From assembly GCA_007695365.1 (NCBI GenBank), contig REDV01000097.1, forward strand, positions 1 through 45,170: a stretch of 45,170 nt of DNA, written 5' to 3'. Made by a program: the position numbers and the translations under genes. This stretch comes from Cryomorphaceae bacterium (GTDB taxonomy: Bacteria; Bacteroidota; Bacteroidia; Flavobacteriales_D; SKUL01). The notes below the pieces were generated by a model. It made no database searches and was not told where the DNA came from. It worked only from the letters and a program-made list of their open reading frames with translations. Below are positions 1-45,170 of the stretch, in pieces (the stretch's first letter is position 1; each line of letters starts with the position of its first letter).

Positions 1-3000
1 TGGCGCTCAGCACCAAAAGCTCCGGATTGCGCGTATCGAGGTCAATCCAGTCTTCGAGGGTCAGTGAATTCTGTGAATTACCGGCGGCATCCTGCGCAAA
101 GCCTACTGTAATGTTAATATCTTCCACTTCAACATTCTGGTCGGTTACGTTGAACCTTGCTTCAAAGGTGGAGTCGTTTACCCACTCGCTGGCAATGAAA
201 TTAAAACTAACTGAGTTGGATATTGTTACGTCTGCCGAGAGGCTAACCACAGGATTCTGCAATTGGTTCATGGGCTCGTCATAAGCAATGAGCACCTGAA
301 AGCCAGAGGAGCCTACATCACTATCGGAGATGATTGCCGAAGAAGGCTGCAACTCCGTAACACTCGGCCTTTTGGTATCAATAATAAAAAGGTCATCGTA
401 GGTTGTTTCCATCAGGTTATTACCCGCTAAATCGCGGAAGTTGGACACTGTAAGTACAATATCGAAAAACTCGTTCTCCGGTGGAAGCAGGTTAAAAGCC
501 ATCCTGTAGTGATTGCCCTCAGTTCCCTGCCAACCTGTTGATACGTTGTTCAATGTCAGCGATGTTCCCATAGGATTATCGTTGGGGAAGCTGAACGAAG
601 GGGTAAGCGAAGTATTCATGGGCTCATCAAAGTACCAATCGAGAAACAGTGCATTGTTGTTGATTGCCTGGATATTCAGTACAGCATCGTTTACAACGAG
701 GTCGTCCAACAAAGGATTTTTTGTATCAATGCTAAACAAATCCAGCGTTTCAAAAGGCTCCTGCCCGTTTCCTGCCGCATCCAACACACCGAGTACTTGG
801 ATACCGATATCCTGAATTTCCTCGTTGTTGTCATTGAATTCAAAATGAGCTTCGAAAGTGGTTGTATTGATCCACTGGCTGTTGGACTCCGAATAGATGA
901 GTGTTTCACTCAAATCAGCCGATGAAATAAATTCAATAACCGGCATCACCCCGGTATCACAAGCCTCATTGACGGTAATTGTTACCACAAAGTTGCCCTG
1001 GTTTGCCAACTGGTCGTTCAGAAGCATTTGGTTCAGCGCCACATTGGTTATCACAGGTCGATCTGTATCAATGATAAAGGGGTGCGACGATAAAAACACA
1101 TTCTGCACGTTACCCATTTCGTTGGTGGCATCGTCAATGCGGATTATGATATTGTCGAGTTTCTCATTTCCGTTGAGGACTTCGTATTGAATTTCGTACA
1201 TGTTGCTATTCACCCATTCCGCAGAGATAAAGCTGAGGCTGTTTTCCAGTGGGTTGTCTTCCATGTACTCAACAGAAGGAAGCACATTGGTGTCCATTTC
1301 CTGGTCATAGGCAATGCTCAATGTAAGAGTAGAGCCAATATCCTCAATGTTGTATACTGGCTGATTGGGGGTGACATTCTCCACTGCGGGACGATCGGTA
1401 TTAAACAATGAGTTCGCGAAATTCACCGCGTCGGGCCCGATAACCATTCCCATGTACCTCCCGGGAATATCATCCACGGGTGGGTGAATTCCACCCCAGA
1501 TTCTGGAGAGGCTGCATTGGTCGGACGCATCGCGGTAGGTAGCCCATTGCAGCTTGATGGTTTCACTGGGCCCCACTTCAAACTCAAGAAATTCTTCTTG
1601 TTCGGCCACAAATTCGGCCATTCCTCCCGGGAAGTACGCATCGCCCGTAATCATTTCCAGTAACGAAGCAGCTGCACTCGAATAAGTGGAGTGCCCCGAC
1701 ACATATCCTGCAAATGGAGGAGTAACAAACGATGGGCGCTGGTATGGCCACCAGTTTTCACCCAGAACCCATCCTACTCCGGCATAATCAATCGGGTGGG
1801 TGGAGAATGAACCAGTGTAAGTAATGTAATCAGGGCCTCGCCAGGTGTACAATTTGATTTTACCTAGGTGTTCGTTGTTGTCGCCAGCCAGTGGATCTCC
1901 CTCTTCTACGGTTTCAACATATCCCGGGATAAGCGGCATTCCCGCAGGGTGGTAATTACTTGCCATAGAGTCGGTGCACTGTCCGCGCTCGCACATCCAA
2001 CGGATGGCAGAAACCGGGCGCAGGTAGTCGTAATATCCTTTTACGCTCCACGCAGAAACAGCAACATCATGCATGGCTCCTCCCAGGGCAAAATACATCT
2101 TCACTTCATATTCCAACTTGTCAAGTTCTTCGCCCACACCCATCCATTTATATTCAAAATCAGGATGATCAAACAGCGCACGGTTGATGATCTCATACCA
2201 GTGTCCGGGAGGTGTATAGGAGTCGGGGCCATCTGCCCAATACTCTGCCAAAATACGTGCGTAATCAGCGCGCTTTACGATTTGTGCTTCATAAGGCATT
2301 CCAGTAGCGGGATTTACCGGGTGCCCTTGACCCGGGTCGCCACCTTCAAAAAAGTTGTAGAAGTCTGCGTACTCTTCCCAACTCTGAGGGTACTGATAAT
2401 CAACATTCCCCATTCCTCCCGGCGATATATCCCACATAGTTTCGTCATCGGGGTCGAGGTGCGACTGCCACACCGAAACCATGGTAAAACCCCATTTATA
2501 TTGGCTCTCCAAACCAATATGCTCAGTGGTATCAATAAGTGCAACCGGTCCGGGGTCATGATAAACAGGCCACTCAAAACCATCTCGCTCATAAATCACT
2601 TTGTCTGCGTCTGTCATGGCGAAAGGCACCACATAACCCCATTCAGGGCTCAGGTGAGGAGGCGTTTCAGTGAGCGTGTCACCAGCTTGACCTAACTGAC
2701 CTGTTGCCAAGCTAATCGCCTGCCACCGATTGGGGTCAGACAAAGTAGGGTTACCGGGCGAATCTACCAGAATAGAATCATTGGCAGGCACATAAAACTG
2801 ATTGTTAAAATCATTGGGTTCGTTTGAGCCGTCCTGCTGTCCAAAAGCAATCATCTGCTGGGCAATATAGTTACCCAATTCGGCAGGGCCACCATTGATG
2901 TAATCGGCAGATGCATTGAAACGGTTGTAGCCCTTTTCATCCATTAATGCATTGATACGAGGCATCATGAATGAGAATGCAAAAGAATTCTGAAAGCGAA

Positions 3001-3358
3001 AAAACAGCATACGATAGGCTGCGAAACTGATGGCTTCTTCGCGATATGCCTTCAGCGTTTCTGCATCTTCGGGGATGGCTACACCATTAAAAACACTGGT
3101 GTATTCGCCCCGGGTTTGCCCCAGCAGCCAGCAATCGTGATTTTGATCGTAGGCGGCCCAGGCGTCGTACATGGCAGCACTTATGTGAAAAAGGTTGCGG
3201 GCGTGCACAGTTGGCCTTGCAACGTCGTTGGTTATGGCGAAAAGCAACTCTTCGTTCCATTCTCTGGCAACGGTGTGCTCCTGCGCCTGAAGTACATTTC
3301 CAATCATCAAAAGCGGAAGCAGCCAGAGTTTCCGTACATTCTTCATTACAGTTTTCAT
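1..3358 (-). CDS. Secreted vanadium-dependent haloperoxidase/PAP2-superfamily protein with Ig-like repeat tail (partial, 3' end outside window)
   Basis: The frame is open from an ATG at 3358 to the left edge (about 1119 codons seen). A signal peptide of about 25 residues ends near LQAQ. The three vanadate/phosphate-binding motifs of the vanadium haloperoxidase-PAP2 superfamily are present: K-x6-RP (KGYYDYLRP, about residue 440), SGH (YVSGHSTYS, about 553) and SR-x3-G-x-H (SRIWGGIHPPVD, about 619). From about residue 655 the protein becomes repeats of about 112 residues. Each starts with a T/IDT(D/K)xP-like motif (near 1395, 1060, 727, 385 and 45) and resembles a bacterial Ig-like domain. The family oxidises halides with peroxide or hydrolyses phosphoesters; which applies cannot be told from sequence. 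A T9SS sorting domain may lie beyond the edge. An in-frame ATG at 3376 is an alternative start. Confidence 0.85.
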   Translation of the reverse strand, partial: MKTVMKNVRKLWLLPLLMIGNVLQAQEHTVAREWNEELLFAITNDVARPTVHARNLFHISAAMYDAWAAYDQNHDCWLLGQTRGEYTSVFNGVAIPEDAETLKAYREEAISFAAYRMLFFRFQNSFAFSFMMPRINALMDEKGYNRFNASADYINGGPAELGNYIAQQMIAFGQQDGSNEPNDFNNQFYVPANDSILVDSPGNPTLSDPNRWQAISLATGQLGQAGDTLTETPPHLSPEWGYVVPFAMTDADKVIYERDGFEWPVYHDPGPVALIDTTEHIGLESQYKWGFTMVSVWQSHLDPDDETMWDISPGGMGNVDYQYPQSWEEYADFYNFFEGGDPGQGHPVNPATGMPYEAQIVKRADYARILAEYWADGPDSYTPPGHWYEIINRALFDHPDFEYKWMGVGEELDKLEYEVKMYFALGGAMHDVAVSAWSVKGYYDYLRPVSAIRWMCERGQCTDSMASNYHPAGMPLIPGYVETVEEGDPLAGDNNEHLGKIKLYTWRGPDYITYTGSFSTHPIDYAGVGWVLGENWWPYQRPSFVTPPFAGYVSGHSTYSSAAASLLEMITGDAYFPGGMAEFVAEQEEFLEFEVGPSETIKLQWATYRDASDQCSLSRIWGGIHPPVDDIPGRYMGMVIGPDAVNFANSLFNTDRPAVENVTPNQPVYNIEDIGSTLTLSIAYDQEMDTNVLPSVEYMEDNPLENSLSFISAEWVNSNMYEIQYEVLNGNEKLDNIIIRIDDATNEMGNVQNVFLSSHPFIIDTDRPVITNVALNQMLLNDQLANQGNFVVTITVNEACDTGVMPVIEFISSADLSETLIYSESNSQWINTTTFEAHFEFNDNNEEIQDIGIQVLGVLDAAGNGQEPFETLDLFSIDTKNPLLDDLVVNDAVLNIQAINNNALFLDWYFDEPMNTSLTPSFSFPNDNPMGTSLTLNNVSTGWQGTEGNHYRMAFNLLPPENEFFDIVLTVSNFRDLAGNNLMETTYDDLFIIDTKRPSVTELQPSSAIISDSDVGSSGFQVLIAYDEPMNQLQNPVVSLSADVTISNSVSFNFIASEWVNDSTFEARFNVTDQNVEVEDINITVGFAQDAAGNSQNSLTLEDWIDLDTRNPELLVLSA

Positions 3359-3521
3359 GGTAGAGGTTTGGTTCATTTGATTTGATAATTGATAATGCAG
3401 TTTGGACTGGGCACTTGTTTGGACAGACGTGAAGTAAACGAAATGGTTGTGCACCATTGTCAGGTTTTCCTTTCGTCGGCACTCAGCAAGCTTTCAACTA
3501 CACCTCGGTTAGTTTTGTCGC

Positions 3522-3529
3522 CAAATTTA
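3522..3529 (-). promoter_or_regulatory. Candidate -7 box (TAAATTTG) for the haloperoxidase gene
   Basis: On the minus strand this reads TAAATTTG and matches the Bacteroidota -7 consensus TAnnTTTG. It would give a leader of about 155 nt before the start at 3358. No clear -33 box was seen. The rest of 3359-3744 holds only this box and a doubtful small plus-strand ORF. Confidence 0.35.
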
Positions 3530-3608
3530 CATTTTTACCGATGAATCGGAAAATGACTTTGGTCAATTCTGTACGTGAAAAGCGGTAACAAAAGTTGCAT
3601 TTGATTTA

Positions 3609-3740
3609 ATGAACCTCCTCCTTCAGATGGGAAATCAACCAACTAAAGTTTATCGGCCTGACTACAAGAAACTGATTTCAGCCCATAACAGACGTGTCCA
3701 CAGGCTGGATGAAAGCGATTTGAGGGCTCCTGGGTATTAA
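3609..3740 (+). CDS. Possible 43-residue small protein (doubtful)
   Basis: A short ORF begins at ATG 3609 (alternative ATG 3627) and ends at TAA 3738-3740, four bases before the convergent SDR stop. The product is basic and hydrophilic (it contains KVYRPDYKKLI and HNRRVHRLDE), with no signal peptide or membrane segment. I do not recognise it. It is the only ORF of note in the 386-bp gap between two minus-strand genes. No convincing promoter or ribosome-binding site supports it, and it could be chance. Confidence 0.18.
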   Translation: MNLLLQMGNQPTKVYRPDYKKLISAHNRRVHRLDESDLRAPGY

Positions 3741-3744
3741 AGGT

Positions 3745-4500
3745 TTACTGCACCGTCCAGCCCCCATCCACGGCCAAAGCCTGTCCGGTAATGAAGGATG
3801 CAGCATCTGAACACAAGAACATCACGGTTTCTGCAACTTCTTCAGGGTCGCCGATTCTTCCCATGGGCTTCTTTTCCGCAAACTGCTTTTCTACTTCCTT
3901 GTCGTTTCCTGTGAAACGATCAATCATAGGCGTTCTGATGACGCCCGGGCAAACAGTATTCACACGAATCCCCTCTTTTGCATAATCCAATGCTACATTT
4001 TTACTGAGTCCAACCACACCATGTTTGGAGGCCACATAAGCGGGCATCCCACTAAAACCAACCAGTCCGGCAATGGATGCGTTGTTGACGATGGAGCCAC
4101 CACCCGTTTTCAACATTTCCGGAATCTGGTACTTCATGCAGAACCACACTCCTTTAAGGTTGATATTGATGGTTTTATCCCAGTTATCTGTGGTGCAATC
4201 AGCAGCGGGGCCAGGCATTCCTTCAATTCCGGCGTTGTTGAAAGCAAAATCAAGTCTGCCAAAATGTTTGATGGTTTGAGCCACCAGGTTTTTTACAGCT
4301 TCTTCGTCCGACACGTCGCACTGAACAAAGATGGATTCCCCTCCCAACTCTTTAATTTTGGCACCGGTTTCAACATCCTCCATCCAGTCTGACAACACCA
4401 CTTTAGCGCCTCGTTCAGCAAACGCAATGGCTGCGGCTTTACCAATTCCAAATGTGCTACCTGTAACGATAGCTACCTTGTCTTTAAAAATCTTGTCCAT
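3745..4500 (-). CDS. SDR-family NAD(P)-dependent oxidoreductase
   Basis: This 251-residue protein is a classical short-chain dehydrogenase/reductase of normal length. It has the nucleotide-binding motif TGSTFGIG (residues 13-20), NNAG (88-91), catalytic Ser142 and Tyr155-x3-Lys159 (YVASK), and the C-terminal TGQ-DGGW pattern of glucose-1-dehydrogenase/FabG-like enzymes. Asp38 at the end of beta-2 suggests a preference for NAD over NADP. The substrate cannot be assigned. It is the last gene of an apparent operon with ettA and a 28-residue peptide gene that ends 24 nt upstream. Confidence 0.9.
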
Positions 4501-4524
4501 TTTATGCTATTATTTGATTTTGTG

Positions 4525-4611
4525 TCACCTATTCCTATAAAACTGCCTGTAAACAAGCCACGCAAACCAGCCGATCAATAGCAGCACTCCGATGTTTCGC
4601 ACCCAAATCAT
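4525..4611 (-). CDS. 28-residue single-span membrane peptide overlapping ettA
   Basis: A small gene overlaps the ettA stop by four bases (ATGA) and ends with TGA at 4525-4527. It encodes 28 residues. After MIWVRN comes a hydrophobic stretch of about 17 residues (IGVLLLIGWFAWLVYRQ) and then a basic tail (FYRNR), the pattern of a single transmembrane helix with a positively charged end. The ATGA overlap implies translational coupling to ettA. The SDR gene starts 24 nt further on. Its family is unknown to me. The existence call rests on the coupling, the clean membrane pattern and its exact fit between two genes. Confidence 0.5.
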   Translation of the reverse strand: MIWVRNIGVLLLIGWFAWLVYRQFYRNR

Positions 4612-6296
4612 CCGCGTACGAGCTTCTTGTACTTGATGCGCTGAGGCACCAAATCTCCGAGGCGTTTTTTGCGGTTTTCTTCGTATTCGCTATAAGTGCC
4701 TTCAAAAAAGTACACAGACGAATTGCCTTCGAATGCGAGAATGTGGGTACAGATGCGGTCCAGGAACCAGCGGTCGTGAGAGATGACCACTGCACAGCCG
4801 GCAAAGTTGGATATCCCCTCTTCCAGTGCGCGCAGCGTATTTACGTCCAAATCGTTGGTAGGCTCATCGAGCAATAACACGTTGGCTTCTTGTTTCAATG
4901 TCATGGCCAGGTGCAGGCGGTTGCGTTCACCACCTGATAATACGCTAACTTTTTTGCCCTGATCAGAGCCCTGAAAGTTGAAACGCGATACGTATGCCCG
5001 GGAGTTGATAGACATTCCGCCGATTTCAATAATCTCGTTTCCTCCGGAAATCACGTCGAACACGGATTTATTCGGGTCAAGATCTTTGTGGGTCTGATCT
5101 ACGTAGGCAATTTCCACGGTTTCGCCTATTTTAATATGTCCGGCGTCGGGCTTTTCTTCGCCCATGATGATTTTGAAAAGAGTGGATTTACCTGCTCCGT
5201 TCGGGCCTATTACACCCACAATACCGGCCGGTGGAAGTCTGAAATTGAGGTCTTCATACAGCAGTTTGTCGCCATAGGCCTTGGTGAGCCCCACGGCTTC
5301 GATGACCTCTGAACCCAATCGCGGACCATTGGGAATGGGCAGCTCGAGTCGCGCTTCTTTCTCTTTCACATCAGCGTTGAGCATTTGCTCGTAGTTACTC
5401 AAACGAGCCTTGTTCTTGGCGTGACGCCCTTTGGGATTGGTGCGCACCCAGTCCAATTCACTCTCAAGCATTTTGCGGCGTTTGCTGGCATGCTTTTCTT
5501 CCTGAGCCAGTCGCTTGGATTTTTGATCGAGCCATGAGCTGTAGTTTCCTTTCCACGGAATGCCCTCTCCGCGATCGAGTTCCAGTATCCAGCCGGCCAC
5601 ATTGTCGAGGAAGTAGCGGTCGTGGGTAACGCAAATCACCGTTCCCTTGTACTGTGCAAGGTGCTGCTCCAACCAATCTACCGACTCGGCGTCGAGGTGG
5701 TTGGTAGGCTCGTCCAGCAGTAGCACATCGGGTTGTTTCAACAGCAAACGGCACAAAGCAACCCGACGACGTTCACCTCCGGAGAGATTCTTCACGGGGG
5801 TATCACCTTCGGGGGTTCGCAACGCATCCATGGCCACGCTCAATTTGTGGTCGAGATCCCATCCGCCCAGGGCTTCTATTTTGTCTTGCACTTCAGCCTG
5901 ACGGTCAATGAGTTTTTGCATTTTGTCGGGATCGTTGAGCACCTCTTCATCACCAAATTTCATATTGATGTCTTCGTACTCTTTCAACACGTCCACTACT
6001 TCCTGAACACCCTCTTCCACGATCTCGCGCACAGTTTTGTTGTCGTCGAGTTGCGGCTCTTGCGAGAGCATACCAACAGTGTATCCATCGCTCCAGACCA
6101 CTTCACCCTGAAACTGCTGGTCTTCTCCGGCAATGATGCGCATCACGGTTGATTTACCGGCACCGTTTGCACCGATGATACCAATCTTAGCTCCGTAGTA
6201 AAAGGAGAGGTAGATGTCTTTGAGAATATGTTTGCCTGCCGGTGTGGTCTTGTTGACCTTCACCATCGAAAAAATCACTTTTTTATCGTCTGACAT
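4608..6296 (-). CDS. ettA: Energy-dependent translational throttle protein EttA (ABC-F ATPase)
   Basis: This 562-residue protein is close to the length of E. coli EttA (about 555). It has two ABC ATPase domains without membrane segments. Domain 1 has Walker A GANGAGKS, signature LSGGERRR and Walker B LLLDEPTNHLD. A basic linker rich in Lys/Arg follows (around KSKRLAQEEKHASKRRK and NPKGRHAKNKARL). Domain 2 has GPNGAGKS, LSGGERNR and LLLDEPTNDLD. ABC-F proteins of this type bind the ribosomal E site and gate early elongation according to the ATP/ADP ratio. It is the first gene of an operon with the 28-residue peptide (ATGA overlap) and the SDR, and a TAACTTTG box lies 20 nt upstream. Confidence 0.95.
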   Translation of the reverse strand: MSDDKKVIFSMVKVNKTTPAGKHILKDIYLSFYYGAKIGIIGANGAGKSTVMRIIAGEDQQFQGEVVWSDGYTVGMLSQEPQLDDNKTVREIVEEGVQEVVDVLKEYEDINMKFGDEEVLNDPDKMQKLIDRQAEVQDKIEALGGWDLDHKLSVAMDALRTPEGDTPVKNLSGGERRRVALCRLLLKQPDVLLLDEPTNHLDAESVDWLEQHLAQYKGTVICVTHDRYFLDNVAGWILELDRGEGIPWKGNYSSWLDQKSKRLAQEEKHASKRRKMLESELDWVRTNPKGRHAKNKARLSNYEQMLNADVKEKEARLELPIPNGPRLGSEVIEAVGLTKAYGDKLLYEDLNFRLPPAGIVGVIGPNGAGKSTLFKIIMGEEKPDAGHIKIGETVEIAYVDQTHKDLDPNKSVFDVISGGNEIIEIGGMSINSRAYVSRFNFQGSDQGKKVSVLSGGERNRLHLAMTLKQEANVLLLDEPTNDLDVNTLRALEEGISNFAGCAVVISHDRWFLDRICTHILAFEGNSSVYFFEGTYSEYEENRKKRLGDLVPQRIKYKKLVRG

Positions 6297-6315
6297 GGTT
6301 GTCTTGTTTGTTGGA

Positions 6316-6323
6316 CAAAGTTA
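6316..6323 (-). promoter_or_regulatory. -7 box of ettA operon (TAACTTTG)
   Basis: The minus strand reads TAACTTTG, an exact TAnnTTTG match, about 20 nt before the ettA ATG. Confidence 0.5.
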
Positions 6324-6347
6324 GCGAATGAGAAACGGAAAGCCAGA

Positions 6348-7253
6348 TCAGGCACCTACCTTATCGGTTTTTTTGTTGCGCGTTCGCTGCTGCTCGATAA
6401 AGCGGATGATCTCACCGGCAATATTCTTCCCTGTGGCTTCTTCAATTCCTTTCAGCCCCGGAGATGAATTAACCTCAAGCACCAGTGGTCCACGGTTGCT
6501 TCGAATCATATCTACACCGGCAACATTGAGCCCCATGGCCCTGGCCGCGTTCACAGCCAGCTGGCGCTCTTCTTTGGAAAGCCGAATACGGGTTGCATGC
6601 CCTCCGCGGTGCAAGTTGGAGCGAAACTCGCCCTCGGCACCCTGGCGTTTCATAGAGCCCACTACCTTTCCACCTACCACAAAGGCGCGAATATCGGCTC
6701 CTCCGGCTTCTTTGATAAACTCCTGAATGAGCATATTGGCGTTGAGTCCGTGAAAAGCCTCAATCACTGCATTGGCAGCTTTGCGTGTTTCGGCCAATAC
6801 CACTCCGATTCCCTGGGTTCCTTCCAGCAGCTTGATCACAACAGGCGCTCCACCGATTTCCTTGAGCAACGAATCAATCTGCCGTGGGTTACGGGCAAAA
6901 ATGGTTTTGGGAATGCCGATGTCATGCCGCGAAAAAATCTGCATGCTTCGAAGTTTATCACGCGAACGAACAATCGAGATGGAGGAGTTAGCCGCGAAGA
7001 CACCCATCATTTCAAATTGCCGCACTACCGCAGTTCCATACATGGTAACCGAGGCTCCAATTCGTGGAATAACAGCGTCGAATCCCTCCAGTCTTTGTCC
7101 GTTGAAATACACCATGGGGTTTTGCTTTTCCTTAATCATGGCACAATTCAGGTGATCGAGCACCACGGCTTCATGCCCCAGTTCCTGGGCTGCCTCCACC
7201 AATCGGCGGGTGCTGTAGAGTTTTGCGTTCCTCGACAGGATTGCAATTTTCAT
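6348..7253 (-). CDS. rimK: RimK-family alpha-L-glutamate ligase (ATP-grasp)
   Basis: The 301 residues match the RimK length and layout. An N-terminal pre-ATP-grasp domain starts MKIAILSRN and has a PRIGAS element. The ATP-grasp core has the [13 protein letters not shown] loop, the QEFI hinge and the metal-binding VDMIRS...[13 protein letters not shown] segment. RimK adds glutamate to the C-terminus of ribosomal protein S6 in enterobacteria; related ligases modify other acceptors. The start overlaps the stop of the upstream retropepsin-like gene by four bases, so the two are co-translated. RimK-peptidase pairing is known elsewhere (RimABK of Pseudomonas), which supports a shared modification/trimming role. 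The exact acceptor here is inferred. Confidence 0.9.
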
Positions 7254-7711
7254 TCAATCAATTTTTTAGAAGTCTTAACTGTGTAACTTTTGCTCACATC
7301 CACCTGAAAGCGGTTGCGCAGAAACCTTCGCCCCAACAAAGCTGCAAAATTCATATCCGAGCGGTTGGTGAGGGTAAATGGAGTGCGGTATTTCTGATCT
7401 CCAAACACAACCGTCAGCATTACGGAGAAGCGCTGCTGCACATGACCATTGGAGCTTCGAACCGAACGCCGTGAGAATTTGGGAAAACGCACCACCATTC
7501 GTGAATTTTTGGAAAACTGAACGCACAGAACCTCCTTGCGCTTCATTTTTTCTACATGAGCTGAAAAGCAATGCAACGCCGACGTTTTGGCACCCGTATC
7601 CACACGTGCCACAAACGGCGCTTTACGCACGTCGGGCAGATAGATACGCTCTTTACCCCCAATAGTGAGCAATTGGGGCTGAATGTCGGATTGATTGGCA
7701 ATAGCGTCCAT
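7250..7711 (-). CDS. Retropepsin-like aspartic peptidase of the RimB/'Zn_protease' type
   Basis: This 153-residue protein carries the aspartic-protease signature DTGAKTSAL (Asp38-Thr39-Gly40-Ala41) and a C-terminal LLGRRFL motif typical of PF05618 proteins. These were once called ATP-dependent zinc proteases and are now viewed as single-domain retropepsins. It overlaps rimK by ATGA. The known RimB-RimK association suggests it processes RimK-modified proteins or polyglutamate; that role is inferred from family and context. A TACCTTTG box lies only nine bases before the chosen ATG, so the transcript may be nearly leaderless. Alternatively, the promoter is elsewhere. Confidence 0.85.
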
Positions 7712-7719
7712 GAGCGCTT

Positions 7720-7727
7720 CAAAGGTA
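7720..7727 (-). promoter_or_regulatory. -7 box upstream of the retropepsin/rimK pair (TACCTTTG)
   Basis: The minus strand reads TACCTTTG, an exact consensus match ending nine bases before the ATG at 7711. This predicts a very short or absent leader. Confidence 0.35.
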
Positions 7728-7845
7728 TCTCTTTTTCGATAAGCTTCATGAAGGTTTGACTGTCAATCAAGGAAAGTGAAATCAATCAAAAAACGGTAAC
7801 TCAGGCCCCATCGCTGTCGTATAAATCCTCAAGTATGTTCCGGGA

Positions 7846-10800
7846 ATGTATCGCAAACAACACATATTACTTAGGATCAAGGCTATAGCAATAATCTCCT
7901 TGAGCTTGTATAGCCCTGTTGTAGCGCAGGATTGCGACAGTAATGTGCCTCATTTTGATGTGGACCTTTCCGGTGATCCCGGAGGACTGTTCCTAAGCCC
8001 ATCGGTTCAGCGCCTGGGAAACTGCTGCGGAACAAGCCATCCTGACAGATGCATTTCATTCAGCATAACCCTTCACGATGACGCAGTAGGAATCATCTTC
8101 GATATCTGCGAAGGAGCTGTACCCCCCGGTGCTTTGTTTTACCAAATTGACTGCGGGCCACCCGTGGCTGTGGGAAACGTGCTTTGTCTGGACGGCCCCG
8201 GACCTCATCAACTCACCTTTTGCAAACCGGGCAACAATCAGAATGTGTATTGCATCACATCTGTGCCTGCGCCCGCGGTGGGTCCGCCACAGGTTGCCAG
8301 TGATGGCTGTACGGCAGATATCTACGTGGTAGGACTAGAGCCTTCCACCATTCAATGGACATCGGTGGTACCCGATGCACCCGGCACCTACAACAACCTG
8401 CTCAGCTGCACCCAATGCGAAAACCCCACGGTAACCGCCCCGGCTGTTTTTCCACCTTTCGTGGATTTTATGGTATGTGGTCAAACCATCGGAGGGTGCG
8501 CCGTAACGCCCCACTGCGATACTGTTAGGGTTTACTTTGAGCAATCGCTGGAGGTTAACATTGCCCCGGAAGATCCCGTCATCTGTTTCGGCTCATTGGG
8601 TACAGATGTTACAGCGGTAGGGAACGGAGGGTTTCCTCCTTACACATTTACCTGGAGTACCGGAGATACCGGTGAAACCGTATGGATTGAAGAGCCGGGT
8701 ACCTACAACGTAACGGTTACTGACACCAGCGACTGCCCGCCTGCCTCCTATACTTTTGTGGTTGGAAGCTACGAATTACCAATCACAGTTGATGCCGGCG
8801 AAGACCTTGTAGTTTGCGAAGACACAGAATCAACCCAACTCAGTGCTATAACCTCAGGCACTGACAACGGATTGTGGAGCGGTGGATCGGGTAGTTTTAT
8901 ACCTTCTGACAGCGACCCCAACGCGAGTTATGCGCCCCACCCGGATGAGGTGATGGCCGGGCAGGTAACCCTCACCTACACGCTTTATCCGGATGGAGGC
9001 TGCCCAGGCAACTCAGACAGTCTCACCATTTACTTTGCAACATTCAACGCCGAGGTTCAGGCCCAAGTTGCGCATGTGTCGTGTTTTGGCTTGAATGACG
9101 GCAGCATTTCGCTGGATATTGACGGCAACTGGCCGCCATACACGGTGGAATGGGTGAATCAGGACATCACCGGAACGGAGCTTCTCAACTTAGCTCCGGG
9201 AACCTATCAGGCTCATATCTCCAATGCGCTGGGATGTACAGAATCCATTGAATACATTATTACATCACCCGAATTGCTTGAATTTGTTGTAGGCGAAGTG
9301 CAGGATGTTACTTGTTTCGGAGCATCTAATGGAACGGCATCAGTTGTGACAAGCGGTGGAACAGAGCCTTACACATTTGTTTGGACAGGGTTAACTGCCA
9401 CAGGCAATGAGGTTCAGAATTTACCGGGCGGAGTTTATGACGTTACCGTGACGGATGCAAATGGCTGTGAAGCAGAAATTTCAATTGAAATTGAAGAACC
9501 TGATTTACTCTGGGTAGAATTGACCGGTGATACGCTCGTATGTCCCGATACAGAAACACAGCTCGTTGCAACAACAGGTGGTGGCACCGGCGGCATCCAC
9601 TTCCACTGGTCTCACGGTTTGCCCAACGCTTCGTCAGTTACTACTTCCATTCAGGAACCCACAGTGTTCAGCCTTTTTGTATCCGATGAGAATGGGTGCA
9701 TCTCTGGAGTTACCACTTTTGCCGTTGACGTGGTACTGATGGATAGTGACTTGTTGATGACGCAAGTGAGCAATCCGGTTTGTTCGGGCGGAAACATCAG
9801 TATAAGCGCTGACTATCCCGGTCCTCACCCACCCTATACCTACTCCTGGAGCCACGGACTTCCCTCTACGGCTGGTCCGCACGCAGTGCAGCCCGGGGAG
9901 ACAACCACGTACAGTGTGGAGGTGAGCGACTATTGCGGAAACGCTGTTTCGGCAGACCTCGTTGCCCTCGTATGGCCGCTGCCCTCGGCTGCCCTTCTCG
10001 AAAAGAGTGATGTAACCTGTCATGGGATGAATAACGGTACAGCCAACACAATGGTAACAGGAGGCTCGCCGGGCTATTTCTATCAATGGTCGGATGGAAT
10101 TAACCACGGTGCTCAGGCCACCAACCTTGCTCCCGGTCAGTATTCAGTACTCATTACCGACATTCATCAGTGTCCTGATAGTCTCGAGTTTTTCATTGAC
10201 GAACCGGAGCCCTTGATGCTCAGCGCAACTTCAGACACATTGGTTTGCCCCGGCGATTCTTTCAATCTTTCGGCCAACGCAACAGGGGGAATTGAGCCCT
10301 ACACCTTTTCATGGAGTCACAACTTTGGCAATGCTCCCTCGCATAGCGTTCAGCTTTCAGAAAGTGCGGTGATTACTGTAAGTGTAACCGATTCATCAGG
10401 GTGTGAAACCCCTGTTGTTGAGCTCCCCGTTACGGTGATTAATTTCGTTCCGGAATTGTTGCAAATCACTCCCAACCAAGCAATTTGTTCTGGAGAAAGC
10501 ACAACTCTTACAGCTCATTACAACGGAAATCATCCGCCTTATCATTACAGTTGGAGCACTCTACCTGCCGGCTTTGGTCCACATGTAGTTTCACCCACAA
10601 CCACCACTACATATCACCTTGAGGTAACCGATATTTGCAACAACGTATTGGATGCTTCTACCCAGGTGGTGGTGCACCCGCTGCCTGCGGCCATGCTGCC
10701 ACCTCTGATTGAGGAAGGTTGCGCCCCCCTCCAAGTTGTATATCACGATCCCCACAACAACCCCGAAAGCCATTCATATTTGTGGACTATTGACGAGGCC

Positions 10801-11481
10801 CTCAACGTGGGTGGTCAACCATTCAACTACACCTTTCAGTCTCCCGGCGTCTATTCCATTTCCGTTCAGGTTACGAGTGTACACGGCTGTCAATCTGAGG
10901 GTGAAACTTCAGGATTGGTTATCGTAAGACCCTCTCCAGTGGCAAGCTTCAGTGCAAATCCGTGGGAGGCGGGAATCGATGAACCCGAAATTCAGTTCTT
11001 TGATCAGAGTCAGGGAAACATCACGTCGTGGACCTGGGATTTTGGCGATGGAAACACCAGCGAAGAGCAACACCCCCTGCACCACTATCCGGATACTGGA
11101 TACTTCGGTGTGAAGCTGGTGGTTGAAAATGCCTTTGGTTGCATTGATAGTCTGCTGAGAAGCGTTCGCATCAAACCCGTCTATGAAATTATTATTCCCA
11201 ACGCATTTACCCCTGGCACAGGCGGCAATGGCTACTACAACCCGGCCGACATCAGCAACGACATCTTCTACCCCTTTGCCGATTATGTTGAACAATTCAG
11301 AATGAGCATTTTTAATCGCTGGGGCGAGCTCATATTTGAAAGCAAAGACATCCGCTTCGGCTGGAACGGAACGTACCGAGGCGAGCCTTGTCCTCAGGAC
11401 GTGTACGTGTACAAAATTGAATTCACCTTCAGTGATGGCGAAAATATCACCCGCGTAGGCGACATAACCCTGTTCAGATGA
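7846..11481 (+). CDS. Giant SprB-repeat/PKD cell-surface protein with T9SS type B (CHU_C) sorting domain
   Basis: This 1211-residue secreted protein has a signal peptide (residues 1-28, ending SPVVAQ). A cysteine-rich N-terminal region follows, then SprB-type repeats with the VxCFG/VTCHG...N-G-T...PY-W...G-Y-V-TD-GC pattern near residues 408, 487 and 719, plus related HSWSH-type modules (YTYSWSHGLP, YTFSWSHNFG). A PKD domain (WTWDFGDGN) lies at about 1030-1108. The C-terminal gliding-motility-associated domain begins at about 1117 (IIPNAFTPG...FNRWGELIFES...W-G...YVYKI) and is the type B sorting signal. Proteins of this group are exported by the T9SS and act as surface adhesins. The downstream PorP/SprF gene overlaps by four bases, as expected for a type B cargo with its dedicated partner. 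Confidence 0.9.
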   Translation: MYRKQHILLRIKAIAIISLSLYSPVVAQDCDSNVPHFDVDLSGDPGGLFLSPSVQRLGNCCGTSHPDRCISFSITLHDDAVGIIFDICEGAVPPGALFYQIDCGPPVAVGNVLCLDGPGPHQLTFCKPGNNQNVYCITSVPAPAVGPPQVASDGCTADIYVVGLEPSTIQWTSVVPDAPGTYNNLLSCTQCENPTVTAPAVFPPFVDFMVCGQTIGGCAVTPHCDTVRVYFEQSLEVNIAPEDPVICFGSLGTDVTAVGNGGFPPYTFTWSTGDTGETVWIEEPGTYNVTVTDTSDCPPASYTFVVGSYELPITVDAGEDLVVCEDTESTQLSAITSGTDNGLWSGGSGSFIPSDSDPNASYAPHPDEVMAGQVTLTYTLYPDGGCPGNSDSLTIYFATFNAEVQAQVAHVSCFGLNDGSISLDIDGNWPPYTVEWVNQDITGTELLNLAPGTYQAHISNALGCTESIEYIITSPELLEFVVGEVQDVTCFGASNGTASVVTSGGTEPYTFVWTGLTATGNEVQNLPGGVYDVTVTDANGCEAEISIEIEEPDLLWVELTGDTLVCPDTETQLVATTGGGTGGIHFHWSHGLPNASSVTTSIQEPTVFSLFVSDENGCISGVTTFAVDVVLMDSDLLMTQVSNPVCSGGNISISADYPGPHPPYTYSWSHGLPSTAGPHAVQPGETTTYSVEVSDYCGNAVSADLVALVWPLPSAALLEKSDVTCHGMNNGTANTMVTGGSPGYFYQWSDGINHGAQATNLAPGQYSVLITDIHQCPDSLEFFIDEPEPLMLSATSDTLVCPGDSFNLSANATGGIEPYTFSWSHNFGNAPSHSVQLSESAVITVSVTDSSGCETPVVELPVTVINFVPELLQITPNQAICSGESTTLTAHYNGNHPPYHYSWSTLPAGFGPHVVSPTTTTTYHLEVTDICNNVLDASTQVVVHPLPAAMLPPLIEEGCAPLQVVYHDPHNNPESHSYLWTIDEALNVGGQPFNYTFQSPGVYSISVQVTSVHGCQSEGETSGLVIVRPSPVASFSANPWEAGIDEPEIQFFDQSQGNITSWTWDFGDGNTSEEQHPLHHYPDTGYFGVKLVVENAFGCIDSLLRSVRIKPVYEIIIPNAFTPGTGGNGYYNPADISNDIFYPFADYVEQFRMSIFNRWGELIFESKDIRFGWNGTYRGEPCPQDVYVYKIEFTFSDGENITRVGDITLFR

Positions 11482-12470
11482 TGCGCTTTATTGTGATATT
11501 GCTTTTTATAGCGCTGTTCACCGATGAGGCGGTGGCCCAGGACGTTCAATTTTCTCAACCCTATAATACGCCACTTTTTCTGAATCCGGCGTTTGCAGGA
11601 CACACCGGCGGTAACAGAATATCCACCGTGTACCGCAATCAATGGCCTGGAATTGAGCACAACTACCAGGCAATGGGGGCAGGTGCCGATTTTCATTTGG
11701 GTGGGGTAAACGGAGGTCTTGGAATTACCTTTGTTCGGGATGTTGCCGGAACCCACAGATTGAGCAATACCCTGGCCGCTTTTCAGTACAGCCAGCACAT
11801 TAAGCTCAGCAAAAAATCGCATCTCGCGGTGGGCGTACAGGCAGGTTACGGACAACGAAGTTTTGACGACAGCAATCTGTTTTTCTCCGATCAGGTCATC
11901 AACCAAACCAGCACCAGCTACGAAGTTCAAAACCTCTTCCCGGTAACTCATTTCGGAGATGTTTCCGCCGGAGTACTATACTACCGTGGTGATTCGTGGC
12001 TGGGCGTTTCCTTGCACCACATCAACCAACCCAACCAATCGTTGCTTGGCGCAGAAGACAGGCTCCCGGCAAAATTCTCTGTACACGGGGGCTGGGTACT
12101 GCCCTTTCATCAGCTCTACGCAAGACCGGGTAACAGAATGGTTCGTTTTCTTTTTAATTACAAGTCACAAGGAAACTGGGATCAGCTCGACTTAGGAGGT
12201 ATGTACACCATTTGGGGAATCAACCTTGGGGTTTGGTACAGAGGAATACCTCTGAAGCCCTATCAACCGGGTTACCAAAACAATGAATCCATCGTAATGC
12301 TCTTTGGTTACGAGCTTCCGCAGGGACTGGGGTTTGCATACAGCTATGACCTTACCATCAGTCGTTTGGCCGGACACAGCGGTGGAGCGCACGAAATTTC
12401 TGCGTACTACGAATTCAATCAGCGGCCAAAGCGCCCCAGAAAACGTATCGTACCATGCGCCAAGTTTTAG
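11478..12470 (+). CDS. PorP/SprF-family type IX secretion system outer-membrane protein
   Basis: The 330 residues start with a signal peptide (ending AVAQ) and the family signature DVQFSQPYNTPLFLNPAFAGHTG. The rest has the alternating pattern of an outer-membrane beta-barrel of about 300 residues. SprF-type proteins are needed for secretion or surface attachment of the type B cargo encoded beside them, for example sprB-sprF in Flavobacterium johnsoniae. The start overlaps the adhesin stop (ATGA), so the two genes are coupled and probably work as a pair. Confidence 0.9.
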   Translation: MMRFIVILLFIALFTDEAVAQDVQFSQPYNTPLFLNPAFAGHTGGNRISTVYRNQWPGIEHNYQAMGAGADFHLGGVNGGLGITFVRDVAGTHRLSNTLAAFQYSQHIKLSKKSHLAVGVQAGYGQRSFDDSNLFFSDQVINQTSTSYEVQNLFPVTHFGDVSAGVLYYRGDSWLGVSLHHINQPNQSLLGAEDRLPAKFSVHGGWVLPFHQLYARPGNRMVRFLFNYKSQGNWDQLDLGGMYTIWGINLGVWYRGIPLKPYQPGYQNNESIVMLFGYELPQGLGFAYSYDLTISRLAGHSGGAHEISAYYEFNQRPKRPRKRIVPCAKF

Positions 12471-12587
12471 GCAGTTTCCAGCAGGCACCATTCTTCAAAA
12501 ATTCATTCAAACCACTATTGGTGTAATAGCCAAGGATATACCGCACAGACCATTGGCGTCTGAAAACAAAACCATTCAACTTTTTGC

Positions 12588-12595
12588 TATCTTTA
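12588..12595 (+). promoter_or_regulatory. -7 box (TATCTTTA) before the small T9SS protein
   Basis: The box TATCTTTA lies 28 bases before ATG 12623. An earlier in-frame ATG at 12584 would lie inside or upstream of this promoter, which argues for the 12623 start. Confidence 0.4.
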
Positions 12596-12622
12596 CAGGT
12601 GGTTTTAAAAAGTAAACTGAAA

Positions 12623-13228
12623 ATGTTCATCCGCTTGGGGTTGATTGGGCTTTTGATGATCGCGGGTATGACACGTGCACTGGCGCAACACCCCATACTA
12701 GATGATTTCTCTGTTTTTCAACACCATGACCAGGTCTATCTGAGTTGGGTGATTTCGCGGGGAAATACATGCAATGGCATTACCATTGAGCGCAGCACTG
12801 ATGGAGCGGGTTTTTCTGAAATAGGATACATCGCCGGCATTTGTGGCAGCCCTGATTTTGCCCAACCCTTTTCGTTTATTGACACCAACCCGGCAAAGAA
12901 TCAAATCAATTACTACCGATTGGAGTTGGGCTTGCAGGGTTACACCGAGGTTCGTTCGGTGGAGTTTATTCACGCGCCCGACGATGGCTTTATCTTGCGC
13001 CCCAATCCTGCTTCATACATGGTACAAATGCTTTTCCGCAACCCGCGTTCGCAGGAGCACGTTGTTGAATTGTACAATCTTAGCGGGGCACTGGTATTGC
13101 AGCACAATACACTGGATCAGCAAGTAGAACTGGATATTAGCAGAGTTCCCGCCGGTGTGTACCTTCTTCGGCTTACCTCTACCTCAGGGCAGCATAGCTC
13201 CACGCGCAGACTGGTTATTGCCCGCTGA
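12623..13228 (+). CDS. Small secreted protein with T9SS type A sorting domain
   Basis: From ATG 12623 the product is 201 residues with a signal peptide ending TRALAQ. The middle region (about 25-120) resembles a fibronectin/Ig-like beta domain found in many T9SS cargo proteins: VYLSWVISRG, ITIERSTDGAGF, INYYRLE. The C-terminal about 75 residues are a type A sorting domain (LRPNPAS...VELYNLSG...L-DIS-VPAGVYLLRL). The function is unknown beyond surface or secreted location. Its 3' end overlaps the convergent SOUL gene by 14 bases. The longer start at 12584 adds 13 residues that spoil the signal peptide. Confidence 0.8.
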   Translation: MFIRLGLIGLLMIAGMTRALAQHPILDDFSVFQHHDQVYLSWVISRGNTCNGITIERSTDGAGFSEIGYIAGICGSPDFAQPFSFIDTNPAKNQINYYRLELGLQGYTEVRSVEFIHAPDDGFILRPNPASYMVQMLFRNPRSQEHVVELYNLSGALVLQHNTLDQQVELDISRVPAGVYLLRLTSTSGQHSSTRRLVIAR

Positions 13229-13838
13229 TGGTAATTTCTTCCTGTTGCGCGTATCCAACCAGCTGCACGGCTACTTCGTTTCTTCGATTACTTACCTCGT
13301 AGGGAGGGTTGTACCCCATGTACCGAAAAACACCATTGTGTGCGATATTCTTATCTGCCAGCACTTTTTCAAGCATGCTGCGATGCTCAGCAATTTTCGC
13401 GTCATCAGCCCAACCACCAAAACGCACTACAGCCATGATTCTGGCATCCTCCCGATGAAAGGAAATACGCTCATCATTGGGCACAGGCAACTGCTCTTCG
13501 TTATAGCCCGATGGCACCATAAACATCATACGGGGCTTATCACTGTATTCCATCACCACCGGCGAGGTCATTGCAATCTTCTCTCCCGACTCATTTCCGC
13601 CAAAAATATACCCGGCCAGCACCCTGAAACCGCTGCCCGAAACTTCACGGTAGGGCTTGTCGGGTAATTCTACCGACGAAAAGAGCGCCGTTGCATAGCG
13701 CCGCACTTCCACCTCTCCCCACTGTTCCAGCACCTCATAGGCGTGCTTTTCGGTTTGCGATACTCCTTTCATAATAAATGCTTGTGCGACGATAAAAACA
13801 ACCAGGGTTGCGGCGAGGATAATGGCGAGGGATTTCAT
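13215..13838 (-). CDS. SOUL family heme-binding protein
   Basis: This 207-residue protein has an N-terminal membrane anchor or signal (about residues 4-24). It then shows the SOUL/HBP pattern: YEVLEQWGEVEVRRYATALF, FRVLAGYIFGGNESGEKIAMTSPVV, and later MMFMVPSGY. The IAMTSPV segment is the family hallmark. Bacterial SOUL proteins are thought to bind heme or porphyrin, but their cellular role is poorly defined. It stands alone on this strand and its last 14 bases overlap the end of the convergent T9SS gene. Confidence 0.88.
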   Translation of the reverse strand: MKSLAIILAATLVVFIVAQAFIMKGVSQTEKHAYEVLEQWGEVEVRRYATALFSSVELPDKPYREVSGSGFRVLAGYIFGGNESGEKIAMTSPVVMEYSDKPRMMFMVPSGYNEEQLPVPNDERISFHREDARIMAVVRFGGWADDAKIAEHRSMLEKVLADKNIAHNGVFRYMGYNPPYEVSNRRNEVAVQLVGYAQQEEITISGQ

Positions 13839-14016
13839 GAAAATATAAAAGGATCTAATTTCAACTAAACAGGTCGGAAGTTGAAATGTTTATACACCGA
13901 GCTTTCTCGCAACGCAACGGACACCTAATTTTGATTCAAAATTTCTTCTTTTTCTTTCAAAGAACTGTTAAATTTACCAGGATTAAATCAAAAAACCAAT
14001 CCTGAATACCAACCCA

Positions 14017-14532
14017 ATGTTGACCAACCGTTCAAAAGACCTTAAGCTCAGTCATTTTTTTCCGTTTATGACTGTTATTACTTTTTTGTCGCCATTGGGT
14101 GTATTGGGGCAAATACAATCGACTGAACTGCCTATTCATTTGAGAAACACTTCTGTTTGCGATTTGATAAACGTCCAACTATTTTGCTACATGGATGATG
14201 ATTGCAATCCTTCTAACGCTCAATCTTCAGGGGCTATTTCAATTCCATCAGGAATTATGGAGAATCTTCCAGGTTGTCCTGCGGGCTACCCGTATCCTGC
14301 GTTTGTTGAATTTGAGTTTGATGGCTCTTCAGGAACCCACTTCATTACCTTTGACCCTAATATACCTAACGACTGCGCTGGTTTAGTTGATTGTGAAAAC
14401 TACAGCATACCTTTTGCCTATCACGATGGCTCAATAAATACCAGTTGCATGGGTCAAAATGGGCAAATTAGAGCCAATGATTTTGGGACAGGCTCAACAC
14501 ATTGTGTTATCTGGTTTAAGTTTGACCCGTGA
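14017..14532 (+). CDS. Eight-cysteine small secreted protein, copy 1 (unknown family)
   Basis: This 171-residue protein has a signal peptide that ends at VLGQ, followed by IQSTELPI. The mature part has eight cysteines: SVC, LFC, DDC, PGC, NDC, VDC, TSC and THC. It ends in CVIWFK plus three residues. The protein at 39981-40433 shares the QIQST start, all eight cysteines in the same order, CAGL-DC-NY and the CVIWFK end. I do not recognise the family. In both places it is followed at once by a BspA-like T9SS protein, which suggests a functional pair, perhaps a small disulphide-rich partner of a surface protein. A weak TAAATTTA box lies at 13969-13976. Confidence 0.8.
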   Translation: MLTNRSKDLKLSHFFPFMTVITFLSPLGVLGQIQSTELPIHLRNTSVCDLINVQLFCYMDDDCNPSNAQSSGAISIPSGIMENLPGCPAGYPYPAFVEFEFDGSSGTHFITFDPNIPNDCAGLVDCENYSIPFAYHDGSINTSCMGQNGQIRANDFGTGSTHCVIWFKFDP

Positions 14533-14551
14533 AAACTATTTTCTTGTTTAT

Positions 14552-16258
14552 ATGCCTATTTTAGTGATTTTTACTTTGAAATATTCACACTCCATTCGCC
14601 AAACATTACTCGCATTCTTCCTGACATTACTCACAGGCTTTACAATAGCCCAGTCTGCATTTGTAACGACATGGAATACGGAGCACTTAGGGGTATCCGA
14701 TAACCACTCGGTGAGGATTCCGGTGCAGACACAAATCACTTCCAACCCTGACTATTTCTATAATTTTGAAATAGACTGGGGAGATGGCGTGATAGAATCC
14801 TATGAGGGGCCTGGAAGCCAACTTTTGGTTGAACACACTTACCCTGAACCGGGTGTATACACCATCAGCATCTCAGGAGTTTTTCCGCGGATTAACTTTG
14901 GGCAGCCGTCAACAGACCTATCAAAAATTCTTGAGGTACAGCAATGGGGTAATATTCAGTGGGAAAGTTTTGGCACTGCATTCAGGGGGTGTAACTTTTT
15001 GTCAATACCTGCCACCGACACTCCTGATTTATCAAATGTTACAGATATGAATGGGGCTTTTTGGGGATTTATGGATGCAGGTGCGGTGAACAGTTCTTTT
15101 TCTGAATGGGATGTCTCAAATGTTACTAACATGAATAATTTATTCCGGCAATCTACATTCAATCAACCTATTGGAAACTGGGATGTATCGAACGTCACCT
15201 CAATGAATTCCTTGTTCTACAACGCATTTGCTTTTAACCAACCCATTGATGCCTGGGATGTCTCCAGCGTTACCAATATGACCAATATGTTCTGTAATTC
15301 GGTATTTAACCAACCCATAGGAAGCTGGGACGTTTCAAGCGTTACTTCTATGAACACAATGTTTTTGGGGGAGTTTGGAGCGATGATTACACCATTTAAT
15401 CAACCCATAGAAGGCTGGAATGTATCCTCGGTTGAAAACATGGGGTTTATGTTCAGCAATTGCATGTTTAACCAGCCTATTGAAGAGTGGGATGTTACCA
15501 ACGTGCAATCTATGCAAGGTATGTTTCAAGGGGCCTCATTTTTTAACCAGTCATTGGGATTGTGGGATATATCAACAACAACCAATGTCGGAATGATGTT
15601 GAATGAATCTGGAATCGATCCCTGCAACTACAACAAAACACTTGAAGGTTGGTCTGGCGTGCAACCTCAGCAAGGCCTGAACCTTGGAGCAGCAGGTGTG
15701 CATTTCACCGAAATTGGCGAACCCTATCGCGAAATACTGATCAACGATTTTCAATGGACGATTAACGATGCCGGCGTCACGCAACTTCCGGATCTTGTGG
15801 TAACCATCAATCAATTCGGGCCCGACATTGAAGTGCTTGTTTCGGGCGGCAGCGGGGTCTATCAATACCTGTGGTCAGGTCCTGACGATTTTTCATCCAC
15901 CGGCTCCTTCATTACCGCAGAAATACCAGGAATTTATACCGTTTGGGTGAGTGACGGTTGCTCTGAATGGACGGAGGATATAGAGGTGTTGACCGTAGGT
16001 GTTGACAAAAATGAGTTAAACCCGGTGACTCTTTATCCGAATCCCGCAAGTGATCAGGTTTTCATTCAATCCAATAGTCAGGGATTGTTGCATGTGGAAA
16101 TATTCAACCCGACCGGAGCGCTCGCATCAAGTCATTCGATAGAAGCGGAATTTGCTGCGATAGACATCCAAAACCTATCACCCGGGTTGTACATCTGCCG
16201 TATCACGGTGAAAGGCGGTGTTGAGACTTCCAATCTGAAAATGTTGGTCTCAAGGTAG
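14552..16258 (+). CDS. BspA-like DUF285-repeat surface protein with T9SS type A sorting domain, copy 1
   Basis: From ATG 14552 (19 nt after the upstream stop) the protein has 568 residues and a signal peptide ending FTIAQS. An N-terminal PKD-like domain follows (IDWGDGVIESYEG, VEHTYPEPGVYTISI). Then come about seven repeats of about 25 residues with the DUF285/BspA leucine-rich pattern FNQPIGxWDVSxVTxMxxMF. A conserved cap (CNYNKTLEGW) leads to an SprB-like module (GGSGVYQYLWSGP) and a type A sorting domain (LYPNPASDQV...LSPGLYICRI). BspA-type repeats mediate adhesion in other bacteria. The protein is closely similar to 40491-42323, which has about nine repeats. An in-frame earlier start at 14459 would overlap the upstream gene and hide the signal peptide. 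Confidence 0.88.
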   Translation: MPILVIFTLKYSHSIRQTLLAFFLTLLTGFTIAQSAFVTTWNTEHLGVSDNHSVRIPVQTQITSNPDYFYNFEIDWGDGVIESYEGPGSQLLVEHTYPEPGVYTISISGVFPRINFGQPSTDLSKILEVQQWGNIQWESFGTAFRGCNFLSIPATDTPDLSNVTDMNGAFWGFMDAGAVNSSFSEWDVSNVTNMNNLFRQSTFNQPIGNWDVSNVTSMNSLFYNAFAFNQPIDAWDVSSVTNMTNMFCNSVFNQPIGSWDVSSVTSMNTMFLGEFGAMITPFNQPIEGWNVSSVENMGFMFSNCMFNQPIEEWDVTNVQSMQGMFQGASFFNQSLGLWDISTTTNVGMMLNESGIDPCNYNKTLEGWSGVQPQQGLNLGAAGVHFTEIGEPYREILINDFQWTINDAGVTQLPDLVVTINQFGPDIEVLVSGGSGVYQYLWSGPDDFSSTGSFITAEIPGIYTVWVSDGCSEWTEDIEVLTVGVDKNELNPVTLYPNPASDQVFIQSNSQGLLHVEIFNPTGALASSHSIEAEFAAIDIQNLSPGLYICRITVKGGVETSNLKMLVSR

Positions 16259-16305
16259 CACAGCGCAGGTTGAAAATGTAAAAGCGGCACATCTCCCGGC
16301 TTTAC

Positions 16306-16313
16306 TATCTTTG
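16306..16313 (+). promoter_or_regulatory. -7 box (TATCTTTG) of the ACMSD-like gene
   Basis: This is an exact TATCTTTG box 21 bases before the TTG start at 16335, giving a short leader with GAGGAA just before the start codon. Confidence 0.5.
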
Positions 16314-16334
16314 GCCCTTTCAGCCTGAGGAACC

Positions 16335-17342
16335 TTGCTCACTATAGATATCCATACCCACATTCTGCCGGAAAACATTCCCAATTTCAGGGAGCGTTTT
16401 GGTTACGGCGGATTTATCCGTCTCGATCATCACAAACCCTGCTGTGCGCGCATGATGATGGACGACAAGTTTTTTCGCGAAGTAGAAGACAACTGTTGGG
16501 ATGCCGAGGCGCGCATGAAAGAATGCAACCATCAGCACGTGGATGTGCAGGTGCTTTCTACCGTACCGGTGATGTTCAGCTACTGGGCCAAACCCCAGGA
16601 TACGCTTGAGGTGGCTATGTTTCTGAACGACCACATTGCCGACATTGTGCAGCGATACCCCAAACGCTTTATCGGACTGGGGACGCTCCCTATGCAAGCA
16701 CCGGACCTCGCCATCAAAGAGTTGGAGCGATGCAAGTCCATCGGGCTGAAAGGCATTCAGATTGGCACCCACATCAACGACTGGAACCTCAGCGACCCCA
16801 ATGTTTTTCCGGTGTTTGAAGCCTGTCAGAACCTTGACATGGCCGTTTTTGTGCACCCCTGGGATATGATGGGCAAAGAGCGCATGGAAAAATACTGGCT
16901 GCCCTGGCTGGTTGGAATGCCTGCCGAAAGTTCACTGGCCATTTGCTCAATGATTTTTGGTGGGGTATTTGAGCGATTACCCGGTTTACGGGTTGCTTTT
17001 GCCCACGGGGGTGGAAGTTTTCCGGCCACCATAGGCCGTATTGAGCACGGCTTTAATGTAAGGCCCGATCTCTGCGCCGTTGACAACAACGTAAATCCGC
17101 GTGAGTACCTGGGGAAATTCTGGATTGATTCGCTTGTGCACGATCCCAAAATGCTCGATTACATCATAGAACTGGTAGGTGCAGATAAAATCGCACTCGG
17201 CACCGACTACCCCTTTCCGCTTGGCGAATTGCAACCCGGCCAACTCATCCACAGCATGCCTTACCCTGATGAGGTAAAAGCAATGCTGCTTCATCAATCA
17301 GCATTGAGCTGGCTCGGAGAAGACAAAGGCAAATTTTTGTAG
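16335..17342 (+). CDS. 2-amino-3-carboxymuconate-6-semialdehyde decarboxylase (ACMSD)-like amidohydrolase
   Basis: The 335 residues match the animal ACMSD length (336) and order of motifs almost throughout. Metal ligands His7 and His9 (DIHTH), His174 (FVHPWDM) and Asp291 (LGTDYPFPLGE) are present, with catalytic-site His224 (AFAHGGG). RFGYGG, TVPVMFSYWAKP and GLGTLPMQAP are also typical. ACMSD decarboxylates the product of 3-hydroxyanthranilate oxidation and diverts the kynurenine pathway away from quinolinate. No other kynurenine gene is in the window. The start is a TTG: no ATG or GTG fits, the TATCTTTG box is just upstream and GAGGAA precedes it. Confidence 0.93.
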   Translation: MLTIDIHTHILPENIPNFRERFGYGGFIRLDHHKPCCARMMMDDKFFREVEDNCWDAEARMKECNHQHVDVQVLSTVPVMFSYWAKPQDTLEVAMFLNDHIADIVQRYPKRFIGLGTLPMQAPDLAIKELERCKSIGLKGIQIGTHINDWNLSDPNVFPVFEACQNLDMAVFVHPWDMMGKERMEKYWLPWLVGMPAESSLAICSMIFGGVFERLPGLRVAFAHGGGSFPATIGRIEHGFNVRPDLCAVDNNVNPREYLGKFWIDSLVHDPKMLDYIIELVGADKIALGTDYPFPLGELQPGQLIHSMPYPDEVKAMLLHQSALSWLGEDKGKFL

Positions 17343-17351
17343 TGCCTGCAC

Positions 17352-18185
17352 TCAACTTTGCTCTTCCACTGAATATCCGAAATGCTTCAAGTAAGGTGCT
17401 GCCTGCCGCTCAAAGTGCGCCAATAATTCAGGCGGAATCTCATCGCGGTAAGATCCCTTTTTACCCTGACGAACAAAAGTTTTGAGGTTTTTCCAACGCG
17501 GATTGTCCCAACCGCTTTCCTGCTCCTTCTTCTTCATGGCTCCAAAAGAAGAGCCGTCTACTACCCGCTGAATTTCTTCCTCACTCCTTTCGAGACCTGT
17601 AAAGTCGCAAATCCGTTTTAATTCGCGGGCCGCATTTTCCAGCAGGTCTTCGTAGCGCACAAGAATAATCTCAGCTCCGTGCGGATTCTCCATCCACTGG
17701 CGGCAATGCTCGTACCACGGAACATTGATCAAGCCCTCGCCGCGGAGTATCATGTCATCCAGACTATACACACTTCCCAAATCCCGTTTCATCGCGCCAA
17801 AGGACGCCATTGCGTCGCGGCCATCGCGCACCAAATGAATAACCCGTTTCATGTGAGGTCGCGGCAAATCGTGGGTTTTGAAGAAACAGAACGTGTGGTA
17901 GCGCTTGTAGAAAGGTTTGAGATGGACGTCGGGAGTAAGTTCCTGTACCAATTTGTCGGGTACATAGCGAGGATCCATTCCAAATTGCAAGGCAGCCAAC
18001 ATATGCTGCATCCAGGTATTGCCGGATTTCGGAAAGCCCGCCACGAAAATATCCTCTGGCTTTGTTTCGCTCATGAGATAATAATGGTTGGCGTCACTGA
18101 AGTACCGAAGCACATCAGCACTTTCTTGCCTTTGCATCCATGCGAAACTTTTCACCCAACGCTTAACTCCTGCCAAGTTCATCAT
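17352..18185 (-). CDS. Sulfotransferase domain protein
   Basis: From ATG 18185 the protein is 277 residues, normal for PF00685. It has the 5'-phosphosulfate loop FPKSGNTW and the 3'-phosphate-binding segment HLVRDGRDAMASF, so it should use PAPS as sulfate donor. The acceptor is unknown. A longer GTG start at 18239 is unlikely because a TATCTTTG box (18202-18209, minus) would then lie inside the coding region. The 3' end converges on the ACMSD-like gene with nine bases between the stops. Confidence 0.88.
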   Translation of the reverse strand: MMNLAGVKRWVKSFAWMQRQESADVLRYFSDANHYYLMSETKPEDIFVAGFPKSGNTWMQHMLAALQFGMDPRYVPDKLVQELTPDVHLKPFYKRYHTFCFFKTHDLPRPHMKRVIHLVRDGRDAMASFGAMKRDLGSVYSLDDMILRGEGLINVPWYEHCRQWMENPHGAEIILVRYEDLLENAARELKRICDFTGLERSEEEIQRVVDGSSFGAMKKKEQESGWDNPRWKNLKTFVRQGKKGSYRDEIPPELLAHFERQAAPYLKHFGYSVEEQS

Positions 18186-18201
18186 GCTAACTCTATGCGG
18201 C

Positions 18202-18209
18202 CAAAGATA
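18202..18209 (-). promoter_or_regulatory. -7 box (TATCTTTG) of the sulfotransferase gene
   Basis: An exact TATCTTTG on the minus strand 16 bases before ATG 18185. It decides between two possible starts. Confidence 0.5.
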
Positions 18210-18319
18210 GCGGAAAGTGTAAAGGACCGTGACCTCCACTCAATGAGTATGCTGATTAACGAATACGTTAATATTACGACAATCTTGCAGCACAACCATC
18301 TTCTGGCACGCTCTTTTCT

Positions 18320-18327
18320 TACCTTCG
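18320..18327 (+). promoter_or_regulatory. Possible -7 box (TACCTTCG) of the PQQ-like gene
   Basis: TACCTTCG lies 24 bases before ATG 18352. It is one mismatch from TAnnTTTG, and the same variant precedes pepT at 36735-36742. Confidence 0.3.
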
Positions 18328-18351
18328 CGGCGTAATCAATATCGTATTTCT

Positions 18352-20295
18352 ATGAGATCATCCAATATCCTACTAAGCGTTTTGTTTGCTGTGCTCTACC
18401 TCGGGGTATCTGCGCAGCTTAGCCCTTCATGGACTGTGCAGCCGGAAGGAAAACTCTCTTTCCAAATGGTCACTGCTTCGGGTAATTTTCTTGTAGCTTC
18501 TGACCAATCGCTCTCTTCCTACGCTCCGGAATCGGGCGAAAAAATCTGGTCTTTAAACGAGCTCGGTGGACTTGAAGAAGCCGACATCAGCGAAATTCCG
18601 GGATCTCCCCTGCTGATGGTGAACAAAGCCGGCGACATCAGGATTATTGACCCATTCAGCGGAGGAATACGCTTCCACTCCAAGGCTTCAGGTTTCGAGG
18701 AGCTCGATTTTGAGCAGATGATGTACCGAACCAACGGCATTCTCATAAGCGGGAAGAAAGCCGGTAACAAACCTTCTATGGTACTGGTAGATCTGAGCAC
18801 CGGACAAATTCGTTGGGAAAAGGATGAGAAGTTCGGAAAGATCATTGCAGCCCGCGAGTTCTCTCCCACCGAAATGCTCGTAGTGACGATCTTCAATGTG
18901 CACCGCATTCAAAGTGAGAATGGAAGCACCATCTGGAAGGAAGCAACCTCTGCCGAAAGCGAAGCCATGGCAGGTGCTGGCGAACTCGGTGCCCTTTTCC
19001 AGGGTCTTACAGAACAACTCGCTGCGGATGTTGAATTTGTGATCCGTTATTTTGAGAATCCCGCTGAAGACGTTTTCGTAGTTGCTTCTGAAACCAAAAG
19101 AAACGCGAGTTCAGACCCCAACAAACCCAGCTATGTGTTTGAAAGCAATTACACCGCTCACAAAATGAGTACCGGTAAACGCATGTGGAAGGCCCCTGTT
19201 GAAATGAAGGGCAAAATTGGCGATCTGGCTTTTTACCAAAGAGGCGTGGTGATTATGCCCGACGACGGTAATAAAACTACCATCAATTCTTTTGACCTCG
19301 CAACCGGCGAAGGAAAATGGGGCAAAAAAGGCAAAGGCATCAAACTGCAGGGCGGTGTATACAACCACATGGCACTCGATCAAGGTTTGCTCACCGTTTC
19401 TGCTTCGGGTAAAAACAGCTTCTTTAATGTAGTAAATCCATCTACCGGTGAACTTGCCTTTGACAAATCGGTAAGATTGGGGGGGCAGTTGGTCAACCTC
19501 ATCCCGTCTGCAAAAGGGGTTGCCATGGTTACCACGGAAGCGATGGACATTCTGGATGTGAACACCGGTGATTTGCTGCTCGCCAAAACAATTGACACCG
19601 AGGCAGGCCTGATTGCGCTCGAGGATGGCAACATCATTGTTTTTGACACAAAAGGAGGAATTTTGAGGAAAGTAAATCCCAACACTGCAGCGATCACAGA
19701 TCTGAGCAGCGACAAACTCAAATTCGACGGCAAAGAAAACCCAAATGGATTGGAAGTTCGCGACAACGGATACCTGCTTTCTTCGGAGCAAAACCTTGCC
19801 CTATTCAGCAAAAACGGAGACCTCGTTTACCAGGCCTACTTCCCCGCACCGCGTGAATCAGGTCTGAAACGGGCACTGCTGATTGCTCAGGCCGTGCGTG
19901 CCGCGTACATTGGCGCCAACGCCTACGCCGCAGGTGCCACTTTGCAAGCCGCAGCGCCATCTGTATCGGAAGAAGATGCCGTGGGTGGAGCCCTCGTTCA
20001 GGGAATCGGAATGGCTTATGAAGAAATGGGTAACGCAGCCTCCGATTTTGCCAAAAAATCGCTGCAGCAAGCTACCGAACGACTCAAAGCCACTGCTGGC
20101 TCCCGAGATTTCCTCGTATTGATGTCAACCATCGACAAGCAAAACGCTTTGGTAAAAGTGAACAAAAACACGGGTGAGGCCGAAGGACATATCCTGCTGG
20201 GCGACCAAAAACAACCGATTTACGCCGTAGATGATGTAACCGGAAAGATTTTCAGTGTTGGAGGCGATGGAGCCGTAGCCGGCTACAAGCTCTGA
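18352..20295 (+). CDS. Secreted PQQ-like beta-propeller repeat protein
   Basis: This 647-residue protein has a signal peptide ending GVSAQ. It then shows repeated blade motifs of the PQQ-binding-like/quinoprotein propeller: YAPESGEKIWSL, VDLSTGQIRWEKD, QSENGSTIWKE, HKMSTGKRMWKAP, FDLATGEGKWGKKG, VNPSTGELAFDK and VNTGDLLLAK. A helical, alanine-rich insert (about 500-575) breaks the pattern before the last blade. No enzymatic residues were recognised; such proteins often serve as scaffolds. It has its own hairpin terminator at 20321-20353. Confidence 0.8.
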   Translation: MRSSNILLSVLFAVLYLGVSAQLSPSWTVQPEGKLSFQMVTASGNFLVASDQSLSSYAPESGEKIWSLNELGGLEEADISEIPGSPLLMVNKAGDIRIIDPFSGGIRFHSKASGFEELDFEQMMYRTNGILISGKKAGNKPSMVLVDLSTGQIRWEKDEKFGKIIAAREFSPTEMLVVTIFNVHRIQSENGSTIWKEATSAESEAMAGAGELGALFQGLTEQLAADVEFVIRYFENPAEDVFVVASETKRNASSDPNKPSYVFESNYTAHKMSTGKRMWKAPVEMKGKIGDLAFYQRGVVIMPDDGNKTTINSFDLATGEGKWGKKGKGIKLQGGVYNHMALDQGLLTVSASGKNSFFNVVNPSTGELAFDKSVRLGGQLVNLIPSAKGVAMVTTEAMDILDVNTGDLLLAKTIDTEAGLIALEDGNIIVFDTKGGILRKVNPNTAAITDLSSDKLKFDGKENPNGLEVRDNGYLLSSEQNLALFSKNGDLVYQAYFPAPRESGLKRALLIAQAVRAAYIGANAYAAGATLQAAAPSVSEEDAVGGALVQGIGMAYEEMGNAASDFAKKSLQQATERLKATAGSRDFLVLMSTIDKQNALVKVNKNTGEAEGHILLGDQKQPIYAVDDVTGKIFSVGGDGAVAGYKL

Positions 20296-20320
20296 CAGTT
20301 GCCTTTTTTCAACTCAACTC

Positions 20321-20353
20321 AAAACCGGGGGCCGTTGGCCTCCGGTTTTTTTG
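20321..20353 (+). terminator. Rho-independent terminator of the PQQ-like gene
   Basis: A GC-rich hairpin (AACCGGGGGCC, loop GTT, GGCCTCCGGTT) is followed by a T run, 26 bases after the stop. Confidence 0.8.
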
Positions 20354-20371
20354 TTTTTGGGGTTGTTTTGT

Positions 20372-20506
20372 TCAGGCCGGAGGCCTGAGAAGGCGCAGCT
20401 TAACAGAAATTGAATACTTCGGCGTAGCGAGACGCTACGCCGAACAGTAATGGATTTATTTAGGCCGGAGGCCTAAAAAGTTGCGACGTAGCGAGACGCT
20501 ACGTCG
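20372..20506. repeat. Tandem A-B-A'-B' palindrome array
   Basis: Four perfect hairpins alternate. A is 20372-20388 (TCAGGCC-GGA-GGCCTGA). B is 20418-20444, with an 11-bp stem around the loop GAGAC. A' is 20459-20477 (TTTAGGCC-GGA-GGCCTAAA). B' is 20484-20506 (CGACGTAGC-GAGAC-GCTACGTCG). The B and B' stems differ at paired positions (GGCGTAGC/GCTACGCC against GACGTAGC/GCTACGTC), so both arms changed together. A degraded A-B pair sits at 39500-39545. These look like REP-type extragenic palindromes. Confidence 0.75.
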
Positions 20507-20521
20507 AACAAAGGAATCAAA

Positions 20522-20559
20522 ACCGCCATCCCGGGCATCCGGGATGGTACGGATTTTTT
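20522..20559 (+). terminator. Terminator-like hairpin
   Basis: A perfect 9-bp stem (CCATCCCGG, loop GCAT, CCGGGATGG) is followed within six bases by six Ts. It lies inside the gene-free repeat region and may be a further repeat unit rather than the end of a transcript. Confidence 0.45.
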
Positions 20560-20599
20560 CATAGCCATGCGCTCAAGCGAGCCTGGCGAAAAAACCAGA

Positions 20600-20961
20600 A
20601 GCATTTCATGTCAGAACTACAAGCGTAATCCTTGCAGAACAAGTTTACATTTCGCGGCAGGATTACCTGCGGTGATCCTTGCAGCTCCGTGAAGGGAATC
20701 AATCCCTGATTTTGCTCCAACCCTGTTGGAGCAAAATGGGCTTTTTTTCATCCCTGAACGCTCAAGCGAGCTTGGCGTTCACAAAGTAGTTTCAGGATTA
20801 CTTGAGTGATCCTTGCAAAACAAGTTTGCGTCTCGCAAAAGGATTACTCGCGTGATCCTTGCAGCTCCGTGAAGGGAATCAATCCCTGATTTTGCTCCAA
20901 CCCTGTTGGAGCAAAATGGGCTTTTTTTCATCCCTGAACGCTCAAGCGAGCTTGGCGTTCA
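20600..20961. repeat. Two tandem copies of a unit of about 180 bp
   Basis: The blocks 20672-20781 and 20852-20961 are identical over 110 bases at an offset of 180, and the bases before each (from about 20608 and 20790) are clearly similar. Each unit holds a hairpin TTTTGCTCCAA-CCCTG-TTGGAGCAAAA followed by GGGC and seven Ts, and a second hairpin around GCTCAAG-CGAG-CTTGGC. No ORF in it looks real. The identity suggests a recent duplication. Confidence 0.85.
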
Positions 20962-20978
20962 GGGATGAAAAAAAGCCC
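20918..20978. repeat. 61-bp near-perfect inverted repeat
   Basis: The left arm 20918-20946 and right arm 20951-20978 pair over about 28 bases with a single bulged T around the loop CGAG. The left arm is the end of the second 180-bp unit. The right arm continues into the tRNA-Arg terminator, so the structure joins two opposing transcript ends. Confidence 0.8.
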
Positions 20979-21004
20979 GCACCCAACTCGTTGGGTACGG
21001 GGCT
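20968..21004 (-). terminator. Terminator of tRNA-Arg
   Basis: On the minus strand an imperfect GC-rich hairpin (arms AGCCCCGTACCCAA and TTGGGTGCGGGCT around CGAG) is followed by seven Ts. It starts about 12 bases after the tRNA 3' end. Confidence 0.75.
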
Positions 21005-21015
21005 TGATCATCAAG

Positions 21016-21089
21016 TGATCGCGACAGGATTCGAACCTGTGACCGTCTGCTTAGAAGGCAGATGCTCTATCCAGCTGAGCTACGCGACC
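21016..21089 (-). tRNA. tRNA-Arg(TCT)
   Basis: The 74-nt minus-strand sequence folds as a full cloverleaf. The acceptor stem pairs GGTCGCG with CGCGATC and has discriminator A at 21016. The T arm contains GGTTCGAATCC, and the anticodon stem-loop has anticodon TCT (21053-21055), reading AGA/AGG. CCA is not encoded. It lies 45 bases downstream of the MBL hydrolase gene on the same strand. Confidence 0.95.
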
Positions 21090-21101
21090 GAAAAAGCGGT
21101 G

Positions 21102-21109
21102 CAAAAGTA
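21102..21109 (-). promoter_or_regulatory. -7 box of tRNA-Arg (TACTTTTG)
   Basis: The minus strand reads TACTTTTG, matching TAnnTTTG, 12 bases before the mature tRNA 5' end. This suggests the tRNA has its own promoter inside the spacer after the MBL gene. Confidence 0.45.
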
Positions 21110-21134
21110 ATCAAAATGAAGGCTGCAACGATGT

Positions 21135-22538
21135 TCAAATTCCCTTGAAAAGCACAAATCGCTCCAGGTATTCCGGAACGATTGCATTCCACCCGAGGTC
21201 ATGCTCAATGCGCATGCGCAATGCCCTGAGGGCTTCGGGCTCGCCGTGAACCACGAATGTCATTTTGGGTGAATCTTCAAATGCCCCCATCCAGCGCATC
21301 AATTCCCGACAATCAGCATGGGCCGATAATCCGTCAATCAGCTCCACATGGCATTTTACTTTTACTTCCTCTCCAAAAATCCGGATGGTGGGTTCGCCTT
21401 TCAGAATGCGCCTACCACGGGTACCTTCGGGTTGATAACCCACAATCAAGAGGGTGTCTTCCTCGCGCGGCAAGCGATGATACAGGTGATGCAAAATTCT
21501 TCCTCCGGTCATCATACCACTGGCAGACAAAATAATAGCACGCGTTTTTATATCGTTGAGAGCCATGGAATCGGCGTGCGAGCGTACCACGCGAAGCTGG
21601 TTGTGCAGGGTGAGGAATCCTCCGTCCACATCCAAAAGCTCACGCTTGATTTTGTGATCTTTATCGTGCTCAAGGTAAATTCGAGTGGCGGTAATGGCCA
21701 TAGGGCTATCCATGTAAATAGGCAGTTTGGGAATCTCTTTGCTGTCCATCAACTCATTGAGATAGTATAAAACCGCCTGCGATCTGCCCACCGCAAAGGC
21801 CGGAATTACGATGCACCCTCCCCTGTCTAAACCGCGCATGATGGCCTGCCCCAACTCTTCCTGAATGTCGGTACTTATTTGCTCACGGTTCCCGTAAGTG
21901 GATTCTATAAACAAAACATCAGCTTTGGGAATACGTTGCGGCGGAAACAACACCGGATCTGAGTCACGCCCAAGGTCACCCGAAAAAACAATGGTCTTTT
22001 CCTGCTCGTCTCCTCTGAGCGTCAGTTCTACAATGGCAGCACCCAAAATGTGACCTGCATTGTAGAATTTGAGCTTCACCCGTTCATTGATTTCAACTTC
22101 CTCGCCATAGGCGTAGGGAACAACCAGAGGTAAAGTCGCCTCAACGTCCTCGGTACTGTATAGCGGTCTGGGATCCTTGTGCTTGGAGTAACCTTTTCGG
22201 TGTGCGTATTCGGCCTCCTCCTCCTGTAGTTTAGCAGAATCCAGAAGCAACACTTCGAGCAAATCTGCAGTTCCACGGGTGCAGTACACCGGGCCTCCGT
22301 AGCCCTGTTTTACGAGCCTGGGCAGGTAGCCACTGTGATCCAGATGTGCGTGCGTCAAAACCACCGCATCTATCTTGGTTGCATCCACAGGAAAATCATC
22401 CCAATTCAGCAAGCGAAGCTCTTTCAAACCCTGAAACATCCCGCAATCCACCAATATCCTGTAATCGTTAACCTCCAGTAAAAACTTCGATCCCGTTACA
22501 GTACCCGCCCCACCCAAAAATTTAACATGCACATCCAT
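21135..22538 (-). CDS. MBL-fold beta-CASP hydrolase (CPSF73/Ysh1-like ribonuclease family)
   Basis: This 467-residue protein has the metallo-beta-lactamase zinc motif THAHLDH (His63, His65, Asp67, His68). Further ligands are in NAGHILGAA and FSGDLGRD. The beta-CASP insertion follows, with SGMMTGGRILHHL and a C-terminal GLSAHAD and VHGEPEA. This order is that of single-domain beta-CASP proteins related to the cleavage factor CPSF73, which act as RNA endo/exonucleases. The substrate in this organism is unknown. tRNA-Arg follows 45 bases downstream. Confidence 0.88.
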   Translation of the reverse strand: MDVHVKFLGGAGTVTGSKFLLEVNDYRILVDCGMFQGLKELRLLNWDDFPVDATKIDAVVLTHAHLDHSGYLPRLVKQGYGGPVYCTRGTADLLEVLLLDSAKLQEEEAEYAHRKGYSKHKDPRPLYSTEDVEATLPLVVPYAYGEEVEINERVKLKFYNAGHILGAAIVELTLRGDEQEKTIVFSGDLGRDSDPVLFPPQRIPKADVLFIESTYGNREQISTDIQEELGQAIMRGLDRGGCIVIPAFAVGRSQAVLYYLNELMDSKEIPKLPIYMDSPMAITATRIYLEHDKDHKIKRELLDVDGGFLTLHNQLRVVRSHADSMALNDIKTRAIILSASGMMTGGRILHHLYHRLPREEDTLLIVGYQPEGTRGRRILKGEPTIRIFGEEVKVKCHVELIDGLSAHADCRELMRWMGAFEDSPKMTFVVHGEPEALRALRMRIEHDLGWNAIVPEYLERFVLFKGI

Positions 22539-22633
22539 GGCTCCAGTTTATCTTACTTTATGACTTTTGCCAAAGAACGTGAATTTAGACTTGCACCTCG
22601 TGCCAAAACATGCAAATCAGTTGGGATATTCCC

Positions 22634-22641
22634 TATCTTTG
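22634..22641 (+). promoter_or_regulatory. -7 box (TATCTTTG) of the HPF-like/ridA genes
   Basis: An exact TATCTTTG 52 bases before ATG 22693. A longer in-frame start at 22567 lies upstream of it, which supports the shorter protein. Confidence 0.5.
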
Positions 22642-22692
22642 CTCACCCCTCGCGGGAAAAACCACACACTTAACACACATTACATCAACCTT

Positions 22693-23016
22693 ATGCAAGT
22701 AAAAGTAAATACCGATAACAACATCAACGGAACGGAAGATTTCAAAACCAAAGCCCGTGCTGCCGTAGAAAATGGACTTCGTCGTTACAGCGATCGCATT
22801 ACCCGTGTTGAAGTACATCTCAGCGATGAAAACGCCGAAAGAGGAACCAGTGCCGAAGGTGACAAGCGCTGTCTTTTGGAAGCACGGATTTCAGGCATGC
22901 AACCCATTGCCGTTACCGAAAATGCCGCGCACGTAGAGCAAGCACTCAACGGCGCCATTGACAAAGCGCTCCGCACCATCGGACGAACCATTGACAAAGC
23001 ACGCAATCATCGGTAA
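22693..23016 (+). CDS. HPF/RaiA-family ribosome-associated protein
   Basis: From ATG 22693 the protein is 107 residues (MQVKVNTDNNI). It has the family pattern GLRRYSDRITRVEVHLSDEN, KRCLLEARISGMQPIAVTE and a basic C-terminal helix. Short HPF/RaiA proteins bind the 30S decoding region and help form hibernating ribosomes or stabilise resting 70S. The longer start at 22567 adds 42 non-conserved residues and precedes the promoter box. ridA follows 13 bases after the stop, probably in the same transcript. Confidence 0.85.
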   Translation: MQVKVNTDNNINGTEDFKTKARAAVENGLRRYSDRITRVEVHLSDENAERGTSAEGDKRCLLEARISGMQPIAVTENAAHVEQALNGAIDKALRTIGRTIDKARNHR

Positions 23017-23029
23017 ACCAAACCCTACC

Positions 23030-23416
23030 ATGGCGCAAACAATTATCAAAACCAACAAGGCTCCTGCGCCAATAGGCCCGTATAATCAGGCGATTAGAGC
23101 AGGAAATATGCTCTTTGTGAGTGGCCAGATTGCAATCAACCCCGAATCCGGACAATTGGAAACCGACAACATTGAGGGAGAAACACATCGCGTGATGCAA
23201 AATCTCAAAGCCATACTGGAAGAGGCCGGTGCCGGGTTTGAAAACGTGGTAAAAACCAGCATCTTTCTTAGCGATATGAACAACTTTGCCGCAGTAAATG
23301 CCGTGTACGGAAGCTACTTCAACGATGAACAAGCCCCCGCTCGGGAAACCGTAGAAGTTTCGGTTTTGCCCAAATCGGTGAATGTTGAAATATCCGCAGT
23401 GGTTTTTCTGGGCTAA
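23030..23416 (+). CDS. ridA: RidA family reactive enamine/imine deaminase
   Basis: From ATG 23030 the product is 128 residues, the standard length. It shows APAPIGPYNQAI, LFVSGQI, ETHRVMQNLKAILEEAG and PARETVEVSVLPK. Arg105 is conserved at the active-site position and Glu120 follows. RidA hydrolyses the 2-aminoacrylate-type enamines made by PLP enzymes. The longer reading from 22958 overlaps the HPF-like gene and is not needed. Its stop overlaps the convergent kinase gene by four bases. Confidence 0.95.
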   Translation: MAQTIIKTNKAPAPIGPYNQAIRAGNMLFVSGQIAINPESGQLETDNIEGETHRVMQNLKAILEEAGAGFENVVKTSIFLSDMNNFAAVNAVYGSYFNDEQAPARETVEVSVLPKSVNVEISAVVFLG

Positions 23417-24261
23417 CTTCCCGGCTGGTGAAATTGAGCCAGCCTCTCGCCCGGTTCACCAACAAAGATGCCTCTCCGCAATTGGTATGCATCGAGTCTT
23501 TGTGAAATTGTTTCCCGGAAATGGTACGCCACCGAACCCACCCATGACACTATGGTTTGCCCAACCTCCGGAAAAGGAAGCAGATACTGCTCTATAAACG
23601 CGTCGAATACGCTCTGAAGAAGATTTCGCACAAATGGATTCTCCTGGTGTTGGGCTGCAAAAGGAGCAAAAGAGGCCAGATAAGCGGCAGGTTGGTTCGC
23701 ATTGTACACCCGCTCAAGCACAGTATTCAGGTTCAGGTCAGAAAAAGAACGCAGTGATTCCCGCAGTTCATTGGGCATACTGCCGTGGAAGTAAGCCTTG
23801 AGCATTGCGCGCCCGATGTGATTGCCGCTGCCTTCGTCACCCAAGAGGTAGCCCAGCGAGGGTTTCTGGGTTCTGAGAGTATTGCCATCAAAAAAGCAGG
23901 CGTTGGAGCCGGTTCCGAGAATTGCGCAGATATGCGGTTCGCCCTCATAACAGGCCCTCGCAGCACCCCACAAATCGCTTTTCACCTCTGTGGTCGCCTG
24001 CGGCGCAAGCCGCAAAAGTAATTGCCGAATCCTGTTCTGGTTGCTCTCTGAAGAGCATCCCGCACCGTACCAAAACACCTGTTGAGCATCACGAAACGAT
24101 GAGAGTTCAGAAATTTCTGCAATTTCTTCAAGAAACTCTGACACCCGATTATAATTGGGATTAAATCCCTTGGTTTTGGCCACAGGCTTTACTGATTCGC
24201 GCGTGCAAAGCCACCAGTCGCAACTGCTTCCACCCGCATCTATCACCCACACCTGCTCCAT
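23413..24261 (-). CDS. BadF/BadG/BcrA/BcrD-type sugar kinase (N-acetylglucosamine/N-acetylmuramic acid kinase-like)
   Basis: This 282-residue protein has the ASKHA ATPase pattern: phosphate loop DAGGSSCDWWL at the N-terminus, ILGTGSNACFFDG in the middle and GYLLGDEGSGNHIGR, typical of N-acetylhexosamine kinases of the BadF group. Enzymes of this group phosphorylate GlcNAc or, as MurK, GlcNAc and MurNAc at C6. The start shares one base with the pfkA stop (TGATG), so the two are coupled. A murQ gene about 8.5 kb away would use MurNAc-6-phosphate, so a cell-wall recycling role fits, but that is inference. Confidence 0.85.
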   Translation of the reverse strand: MEQVWVIDAGGSSCDWWLCTRESVKPVAKTKGFNPNYNRVSEFLEEIAEISELSSFRDAQQVFWYGAGCSSESNQNRIRQLLLRLAPQATTEVKSDLWGAARACYEGEPHICAILGTGSNACFFDGNTLRTQKPSLGYLLGDEGSGNHIGRAMLKAYFHGSMPNELRESLRSFSDLNLNTVLERVYNANQPAAYLASFAPFAAQHQENPFVRNLLQSVFDAFIEQYLLPFPEVGQTIVSWVGSVAYHFRETISQRLDAYQLRRGIFVGEPGERLAQFHQPGS

Positions 24262-25241
24262 CAGGTAGAGAGAATATCAGCAATTCTCAGCCACTCCTTG
24301 TCCAATCGCAGCTTGTCGGAGATGGCCTCCTTAAAAGGTGTGAAAACCACCATACTGTTGATGAGTCCTACCATCGCACTCGATTTTCCTTCGCGTAAAC
24401 CCTCAACCGCCGCCAGTCCAAGCTTGGATGCGAGCAAACGATCGTTGAGCGTGGGCGAACCTCCGCGTTGCAGGTGCCCCAGAATGGTCACTTTGGTGTC
24501 GTACTCAGGATAGCGGCTCTTGATCTTTTCGGCCAGTGCGGTGGCCCCGCCTGTTCTGCCGCCTTCGGCAACTACCACAATACTCGATGATTTGTGGTGC
24601 GATTTGCTGCGTTCCAATATCTCTCCCAGTTCATCCACACTCATTTCCCGCTCAGGAACTACAATAGCTACGGCGCCTGTAGCCACGCCCGTATGGGCGG
24701 CAATGAAACCCGAGTCGCGCCCCATTACTTCCACAAAAAACAATCGGTTGTGCGAACGGGCGGTATCGCGGATTTTGTCAATGGCTTCCATAGCTGTATT
24801 GTTGGCCGTATCAAAACCCAAGGTATAGTCAGTTCCATACAGGTCATTGTCAATGGTTCCGGGGATACCAATTACCGGCAATCCGAACTCTTCTTGAAAA
24901 ATCATGGCTCCTGTAAAGGTTCCGTCTCCACCAATGGCAACCAGCGCATCAATTCCTTCGCTGCGCAGATTCTCATAAGCACGCTGCCTGCCTTCCTTCT
25001 CCATAAATGCAGGGCATCGGGCAGACTTGAGGATGGTGCCGCCACGTGGCAGAATGTGATTCACCGAGCGTGCAGAGAGCGGTTCAAAATCTTTGTCAAT
25101 CATCCCTTCGAAGCCGCGGTAAATACCCACCACCTCTATATCGTAATACACCGACGCGCGCACAACGGCACGCAACGCCGCATTCATTCCGGGAGCATCG
25201 CCACCCGATGTAAACACACCAATCTTTTTCAAGGACTTCAA
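24261..25241 (-). CDS. pfkA: ATP-dependent 6-phosphofructokinase
   Basis: This 326-residue protein is a bacterial PfkA of standard length. It has the ATP loop FTSGGDAPGMNAALR, VAIGGDGTFTGA, the catalytic PGTIDNDLYGTDYTLGFDTA segment, MGRDSGFIA and LGHLQRGGSPT. It phosphorylates fructose-6-phosphate in glycolysis. Asp and Gly in the GGDGT loop indicate ATP rather than pyrophosphate use. The downstream kinase gene is coupled by a TGATG overlap. Confidence 0.96.
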   Translation of the reverse strand: MKSLKKIGVFTSGGDAPGMNAALRAVVRASVYYDIEVVGIYRGFEGMIDKDFEPLSARSVNHILPRGGTILKSARCPAFMEKEGRQRAYENLRSEGIDALVAIGGDGTFTGAMIFQEEFGLPVIGIPGTIDNDLYGTDYTLGFDTANNTAMEAIDKIRDTARSHNRLFFVEVMGRDSGFIAAHTGVATGAVAIVVPEREMSVDELGEILERSKSHHKSSSIVVVAEGGRTGGATALAEKIKSRYPEYDTKVTILGHLQRGGSPTLNDRLLASKLGLAAVEGLREGKSSAMVGLINSMVVFTPFKEAISDKLRLDKEWLRIADILST

Positions 25242-25377
25242 TTTTATGTTATCAATGCTTAGCGCCCGATTTACCGAACCATTTCAATCGCCTAAGTTGC
25301 CAATTTTTCACGAAATCACTACCTTGTTTTGCTGAATCGTTGTGCGTTTGGGTCTATGAACTCCAACTCGGTTTTAC

Positions 25378-25385
25378 TATCTTTG
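25378..25385 (+). promoter_or_regulatory. -7 box (TATCTTTG) of the fused E1 gene
   Basis: An exact TATCTTTG 42 bases before ATG 25427. The in-frame start at 25340 lies before the box and would not be transcribed from it. Confidence 0.5.
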
Positions 25386-25426
25386 CGCGGCCCGGAATCT
25401 CCCGTGCTGCTTTAACATTGCTGCTT

Positions 25427-27853
25427 ATGTCCACAGAAACACAACTCACCCCAACCGACATCTCTCAATACGTTCAGGAAATCCTTAACGACTACCGTTT
25501 GGCCTGTATGAGCCGCGAGGCTTCACTCCTCGGACGGAAAGAGGTGCTCACGGGTAAAGCCAAGTTTGGGATTTTTGGCGACGGAAAGGAAGTAGCGCAG
25601 ATTGCCATGGCCAAGCAATTTCAAAATGGCGACTGGCGTTCAGGATATTATCGCGACCAAACCTTCATGATGGCCATTGGAGAGCTTACCGTGCAACAGG
25701 CCTTTGCCGCGCTTTATGCACATCCTGATTTGGACGCGGAACCCACTTCGGGCGGAAGGCAAATGGGTGGACACTTTGCCACGCGTACCATTGACGAAAA
25801 CGGAAACTGGAAAAACCTTACTGAGCTGAAAAACAGTTCTGCCGATATTTCACCCACAGCCGGACAGATGCCTCGTCTTTTAGGGCTTGCGCTGGCTTCT
25901 AAGGTGTTTCGCGAAAACGAGCAATTGCACAGTTTTGACCACCTGAGCCGTGCCGGTCGTGAAGTGGCTTTCGGAACCATTGGCGATGCAAGTACCTCTG
26001 AGGGCCTTTTTTGGGAGACCGTAAACGCAGCCGGTGTATTGCAGGTGCCCATGGTGCTTTCTGTGTGGGATGACGGATGGGGAATTTCCGTTCCCAAAAA
26101 ATACCAAACCACCAAGGAAAGTATATCAGCGGCGCTTGCCGGATTTAAACGCTCACCCGAAGCGGCAGGTTGGGAAATTATCAACGTAAAAGGCTGGGAT
26201 TATGCTGGATTGTGTCTTGCGTACGAAAGAGGCGTGCGCATAGCCCGCGAAGAGCACGTGCCGGTATTAATTCACGTGGAGGAAGTGACCCAACCCCAGG
26301 GGCACTCAACCTCAGGCTCGCACGAGCGCTACAAAAGTAAGGAGCTGCTTGAGTGGGGAAAAGAATTCGATTGCAACAACCAGTTCCGCAAATGGATCCT
26401 GGAATTCAGGTATGAAGGTGAAGCCATTGCCACCGCCGAGGAATTAGACGCGATTGAAGCCGAAGCCAAAAAAACCGTGCGTGCCGAGCAGAAAGCCGCA
26501 TGGGAAGCCTTTACCCACCCTATTAAAGCTGAAATTGCTGCAGCCACTGAATTACTGGAAAAACTTGCAACCGAAAGCTCCAACGCTTCATTGATTCATG
26601 CGGCAATCGAGGAGTTGAAAACCGCTTTCGATGCGACCCGAAAAGACATTTTTACAGCAGTTCGCAAAGGCCTGAGAGCCTCCAGAAGTGAAAACTCTGC
26701 CACCCGCAATCAGTTGGCAGCCTGGTACCGGGAGCAAAAAGAACTGAATCACGATCGCTACAGCGGACAATTGCACTCCGAAAGCGCAGAACGGACAGAA
26801 AATATCAGGATGGTAGCTCCCACTTTTGCAGATGACGCACCTAAGGTAGATGGTCGCATTATCCTGCGCGATAATTTCGAGGCTCTTTTCCGCAAATACC
26901 CTACTCTTCTCACATTTGGAGAAGACACAGGTAAAATTGGCGGTGTGAATCAGAGCATGGAGGGGATGCAGGAAAAATTTGGCACCCTGCGCGTTACCGA
27001 TACAGGAATCCGCGAGGCCACCATTGTGGGTCAGGGAATAGGGATGGCCATGCGAGGCCTGCGCCCCATTGCCGAAATTCAGTACCTGGACTACCTGCTC
27101 TACTGCCTGCAAATCATGAGCGACGACCTGGCTACTGTGCAGTACCGCACCAAGGCCGGACAGAAAGCACCATTGATTGTGCGCACACGCGGACACCGAC
27201 TGGAAGGCATCTGGCATGCTGGCTCCCCAATGGGAGGAATCATTCACCTTGTACGTGGGGTTCATGTGTGTGTTCCGCGAAACATGCTCACCGCAGCAGG
27301 CATGTACAACACTTTGTTGCAGAGCGACGAACCCGCGTTGGTGGTAGAGCCATTGAACGGCTACCGCTCCAAGGAAACCCTGCCCAACAACCTGGGCGAT
27401 TTCACCTTGCCTTTGGGAATTCCGGAAATTACCCGCGCAGGAAATGACCTCACCATCGTTTCGTACGGCTCAACCTTTAACCTATGCACCCGAGCTGCCG
27501 GGCAACTCGAAGAACTCGGCATTGACGTGGAGCTGGTGGATGTGCGAACCTTGCTTCCTTTTGACGTGAACCACCTCATTTCAGACTCCATCCGCAAAAC
27601 AAACCGGGTGCTGTTTGTGGACGAAGACGTGCCCGGAGGCGCTACCGCTTATATGCTCGATCAGGTGGTAAACGGTCAGAAGGCGTACTACCATCTGGAT
27701 AGCGAGCCCCGTACGTTGTCGGCCAAGGCCCACCGCCCAGCCTACGGATCGGATGGAGATTACTTCTCCAAACCAAGCGTTGACGATATTGTGGAAGCTG
27801 CCTACGACATCATGCACGAGGCTGATCCGGCGACTTTCCCGGCCATTTATTAG
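25427..27853 (+). CDS. Fused 2-oxoacid dehydrogenase E1 component (alpha + beta subunits)
   Basis: From ATG 25427 the protein has 808 residues and joins both E1 halves. The alpha part (about 1-380) has YYRDQTFMMA, GGRQMGGHF and the thiamine-diphosphate segment GDASTSEGLFWE...WDDGWGIS. A helical linker rich in Ala/Glu follows. The beta part (from about 485) has FGEDTG, TDTGIREATIVGQGIGMA, PIAEIQYLDYL and DVRTLLPFD. Such fused E1 enzymes are common in Bacteroidota and decarboxylate branched-chain 2-oxoacids or pyruvate/2-oxoglutarate. E2 and E3 are not nearby, so the substrate is open. Confidence 0.92.
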   Translation: MSTETQLTPTDISQYVQEILNDYRLACMSREASLLGRKEVLTGKAKFGIFGDGKEVAQIAMAKQFQNGDWRSGYYRDQTFMMAIGELTVQQAFAALYAHPDLDAEPTSGGRQMGGHFATRTIDENGNWKNLTELKNSSADISPTAGQMPRLLGLALASKVFRENEQLHSFDHLSRAGREVAFGTIGDASTSEGLFWETVNAAGVLQVPMVLSVWDDGWGISVPKKYQTTKESISAALAGFKRSPEAAGWEIINVKGWDYAGLCLAYERGVRIAREEHVPVLIHVEEVTQPQGHSTSGSHERYKSKELLEWGKEFDCNNQFRKWILEFRYEGEAIATAEELDAIEAEAKKTVRAEQKAAWEAFTHPIKAEIAAATELLEKLATESSNASLIHAAIEELKTAFDATRKDIFTAVRKGLRASRSENSATRNQLAAWYREQKELNHDRYSGQLHSESAERTENIRMVAPTFADDAPKVDGRIILRDNFEALFRKYPTLLTFGEDTGKIGGVNQSMEGMQEKFGTLRVTDTGIREATIVGQGIGMAMRGLRPIAEIQYLDYLLYCLQIMSDDLATVQYRTKAGQKAPLIVRTRGHRLEGIWHAGSPMGGIIHLVRGVHVCVPRNMLTAAGMYNTLLQSDEPALVVEPLNGYRSKETLPNNLGDFTLPLGIPEITRAGNDLTIVSYGSTFNLCTRAAGQLEELGIDVELVDVRTLLPFDVNHLISDSIRKTNRVLFVDEDVPGGATAYMLDQVVNGQKAYYHLDSEPRTLSAKAHRPAYGSDGDYFSKPSVDDIVEAAYDIMHEADPATFPAIY

Positions 27854-27925
27854 CTTTCATGTTTGGGTGAAAATTGCGGTCGGATAGAAATATTCGGCAT
27901 GCAGATGATTTGCGTCATTTTTTTC

Positions 27926-27933
27926 TACATTTG
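27926..27933 (+). promoter_or_regulatory. -7 box (TACATTTG) of the TonB receptor gene
   Basis: TACATTTG matches the -7 consensus exactly, 38 bases before ATG 27971. Confidence 0.45.
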
Positions 27934-27970
27934 GTAGCGAAGTGAGACCAACCCAAACAAACACCTGTTC

Positions 27971-30900
27971 ATGCTGAAGTCATTCCGGCAGATTTTCGGA
28001 GTTTTCTGCCTTTTTTTCGGATTGTTATGTTCTGCGGAATCTATCCAGGCCCAAAAAATCACCATCTCAGGAAGTGTTTCCGATCAGATTACCGGTGACC
28101 CGCTTATTGGAGCTACTGTTCGAATCAAAGGAACCACCACAGGAGCCATTGTAGACATTGACGGAAAATTCGCCATCACTACCGAAGAATCGTTACCCAT
28201 TGTACTCGAAGTGTCATTCGTAGGGTACGTTACGCGCGAGTTCACGGTAAATTCCTTCGACGAAAAGCTCCGGTTCAAGCTATCTACGGATGATATCCTG
28301 ATGAAAGAGGTGGAAATTGTGGGCGAGCGGATAGACGAACGGCAAAAGCAGGCGGCGCTCACAGTAGAAACCATGGACATCATTGCCATCAAGGAAACCC
28401 CATCCGGTAATTTCTACGAAGGTTTGGGTAACCTCAAGGGGGTTGACCTTACCTCCCCCAGTTTGGCGTTTAAGATTATCAATACCCGAGGCTTCAACAG
28501 CACATCTCCGGTAAGGTCACTTCAACTGATTGACGGAGTGGACAACCAATCGCCCGGACTCAACTTCAGTCTCGGAAACTTTTTGGGCGCCTCCGATCTG
28601 GACGTGATGCGCGTGGACCTCATCGCCGGAGCAAGCTCGGCCTTTTATGGCCCCGGGGCTTTCAACGGAGTGGTGAGCATGACCACCAAAAACCCCTTTG
28701 TTTTTCAAGGACTCACCGCAGAAATGAAAGTGGGTGAAAGAAACCTTTACCAATTTGCCATGCGCTGGGCCGATGTAATCAAAAACAGCGCCGGCGAGGA
28801 CAAATTTGCCTACAAGCTCAATGTGCTGTACATGCAGGCACAAGACTGGGAAGCTACCAACGCAGCGCCGGTAGATGGCTCGCCGGTTGGTGCCGATAAC
28901 CCCGGAGGATACGATGCCGTAAACCGTTATGGAGACGAAGACCTTGCAGGTGGAAACAACTTTTCACAGACTCTCGGGCAGCGCTTCAACTCGCCGGGGC
29001 TTGGTATCTTTTACCGAACCGGCTATTGGGAAAGCGACCTGATGGACTACAGCACGGACAACCTCAAGACCAATATGGGACTGTACTACAAAGTAACGCC
29101 CAAAACAGAGTTGAGCTATAACTTTAACTTTTCCAACGGATCTACTGTTTACCAGGGAGATAACCGATACCGCCTGCAGGATGTGCTCTTTTTTCAAAAC
29201 CGTATTGAAATCAGGCAGGAAGACAAATTCTTTATCCGCGCTTATGCCACCCACGAAGACGCCGGTAATACCTATGATGCCGTGGCGACTGCATTTATCC
29301 TTCAAAACGAAGCAAAAAGCAATACCGCCTGGAACACCAACTACTCGCAATACTGGAACCAGATTATTCGCCCTCAAATCATTAACAGTTCTGAATATCA
29401 AAATTTACTGAGCTCAAATCCGGCGCCTTCTATCGGCGACTTCATTGCGGGCATCGGCACCGAATACGACGACTTTGCGCAGGCGCAGGCGGCTTTCTCA
29501 GCAGCCAATTTAGCATGGCGGCAAGAGTTTGTTCCGGAAGTGGAATCATGGCTTCAGAGCAACCCTGAGCTGCTTCAGCAGTGGCACGATGAAACCCGCA
29601 AGAATGCCGACACCCAGGCAAGTGGTAACCAGAGTGCCAGACTTGAACCCGGAACTCCCGAGTTTCAGGAAAGGTTTGACGACATAACCAGCCGCACTTT
29701 TACAGAAGGTGGTTCTCGATTTTTTGACCGATCGGCACTGTACCACATACACGGCGAATACAAATGGGAACCCAAAATGTGGGATGTGAACTGGGGAACC
29801 GTAATTGCCGGTGCAAATGGACGGCTTTACACACCCAACACGCGAGGAACCATTTTTAGCGATACCCTTCAGTACACCCGCGAGGTGATTGACGGAGAGG
29901 TTGTAAAAACAGATTCTTCGTACCGCCGCATCACCAATGCCGAATACGGTATTTACGTTGGTTATGAAAAGAAATTCATGGAAGACCAGCTCAAACTTAA
30001 CCTGAGTGGCCGAATGGACCACAACGAGAATTTCGATCCTGTGTTTTCTCCGGCTGCTTCTTTGGTTTACACCCCCAATATCAATCATAACTTCAGGTTT
30101 TCTTTTTCGAGCGCTGTTCGGAATCCAACCCTTGCAGACCAGTATCTTTTTTACGATGTAGGAAGGGCTATACTGCTGGGTAACCTTGATGGCTATGAAA
30201 ACCTCGTTACTCTAGAGTCATTCGGCGAATACATCAACACCCCGTCGTTGGTGGAAGGCCTTGGAAAATTAGAGTATTTTGATGTGAATCCCGTAAAACC
30301 CGAACAAGTGCGCACCCTGGAGTTAGGCTATCGCACCACCCTCTGGGATCGGCTGTATATGGATTTGGGATACTACCACAGTTGGTACACCGATTTCATC
30401 GGATTTATTTTGGGGGTTGACCTTGAAGTAAACCCCTTGAGTGGTGCCCCTACCAATGTGCAGGCTTACCGAATTTCTACCAACTCCCAGGACATGGTAA
30501 CCACCCAGGGTTTCACCGGAGGACTCAATTACTACTTTAAGAACTACACGCTCAATTTTAACTACTCATTCAACAGGCTGGATATGCGTGATTCTGAAGA
30601 CCCCATTATCCCGGCTTTCAACACACCTGAACACAAATTCAACCTCGGTATCTCCGGTCGGGATGTGAAAATGTTTGGATTGCAGAACTGGGGCTTTTCG
30701 GCCAACTACAAATGGATTGAAGGCTTTCTCTTTGAAGGCTCACCGCAATTTACCGGTATGATTGATTCCTACGACCTTTTCGACGCTGCCATCAGCCTCC
30801 GCATTCCCAAGTGGAAATCTACGTTCAAACTGGGCGGAAGCAACCTCTTTGGTATTCGTCCGCTCTTTGATGGACGTGGAGATGCATTCAACCGAATGGT

Positions 30901-30988
30901 AAGAAACGATGTATTGCAAGTGTACGGCGGACCATTCGTTGGAAGATTGGTTTATTTTTCAGTGTTGTTCGAGTTCGACAAAAAATAA
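27971..30988 (+). CDS. TonB-dependent outer-membrane receptor with carboxypeptidase-regulatory-like domain
   Basis: This 1005-residue protein has a signal peptide ending SIQAQ. A CarboxypepD_reg-like domain follows (about 30-110: ISGSVSDQITGDPLIGATVRIKG...VSFVGY), then a plug (about 120-240: NTRGFNSTSPVRSLQLIDGVDNQSP, VDLIAGASSAFYGPGAFNGVVSM). The rest is a long beta-barrel ending in an aromatic C-terminus (VYFSVLFEFDKK). It should import a substrate too large for porins, powered by TonB. No SusD gene follows. The next gene, 31 bases on, encodes a T9SS alpha/beta-hydrolase-like protein, so this is not a standard polysaccharide-utilisation pair. Confidence 0.9.
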   Translation: MLKSFRQIFGVFCLFFGLLCSAESIQAQKITISGSVSDQITGDPLIGATVRIKGTTTGAIVDIDGKFAITTEESLPIVLEVSFVGYVTREFTVNSFDEKLRFKLSTDDILMKEVEIVGERIDERQKQAALTVETMDIIAIKETPSGNFYEGLGNLKGVDLTSPSLAFKIINTRGFNSTSPVRSLQLIDGVDNQSPGLNFSLGNFLGASDLDVMRVDLIAGASSAFYGPGAFNGVVSMTTKNPFVFQGLTAEMKVGERNLYQFAMRWADVIKNSAGEDKFAYKLNVLYMQAQDWEATNAAPVDGSPVGADNPGGYDAVNRYGDEDLAGGNNFSQTLGQRFNSPGLGIFYRTGYWESDLMDYSTDNLKTNMGLYYKVTPKTELSYNFNFSNGSTVYQGDNRYRLQDVLFFQNRIEIRQEDKFFIRAYATHEDAGNTYDAVATAFILQNEAKSNTAWNTNYSQYWNQIIRPQIINSSEYQNLLSSNPAPSIGDFIAGIGTEYDDFAQAQAAFSAANLAWRQEFVPEVESWLQSNPELLQQWHDETRKNADTQASGNQSARLEPGTPEFQERFDDITSRTFTEGGSRFFDRSALYHIHGEYKWEPKMWDVNWGTVIAGANGRLYTPNTRGTIFSDTLQYTREVIDGEVVKTDSSYRRITNAEYGIYVGYEKKFMEDQLKLNLSGRMDHNENFDPVFSPAASLVYTPNINHNFRFSFSSAVRNPTLADQYLFYDVGRAILLGNLDGYENLVTLESFGEYINTPSLVEGLGKLEYFDVNPVKPEQVRTLELGYRTTLWDRLYMDLGYYHSWYTDFIGFILGVDLEVNPLSGAPTNVQAYRISTNSQDMVTTQGFTGGLNYYFKNYTLNFNYSFNRLDMRDSEDPIIPAFNTPEHKFNLGISGRDVKMFGLQNWGFSANYKWIEGFLFEGSPQFTGMIDSYDLFDAAISLRIPKWKSTFKLGGSNLFGIRPLFDGRGDAFNRMVRNDVLQVYGGPFVGRLVYFSVLFEFDKK

Positions 30989-31019
30989 TTGCTAACTTCA
31001 TCCCATAAACCAAAACCGC

Positions 31020-32708
31020 ATGAACATGAAAAAATTACTACCCGCATCTCTGATGTTTACCGCCCTGCTGATGGGCATCAACACTCAAGCACAGAGGTAT
31101 TTAACCGAGATTTTCACGAGCAGTGAGATTGAAACCAGCATGGATGTGACCTATGCCACAAACATTGATTTCCTCTTTTCGAACCTCAGTGACCCGGCGG
31201 CAGTGCAAGCTGACCTGATAGCTATTCAAACAGCAATTGGAGGTGGTAATCCCATCCCGGAAGAGTATTATAATCCCGCCAGCTCAACCGCTATCAAGGT
31301 GACTGATATTAAGATGGATATCCGCAAGCCCTCTGATGCGGCTGATGACGAAAACGAGCGCCCTGCCATTATTTTTCTGCACACCGGTAATTTTCTGCCT
31401 CCCATTGTAAATGGTGGTATTACCGGAAGTAAAATTGACAGCTCGGGTGTAAACCTCGCCAAGCAGTGGGCCAAGCGTGGCTTTGTAGCCGTGAATGCCT
31501 CTTACCGCCTGGGGTGGAACCCCGTTTCAACCGACCCTGATGTGCGTCGCGGAACCCTGCTCAATGCTGTTTACCGCGCTTTTCAGGATATCCAAATGTG
31601 TATTCGCCACCTCAAAGCCAACGCGGTTGAGCTTGGTATTGACCCCGACAAAATTGTGGTTTATGGTCATGGCACCGGAGGTTACGTTGTAAACACCTTG
31701 AACTATCTGGATGATATACAAGAACTCTTCCTGCCAAAATTCATTGACAGCAACACCGGTAACTCTTACGTAGATGTAAACATTGTTGGAGGGCTTGATG
31801 GCTACGGCGGATTTCTGAACCTCTACCAGGATATGGGAATAAGCTCTGACTTTGCTTTTGCCGCCAACGCCGGCGGTGCTTTGGGCGATGAATCATGGAT
31901 GACCGGTGGCGAAGCGCCCCACGTGGCGTTCCACACCATTCGCGACCCCTTTGCTCCTTTTGACGAAGGAACAGTAATTGTGCCTACCACAAACGAAGAT
32001 GTAGTAGATGTACACGGTTCCAACTTCTTCATTCAAAAAGCCAATGACCTGGGCAACAACAATGTTTTTGCCGATTTCCCATCGGACCCCTACACGGACG
32101 CAGCACGTTCGCACTACGGGCAGACTTACGAATACATCTACCCTGCTCCCAACAACACCATCACGGTTGCTTCTACGCCCGAAGGATTGTTCCCTTTCCT
32201 TCGTCCAATCAACCCACTGAATGTCTTTTTGAACGAAGGAAGCCCCTGGGACTGGTGGGACTTCAACACCCTTCAGGCAGTAGTAGCCGCATACAATGCA
32301 GCAACAGGTGCCAATGTTGATGCCAATAATCTGCACCAGCAAGGTGTTGCCGGTAACCCGGGCATGGGACCTGAGAAAGGACTTGCGCACATCGACACCA
32401 TTCAGGGATACCTCGTTCCACGTATCATCGCGGCACTCGATCTTGTAACAGGTATTGACGAGGCTCCTGAGAAAATTGTAGAGTTGGATGTTTTCCCCAA
32501 CCCTGCAACCGACTTCGTCACTTTCGAAACCAAAGGTGAGCGTATTGACTACATTGAGTTGTACGACTTGCGCGGACAGCGTATCATGATTGAAAACGTG
32601 AACAACACACGCTACACCCTGCAGCGCCGAAACATAGAAAGCGGCATGTATGTAGCCGCGCTCTGGTTTGATGGTAAACGGGCAACTACCAAGGTGATTT
32701 TCAAGTAA
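31020..32708 (+). CDS. Alpha/beta-hydrolase-fold secreted protein with T9SS type A sorting domain, nucleophile missing
   Basis: This 562-residue protein has a signal peptide ending NTQAQR. The core shows the esterase/lipase order of elements: DIRKPSD...RPAIIFLHTGNF with an oxyanion-type strand, WAKRGFVAVNASYRLGW, AFQDIQMCIRHLKANA and IDPDKIVVYGHGTGGY. At the nucleophile elbow the expected GxSxG reads G216-H-G218-T-G220, so the catalytic serine is replaced by glycine. The C-terminal about 80 residues form a type A sorting domain (VFPNPATDFV...IESGMYVAALW). It follows the TonB receptor by 31 bases and probably shares its transcript. It may be a binding protein rather than an enzyme. Confidence 0.8.
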   Translation: MNMKKLLPASLMFTALLMGINTQAQRYLTEIFTSSEIETSMDVTYATNIDFLFSNLSDPAAVQADLIAIQTAIGGGNPIPEEYYNPASSTAIKVTDIKMDIRKPSDAADDENERPAIIFLHTGNFLPPIVNGGITGSKIDSSGVNLAKQWAKRGFVAVNASYRLGWNPVSTDPDVRRGTLLNAVYRAFQDIQMCIRHLKANAVELGIDPDKIVVYGHGTGGYVVNTLNYLDDIQELFLPKFIDSNTGNSYVDVNIVGGLDGYGGFLNLYQDMGISSDFAFAANAGGALGDESWMTGGEAPHVAFHTIRDPFAPFDEGTVIVPTTNEDVVDVHGSNFFIQKANDLGNNNVFADFPSDPYTDAARSHYGQTYEYIYPAPNNTITVASTPEGLFPFLRPINPLNVFLNEGSPWDWWDFNTLQAVVAAYNAATGANVDANNLHQQGVAGNPGMGPEKGLAHIDTIQGYLVPRIIAALDLVTGIDEAPEKIVELDVFPNPATDFVTFETKGERIDYIELYDLRGQRIMIENVNNTRYTLQRRNIESGMYVAALWFDGKRATTKVIFK

Positions 32709-32730
32709 CCATTATCACTCTGAAATGATT

Positions 32731-32761
32731 AAAACTCCCGTCCTTTGGCGGGAGTTTTTTT
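32731..32761 (+). terminator. Rho-independent terminator after the TonB receptor operon
   Basis: Stem AAACTCCCG / CGGGAGTTT around the loop TCCTTTGG, then a T run. It covers the longer possible murQ start at 32745, supporting the start at 32775. Confidence 0.85.
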
Positions 32762-32774
32762 GTACCTTTTATCC

Positions 32775-33587
32775 ATGAGTAAGAAAATCACAGAAGCGTC
32801 CTCCCGATACGACAACCTGGAACAAATGCCTGTGCGTGCGTTGCTGGAGAATATCAATCGCGAAGACCACAGTGTACCAATGGCCGTGGCTCAATCTATC
32901 AATCAGATTGAAGCGGTGGTGCATGAGGTTGTGAGCCGGATGAAACAAGGAGGCAGGTTGTTCTACCTAGGTGCCGGCACCAGCGGTCGGCTGGGAATTG
33001 TTGATGCCTCTGAATGTCCGCCTACCTTTGGCGTGCCCCACAATTGGGTTATTGGATTGATTGCCGGCGGTGATGCAGCCATCCGAAAAGCCGTAGAATT
33101 TGCCGAAGACGACCCGCTGCAAGGCTGGAAAGACCTGGAAAGTCATCAGGTAAACGATAAAGATTTTGTGATAGGAATAGCGGCGTCCGGCACCACGCCA
33201 TATGTAGTTGGTGCGCTGGAACAATGCAACCGTCGTGGCATCGGCACAGGGTGTATTACCTGCAACCCAGGGTCTCCCCTCGCCCGCACTGCCGCCTACC
33301 CCATCGAGGTAGAAGTAGGCCCTGAATTTGTAACCGGCAGCACCCGAATGAAATCAGGCACAGCCCAGAAATTAACCCTCAATATGATTTCCACGGCAGT
33401 CATGATCCGGCTGCAGCGGGTAAAAGGAAATCGGATGGTTGATATGCAATTGAGCAACCAAAAACTCGTTGAGAGAGGAACCCGAATGATTGCCGAGCAA
33501 CTGGGCTGCTCAACCCACGAGGCCCACCGCTTGTTAACAAAATACGGCAGTGTGAGAAAAGCCCTGGAGGCCCAACGTGAAGACTGA
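32775..33587 (+). CDS. murQ: N-acetylmuramic acid 6-phosphate etherase
   Basis: From ATG 32775 the protein has 270 residues, slightly shorter than E. coli MurQ. It has a SIS-domain core with LGAGTSGRLGIVDASECPPTFG, IAGGDAAIRKAVEFAEDD, IGIAASGTTPYV and the VTGSTRMKSGTAQK block that defines the family. MurQ cleaves the lactyl ether of MurNAc-6-phosphate to give GlcNAc-6-phosphate and D-lactate in cell-wall recycling. Its stop overlaps the start of an unknown gene by one base (TGATG). Confidence 0.95.
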   Translation: MSKKITEASSRYDNLEQMPVRALLENINREDHSVPMAVAQSINQIEAVVHEVVSRMKQGGRLFYLGAGTSGRLGIVDASECPPTFGVPHNWVIGLIAGGDAAIRKAVEFAEDDPLQGWKDLESHQVNDKDFVIGIAASGTTPYVVGALEQCNRRGIGTGCITCNPGSPLARTAAYPIEVEVGPEFVTGSTRMKSGTAQKLTLNMISTAVMIRLQRVKGNRMVDMQLSNQKLVERGTRMIAEQLGCSTHEAHRLLTKYGSVRKALEAQRED

Positions 33588-34168
33588 TGCAAGACCTTGA
33601 ACCTTATTACGATTGGCGTAATCTTTACGCCGCTGAAGCAGATGAACGCTCGCCCTTTTTTGCACGCGAGTACAGCGAGTTTACGTACACCGATCACATC
33701 TACGACCACTACATCCACCCGCAGTGGGACAATATGGGCTCACCCTCCTTGTTTATCAAGCTTCTTTTTGCGGATTACGACGAAGGGTTCTGCATCATTG
33801 AAATGATTGGCGAGTGGAATGACTGTCTTCACAATGACATCATGACACTGAAGCGCGACATCATTGAACATCTGCAATACGAAGGCATTCACAAATTTAT
33901 TCTCATCGGAGAAAACGTATTGAACTTTCACGCCTCCGACGATTGCTACTACGAAGAGTGGTTTGAAGAAGTAAGCGAGGAAGACGGCTGGATTTGCCTG
34001 CTCAACTTCCGCGATTTTGTGTTGGCCGAAATGAGTAGTGCGGGCATTGACCAGTACATGGCGATGGGGGGTTCTTTCAACACATTCAACAACTGGCGAA
34101 CCTTCAGGCCTTTGCCTTTGTATCAAAAAATTGAGCAGCTCTTTAACCGTAGGATGCTTCCCGCCTGA
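33587..34168 (+). CDS. Hypothetical acidic protein translationally coupled to murQ
   Basis: This 193-residue protein starts inside the murQ stop (TGATG). It is acidic and rich in aromatic residues, with no signal peptide or membrane segment, so it is probably cytoplasmic. Notable stretches are LFADYDEGFCIIEMIGEWNDC, a helix DIMTLKRDIIEHL, and KFILIGENVLNFHASDDCYYEEW, which suggest a compact alpha/beta fold. I do not recognise the family. Coupling to murQ hints at a role near cell-wall sugar recycling, but nothing in the sequence shows it. Confidence 0.8.
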   Translation: MQDLEPYYDWRNLYAAEADERSPFFAREYSEFTYTDHIYDHYIHPQWDNMGSPSLFIKLLFADYDEGFCIIEMIGEWNDCLHNDIMTLKRDIIEHLQYEGIHKFILIGENVLNFHASDDCYYEEWFEEVSEEDGWICLLNFRDFVLAEMSSAGIDQYMAMGGSFNTFNNWRTFRPLPLYQKIEQLFNRRMLPA

Positions 34169-34174
34169 AAGCCA

Positions 34175-35257
34175 TCAATCTTTTACACAGCGAACTGAGA
34201 ATCCGCTTCTGCGATGCTCGAAGGTAGTAAACACGTTGTTATGTCCGTAGCTCAGCTCGCGGTAAAAAGCCTCGTTAGGACCGAAGTCAGTAGATGTCCA
34301 GTAGCAGGCCATCACACCCAAAGCATTAAAAAAGCCGTCATCTTCCCTGAACCCTCCCGGGAGCAATGACATTCCGCTCTCATTGGAGCCTCCCATATTG
34401 GGCTCAAACCAGTACTGGGTTCCGGCGCTTTTCAAGGCTCCGCCTGCTGCCATACCGCCAAATAAGTCGGTAAGTTCGTCCCACTCTTCATTGGAGGGCA
34501 CGTGCCAGCCCGCAGGGCAAATATTTCGATCGTCCTCTACTGCATGCCAGTTGTACAGTCTGCCGTAGGGAATTTCGGTATTGCAATCATTCATGTACCA
34601 TGCACATGCACCATCATCCAGCCATTCCCACACCTCATCATCCATAACAATGGGAATCTCATCGCCGTTGCTGTACGTTGTAGCCCGAAGGTTTTCGGCC
34701 ATCCATTCCTGGTCTCCCACAATGATAGTGGCGTAGGTGTTACCTTCAATGTCACTTACCTCTCCGTACTCGAGAGCAGCATTCAGGAAATCGTCGATTA
34801 CACCGGGGGTCGAGACCTCAATTACTTCGCCATAGCCTACCCCCATGCCGTTTTCTGCGAACGCCCGAACATAATAACTTGTTTCCATTTGAAGGTCGGT
34901 CAGTTCTACCATAAATGCACCCATGCCACTGCCTGCCTCCAGCACATTGTCGGCAACCGTGGGCCCGGGAGAAGTACTCCAGCAAATTCCGCGAGATGTA
35001 ACATCCAATCCGCCGTCGTTCAACACCTCACCCATGGCTTCAAACCGATCTTTCAGCACACAATCAACGCCGGTTGTTTCTACCAGCGGTTCAAAAAGCG
35101 GGTCTCCATCCATGCTGTGGGTTACGCTGTCAATCTGATTCAGCGGAATTTGCATCACACTACCGTCATTGAGGTAAATGTTCATGGTACTTTGGGCATT
35201 CAAAATGCTTGTAGAACCAATCATCAACGAAATGCAAAAGAGGTAGAAATTTCTCAT
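34175..35257 (-). CDS. Secreted FISUMP-domain protein
   Basis: This 360-residue protein has a signal peptide ending ILNAQS. A fibronectin-type/Ig-like segment lies in the middle (SRGICWSTSPGPTV...TSYYVRAFAENGMGVGYGE). The C-terminal half is the Fibrobacter succinogenes major paralogous (FISUMP) domain: GNTYATIIVGDQEWMAENLR, GRLYNWHAV, CPAGWHVPSNEEWDEL, GFREDDG and CYWTSTD. The domain is common in secreted Bacteroidota proteins and its function is unknown. It lacks its own sorting domain. The upstream gene overlaps by four bases (ATGA) and supplies a T9SS type A tail. Confidence 0.9.
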   Translation of the reverse strand: MRNFYLFCISLMIGSTSILNAQSTMNIYLNDGSVMQIPLNQIDSVTHSMDGDPLFEPLVETTGVDCVLKDRFEAMGEVLNDGGLDVTSRGICWSTSPGPTVADNVLEAGSGMGAFMVELTDLQMETSYYVRAFAENGMGVGYGEVIEVSTPGVIDDFLNAALEYGEVSDIEGNTYATIIVGDQEWMAENLRATTYSNGDEIPIVMDDEVWEWLDDGACAWYMNDCNTEIPYGRLYNWHAVEDDRNICPAGWHVPSNEEWDELTDLFGGMAAGGALKSAGTQYWFEPNMGGSNESGMSLLPGGFREDDGFFNALGVMACYWTSTDFGPNEAFYRELSYGHNNVFTTFEHRRSGFSVRCVKD

Positions 35258-35790
35258 GGTTGTACAACAACTTTAGTGGTGACGGATGCAGTTGGCGTAC
35301 TCAGTCTGCACAGATAGGTACCCGGTGAAAGGCCGTGAACATTCCACTGAAGCTCATGCAACCCCGGGGGCTGCGTACCCTCGTGAAGCTCGCGAACCCT
35401 TAGGCCGCTGAGGCTGTAAACTTCCACACGCAGCTCAGAAGCATCCTTTAACTCGTACTGAATAGTAACATGCGAACGCGCAGGATTCGGAAAAATGTGC
35501 GCAGTGAGTTCCTGCGTAAGCTCAAGTAATTCCTCCTGAATAGACGTAGGCTCCTGGTAGTTGAAGTACCTCAACACTTCCAGACTCCACGTATATACCG
35601 AGCCGTTGTTGAGATGCAGGCTGATGGTTTCCTCTGTATAGGTGAGTTTGCGCACATCCTCCAGTGAGTAGAAAGCCTGGTTTCCACTTGTGTATTTCAT
35701 GTGAAGGTGTTGGGCATGTACATCACCCAAGGGTAGGATAAATGGGGAAAACAGCCAGAAAAACGTTATGCCAACCGTGGTTATCTTCAT
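35254..35790 (-). CDS. Small T9SS type A sorting-domain protein coupled to the FISUMP gene
   Basis: From ATG 35790 the protein has 178 residues and a signal peptide ending DVHAQ. The N-terminal about 70 residues include a LYTxxxxxLHLNNGSVYTW-like strand pattern seen in short beta domains that read out 'no-function' Bacteroidota proteins. The C-terminal part is a type A sorting domain (IFPNPARSHVTIQYELKD...VEVYSLSGLRVREL...LSPGTYLCRLST). The longer start at 35826 adds 12 residues and lies before a TAGTTTTG box at 35802-35809. The stop overlaps the FISUMP start (ATGA). Its N-terminal segment resembles the FISUMP protein's own (both read LNDGSV/LNNGSV). Confidence 0.8.
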   Translation of the reverse strand: MKITTVGITFFWLFSPFILPLGDVHAQHLHMKYTSGNQAFYSLEDVRKLTYTEETISLHLNNGSVYTWSLEVLRYFNYQEPTSIQEELLELTQELTAHIFPNPARSHVTIQYELKDASELRVEVYSLSGLRVRELHEGTQPPGLHELQWNVHGLSPGTYLCRLSTPTASVTTKVVVQP

Positions 35791-35801
35791 CGCAGGTTGG
35801 C

Positions 35802-35809
35802 CAAAACTA
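35802..35809 (-). promoter_or_regulatory. -7 box (TAGTTTTG) of the T9SS/FISUMP pair
   Basis: The minus strand reads TAGTTTTG, a consensus match 11 bases before ATG 35790. It supports that start over the one at 35826. Confidence 0.4.
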
Positions 35810-35925
35810 CCCCATAATGCCCTCAATACAAAACCGAAAGTCTTGTTTTACTATCGGTTCAAAACAATTTTAAAGATTTTTAACCGGTCTTTGAACAGAA
35901 AAGTGCCTCGAAGCAACTATCCCAG

Positions 35926-36636
35926 CTACCCCATGGTGTGGTACACCTGCTGCACGTCATCGTCATCTTCAATCTTTTCGAGTAGCTTTTCTACCTCTGC
36001 TTCCTGTTCTTCAGTAAGTTTTTTGGTGGTGGTTGGAATGCGCTCAAACCCAGATGAAATGATCTCTGCTCCCATTTCTTCAAGGGCTTTCTGGATGGCT
36101 CCAAAGGCTTCAAAAGGGCCGTAAATCATCACACCATCCTCTTCGTCAAACACTTCTTCGGCGCCAAAATCAATGAGTTCCAATTCCAATTCCTCGAGGT
36201 CTTGGCCGGTTTTCACAATCTTAAAATGGCACTTGCGTTCAAACATAAACTCCACCGAGCCACTCGTACCCAGACTTCCGTTGTGCTTGGTGAAATAGCT
36301 ACGCACATTGGCCACGGTGCGGTTGGTATTGTCGGTTGCCGTTTCAACCAAAATAGCAATACCGTGAGGACCGTAACCTTCATAAATCAACTCTTTGTAA
36401 TCATCACCTGAGTCTTTAGCCGAGGCCTTCTTGATGGCGCGCTCCACATTTTCTTTGGGCATGTTAACCGCCTTGGCGTTCTGAATCACAGCCCTCAGTC
36501 GCGAATTGGTTTCGGGGTCGGGGCCGCCCTCTTTCACTGCCATAGCGATATCCTTACCAATGCGCGTAAACTGCTTGGCCATTTTAGACCACCGCTTAAA
36601 CTTGCGCTCTTTTCGAAACTCAAATGCTCGTCCCAT
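35926..36636 (-). CDS. yebC: YebC/PmpR (TACO1) family protein
   Basis: This 236-residue protein is close to the family length of about 240. It has FTRIGKDIAMAVKEGGPDPETNSRLR, the NMPKENVERAIKK helix, YEGYGPHGIAILVE, NRTVANVRSYFTKHNGSLGTSGSVEFMFE, and a C-terminal acidic tail. YebC-type proteins were first described as transcriptional regulators; recent work links the family to translation of proline-rich stretches. The N-terminus (MGRAFEFRKERKFKRW) replaces the usual MAGHSKW start, as in other Bacteroidota members. A TAAATTTG box lies at 36657-36664. Confidence 0.93.
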   Translation of the reverse strand: MGRAFEFRKERKFKRWSKMAKQFTRIGKDIAMAVKEGGPDPETNSRLRAVIQNAKAVNMPKENVERAIKKASAKDSGDDYKELIYEGYGPHGIAILVETATDNTNRTVANVRSYFTKHNGSLGTSGSVEFMFERKCHFKIVKTGQDLEELELELIDFGAEEVFDEEDGVMIYGPFEAFGAIQKALEEMGAEIISSGFERIPTTTKKLTEEQEAEVEKLLEKIEDDDDVQQVYHTMG

Positions 36637-36656
36637 GATTTACGAATTTAGGAGGC

Positions 36657-36664
36657 CAAATTTA
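36657..36664 (-). promoter_or_regulatory. -7 box (TAAATTTG) of the YebC gene
   Basis: The minus strand reads TAAATTTG, an exact match 20 bases before the ATG at 36636. Confidence 0.45.
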
Positions 36665-36734
36665 GTGGAATTTCAAGTGAAAGAAACACCTGACCGGATG
36701 ATCTGTGTTTCCTGAGGATTTCACGTTGATTCGC

Positions 36735-36742
36735 TACCTTCG
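36735..36742 (+). promoter_or_regulatory. Possible -7 box (TACCTTCG) of pepT
   Basis: TACCTTCG lies 20 bases before ATG 36763. The same variant precedes the PQQ-like gene. Confidence 0.3.
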
Positions 36743-36762
36743 CAAGCGCAATACCTTCTGAA

Positions 36763-38001
36763 ATGAAACTTAAACATACTGTTGCTGAGCGATTTCTGCG
36801 TTACGTTAAGATTGACACCCAGAGTGATGAAAATTCTCCCAGTTGCCCCTCCACGGAAAAGCAAAAAGACCTCTCGCGTTTGCTGGTGAAGGAACTTCAG
36901 GAAATGGGCATTGAGGATGCCGAACTCGACGAGCATGGCTATGTCTATGCCACCATTCCGGCCAATACCGACAAAAACGTTCCCGTACTTTGCTTCTGTG
37001 CGCATGTTGACACCTCGCCCGATCTTACCGGCACAAACGTGCAACCCATTGTACACAAGAACTATCAGGGTCATGATATTGTGCTGCCCGGAAGGCTCGA
37101 CACCGTTCTAAGCCCTTCAGACCACCCCGAATTGCTGAATCAAATCGGCAACGATATTATCACCACCGACGGCACTACCTTGCTAGGCGCAGACGACAAG
37201 GCCGGAGTGGCCGAAATCATGGATGCCGCGTGGCAACTTGTTCACAACCCTGACATTTGCCACGGAAAAATCAGGTTGCTCTTTACACCCGACGAAGAAA
37301 TCGGGCGCGGGGTGGACAAGGTTGATCTTGAAAAGCTCGGAGCCGAATATGGATACACCATGGACGGCTCCACCGCGGGCTCGCTCGAAGACGAAACCTT
37401 CTCTGCCGACGGAGCAATCATTACCATCAGCGGGGTAAGTGCACACCCGGGCTTTGCCAAAGGAAAGATGGTAAACGCACTCAAAGTTGCCGCCCAGTTT
37501 GCGCAGCTCCTCCCCGACCGCCTCAGCCCTGAAAAAACTTCGGGGCGCGAAGGGTTTGTACACCCCTACCATGTGGAGGGTACAGCCGAAAAAGTGCAGA
37601 TTCAAATGATCATACGCTCATTCGAAAGTCACATGTTACCTGAATATGCAGCGGTGACGGAGCAATGCCTGAAGCAAGCTGTGGCAGCCTATCCGGGATC
37701 AGCCTATCAAATGGAAGTGAAAGAACAATACCGCAACATGAAAGAGGTGATTGATCGGCATCCCAGGGTGGTTCAATACGCCGAAGAGGCCATTGAGAGT
37801 GCCGGTCTCGAGCTAAAAAAAGGAGCCATTCGCGGTGGAACCGACGGCAGCCGTTTGTCGTTTATGGGGCTTCCTTGTCCGAATGTTTTTGCCGGAGGAC
37901 ACGGTTTTCACTCACGCTACGAATGGGTTAGCATTCAGGACATGGAAAAAGCCGTAGAAACCATTCTTCATTTGGTGCAAATCTGGGAAGAACGCTGCTG
38001 A
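36763..38001 (+). CDS. pepT: Peptidase T (tripeptide aminopeptidase)
   Basis: This 412-residue protein matches PepT length (about 408). M20-family zinc ligands and catalytic residues are visible: CAHVDTSPD, LLGADDKAGVAEIM, FTPDEEIGRGVDKVD, the dimerisation segment with ISGVSAHPGFAKGKMVNA, and the C-terminal FAGGHGFHSRYEWV. It removes the N-terminal residue from tripeptides in the cytoplasm. It stands alone, followed after 80 bases by the CPBP gene on the same strand. Confidence 0.95.
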   Translation: MKLKHTVAERFLRYVKIDTQSDENSPSCPSTEKQKDLSRLLVKELQEMGIEDAELDEHGYVYATIPANTDKNVPVLCFCAHVDTSPDLTGTNVQPIVHKNYQGHDIVLPGRLDTVLSPSDHPELLNQIGNDIITTDGTTLLGADDKAGVAEIMDAAWQLVHNPDICHGKIRLLFTPDEEIGRGVDKVDLEKLGAEYGYTMDGSTAGSLEDETFSADGAIITISGVSAHPGFAKGKMVNALKVAAQFAQLLPDRLSPEKTSGREGFVHPYHVEGTAEKVQIQMIIRSFESHMLPEYAAVTEQCLKQAVAAYPGSAYQMEVKEQYRNMKEVIDRHPRVVQYAEEAIESAGLELKKGAIRGGTDGSRLSFMGLPCPNVFAGGHGFHSRYEWVSIQDMEKAVETILHLVQIWEERC

Positions 38002-38081
38002 GTCTCCTTCCAGATTCAACAACAAAAAAGAAAAGAACCCACAAAAATTATTTAGCTTTCCCCATTGGTAAATCGTTCCAG

Positions 38082-39362
38082 ATGTTTTCACTCTTTGTAA
38101 AGTTCCGAATGTTTTTGGTGCACCCGGTTGAGGTGGCCAAAAAGCCAATGTCGCTCCTGACACACTTCAAGGAACTTGGAGCTTTGTTGCTCATGGATGT
38201 TTTCCTGATGATGTTTTTAAGTGTTCCCATCCTTATTTTGGAACAACTGGAAGTATTCAGTCAGCAGAATCATGAGGTGATGCGGATGGTTCAGGGCTTG
38301 CCTCTGCCTTTGTTGCTGTTGTTGGGCGTTATCCTGGTTCCGTTGCTGGAAGAGGTCATTTTTCGACTGCCGCTTCGATACCGGCGCAATTACCTGCTGA
38401 GATGGGTGGTGTACATTTCTTCAAAGCTACGCGGAAAAAACATTACAGATGGTCATGAAGAGGCTCGTAAAGTGTGGCAACGACATTACCGTTGGGTATT
38501 TTACGGTTTTACGGTGGCCTTTGCGTATGTGCACATGAGCAATTTCGGGGAAGTGAGTTTAACCATGTGGCTCGTATCTCCTTTTCTGGTAGCTCCGCAG
38601 TTGGCAGCTGGGCTGATCATTGGCTATATCAGGCTTCGGCAAGGGTTTATCTGGGGAGTTGTGTTTCACGCCACGCATAACTTTGTATTTCTGGCCATTC
38701 CCATTTTTTCGGCTGTGGATACTCCGGTGGTAAACATAGAGGATGAGGCGTACAACATTGTGATTGAGGAGGTAGCCGATTTCAGTTTGGGTAACCACTC
38801 CCTAAAAACCGGCCCGTACAGATACGAAACGCGTTTCAGTTCAATGCGTAGGGTACTTTCGAACGCGTTAAATGAAAACCCGCTGAGCATTGAATTTGAA
38901 AACGAAAAACTCGCTGACCGTCGTTTGCACGTGTCGCTACAGGTTAATGACAGCACACAAAGTATGCAGAGTATTCTGCTGCGACACATGCTGCAACACT
39001 ATGAACTGAAAGTGGACTCAAGCTACAAGCTCACCAAAATTTACCGTCTGGATATCAGCAATAGCGACAAACTCGCTGAGCAGTTGCGCGTAGGGAAAAA
39101 GGCGAAAGAAATTGAGACCAAGTTCACGCCAACACGTGTTTCGCTTATCAATGCCAATATGGAGATGCTTAAGAGTATTTTGGAAACGCATTACCGCATT
39201 TTTGTGGTGACCGAAATACCTGACACAGCGCGATATGACTTTTTGATTCCGCTGCACGACAAGGAAATGCTCAACAAGCAACTCAAAAGCTATGGGCTGG
39301 AATTAACCCCTGTAGATTCAGAGTTGCGTTTTCTGACTATTGTGGAGGATGGGAAGAAGTAG
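38082..39362 (+). CDS. CPBP-family intramembrane metalloprotease with DUF3738-like C-terminal domain
   Basis: This 426-residue protein has two parts. Residues about 30-215 are a multi-span membrane domain with the CPBP (Rce1-like) motifs: EEVIFR (Glu90, Glu91, Arg95), FAYVH (Phe147-His151) and FHATHN (His196/His199, Asn200). Residues about 235-420 are soluble and read SMRRVLSNALNENPLSIEF...ILLRHMLQHYELKVD...LSDKLAEQL...IPDTARYDFLIPL...LKSYGLELTPVDSELRFLTIVE. That order resembles the DUF3738/TIGR03435 domain of secreted proteins. The pairing is unusual as far as I know. CPBP proteases cleave prenylated proteins or process peptides and membrane factors; the target here is unknown. Confidence 0.8.
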   Translation: MFSLFVKFRMFLVHPVEVAKKPMSLLTHFKELGALLLMDVFLMMFLSVPILILEQLEVFSQQNHEVMRMVQGLPLPLLLLLGVILVPLLEEVIFRLPLRYRRNYLLRWVVYISSKLRGKNITDGHEEARKVWQRHYRWVFYGFTVAFAYVHMSNFGEVSLTMWLVSPFLVAPQLAAGLIIGYIRLRQGFIWGVVFHATHNFVFLAIPIFSAVDTPVVNIEDEAYNIVIEEVADFSLGNHSLKTGPYRYETRFSSMRRVLSNALNENPLSIEFENEKLADRRLHVSLQVNDSTQSMQSILLRHMLQHYELKVDSSYKLTKIYRLDISNSDKLAEQLRVGKKAKEIETKFTPTRVSLINANMEMLKSILETHYRIFVVTEIPDTARYDFLIPLHDKEMLNKQLKSYGLELTPVDSELRFLTIVEDGKK

Positions 39363-39499
39363 ATTGGTCTTTTTTCGCATCAGGCCCTTTCTGCAATTTG
39401 CTTGAAATAATGCTCAAGCGAGTATATTTACAATGTGGAAATCAAGTATCGCAGAATAGGTGTTGTGGAACGAAAACACGGTTTTTTACAATCAAAATT

Positions 39500-39545
39500 A
39501 CAGGCGGAGGCCTGGTGGTCTGCGGCGTAGCGAGACGTTACGACG
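39500..39545. repeat. Degraded A-B palindrome pair
   Basis: An A-like palindrome (CAGGCGGAGGCCTG) is followed by a B-like hairpin at 39523-39545 (CGGCGTAGC-GAGAC-GTTACGACG), now with mismatches. It is the same order and loop (GAGAC) as at 20372-20506. A run of nine Gs follows at 39549-39557. Confidence 0.65.
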
Positions 39546-39608
39546 ATCGGGGGGGGGTTCGGCAACGGTACTATTGTTGAGTTTTACGATTTTGAGCCGA
39601 ACACCACA

Positions 39609-39704
39609 GTGCTCCGGTCTGCTAAACGTACCCATCCAATCTGTTACCGAAAAGCTTACAAAGTACACTCCTTTCGGGTTGTGGAATTTATGACTTCTGG
39701 ACAT
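39609..39704 (-). pseudogene. RAYT transposase relic (first about 32 codons)
   Basis: From ATG 39704 the minus strand reads MSRSHKFHNPKGVYFVSF and on to DWMGTFSRPEH, nearly the same as the intact RAYT at 42552-43106. After that the match ends abruptly and the sequence runs into the A-B palindromes. The HUH and tyrosine motifs are absent, so it cannot be active. The gap 39363-39980 holds only this relic and its repeats. Confidence 0.8.
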
Positions 39705-39757
39705 GTTTTCAAACTTTCGTCCTAGTATGCAGATATACTCTAGTAACAACAATCAAT

Positions 39758-39798
39758 TCCACGAGAAAGCATTGACTGCGTGGAACTTGAATTTCGCG
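39758..39798 (+). repeat. 40-bp REP-like element beside the RAYT relic
   Basis: TTCCACGAGAAAGCATTGAC and the bases that follow to TTTCGCG match the right-hand repeat of the intact RAYT (43165-43204) with about seven differences. It lies 54 bases upstream of the relic start, against 59 bases at the intact copy. Confidence 0.75.
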
Positions 39799-39980
39799 CT
39801 AGCGGGGTATTCCTCGCCCGGTGAATTCAAAAAATTCAATTGTGATTCACGGAAACACCTTCTTTTCGTCTGAAAATATATTTGTTAGATTGAATCTTTC
39901 TTTTTAGGTTTACCTAATGTTTAATCATTTGAGCATCATATTCCTTGAATGACTATTCTATTAACCGAATCCTTTTTATT

Positions 39981-40433
39981 ATGAAAACAACTTTTTCTCT
40001 TGTAATTCTTATTGGCCTTACCATCGTTTCATTCGGCCAGATTCAATCTACTGACCAACCGATTGAGATTCGTAACTACACCTTATGTACAATAAGATTT
40101 ATTGTGCATTGTTCAAGCAATGGTGATTGTGATCCAATGGGAACAACAGCTTTGGCAGAGCAGAGTATCGGGCCCAATGACAGTACCTCACTGAACCAAT
40201 GCACCGGCCATTTCGCTTTCATTAAATTTTCATTTGATCTATGGGCAACATCTCATGTAATTGGTTTCGATACGAATTTACCAAATATTTGTGCTGGCTT
40301 GGAAGATTGTGATAATTACGACATGCCCTATGAATATCACGTGGGGGACATCGATGAAGACTGTATTGGGGAGGATGGTGAAATCCGGGCAAATAGGGGA
40401 GAATCGGGATGTGTTATTTGGTTTAAACCATAA
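39981..40433 (+). CDS. Eight-cysteine small secreted protein, copy 2 (unknown family)
   Basis: From ATG 39981 the protein has 150 residues and a signal peptide ending IVSFGQ, followed by IQSTDQPIEI. Its eight cysteines (TLC, VHC, GDC, NQC, ICAG, EDC, EDC, SGC) fall in the same order as in 14017-14532, and both end in CVIWFK. The eight-cysteine pattern suggests four disulphides in the mature secreted form. The family is unknown to me. The BspA-like gene follows after 57 bases. A TTG start at 39945 is possible but would put 12 extra residues before the signal peptide. Confidence 0.8.
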   Translation: MKTTFSLVILIGLTIVSFGQIQSTDQPIEIRNYTLCTIRFIVHCSSNGDCDPMGTTALAEQSIGPNDSTSLNQCTGHFAFIKFSFDLWATSHVIGFDTNLPNICAGLEDCDNYDMPYEYHVGDIDEDCIGEDGEIRANRGESGCVIWFKP

Positions 40434-40490
40434 CCGCCAAAATTGAATTTTGAATCAAATTTTCGAATTGGTCAACTTAAATCGTGTACA

Positions 40491-42323
40491 ATGAAAATTA
40501 TTCTTAATAAACTACCCTACAGAAGTTCAAACATGCGCTGCATTATACCATTGATACTATTATTCGTTTCCTGCGGATTGGGATTAAACGGCCAAATTCC
40601 GTTTATAACAAAATGGAAAACAAACAATCCTGGCATCTCCGATAATTTTACTGTCCGGTTTTCAGTGGAAAGCCAAAGTGTTTACGATTTTGAAATAGCC
40701 TGGGGTGATGGTGTCATTGAAAACTATGCAGGGCAGGGCAGCGAGCTGTCTGTGGAGCATACCTATGCCGATACCGGGGTTTATACCATTGAAGTAAGTG
40801 GCACCTATCCCCGAAGCAGATTCAATGAGTCAGGAGATAAGTTCAAAATTATTGAAATTGTACATTGGGGCGATATCGAATGGCAAAGTTTCGAAAGCGC
40901 ATTCAGAGGATGCGAAAACCTTGCTATGGTAGCCGATGACGTGCCCGATTTGTCTGGTGTAAACGACCTGAGCTATATGTTCTGGGGTGTGGACAGTATC
41001 AATCCTTCTATTTCTAACTGGGATGTTTCTACCATCACAAATATGGAAAACATGTTTACGGCAGCTTCTTCGTTCAACCAACCCATTGGCAATTGGGATG
41101 TGTCGAATGTAACAGATATGAGTTGTATGTTCTGCGCCAATCAACTGTTCAATCAACCACTGAACTCTTGGGATGTTTCAAATGTGGTCGATATGGCCAG
41201 TTTGTTTGGCTCTGCATGGTCATTTAACCAACCGCTGGATCAGTGGGATGTTTCCAGCGTAACCGACATGAGCGGAATGTTTCAGGGAACTCAGTCTTTT
41301 AATCAACCCATTGGAAATTGGAATGTTTCGAATGTGGAGAGCATGAGCCAAATGTTTATGAATGCTTCGGCGTTTAACCAACCGCTGGATGATTGGAATA
41401 TTTCGAACGTAACAACCATTAACAATATGTTTTGGAACGCTACGGCATTCAATCAACCGCTGAATTCATGGGATGTGTCCAGTGTAGATGATAACGGTTT
41501 TGTCAACATGTTTCGGAATGACGTTTCGTTTAACCAGCCACTTGATCAATGGGATGTCTCAGGCATCAATACGATGAGGAATATGTTTTCTGGCGCGGTG
41601 GCGTTTGATCAGTCACTTGAAACCTGGGACGTTTCATCTGTTACCGATTTTGAGGGAATGCTCGATAACTGTGGAATGAACCCCTGCTACTACAACAGTA
41701 CATTAGAAGGTTGGTATAATGCGGCTCCACAAACCAACATGAACCTGGGGGCTGTGGGGATGGAATATACTGAAGAAGGTGAGGCATTCCGCCAGGCATT
41801 GATCAATGATTTTTCTTGGTCAATAACTGGTGATGCCCAGACCGTTTTACCGGCTTTTGAAGTAAATTATGTGTTGAATGGAACCGAAATCGCTATTGTG
41901 GCCAATGGTGGTTCCGGAACTTATACTTTTTTGTGGACAGGCCCCGGTGGCTTTTCTTCGGAAGACACTGTGATCACGGCGACAGAAAATGGATTGTACA
42001 CCGTTGTGGTAAGTGATGGTTGTGAGCTCTTGGAGGAAACCATAGACGTGCTGACTGTTGGCATTGAACCTGTTGAGGGTTCATCGGTAGCTGTGTTTCC
42101 CAATCCTGTCAGCCGGATTCTCAATATCAATCTCAGCCATTTTACCGCCAACGCCGGAGTACAGATTCACAACCTTTCCGGTCAATTGCTACGGGAGGTT
42201 CAATTGCAAAGTTCAGAAAATAAGGTTGATGTGAGTTGGCTACATCCCGGGGTTTATCACTGTATTATCAGAAATATGGACGGTGAAAGAATTGAACAGT
42301 TTCGTTTTGTGAAAATCAACTGA
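40491..42323 (+). CDS. BspA-like DUF285-repeat surface protein with T9SS type A sorting domain, copy 2
   Basis: From ATG 40491 the protein is 610 residues. The signal peptide is best formed from the second ATG at 40533 (MRCIIPLILLFVSC...NGQ). The layout repeats that of 14552-16258: a PKD-like domain (IAWGDGVIENYAG, VEHTYADTGVYTIEV), about nine BspA/DUF285 repeats of about 25 residues (FNQPLDQWDVSSVTDMSGMF), the CYYNSTLEGW cap, an SprB-like module (GGSGTYTFLWTGPGG) and a type A sorting domain (VFPNPVSRIL...LHPGVYHCII). The two proteins differ mainly in repeat number, 9 against 7. It is probably exported to the cell surface for adhesion. Confidence 0.88.
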   Translation: MKIILNKLPYRSSNMRCIIPLILLFVSCGLGLNGQIPFITKWKTNNPGISDNFTVRFSVESQSVYDFEIAWGDGVIENYAGQGSELSVEHTYADTGVYTIEVSGTYPRSRFNESGDKFKIIEIVHWGDIEWQSFESAFRGCENLAMVADDVPDLSGVNDLSYMFWGVDSINPSISNWDVSTITNMENMFTAASSFNQPIGNWDVSNVTDMSCMFCANQLFNQPLNSWDVSNVVDMASLFGSAWSFNQPLDQWDVSSVTDMSGMFQGTQSFNQPIGNWNVSNVESMSQMFMNASAFNQPLDDWNISNVTTINNMFWNATAFNQPLNSWDVSSVDDNGFVNMFRNDVSFNQPLDQWDVSGINTMRNMFSGAVAFDQSLETWDVSSVTDFEGMLDNCGMNPCYYNSTLEGWYNAAPQTNMNLGAVGMEYTEEGEAFRQALINDFSWSITGDAQTVLPAFEVNYVLNGTEIAIVANGGSGTYTFLWTGPGGFSSEDTVITATENGLYTVVVSDGCELLEETIDVLTVGIEPVEGSSVAVFPNPVSRILNINLSHFTANAGVQIHNLSGQLLREVQLQSSENKVDVSWLHPGVYHCIIRNMDGERIEQFRFVKIN

Positions 42324-42402
42324 TTAAAACGATCTCAAATTTAGTATCCGAACTTTTTATTGTCAATAGTTTCGCACATAGATTCTGCCACAAAAATTTG
42401 TA

Positions 42403-42462
42403 TCATTTCAAAACAAATTCCATCTCAACACATACCGGAAAGTGATCGGAAATCCCCCGTTC
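42403..42462 (-). pseudogene. Scrap of an endonuclease/exonuclease/phosphatase-family gene
   Basis: On the minus strand the sequence reads ERGISDHFPVCVEMEFVLK then a stop. SDHFPV is the signature C-terminal motif of the DNase I-like EEP superfamily. An in-frame TAG at 42463-42465 sits just before it and the left REP element begins there, so only about 20 codons remain. The short length keeps confidence moderate. Confidence 0.45.
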
Positions 42463-42465
42463 CTA

Positions 42466-42505
42466 CGCGAAAACCAATTCGACGCAGTCAATCCTTTCGC
42501 GTGGG
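42466..42505 (-). repeat. Left 40-bp inverted REP-like repeat of the RAYT unit
   Basis: This block matches the reverse complement of 43165-43204 at 37 of 40 positions. Its own ends pair (CGCGAAA and TTTCGCG), so it can fold as a hairpin. Confidence 0.85.
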
Positions 42506-42551
42506 CGTACACTTGATAAGGAGTTGATCCTGTTCATTTCTTGTCTCCATT

Positions 42552-43106
42552 TCACCCCACTAAAATAACATTTTCAAGCAAACCCTGCTCACCGGCATAA
42601 TCCAGTGCGCTACTGTACAGGTAATGATGTGGCTCGGCAACAAAACCTGCTTCAACCGGATTTTGATGGATATAATTGACTTTTTCATCTATCACTGCAT
42701 TGCTCCACAATTCTATCGGCTTATTGTCATGCCTCCAAAACTGATAGTGTTTTACATTTGAAGATTTTTCTGCAGCCTCTTTGAAATGTTCTAACATCCA
42801 TTCTTTTCTGCTTTCTTGTGGATGGACTTTTATTGCTTCAACGATCTTTCCGCTGGTGAATCGTTTCATATCGCCGAGTACATTGTCTGGTTTTTGGTTT
42901 TCTGTAGTTCTGAATACCAAATGAACGTGATTGGTCATAATGCACCAAGAGAAAATCTCCATCCCCTTTTCGTTTTGACAAAACCGTAAGCTATCAAGTA
43001 CGATATCGCGGTAGTCGCGTCGGCTAAAGACATCAATCCAATCTATTACCGCGAAGCTTACAAAATAAACTCCTTTCGGGTTGTGGAATTTATGACTTCT
43101 GGACAT
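42552..43106 (-). CDS. REP-associated tyrosine transposase (RAYT, Y1/IS200-like)
   Basis: This 184-residue protein has the N-terminal RSHKFHNPKGVYFVSF, the HUH metal motif in MTNHVHLVF and the downstream tyrosine in VNYIHQNPVEAGFV, with the usual FW(R)...ELW spacing. RAYTs are single-domain, usually single-copy relatives of IS200/IS605 transposases that are linked to REP palindromes. Here the gene is bracketed by inverted 40-bp repeats (42466-42505 and 43165-43204), giving a compact unit of about 740 bp. A truncated sister lies at 39609-39704. Confidence 0.92.
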   Translation of the reverse strand: MSRSHKFHNPKGVYFVSFAVIDWIDVFSRRDYRDIVLDSLRFCQNEKGMEIFSWCIMTNHVHLVFRTTENQKPDNVLGDMKRFTSGKIVEAIKVHPQESRKEWMLEHFKEAAEKSSNVKHYQFWRHDNKPIELWSNAVIDEKVNYIHQNPVEAGFVAEPHHYLYSSALDYAGEQGLLENVILVG

Positions 43107-43164
43107 GAGATTGATGTTGCGGGTTTATGGTTTAAAGTTAAGCAATCCGTTATATATCAGCATT

Positions 43165-43204
43165 CCCACGCGAAAGGATTGACTGCGTCGAATTTCATTT
43201 CGCG
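43165..43204 (+). repeat. Right 40-bp inverted REP-like repeat of the RAYT unit
   Basis: It reads CCCACGCGAAAGGATTGACT and on to TTTCGCG, and is the inverted partner of 42466-42505. The stretch 43107-43487 has no intact gene; besides this repeat it holds only a lipoprotein-gene scrap. Confidence 0.85.
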
Positions 43205-43284
43205 CGGGAGCGGGGGTTTTGAACACACAGGGCTTAAAGTCATAGCAATAGTTTCAGAGCACAATTTACAAATCTTCGTTTTAT

Positions 43285-43419
43285 CTACTGCCGCTTCTTT
43301 CGTTTTGAGGAATTCTTCTCCATCTGCCTAAAGAGCGGCTCCAGGGCCATGTGCATCAGGGTATCGAGCACGGCTTGAGGGAATTCGTGGGTGATGGGGG
43401 TGTCGGCGGGGACGATTTT
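43285..43419 (-). pseudogene. C-terminal scrap of a paralogue of the 44184-44840 lipoprotein
   Basis: The minus strand reads KIVPADTPITHEFPQAVLDT, then LMHMALEPLFRQMEK and a basic end before TAG 43285. The intact gene ends KIVPSGTPITHEFPQEVLDT then LMHIALEPLLKQMEKGR. An in-frame TAA lies just upstream (43423-43425), so this is a fragment of a lost copy. Confidence 0.8.
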
Positions 43420-43487
43420 TGTTTAATATATGTCGCCTACAGAACAAACAATCCAGACAAGAGGCTCCGTAGATTCATGAATCAATC

Positions 43488-44009
43488 TTATTTGGATTTG
43501 AATCCAATTGGAATTCTCGGGGTCTCATTTTCTTTGATAAACTGCTTCAGATAATTGAAGATGAGATCAATCTTCTCATCCTGGCCAGTTACCTTCTTGC
43601 GTATTTCTTCCATTTGGAGCAACAAGTCCTTATGTGTAAGAAGCATTTCACGCATTTTCACGAACACTTCAATGATGCTTATGCTCATCTGTACTGCACG
43701 GCCACTTCTCAAGACATTTGCAAGCTGTAAAACGCCATGTTCGGTAAAAACATACGGCATAGCCCCGCCCAGGTGCTGTTTGGAAGGTATCGCATTTTGC
43801 GATACCATGTTTTCGGTTTCTTCTTCTGTCAGCCGGAACATAAAATTTTCGGGAAAGCGCTCCTCATTTCTTTTGACTTGCTCTCTTAGCCTGATTGGCT
43901 TTACATCATAAAGCTCTGCCAAGTCCCGATCTAACATTACCCGTTGATCCCGAACCAAATAAATCTTGCTTAAAATGGTCTCCTGTGGTACGATTTCATT
44001 CTTAGCCAT
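43488..44009 (-). CDS. ORF6N domain-containing protein
   Basis: This 173-residue protein has an N-terminal ORF6N domain (about 10-95): ILSKIYLVRDQRVMLDRDLAELYDVKPIRLREQVKRN, RFPENFMFRLT, and AMPYVFTEHGVLQLANVLRS. A helical, coiled-coil-like C-terminus follows (KMREMLLTHKDLLLQMEEIRKKV). ORF6N/KilA-N-type proteins are DNA-binding and common in phages and in mobile or accessory islands. It lies between the lipoprotein scrap and the intact lipoprotein gene, in the accessory right end of the window. Confidence 0.9.
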   Translation of the reverse strand: MAKNEIVPQETILSKIYLVRDQRVMLDRDLAELYDVKPIRLREQVKRNEERFPENFMFRLTEEETENMVSQNAIPSKQHLGGAMPYVFTEHGVLQLANVLRSGRAVQMSISIIEVFVKMREMLLTHKDLLLQMEEIRKKVTGQDEKIDLIFNYLKQFIKENETPRIPIGFKSK

Positions 44010-44183
44010 ATTCTCTTATTTCACTTTGTAAAACTACTTTTACTGAGTCTCAAACGGATAAACTGCATCAATATCCGTCTGAATATCTTTCGTCTGATTG
44101 ACTATGCAATCATACAACAAATCAAAATGTGCTTGCCCTCAAGATAGCAAGCCTCACAACATCCACCACACCCCCATCCACCC

Positions 44184-44840
44184 TCACCGCCCCTTTTCCA
44201 TTTGTTTCAGCAGCGGCTCCAGGGCAATGTGCATAAGGGTGTCGAGCACTTCCTGCGGAAATTCGTGGGTGATGGGGGTGCCGGAGGGGACGATTTTTTC
44301 GTCCCAGCGTGATATATTCCTGAGATACAACAGCTCTCCATTTTCGTAGTAAGCGATGTAAATTTGTTGGCCGATAAGGTAGCGGTCATTGCCTGTTTCA
44401 TATATTGGCCCGATTCCACCGCCCCCTGATTTCTCGGGTTCCAAACTTACATTGTAGCACACAATTGGAACCATGGTATTTCCCTCAAAACGTTGAGTAC
44501 GCATAAACTCGATAAGTCTCCTTCTGTTCCATCTCAATGAAGGGTCAATCAGGAGGGCCAGGCTTGACTCATTCACAAGACTATCAATGGAGAAACCGTA
44601 CTCCTTCAAAGTAACTGCGATAATGGAATCCATCTTATCGGGTAACTGCAAGGTGTCTGAAATAATCCTTTTGCTACCAATCCTTTGTCCTGCTGAAAAA
44701 TGAAATGAGGAAATATCAATATATTCCGCATTCAATCTATGTGGCAGGGATCGATCATTTACCAATCGCTTTTGGGTGAAATATGGGTGAACACACGAAT
44801 TGAGCAAGAACAGGCTTGCATAAACAACCAGATTCTTCAT
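44184..44840 (-). CDS. Hypothetical lipoprotein, possible partner of the adjacent large gene
   Basis: This 218-residue protein has a lipoprotein signal with lipobox LLNSC (Cys16). The mature part shows no domain I recognise; it includes MDSIIAVTLKEYGFSIDSL, LALLIDPSLRWNRRRLIEF and a C-terminal THEFPQEVLDTLMHIALEPLL. Its start is one base after the stop of the large gene at the window edge, so the two are co-transcribed. A scrap of a second copy sits at 43285-43419. The tight placement behind a large gene and the extra decayed copy fit an immunity-type gene, but this is inference only. Confidence 0.75.
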   Translation of the reverse strand: MKNLVVYASLFLLNSCVHPYFTQKRLVNDRSLPHRLNAEYIDISSFHFSAGQRIGSKRIISDTLQLPDKMDSIIAVTLKEYGFSIDSLVNESSLALLIDPSLRWNRRRLIEFMRTQRFEGNTMVPIVCYNVSLEPEKSGGGGIGPIYETGNDRYLIGQQIYIAYYENGELLYLRNISRWDEKIVPSGTPITHEFPQEVLDTLMHIALEPLLKQMEKGR

Positions 44841-44841
44841 G

Positions 44842-45170
44842 CTACTGACCGAGTAATATGTTATGGCTTGTATTTAACCATTTATATCCCAATAAATAGC
44901 CTTTTGCTAGCTGTGAACGTCCGGTGTAAAACCCGCCCTGAGGATAGCCGTTGTACCTGGCATAAGATCGCTGCTTGATAAGGGAAGTTACCGACCACTC
45001 GGCGGCATAAGTGCCAGCACCTAGACCAATGCGGGTGTAGTCACCGAGCTCACCTTCTGCACCCACAAAATAACCTTGTGTTACGACTCCCGACAATCCC
45101 CCCGCCGCAAACATGCCCAGATGCTCCCAAGGGGTGCGACCTGTAAAATACTCTTGCGGGCTGTAGGCAA
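44842..45170 (-). CDS. C-terminal end of an unidentified protein (5' part outside window)
   Basis: An open minus-strand frame enters from the right edge and ends at TAG 44842-44844; 109 residues are seen. An ATG at 45114 is internal, since the frame stays open to the edge (AYSPQEYFTGRTPWEHLG before it). The tail is glycine- and tyrosine-rich: AGGLSGVVTQGYFVGAEGEL, GLGAGTYAAEW, YARYNGYPQGGFYTGRSQ. It could be the variable end of a large secreted or Rhs-type protein. The partial view does not allow a firm call. Confidence 0.6.
   Translation of the reverse strand, partial: AYSPQEYFTGRTPWEHLGMFAAGGLSGVVTQGYFVGAEGELGDYTRIGLGAGTYAAEWSVTSLIKQRSYARYNGYPQGGFYTGRSQLAKGYLLGYKWLNTSHNILLGQ

Follow-up and report, generated by a model that had tools for sequence, protein, structure and literature searches.

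Here we describe a two-gene cassette of Flavobacteriales in which a gene for a small secreted eight-cysteine protein is followed by a gene for a surface protein of the type IX secretion system (T9SS), and which has the appearance of a surface system in two parts, partly phase-variable and so far undescribed. The cassette occurs twice in the stretch of DNA that was analyzed, 45,170 nucleotides from a Cryomorphaceae bacterium (contig REDV01000097.1 of assembly GCA_007695365.1; hereafter the window), and recurs in related genomes with partner genes of quite different kinds. We favor, at a probability of about 0.55, the reading that this is a two-component surface cassette in which the small secreted protein serves the T9SS protein encoded after it, and which is often phase-variable through its first gene. 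To our knowledge, no dedicated partner is known for T9SS substrates with type A sorting tails. A conserved small gene that swaps partners ahead of such substrates suggests that dedicated accessory proteins exist for them, and the repeats at its start codon point to repeat-driven surface switching in Flavobacteriales; both ideas are testable in the cultivable species Cryomorpha ignava.

The window cassettes and the small protein

The window carries two linked pairs of small and large genes, at 14017-16258 and 39981-42323, all four on the forward strand. In the first pair, the small gene (14017..14532, 171 aa), identified by its translation, its identity to copy 2 and its match to the family profile, is separated by 19 bases from the large gene (14552..16258); in the second, 57 bases separate the small gene (39981..40433, 150 aa) from its partner (40491..42323). 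Both pairs are real open reading frames, and the duplicated unit, with the order and spacing given in the initial annotation, stands. The two small proteins are 41% identical over 152 residues (E 4e-37, pairwise comparison), have signal-peptide-like N-termini and, as had been noticed at the outset, share all eight cysteines together with the QIQST and CVIWFK motifs. The large proteins are 43% identical (E 9e-158, pairwise comparison). The duplication behind the two pairs is old, judging by amino-acid identities of ~41-47%.

Both large proteins combine DUF285/PARCEL repeats with a type A sorting domain of the T9SS. DUF285 scores above cut-off in each (E 2e-56 and 9e-84), as do tandem 25-residue DUF285/TIGR02167 repeats and the sorting domain itself (Por_Secre_tail/TIGR04183; 43.9 bits in Pfam, 40-43 bits in NCBIfam). 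A hydrophobic N-terminus is visible by eye, and export by the T9SS is predicted. These assignments confirm part of the domain list first proposed for the large proteins; its PKD and SprB-like modules appear in Pfam only as sub-threshold matches, which score 14-17 and 11-21 bits where the cut-offs are 23.5-28. Neither the small family nor DUF285 occurs anywhere else in the genome (3.52 Mb, 99.98% complete), which excludes a chance pairing. A third match to the small family in the same genome, C47, lies antisense to a BatD-like gene and was set aside as chance. Just downstream of the second cassette, on the minus strand at 42552-43106, is a transposase-like ORF, by eye of the Y1/REP-associated type, which is a possible mobility agent. 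The intergenic DNA at 20628-20961 contains a 180-base unit repeated 1.9 times with a 93% match.

The small protein belongs to no named family, in agreement with the initial annotation: no member matched Pfam or NCBIfam, and the family profile returned nothing from the PDB sequences up to E 10. Neither a T9SS sorting tail nor a lipobox was found in it, so that a surface location is putative, and PF11751, the PorP/SprF-like barrel, gave no Pfam match to it versus 197.6 bits for the PorP/SprF gene at 11478-12470. Two AlphaFold models of small proteins, of pLDDT 63 and 56, both show an all-beta sandwich. The top fold match of these low-confidence models was the Vps13 adaptor-binding repeat (Z 8.7 and 9.3); in view of the model confidence we rejected it as a specific identity and read it as no more than a widespread beta-sandwich. 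Next, at Z 5-7, came MoHrip2, pilin domains, aegerolysins and thaumatin-like proteins, among them TLXI (Foldseek E 0.067, VIA Z 6.2) and pleurotolysin A (VIA Z 6.4), both below Z 8 and obtained with the model of pLDDT 63. The predicted protein weakly resembles thaumatin-like, aegerolysin and actinoporin-type sandwiches in being all-beta and in aligning, from N- to C-terminus at VIA Z 5-7, with these small disulfide-rich or membrane-binding proteins. It differs in having no sequence match to them, and with models of low confidence the likeness may reflect just a common arrangement. With correspondingly low confidence, we describe it as a putative small beta-sandwich, probably disulfide-rich, and assign it nothing more specific and no toxin-like function.

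Linkage to T9SS genes and exchange of the partner

Profile searches of the order and its near relatives revealed another seven small genes, spread over four related genomes of Flavobacteriales: one (L048) in the Flavobacteriales MAG CSSed162cmB_100 (G001), of the same genus as the window genome, one (L049) in MAG29 (G045), two (L050 and L098) in Cryomorpha ignava QSSC 1-22 (G014), and three in tandem (L188) in G050. The five cassette-bearing genomes are mostly drafts or MAGs. Directly downstream of each of the nine small genes, on the same strand, lies a gene with a type A tail, and the sorting domain scores above cut-off in partners from the other genomes as well. The gaps within the nine pairs are +19, +57, +6, -8, +24, +6, +12, +12 and -1 bases, the overlap of -8 at L050 being counted from the ATG at 6419. 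As a background rate, ~3-10% of ORFs in the sampled DNA carry a type A tail. Whole cassettes have been duplicated both in the window, where there are two, and in G050, where there are three. In the latter (L188:3388-11097), the sorting tails of the three tandem units look nearly identical and the ectodomains are 37-54% identical, which suggests gene conversion or recombination at the tails.

The partners fall into three ectodomain classes: class A, the DUF285 proteins, found in the window only; class B, of ~635 aa, in G001, G014 and G045; and class C, of 650-689 aa, in G014 and G050. Class B and C partners are without DUF285 repeats, and the sorting domain is their sole significant match. Outside that tail the classes are mutually unlike (best cross-class BLASTP E 0.1, hhalign ~1%), so the link between the small gene and a T9SS gene has survived an exchange of the partner. 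The genus shared by G001 and the window genome provides the clearest case: since the two use classes B and A, respectively, the small gene has apparently been conserved while the ectodomain after it was exchanged. Each partner class forms one clade in the tree of small proteins, the three labels requiring two changes, the minimum, a number as low in 1 of 200 shuffles. Cysteine columns are common to class A and class B small proteins, and within classes the identities of small and large proteins correlate (Pearson 0.90, for pairs that are not independent). Full-length class B partners are present in exactly 3 of 60 relatives, which are the genomes with class-B small genes, and each of them adjoins its small gene. 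At L049 the class B partner has a frameshift just after its signal peptide and is shortened there (L049:2181-2251), which is either an assembly error or real decay.

The initial annotation had tied the small protein to a BspA-like, that is DUF285, neighbor. This specific tie is not supported, in that seven of the nine small genes have a different T9SS partner and that a small-family gene is absent from all other DUF285 loci fetched from 199 genomes of the order, at least 13 of these loci including the gene start. The expectation that homologues would always sit beside DUF285/T9SS genes is correct for the T9SS tail in the nine pairs and, outside the window, incorrect for DUF285. Homologues with no BspA-like neighbor, named in advance as evidence against the idea, exist in those seven pairs and in three distant solo relatives. 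Conversely, the exchange of partners, the repeated co-duplication and the matching divergence strengthen the broader proposal of a joint action of the two products, although not in its BspA-specific form.

The three distant relatives, L164, L167 and L170, were retrieved from the fetched loci with the nine-sequence profile at E 5e-7 to 2e-8, and profile-profile comparison gave 96% probability, partly through the signal peptide. They are secreted solo proteins without a T9SS neighbor, which indicates that a partner is dispensable for the existence of the small protein and therefore that service to a T9SS protein was not the sole origin of the family. An MtaB-like methylthiotransferase gene adjoins the small gene in two distant genomes (L007:5211-6533 and L170:3-1238), marking either an ancestral site or a coincidence. 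A contig scan returned three loci with three relatives as query and no match with the two window proteins as query, and a plasmid search for the small family gave no match. Weak profile matches at L008, L009, L014, L032, L035-L039, L042 and C82 were inspected and judged to be chance.

Repeats at the start codon of the small gene

Straight after the start codon, six of the seven small genes outside the window carry a short tandem repeat, namely (TCCT)10.5, (CA)7.5, (TC)15.5, two (CT) tracts, 21 and 14 bases long, and (AC)6.5, which is short. The two tracts of Cryomorpha ignava lie at L050:5922-5963 and L098:7167-7181. These repeats are coding, have units that are not multiples of three and are positioned to switch between full length and a stub: in every tract, gain or loss of one unit toggles the product between a stub of 10-33 aa and a secreted precursor of 136-175 aa. 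Four of the genes are OFF as assembled, with the upstream ATG out of frame, and in each of them one unit restores the precursor with its basic start and hydrophobic core; the two ON genes are turned into stubs by one unit. Repeat lengths in assemblies can be wrong, and the frame-shifted copies may use an in-frame TTG or GTG start instead. With limits of at least 13, 18 and 16 bases for units of 2, 3 and 4 bases, respectively, 11 such repeats were counted in 1.61 Mb of the four genomes, six of them in the seven small genes and five outside. From the outside density ~0.001 would be expected in the small genes. Because the limits were set after some tracts had been seen, this number serves as a description, but the excess is much too great to be affected by that choice.

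Taken together, the repeats and the frame states suggest that most small genes of the relatives should switch ON and OFF at random in living cells by slipped-strand mispairing. No start-proximal repeat was found in either window small gene (14017 and 39981), and phase variation is thus predicted for the family elsewhere and not for the window. Nor is switching special to the family, as G014 also has a repeat within the signal peptide of a secreted protein unrelated to it. Two such loci were seen in Cryomorpha ignava, each in the signal-peptide region of another secreted gene with an interrupted ATG frame: a (CT)10 tract at L139:17160-17180, and a 7-base unit repeated six times at L136:19717-19759. 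This species may possess a sizeable set of switchable surface genes.

Repeat-based phase-variable genes of Haemophilus, Neisseria and Campylobacter likewise have di- or tetranucleotide tracts after the start codon and a frame switched by one unit. The cassettes differ in belonging to T9SS systems of Flavobacteriales, in that their switching is predicted, and in the window copies without a repeat. A review mentions invertase-based switching for Bacteroides and does not mention Flavobacterium (PMC11868660), and among the open-access papers searched we found no report that surface genes of the T9SS or of Flavobacteriales are switched by repeats.

Proposed function and its alternatives

In the proposed scheme, the first gene would produce a small Sec-exported, disulfide-rich beta protein without a sorting domain of its own, and the second a large ectodomain whose type A tail would direct it to the surface through the T9SS. 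The most likely role of the small protein is to bind the large protein of its own pair, whether in the periplasm or at the surface, as a folding partner, a cap or a ligand-binding subunit; it would then either exit the cell with it or remain behind as a periplasmic escort. In most relatives, slipped-strand mispairing would turn the small gene ON and OFF, and in the OFF state the large protein would probably be lowered too, through the tight or overlapping junction. The Bacteroidota-type promoter motif TTG-N-TAnnTTTG was seen upstream of one relative only and at neither window cassette, and for this reason we base no operon claim on it. More speculatively, the cassette could provide type A proteins with an accessory factor of a novel kind, a phase-variable and partner-specific beta-sandwich escort or cap, such that switching of the escort rather than of the adhesin diversifies the flavobacterial surface; we regard this extension as tentative and somewhat doubtful.

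Two alternatives deserve to be weighed, both of which we consider unlikely and about equally so. The small gene might be a phase-variable leader cistron that carries the repeat and gates translation of the T9SS protein, its product having a minor or independent role. First-codon repeats in most relatives, a frame toggled by a single unit, and junctions tight or overlapping (-8, -1) as in translational coupling would all fit this scheme. However, a conserved, cysteine-patterned mature protein of 120-150 aa, with cysteine columns held in common by class A and B members, far exceeds the needs of a leader; moreover, the window copies retain both genes without a repeat, solo relatives exist, and in G014 a secreted protein with no leader has the repeat within its own signal peptide. 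The second alternative is plain co-regulation, in which an independent secreted lectin-like or binding protein would share an operon with the T9SS protein for attachment or nutrient capture and never contact it. The solo relatives are in keeping with this, as are the generic beta-sandwich prediction and its weak resemblance to the folds of thaumatin-like proteins, aegerolysins and pilins. Against it stand the clades specific to each partner class, a divergence that correlates with that of three unrelated partners, and a strict one-to-one pairing and order in all nine cases. Coincidental neighborhood is highly improbable: T9SS tails are frequent and the window pairs do have common ancestry, but the pairing extends over nine of nine genes and three unrelated partner classes, and every full-length class B partner has a small gene next to it.

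For the two-component reading, the nearest analogy is provided by the SprB-SprF-like type B pairs, in which a T9SS-sorted surface protein is likewise encoded beside a dedicated accessory gene. Dedicated shuttles have been demonstrated experimentally for type B pairs, whereas in Flavobacterium johnsoniae the type A tails (TIGR04183) rely on PorV as a shared shuttle (PMC12618676); anchoring is treated in PMC9143113. Unlike these pairs, the cassettes have type A tails, their accessory protein is small, soluble and secreted rather than an outer-membrane barrel, and its gene precedes that of the substrate. The DUF285/PARCEL motif is known for its patchy distribution among surface proteins (PMC2996958), and the window large proteins contain its canonical repeats, as in proteins annotated "BspA family leucine-rich repeat surface protein"; they differ from the other fetched DUF285 loci of related genomes in having the small gene beside them. 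The window itself has a true example of the type B pairs, at 7846-12470: a classic type B T9SS adhesin with SprB repeats, PKD and a CHU_C tail, the gene for which overlaps a PorP/SprF gene.
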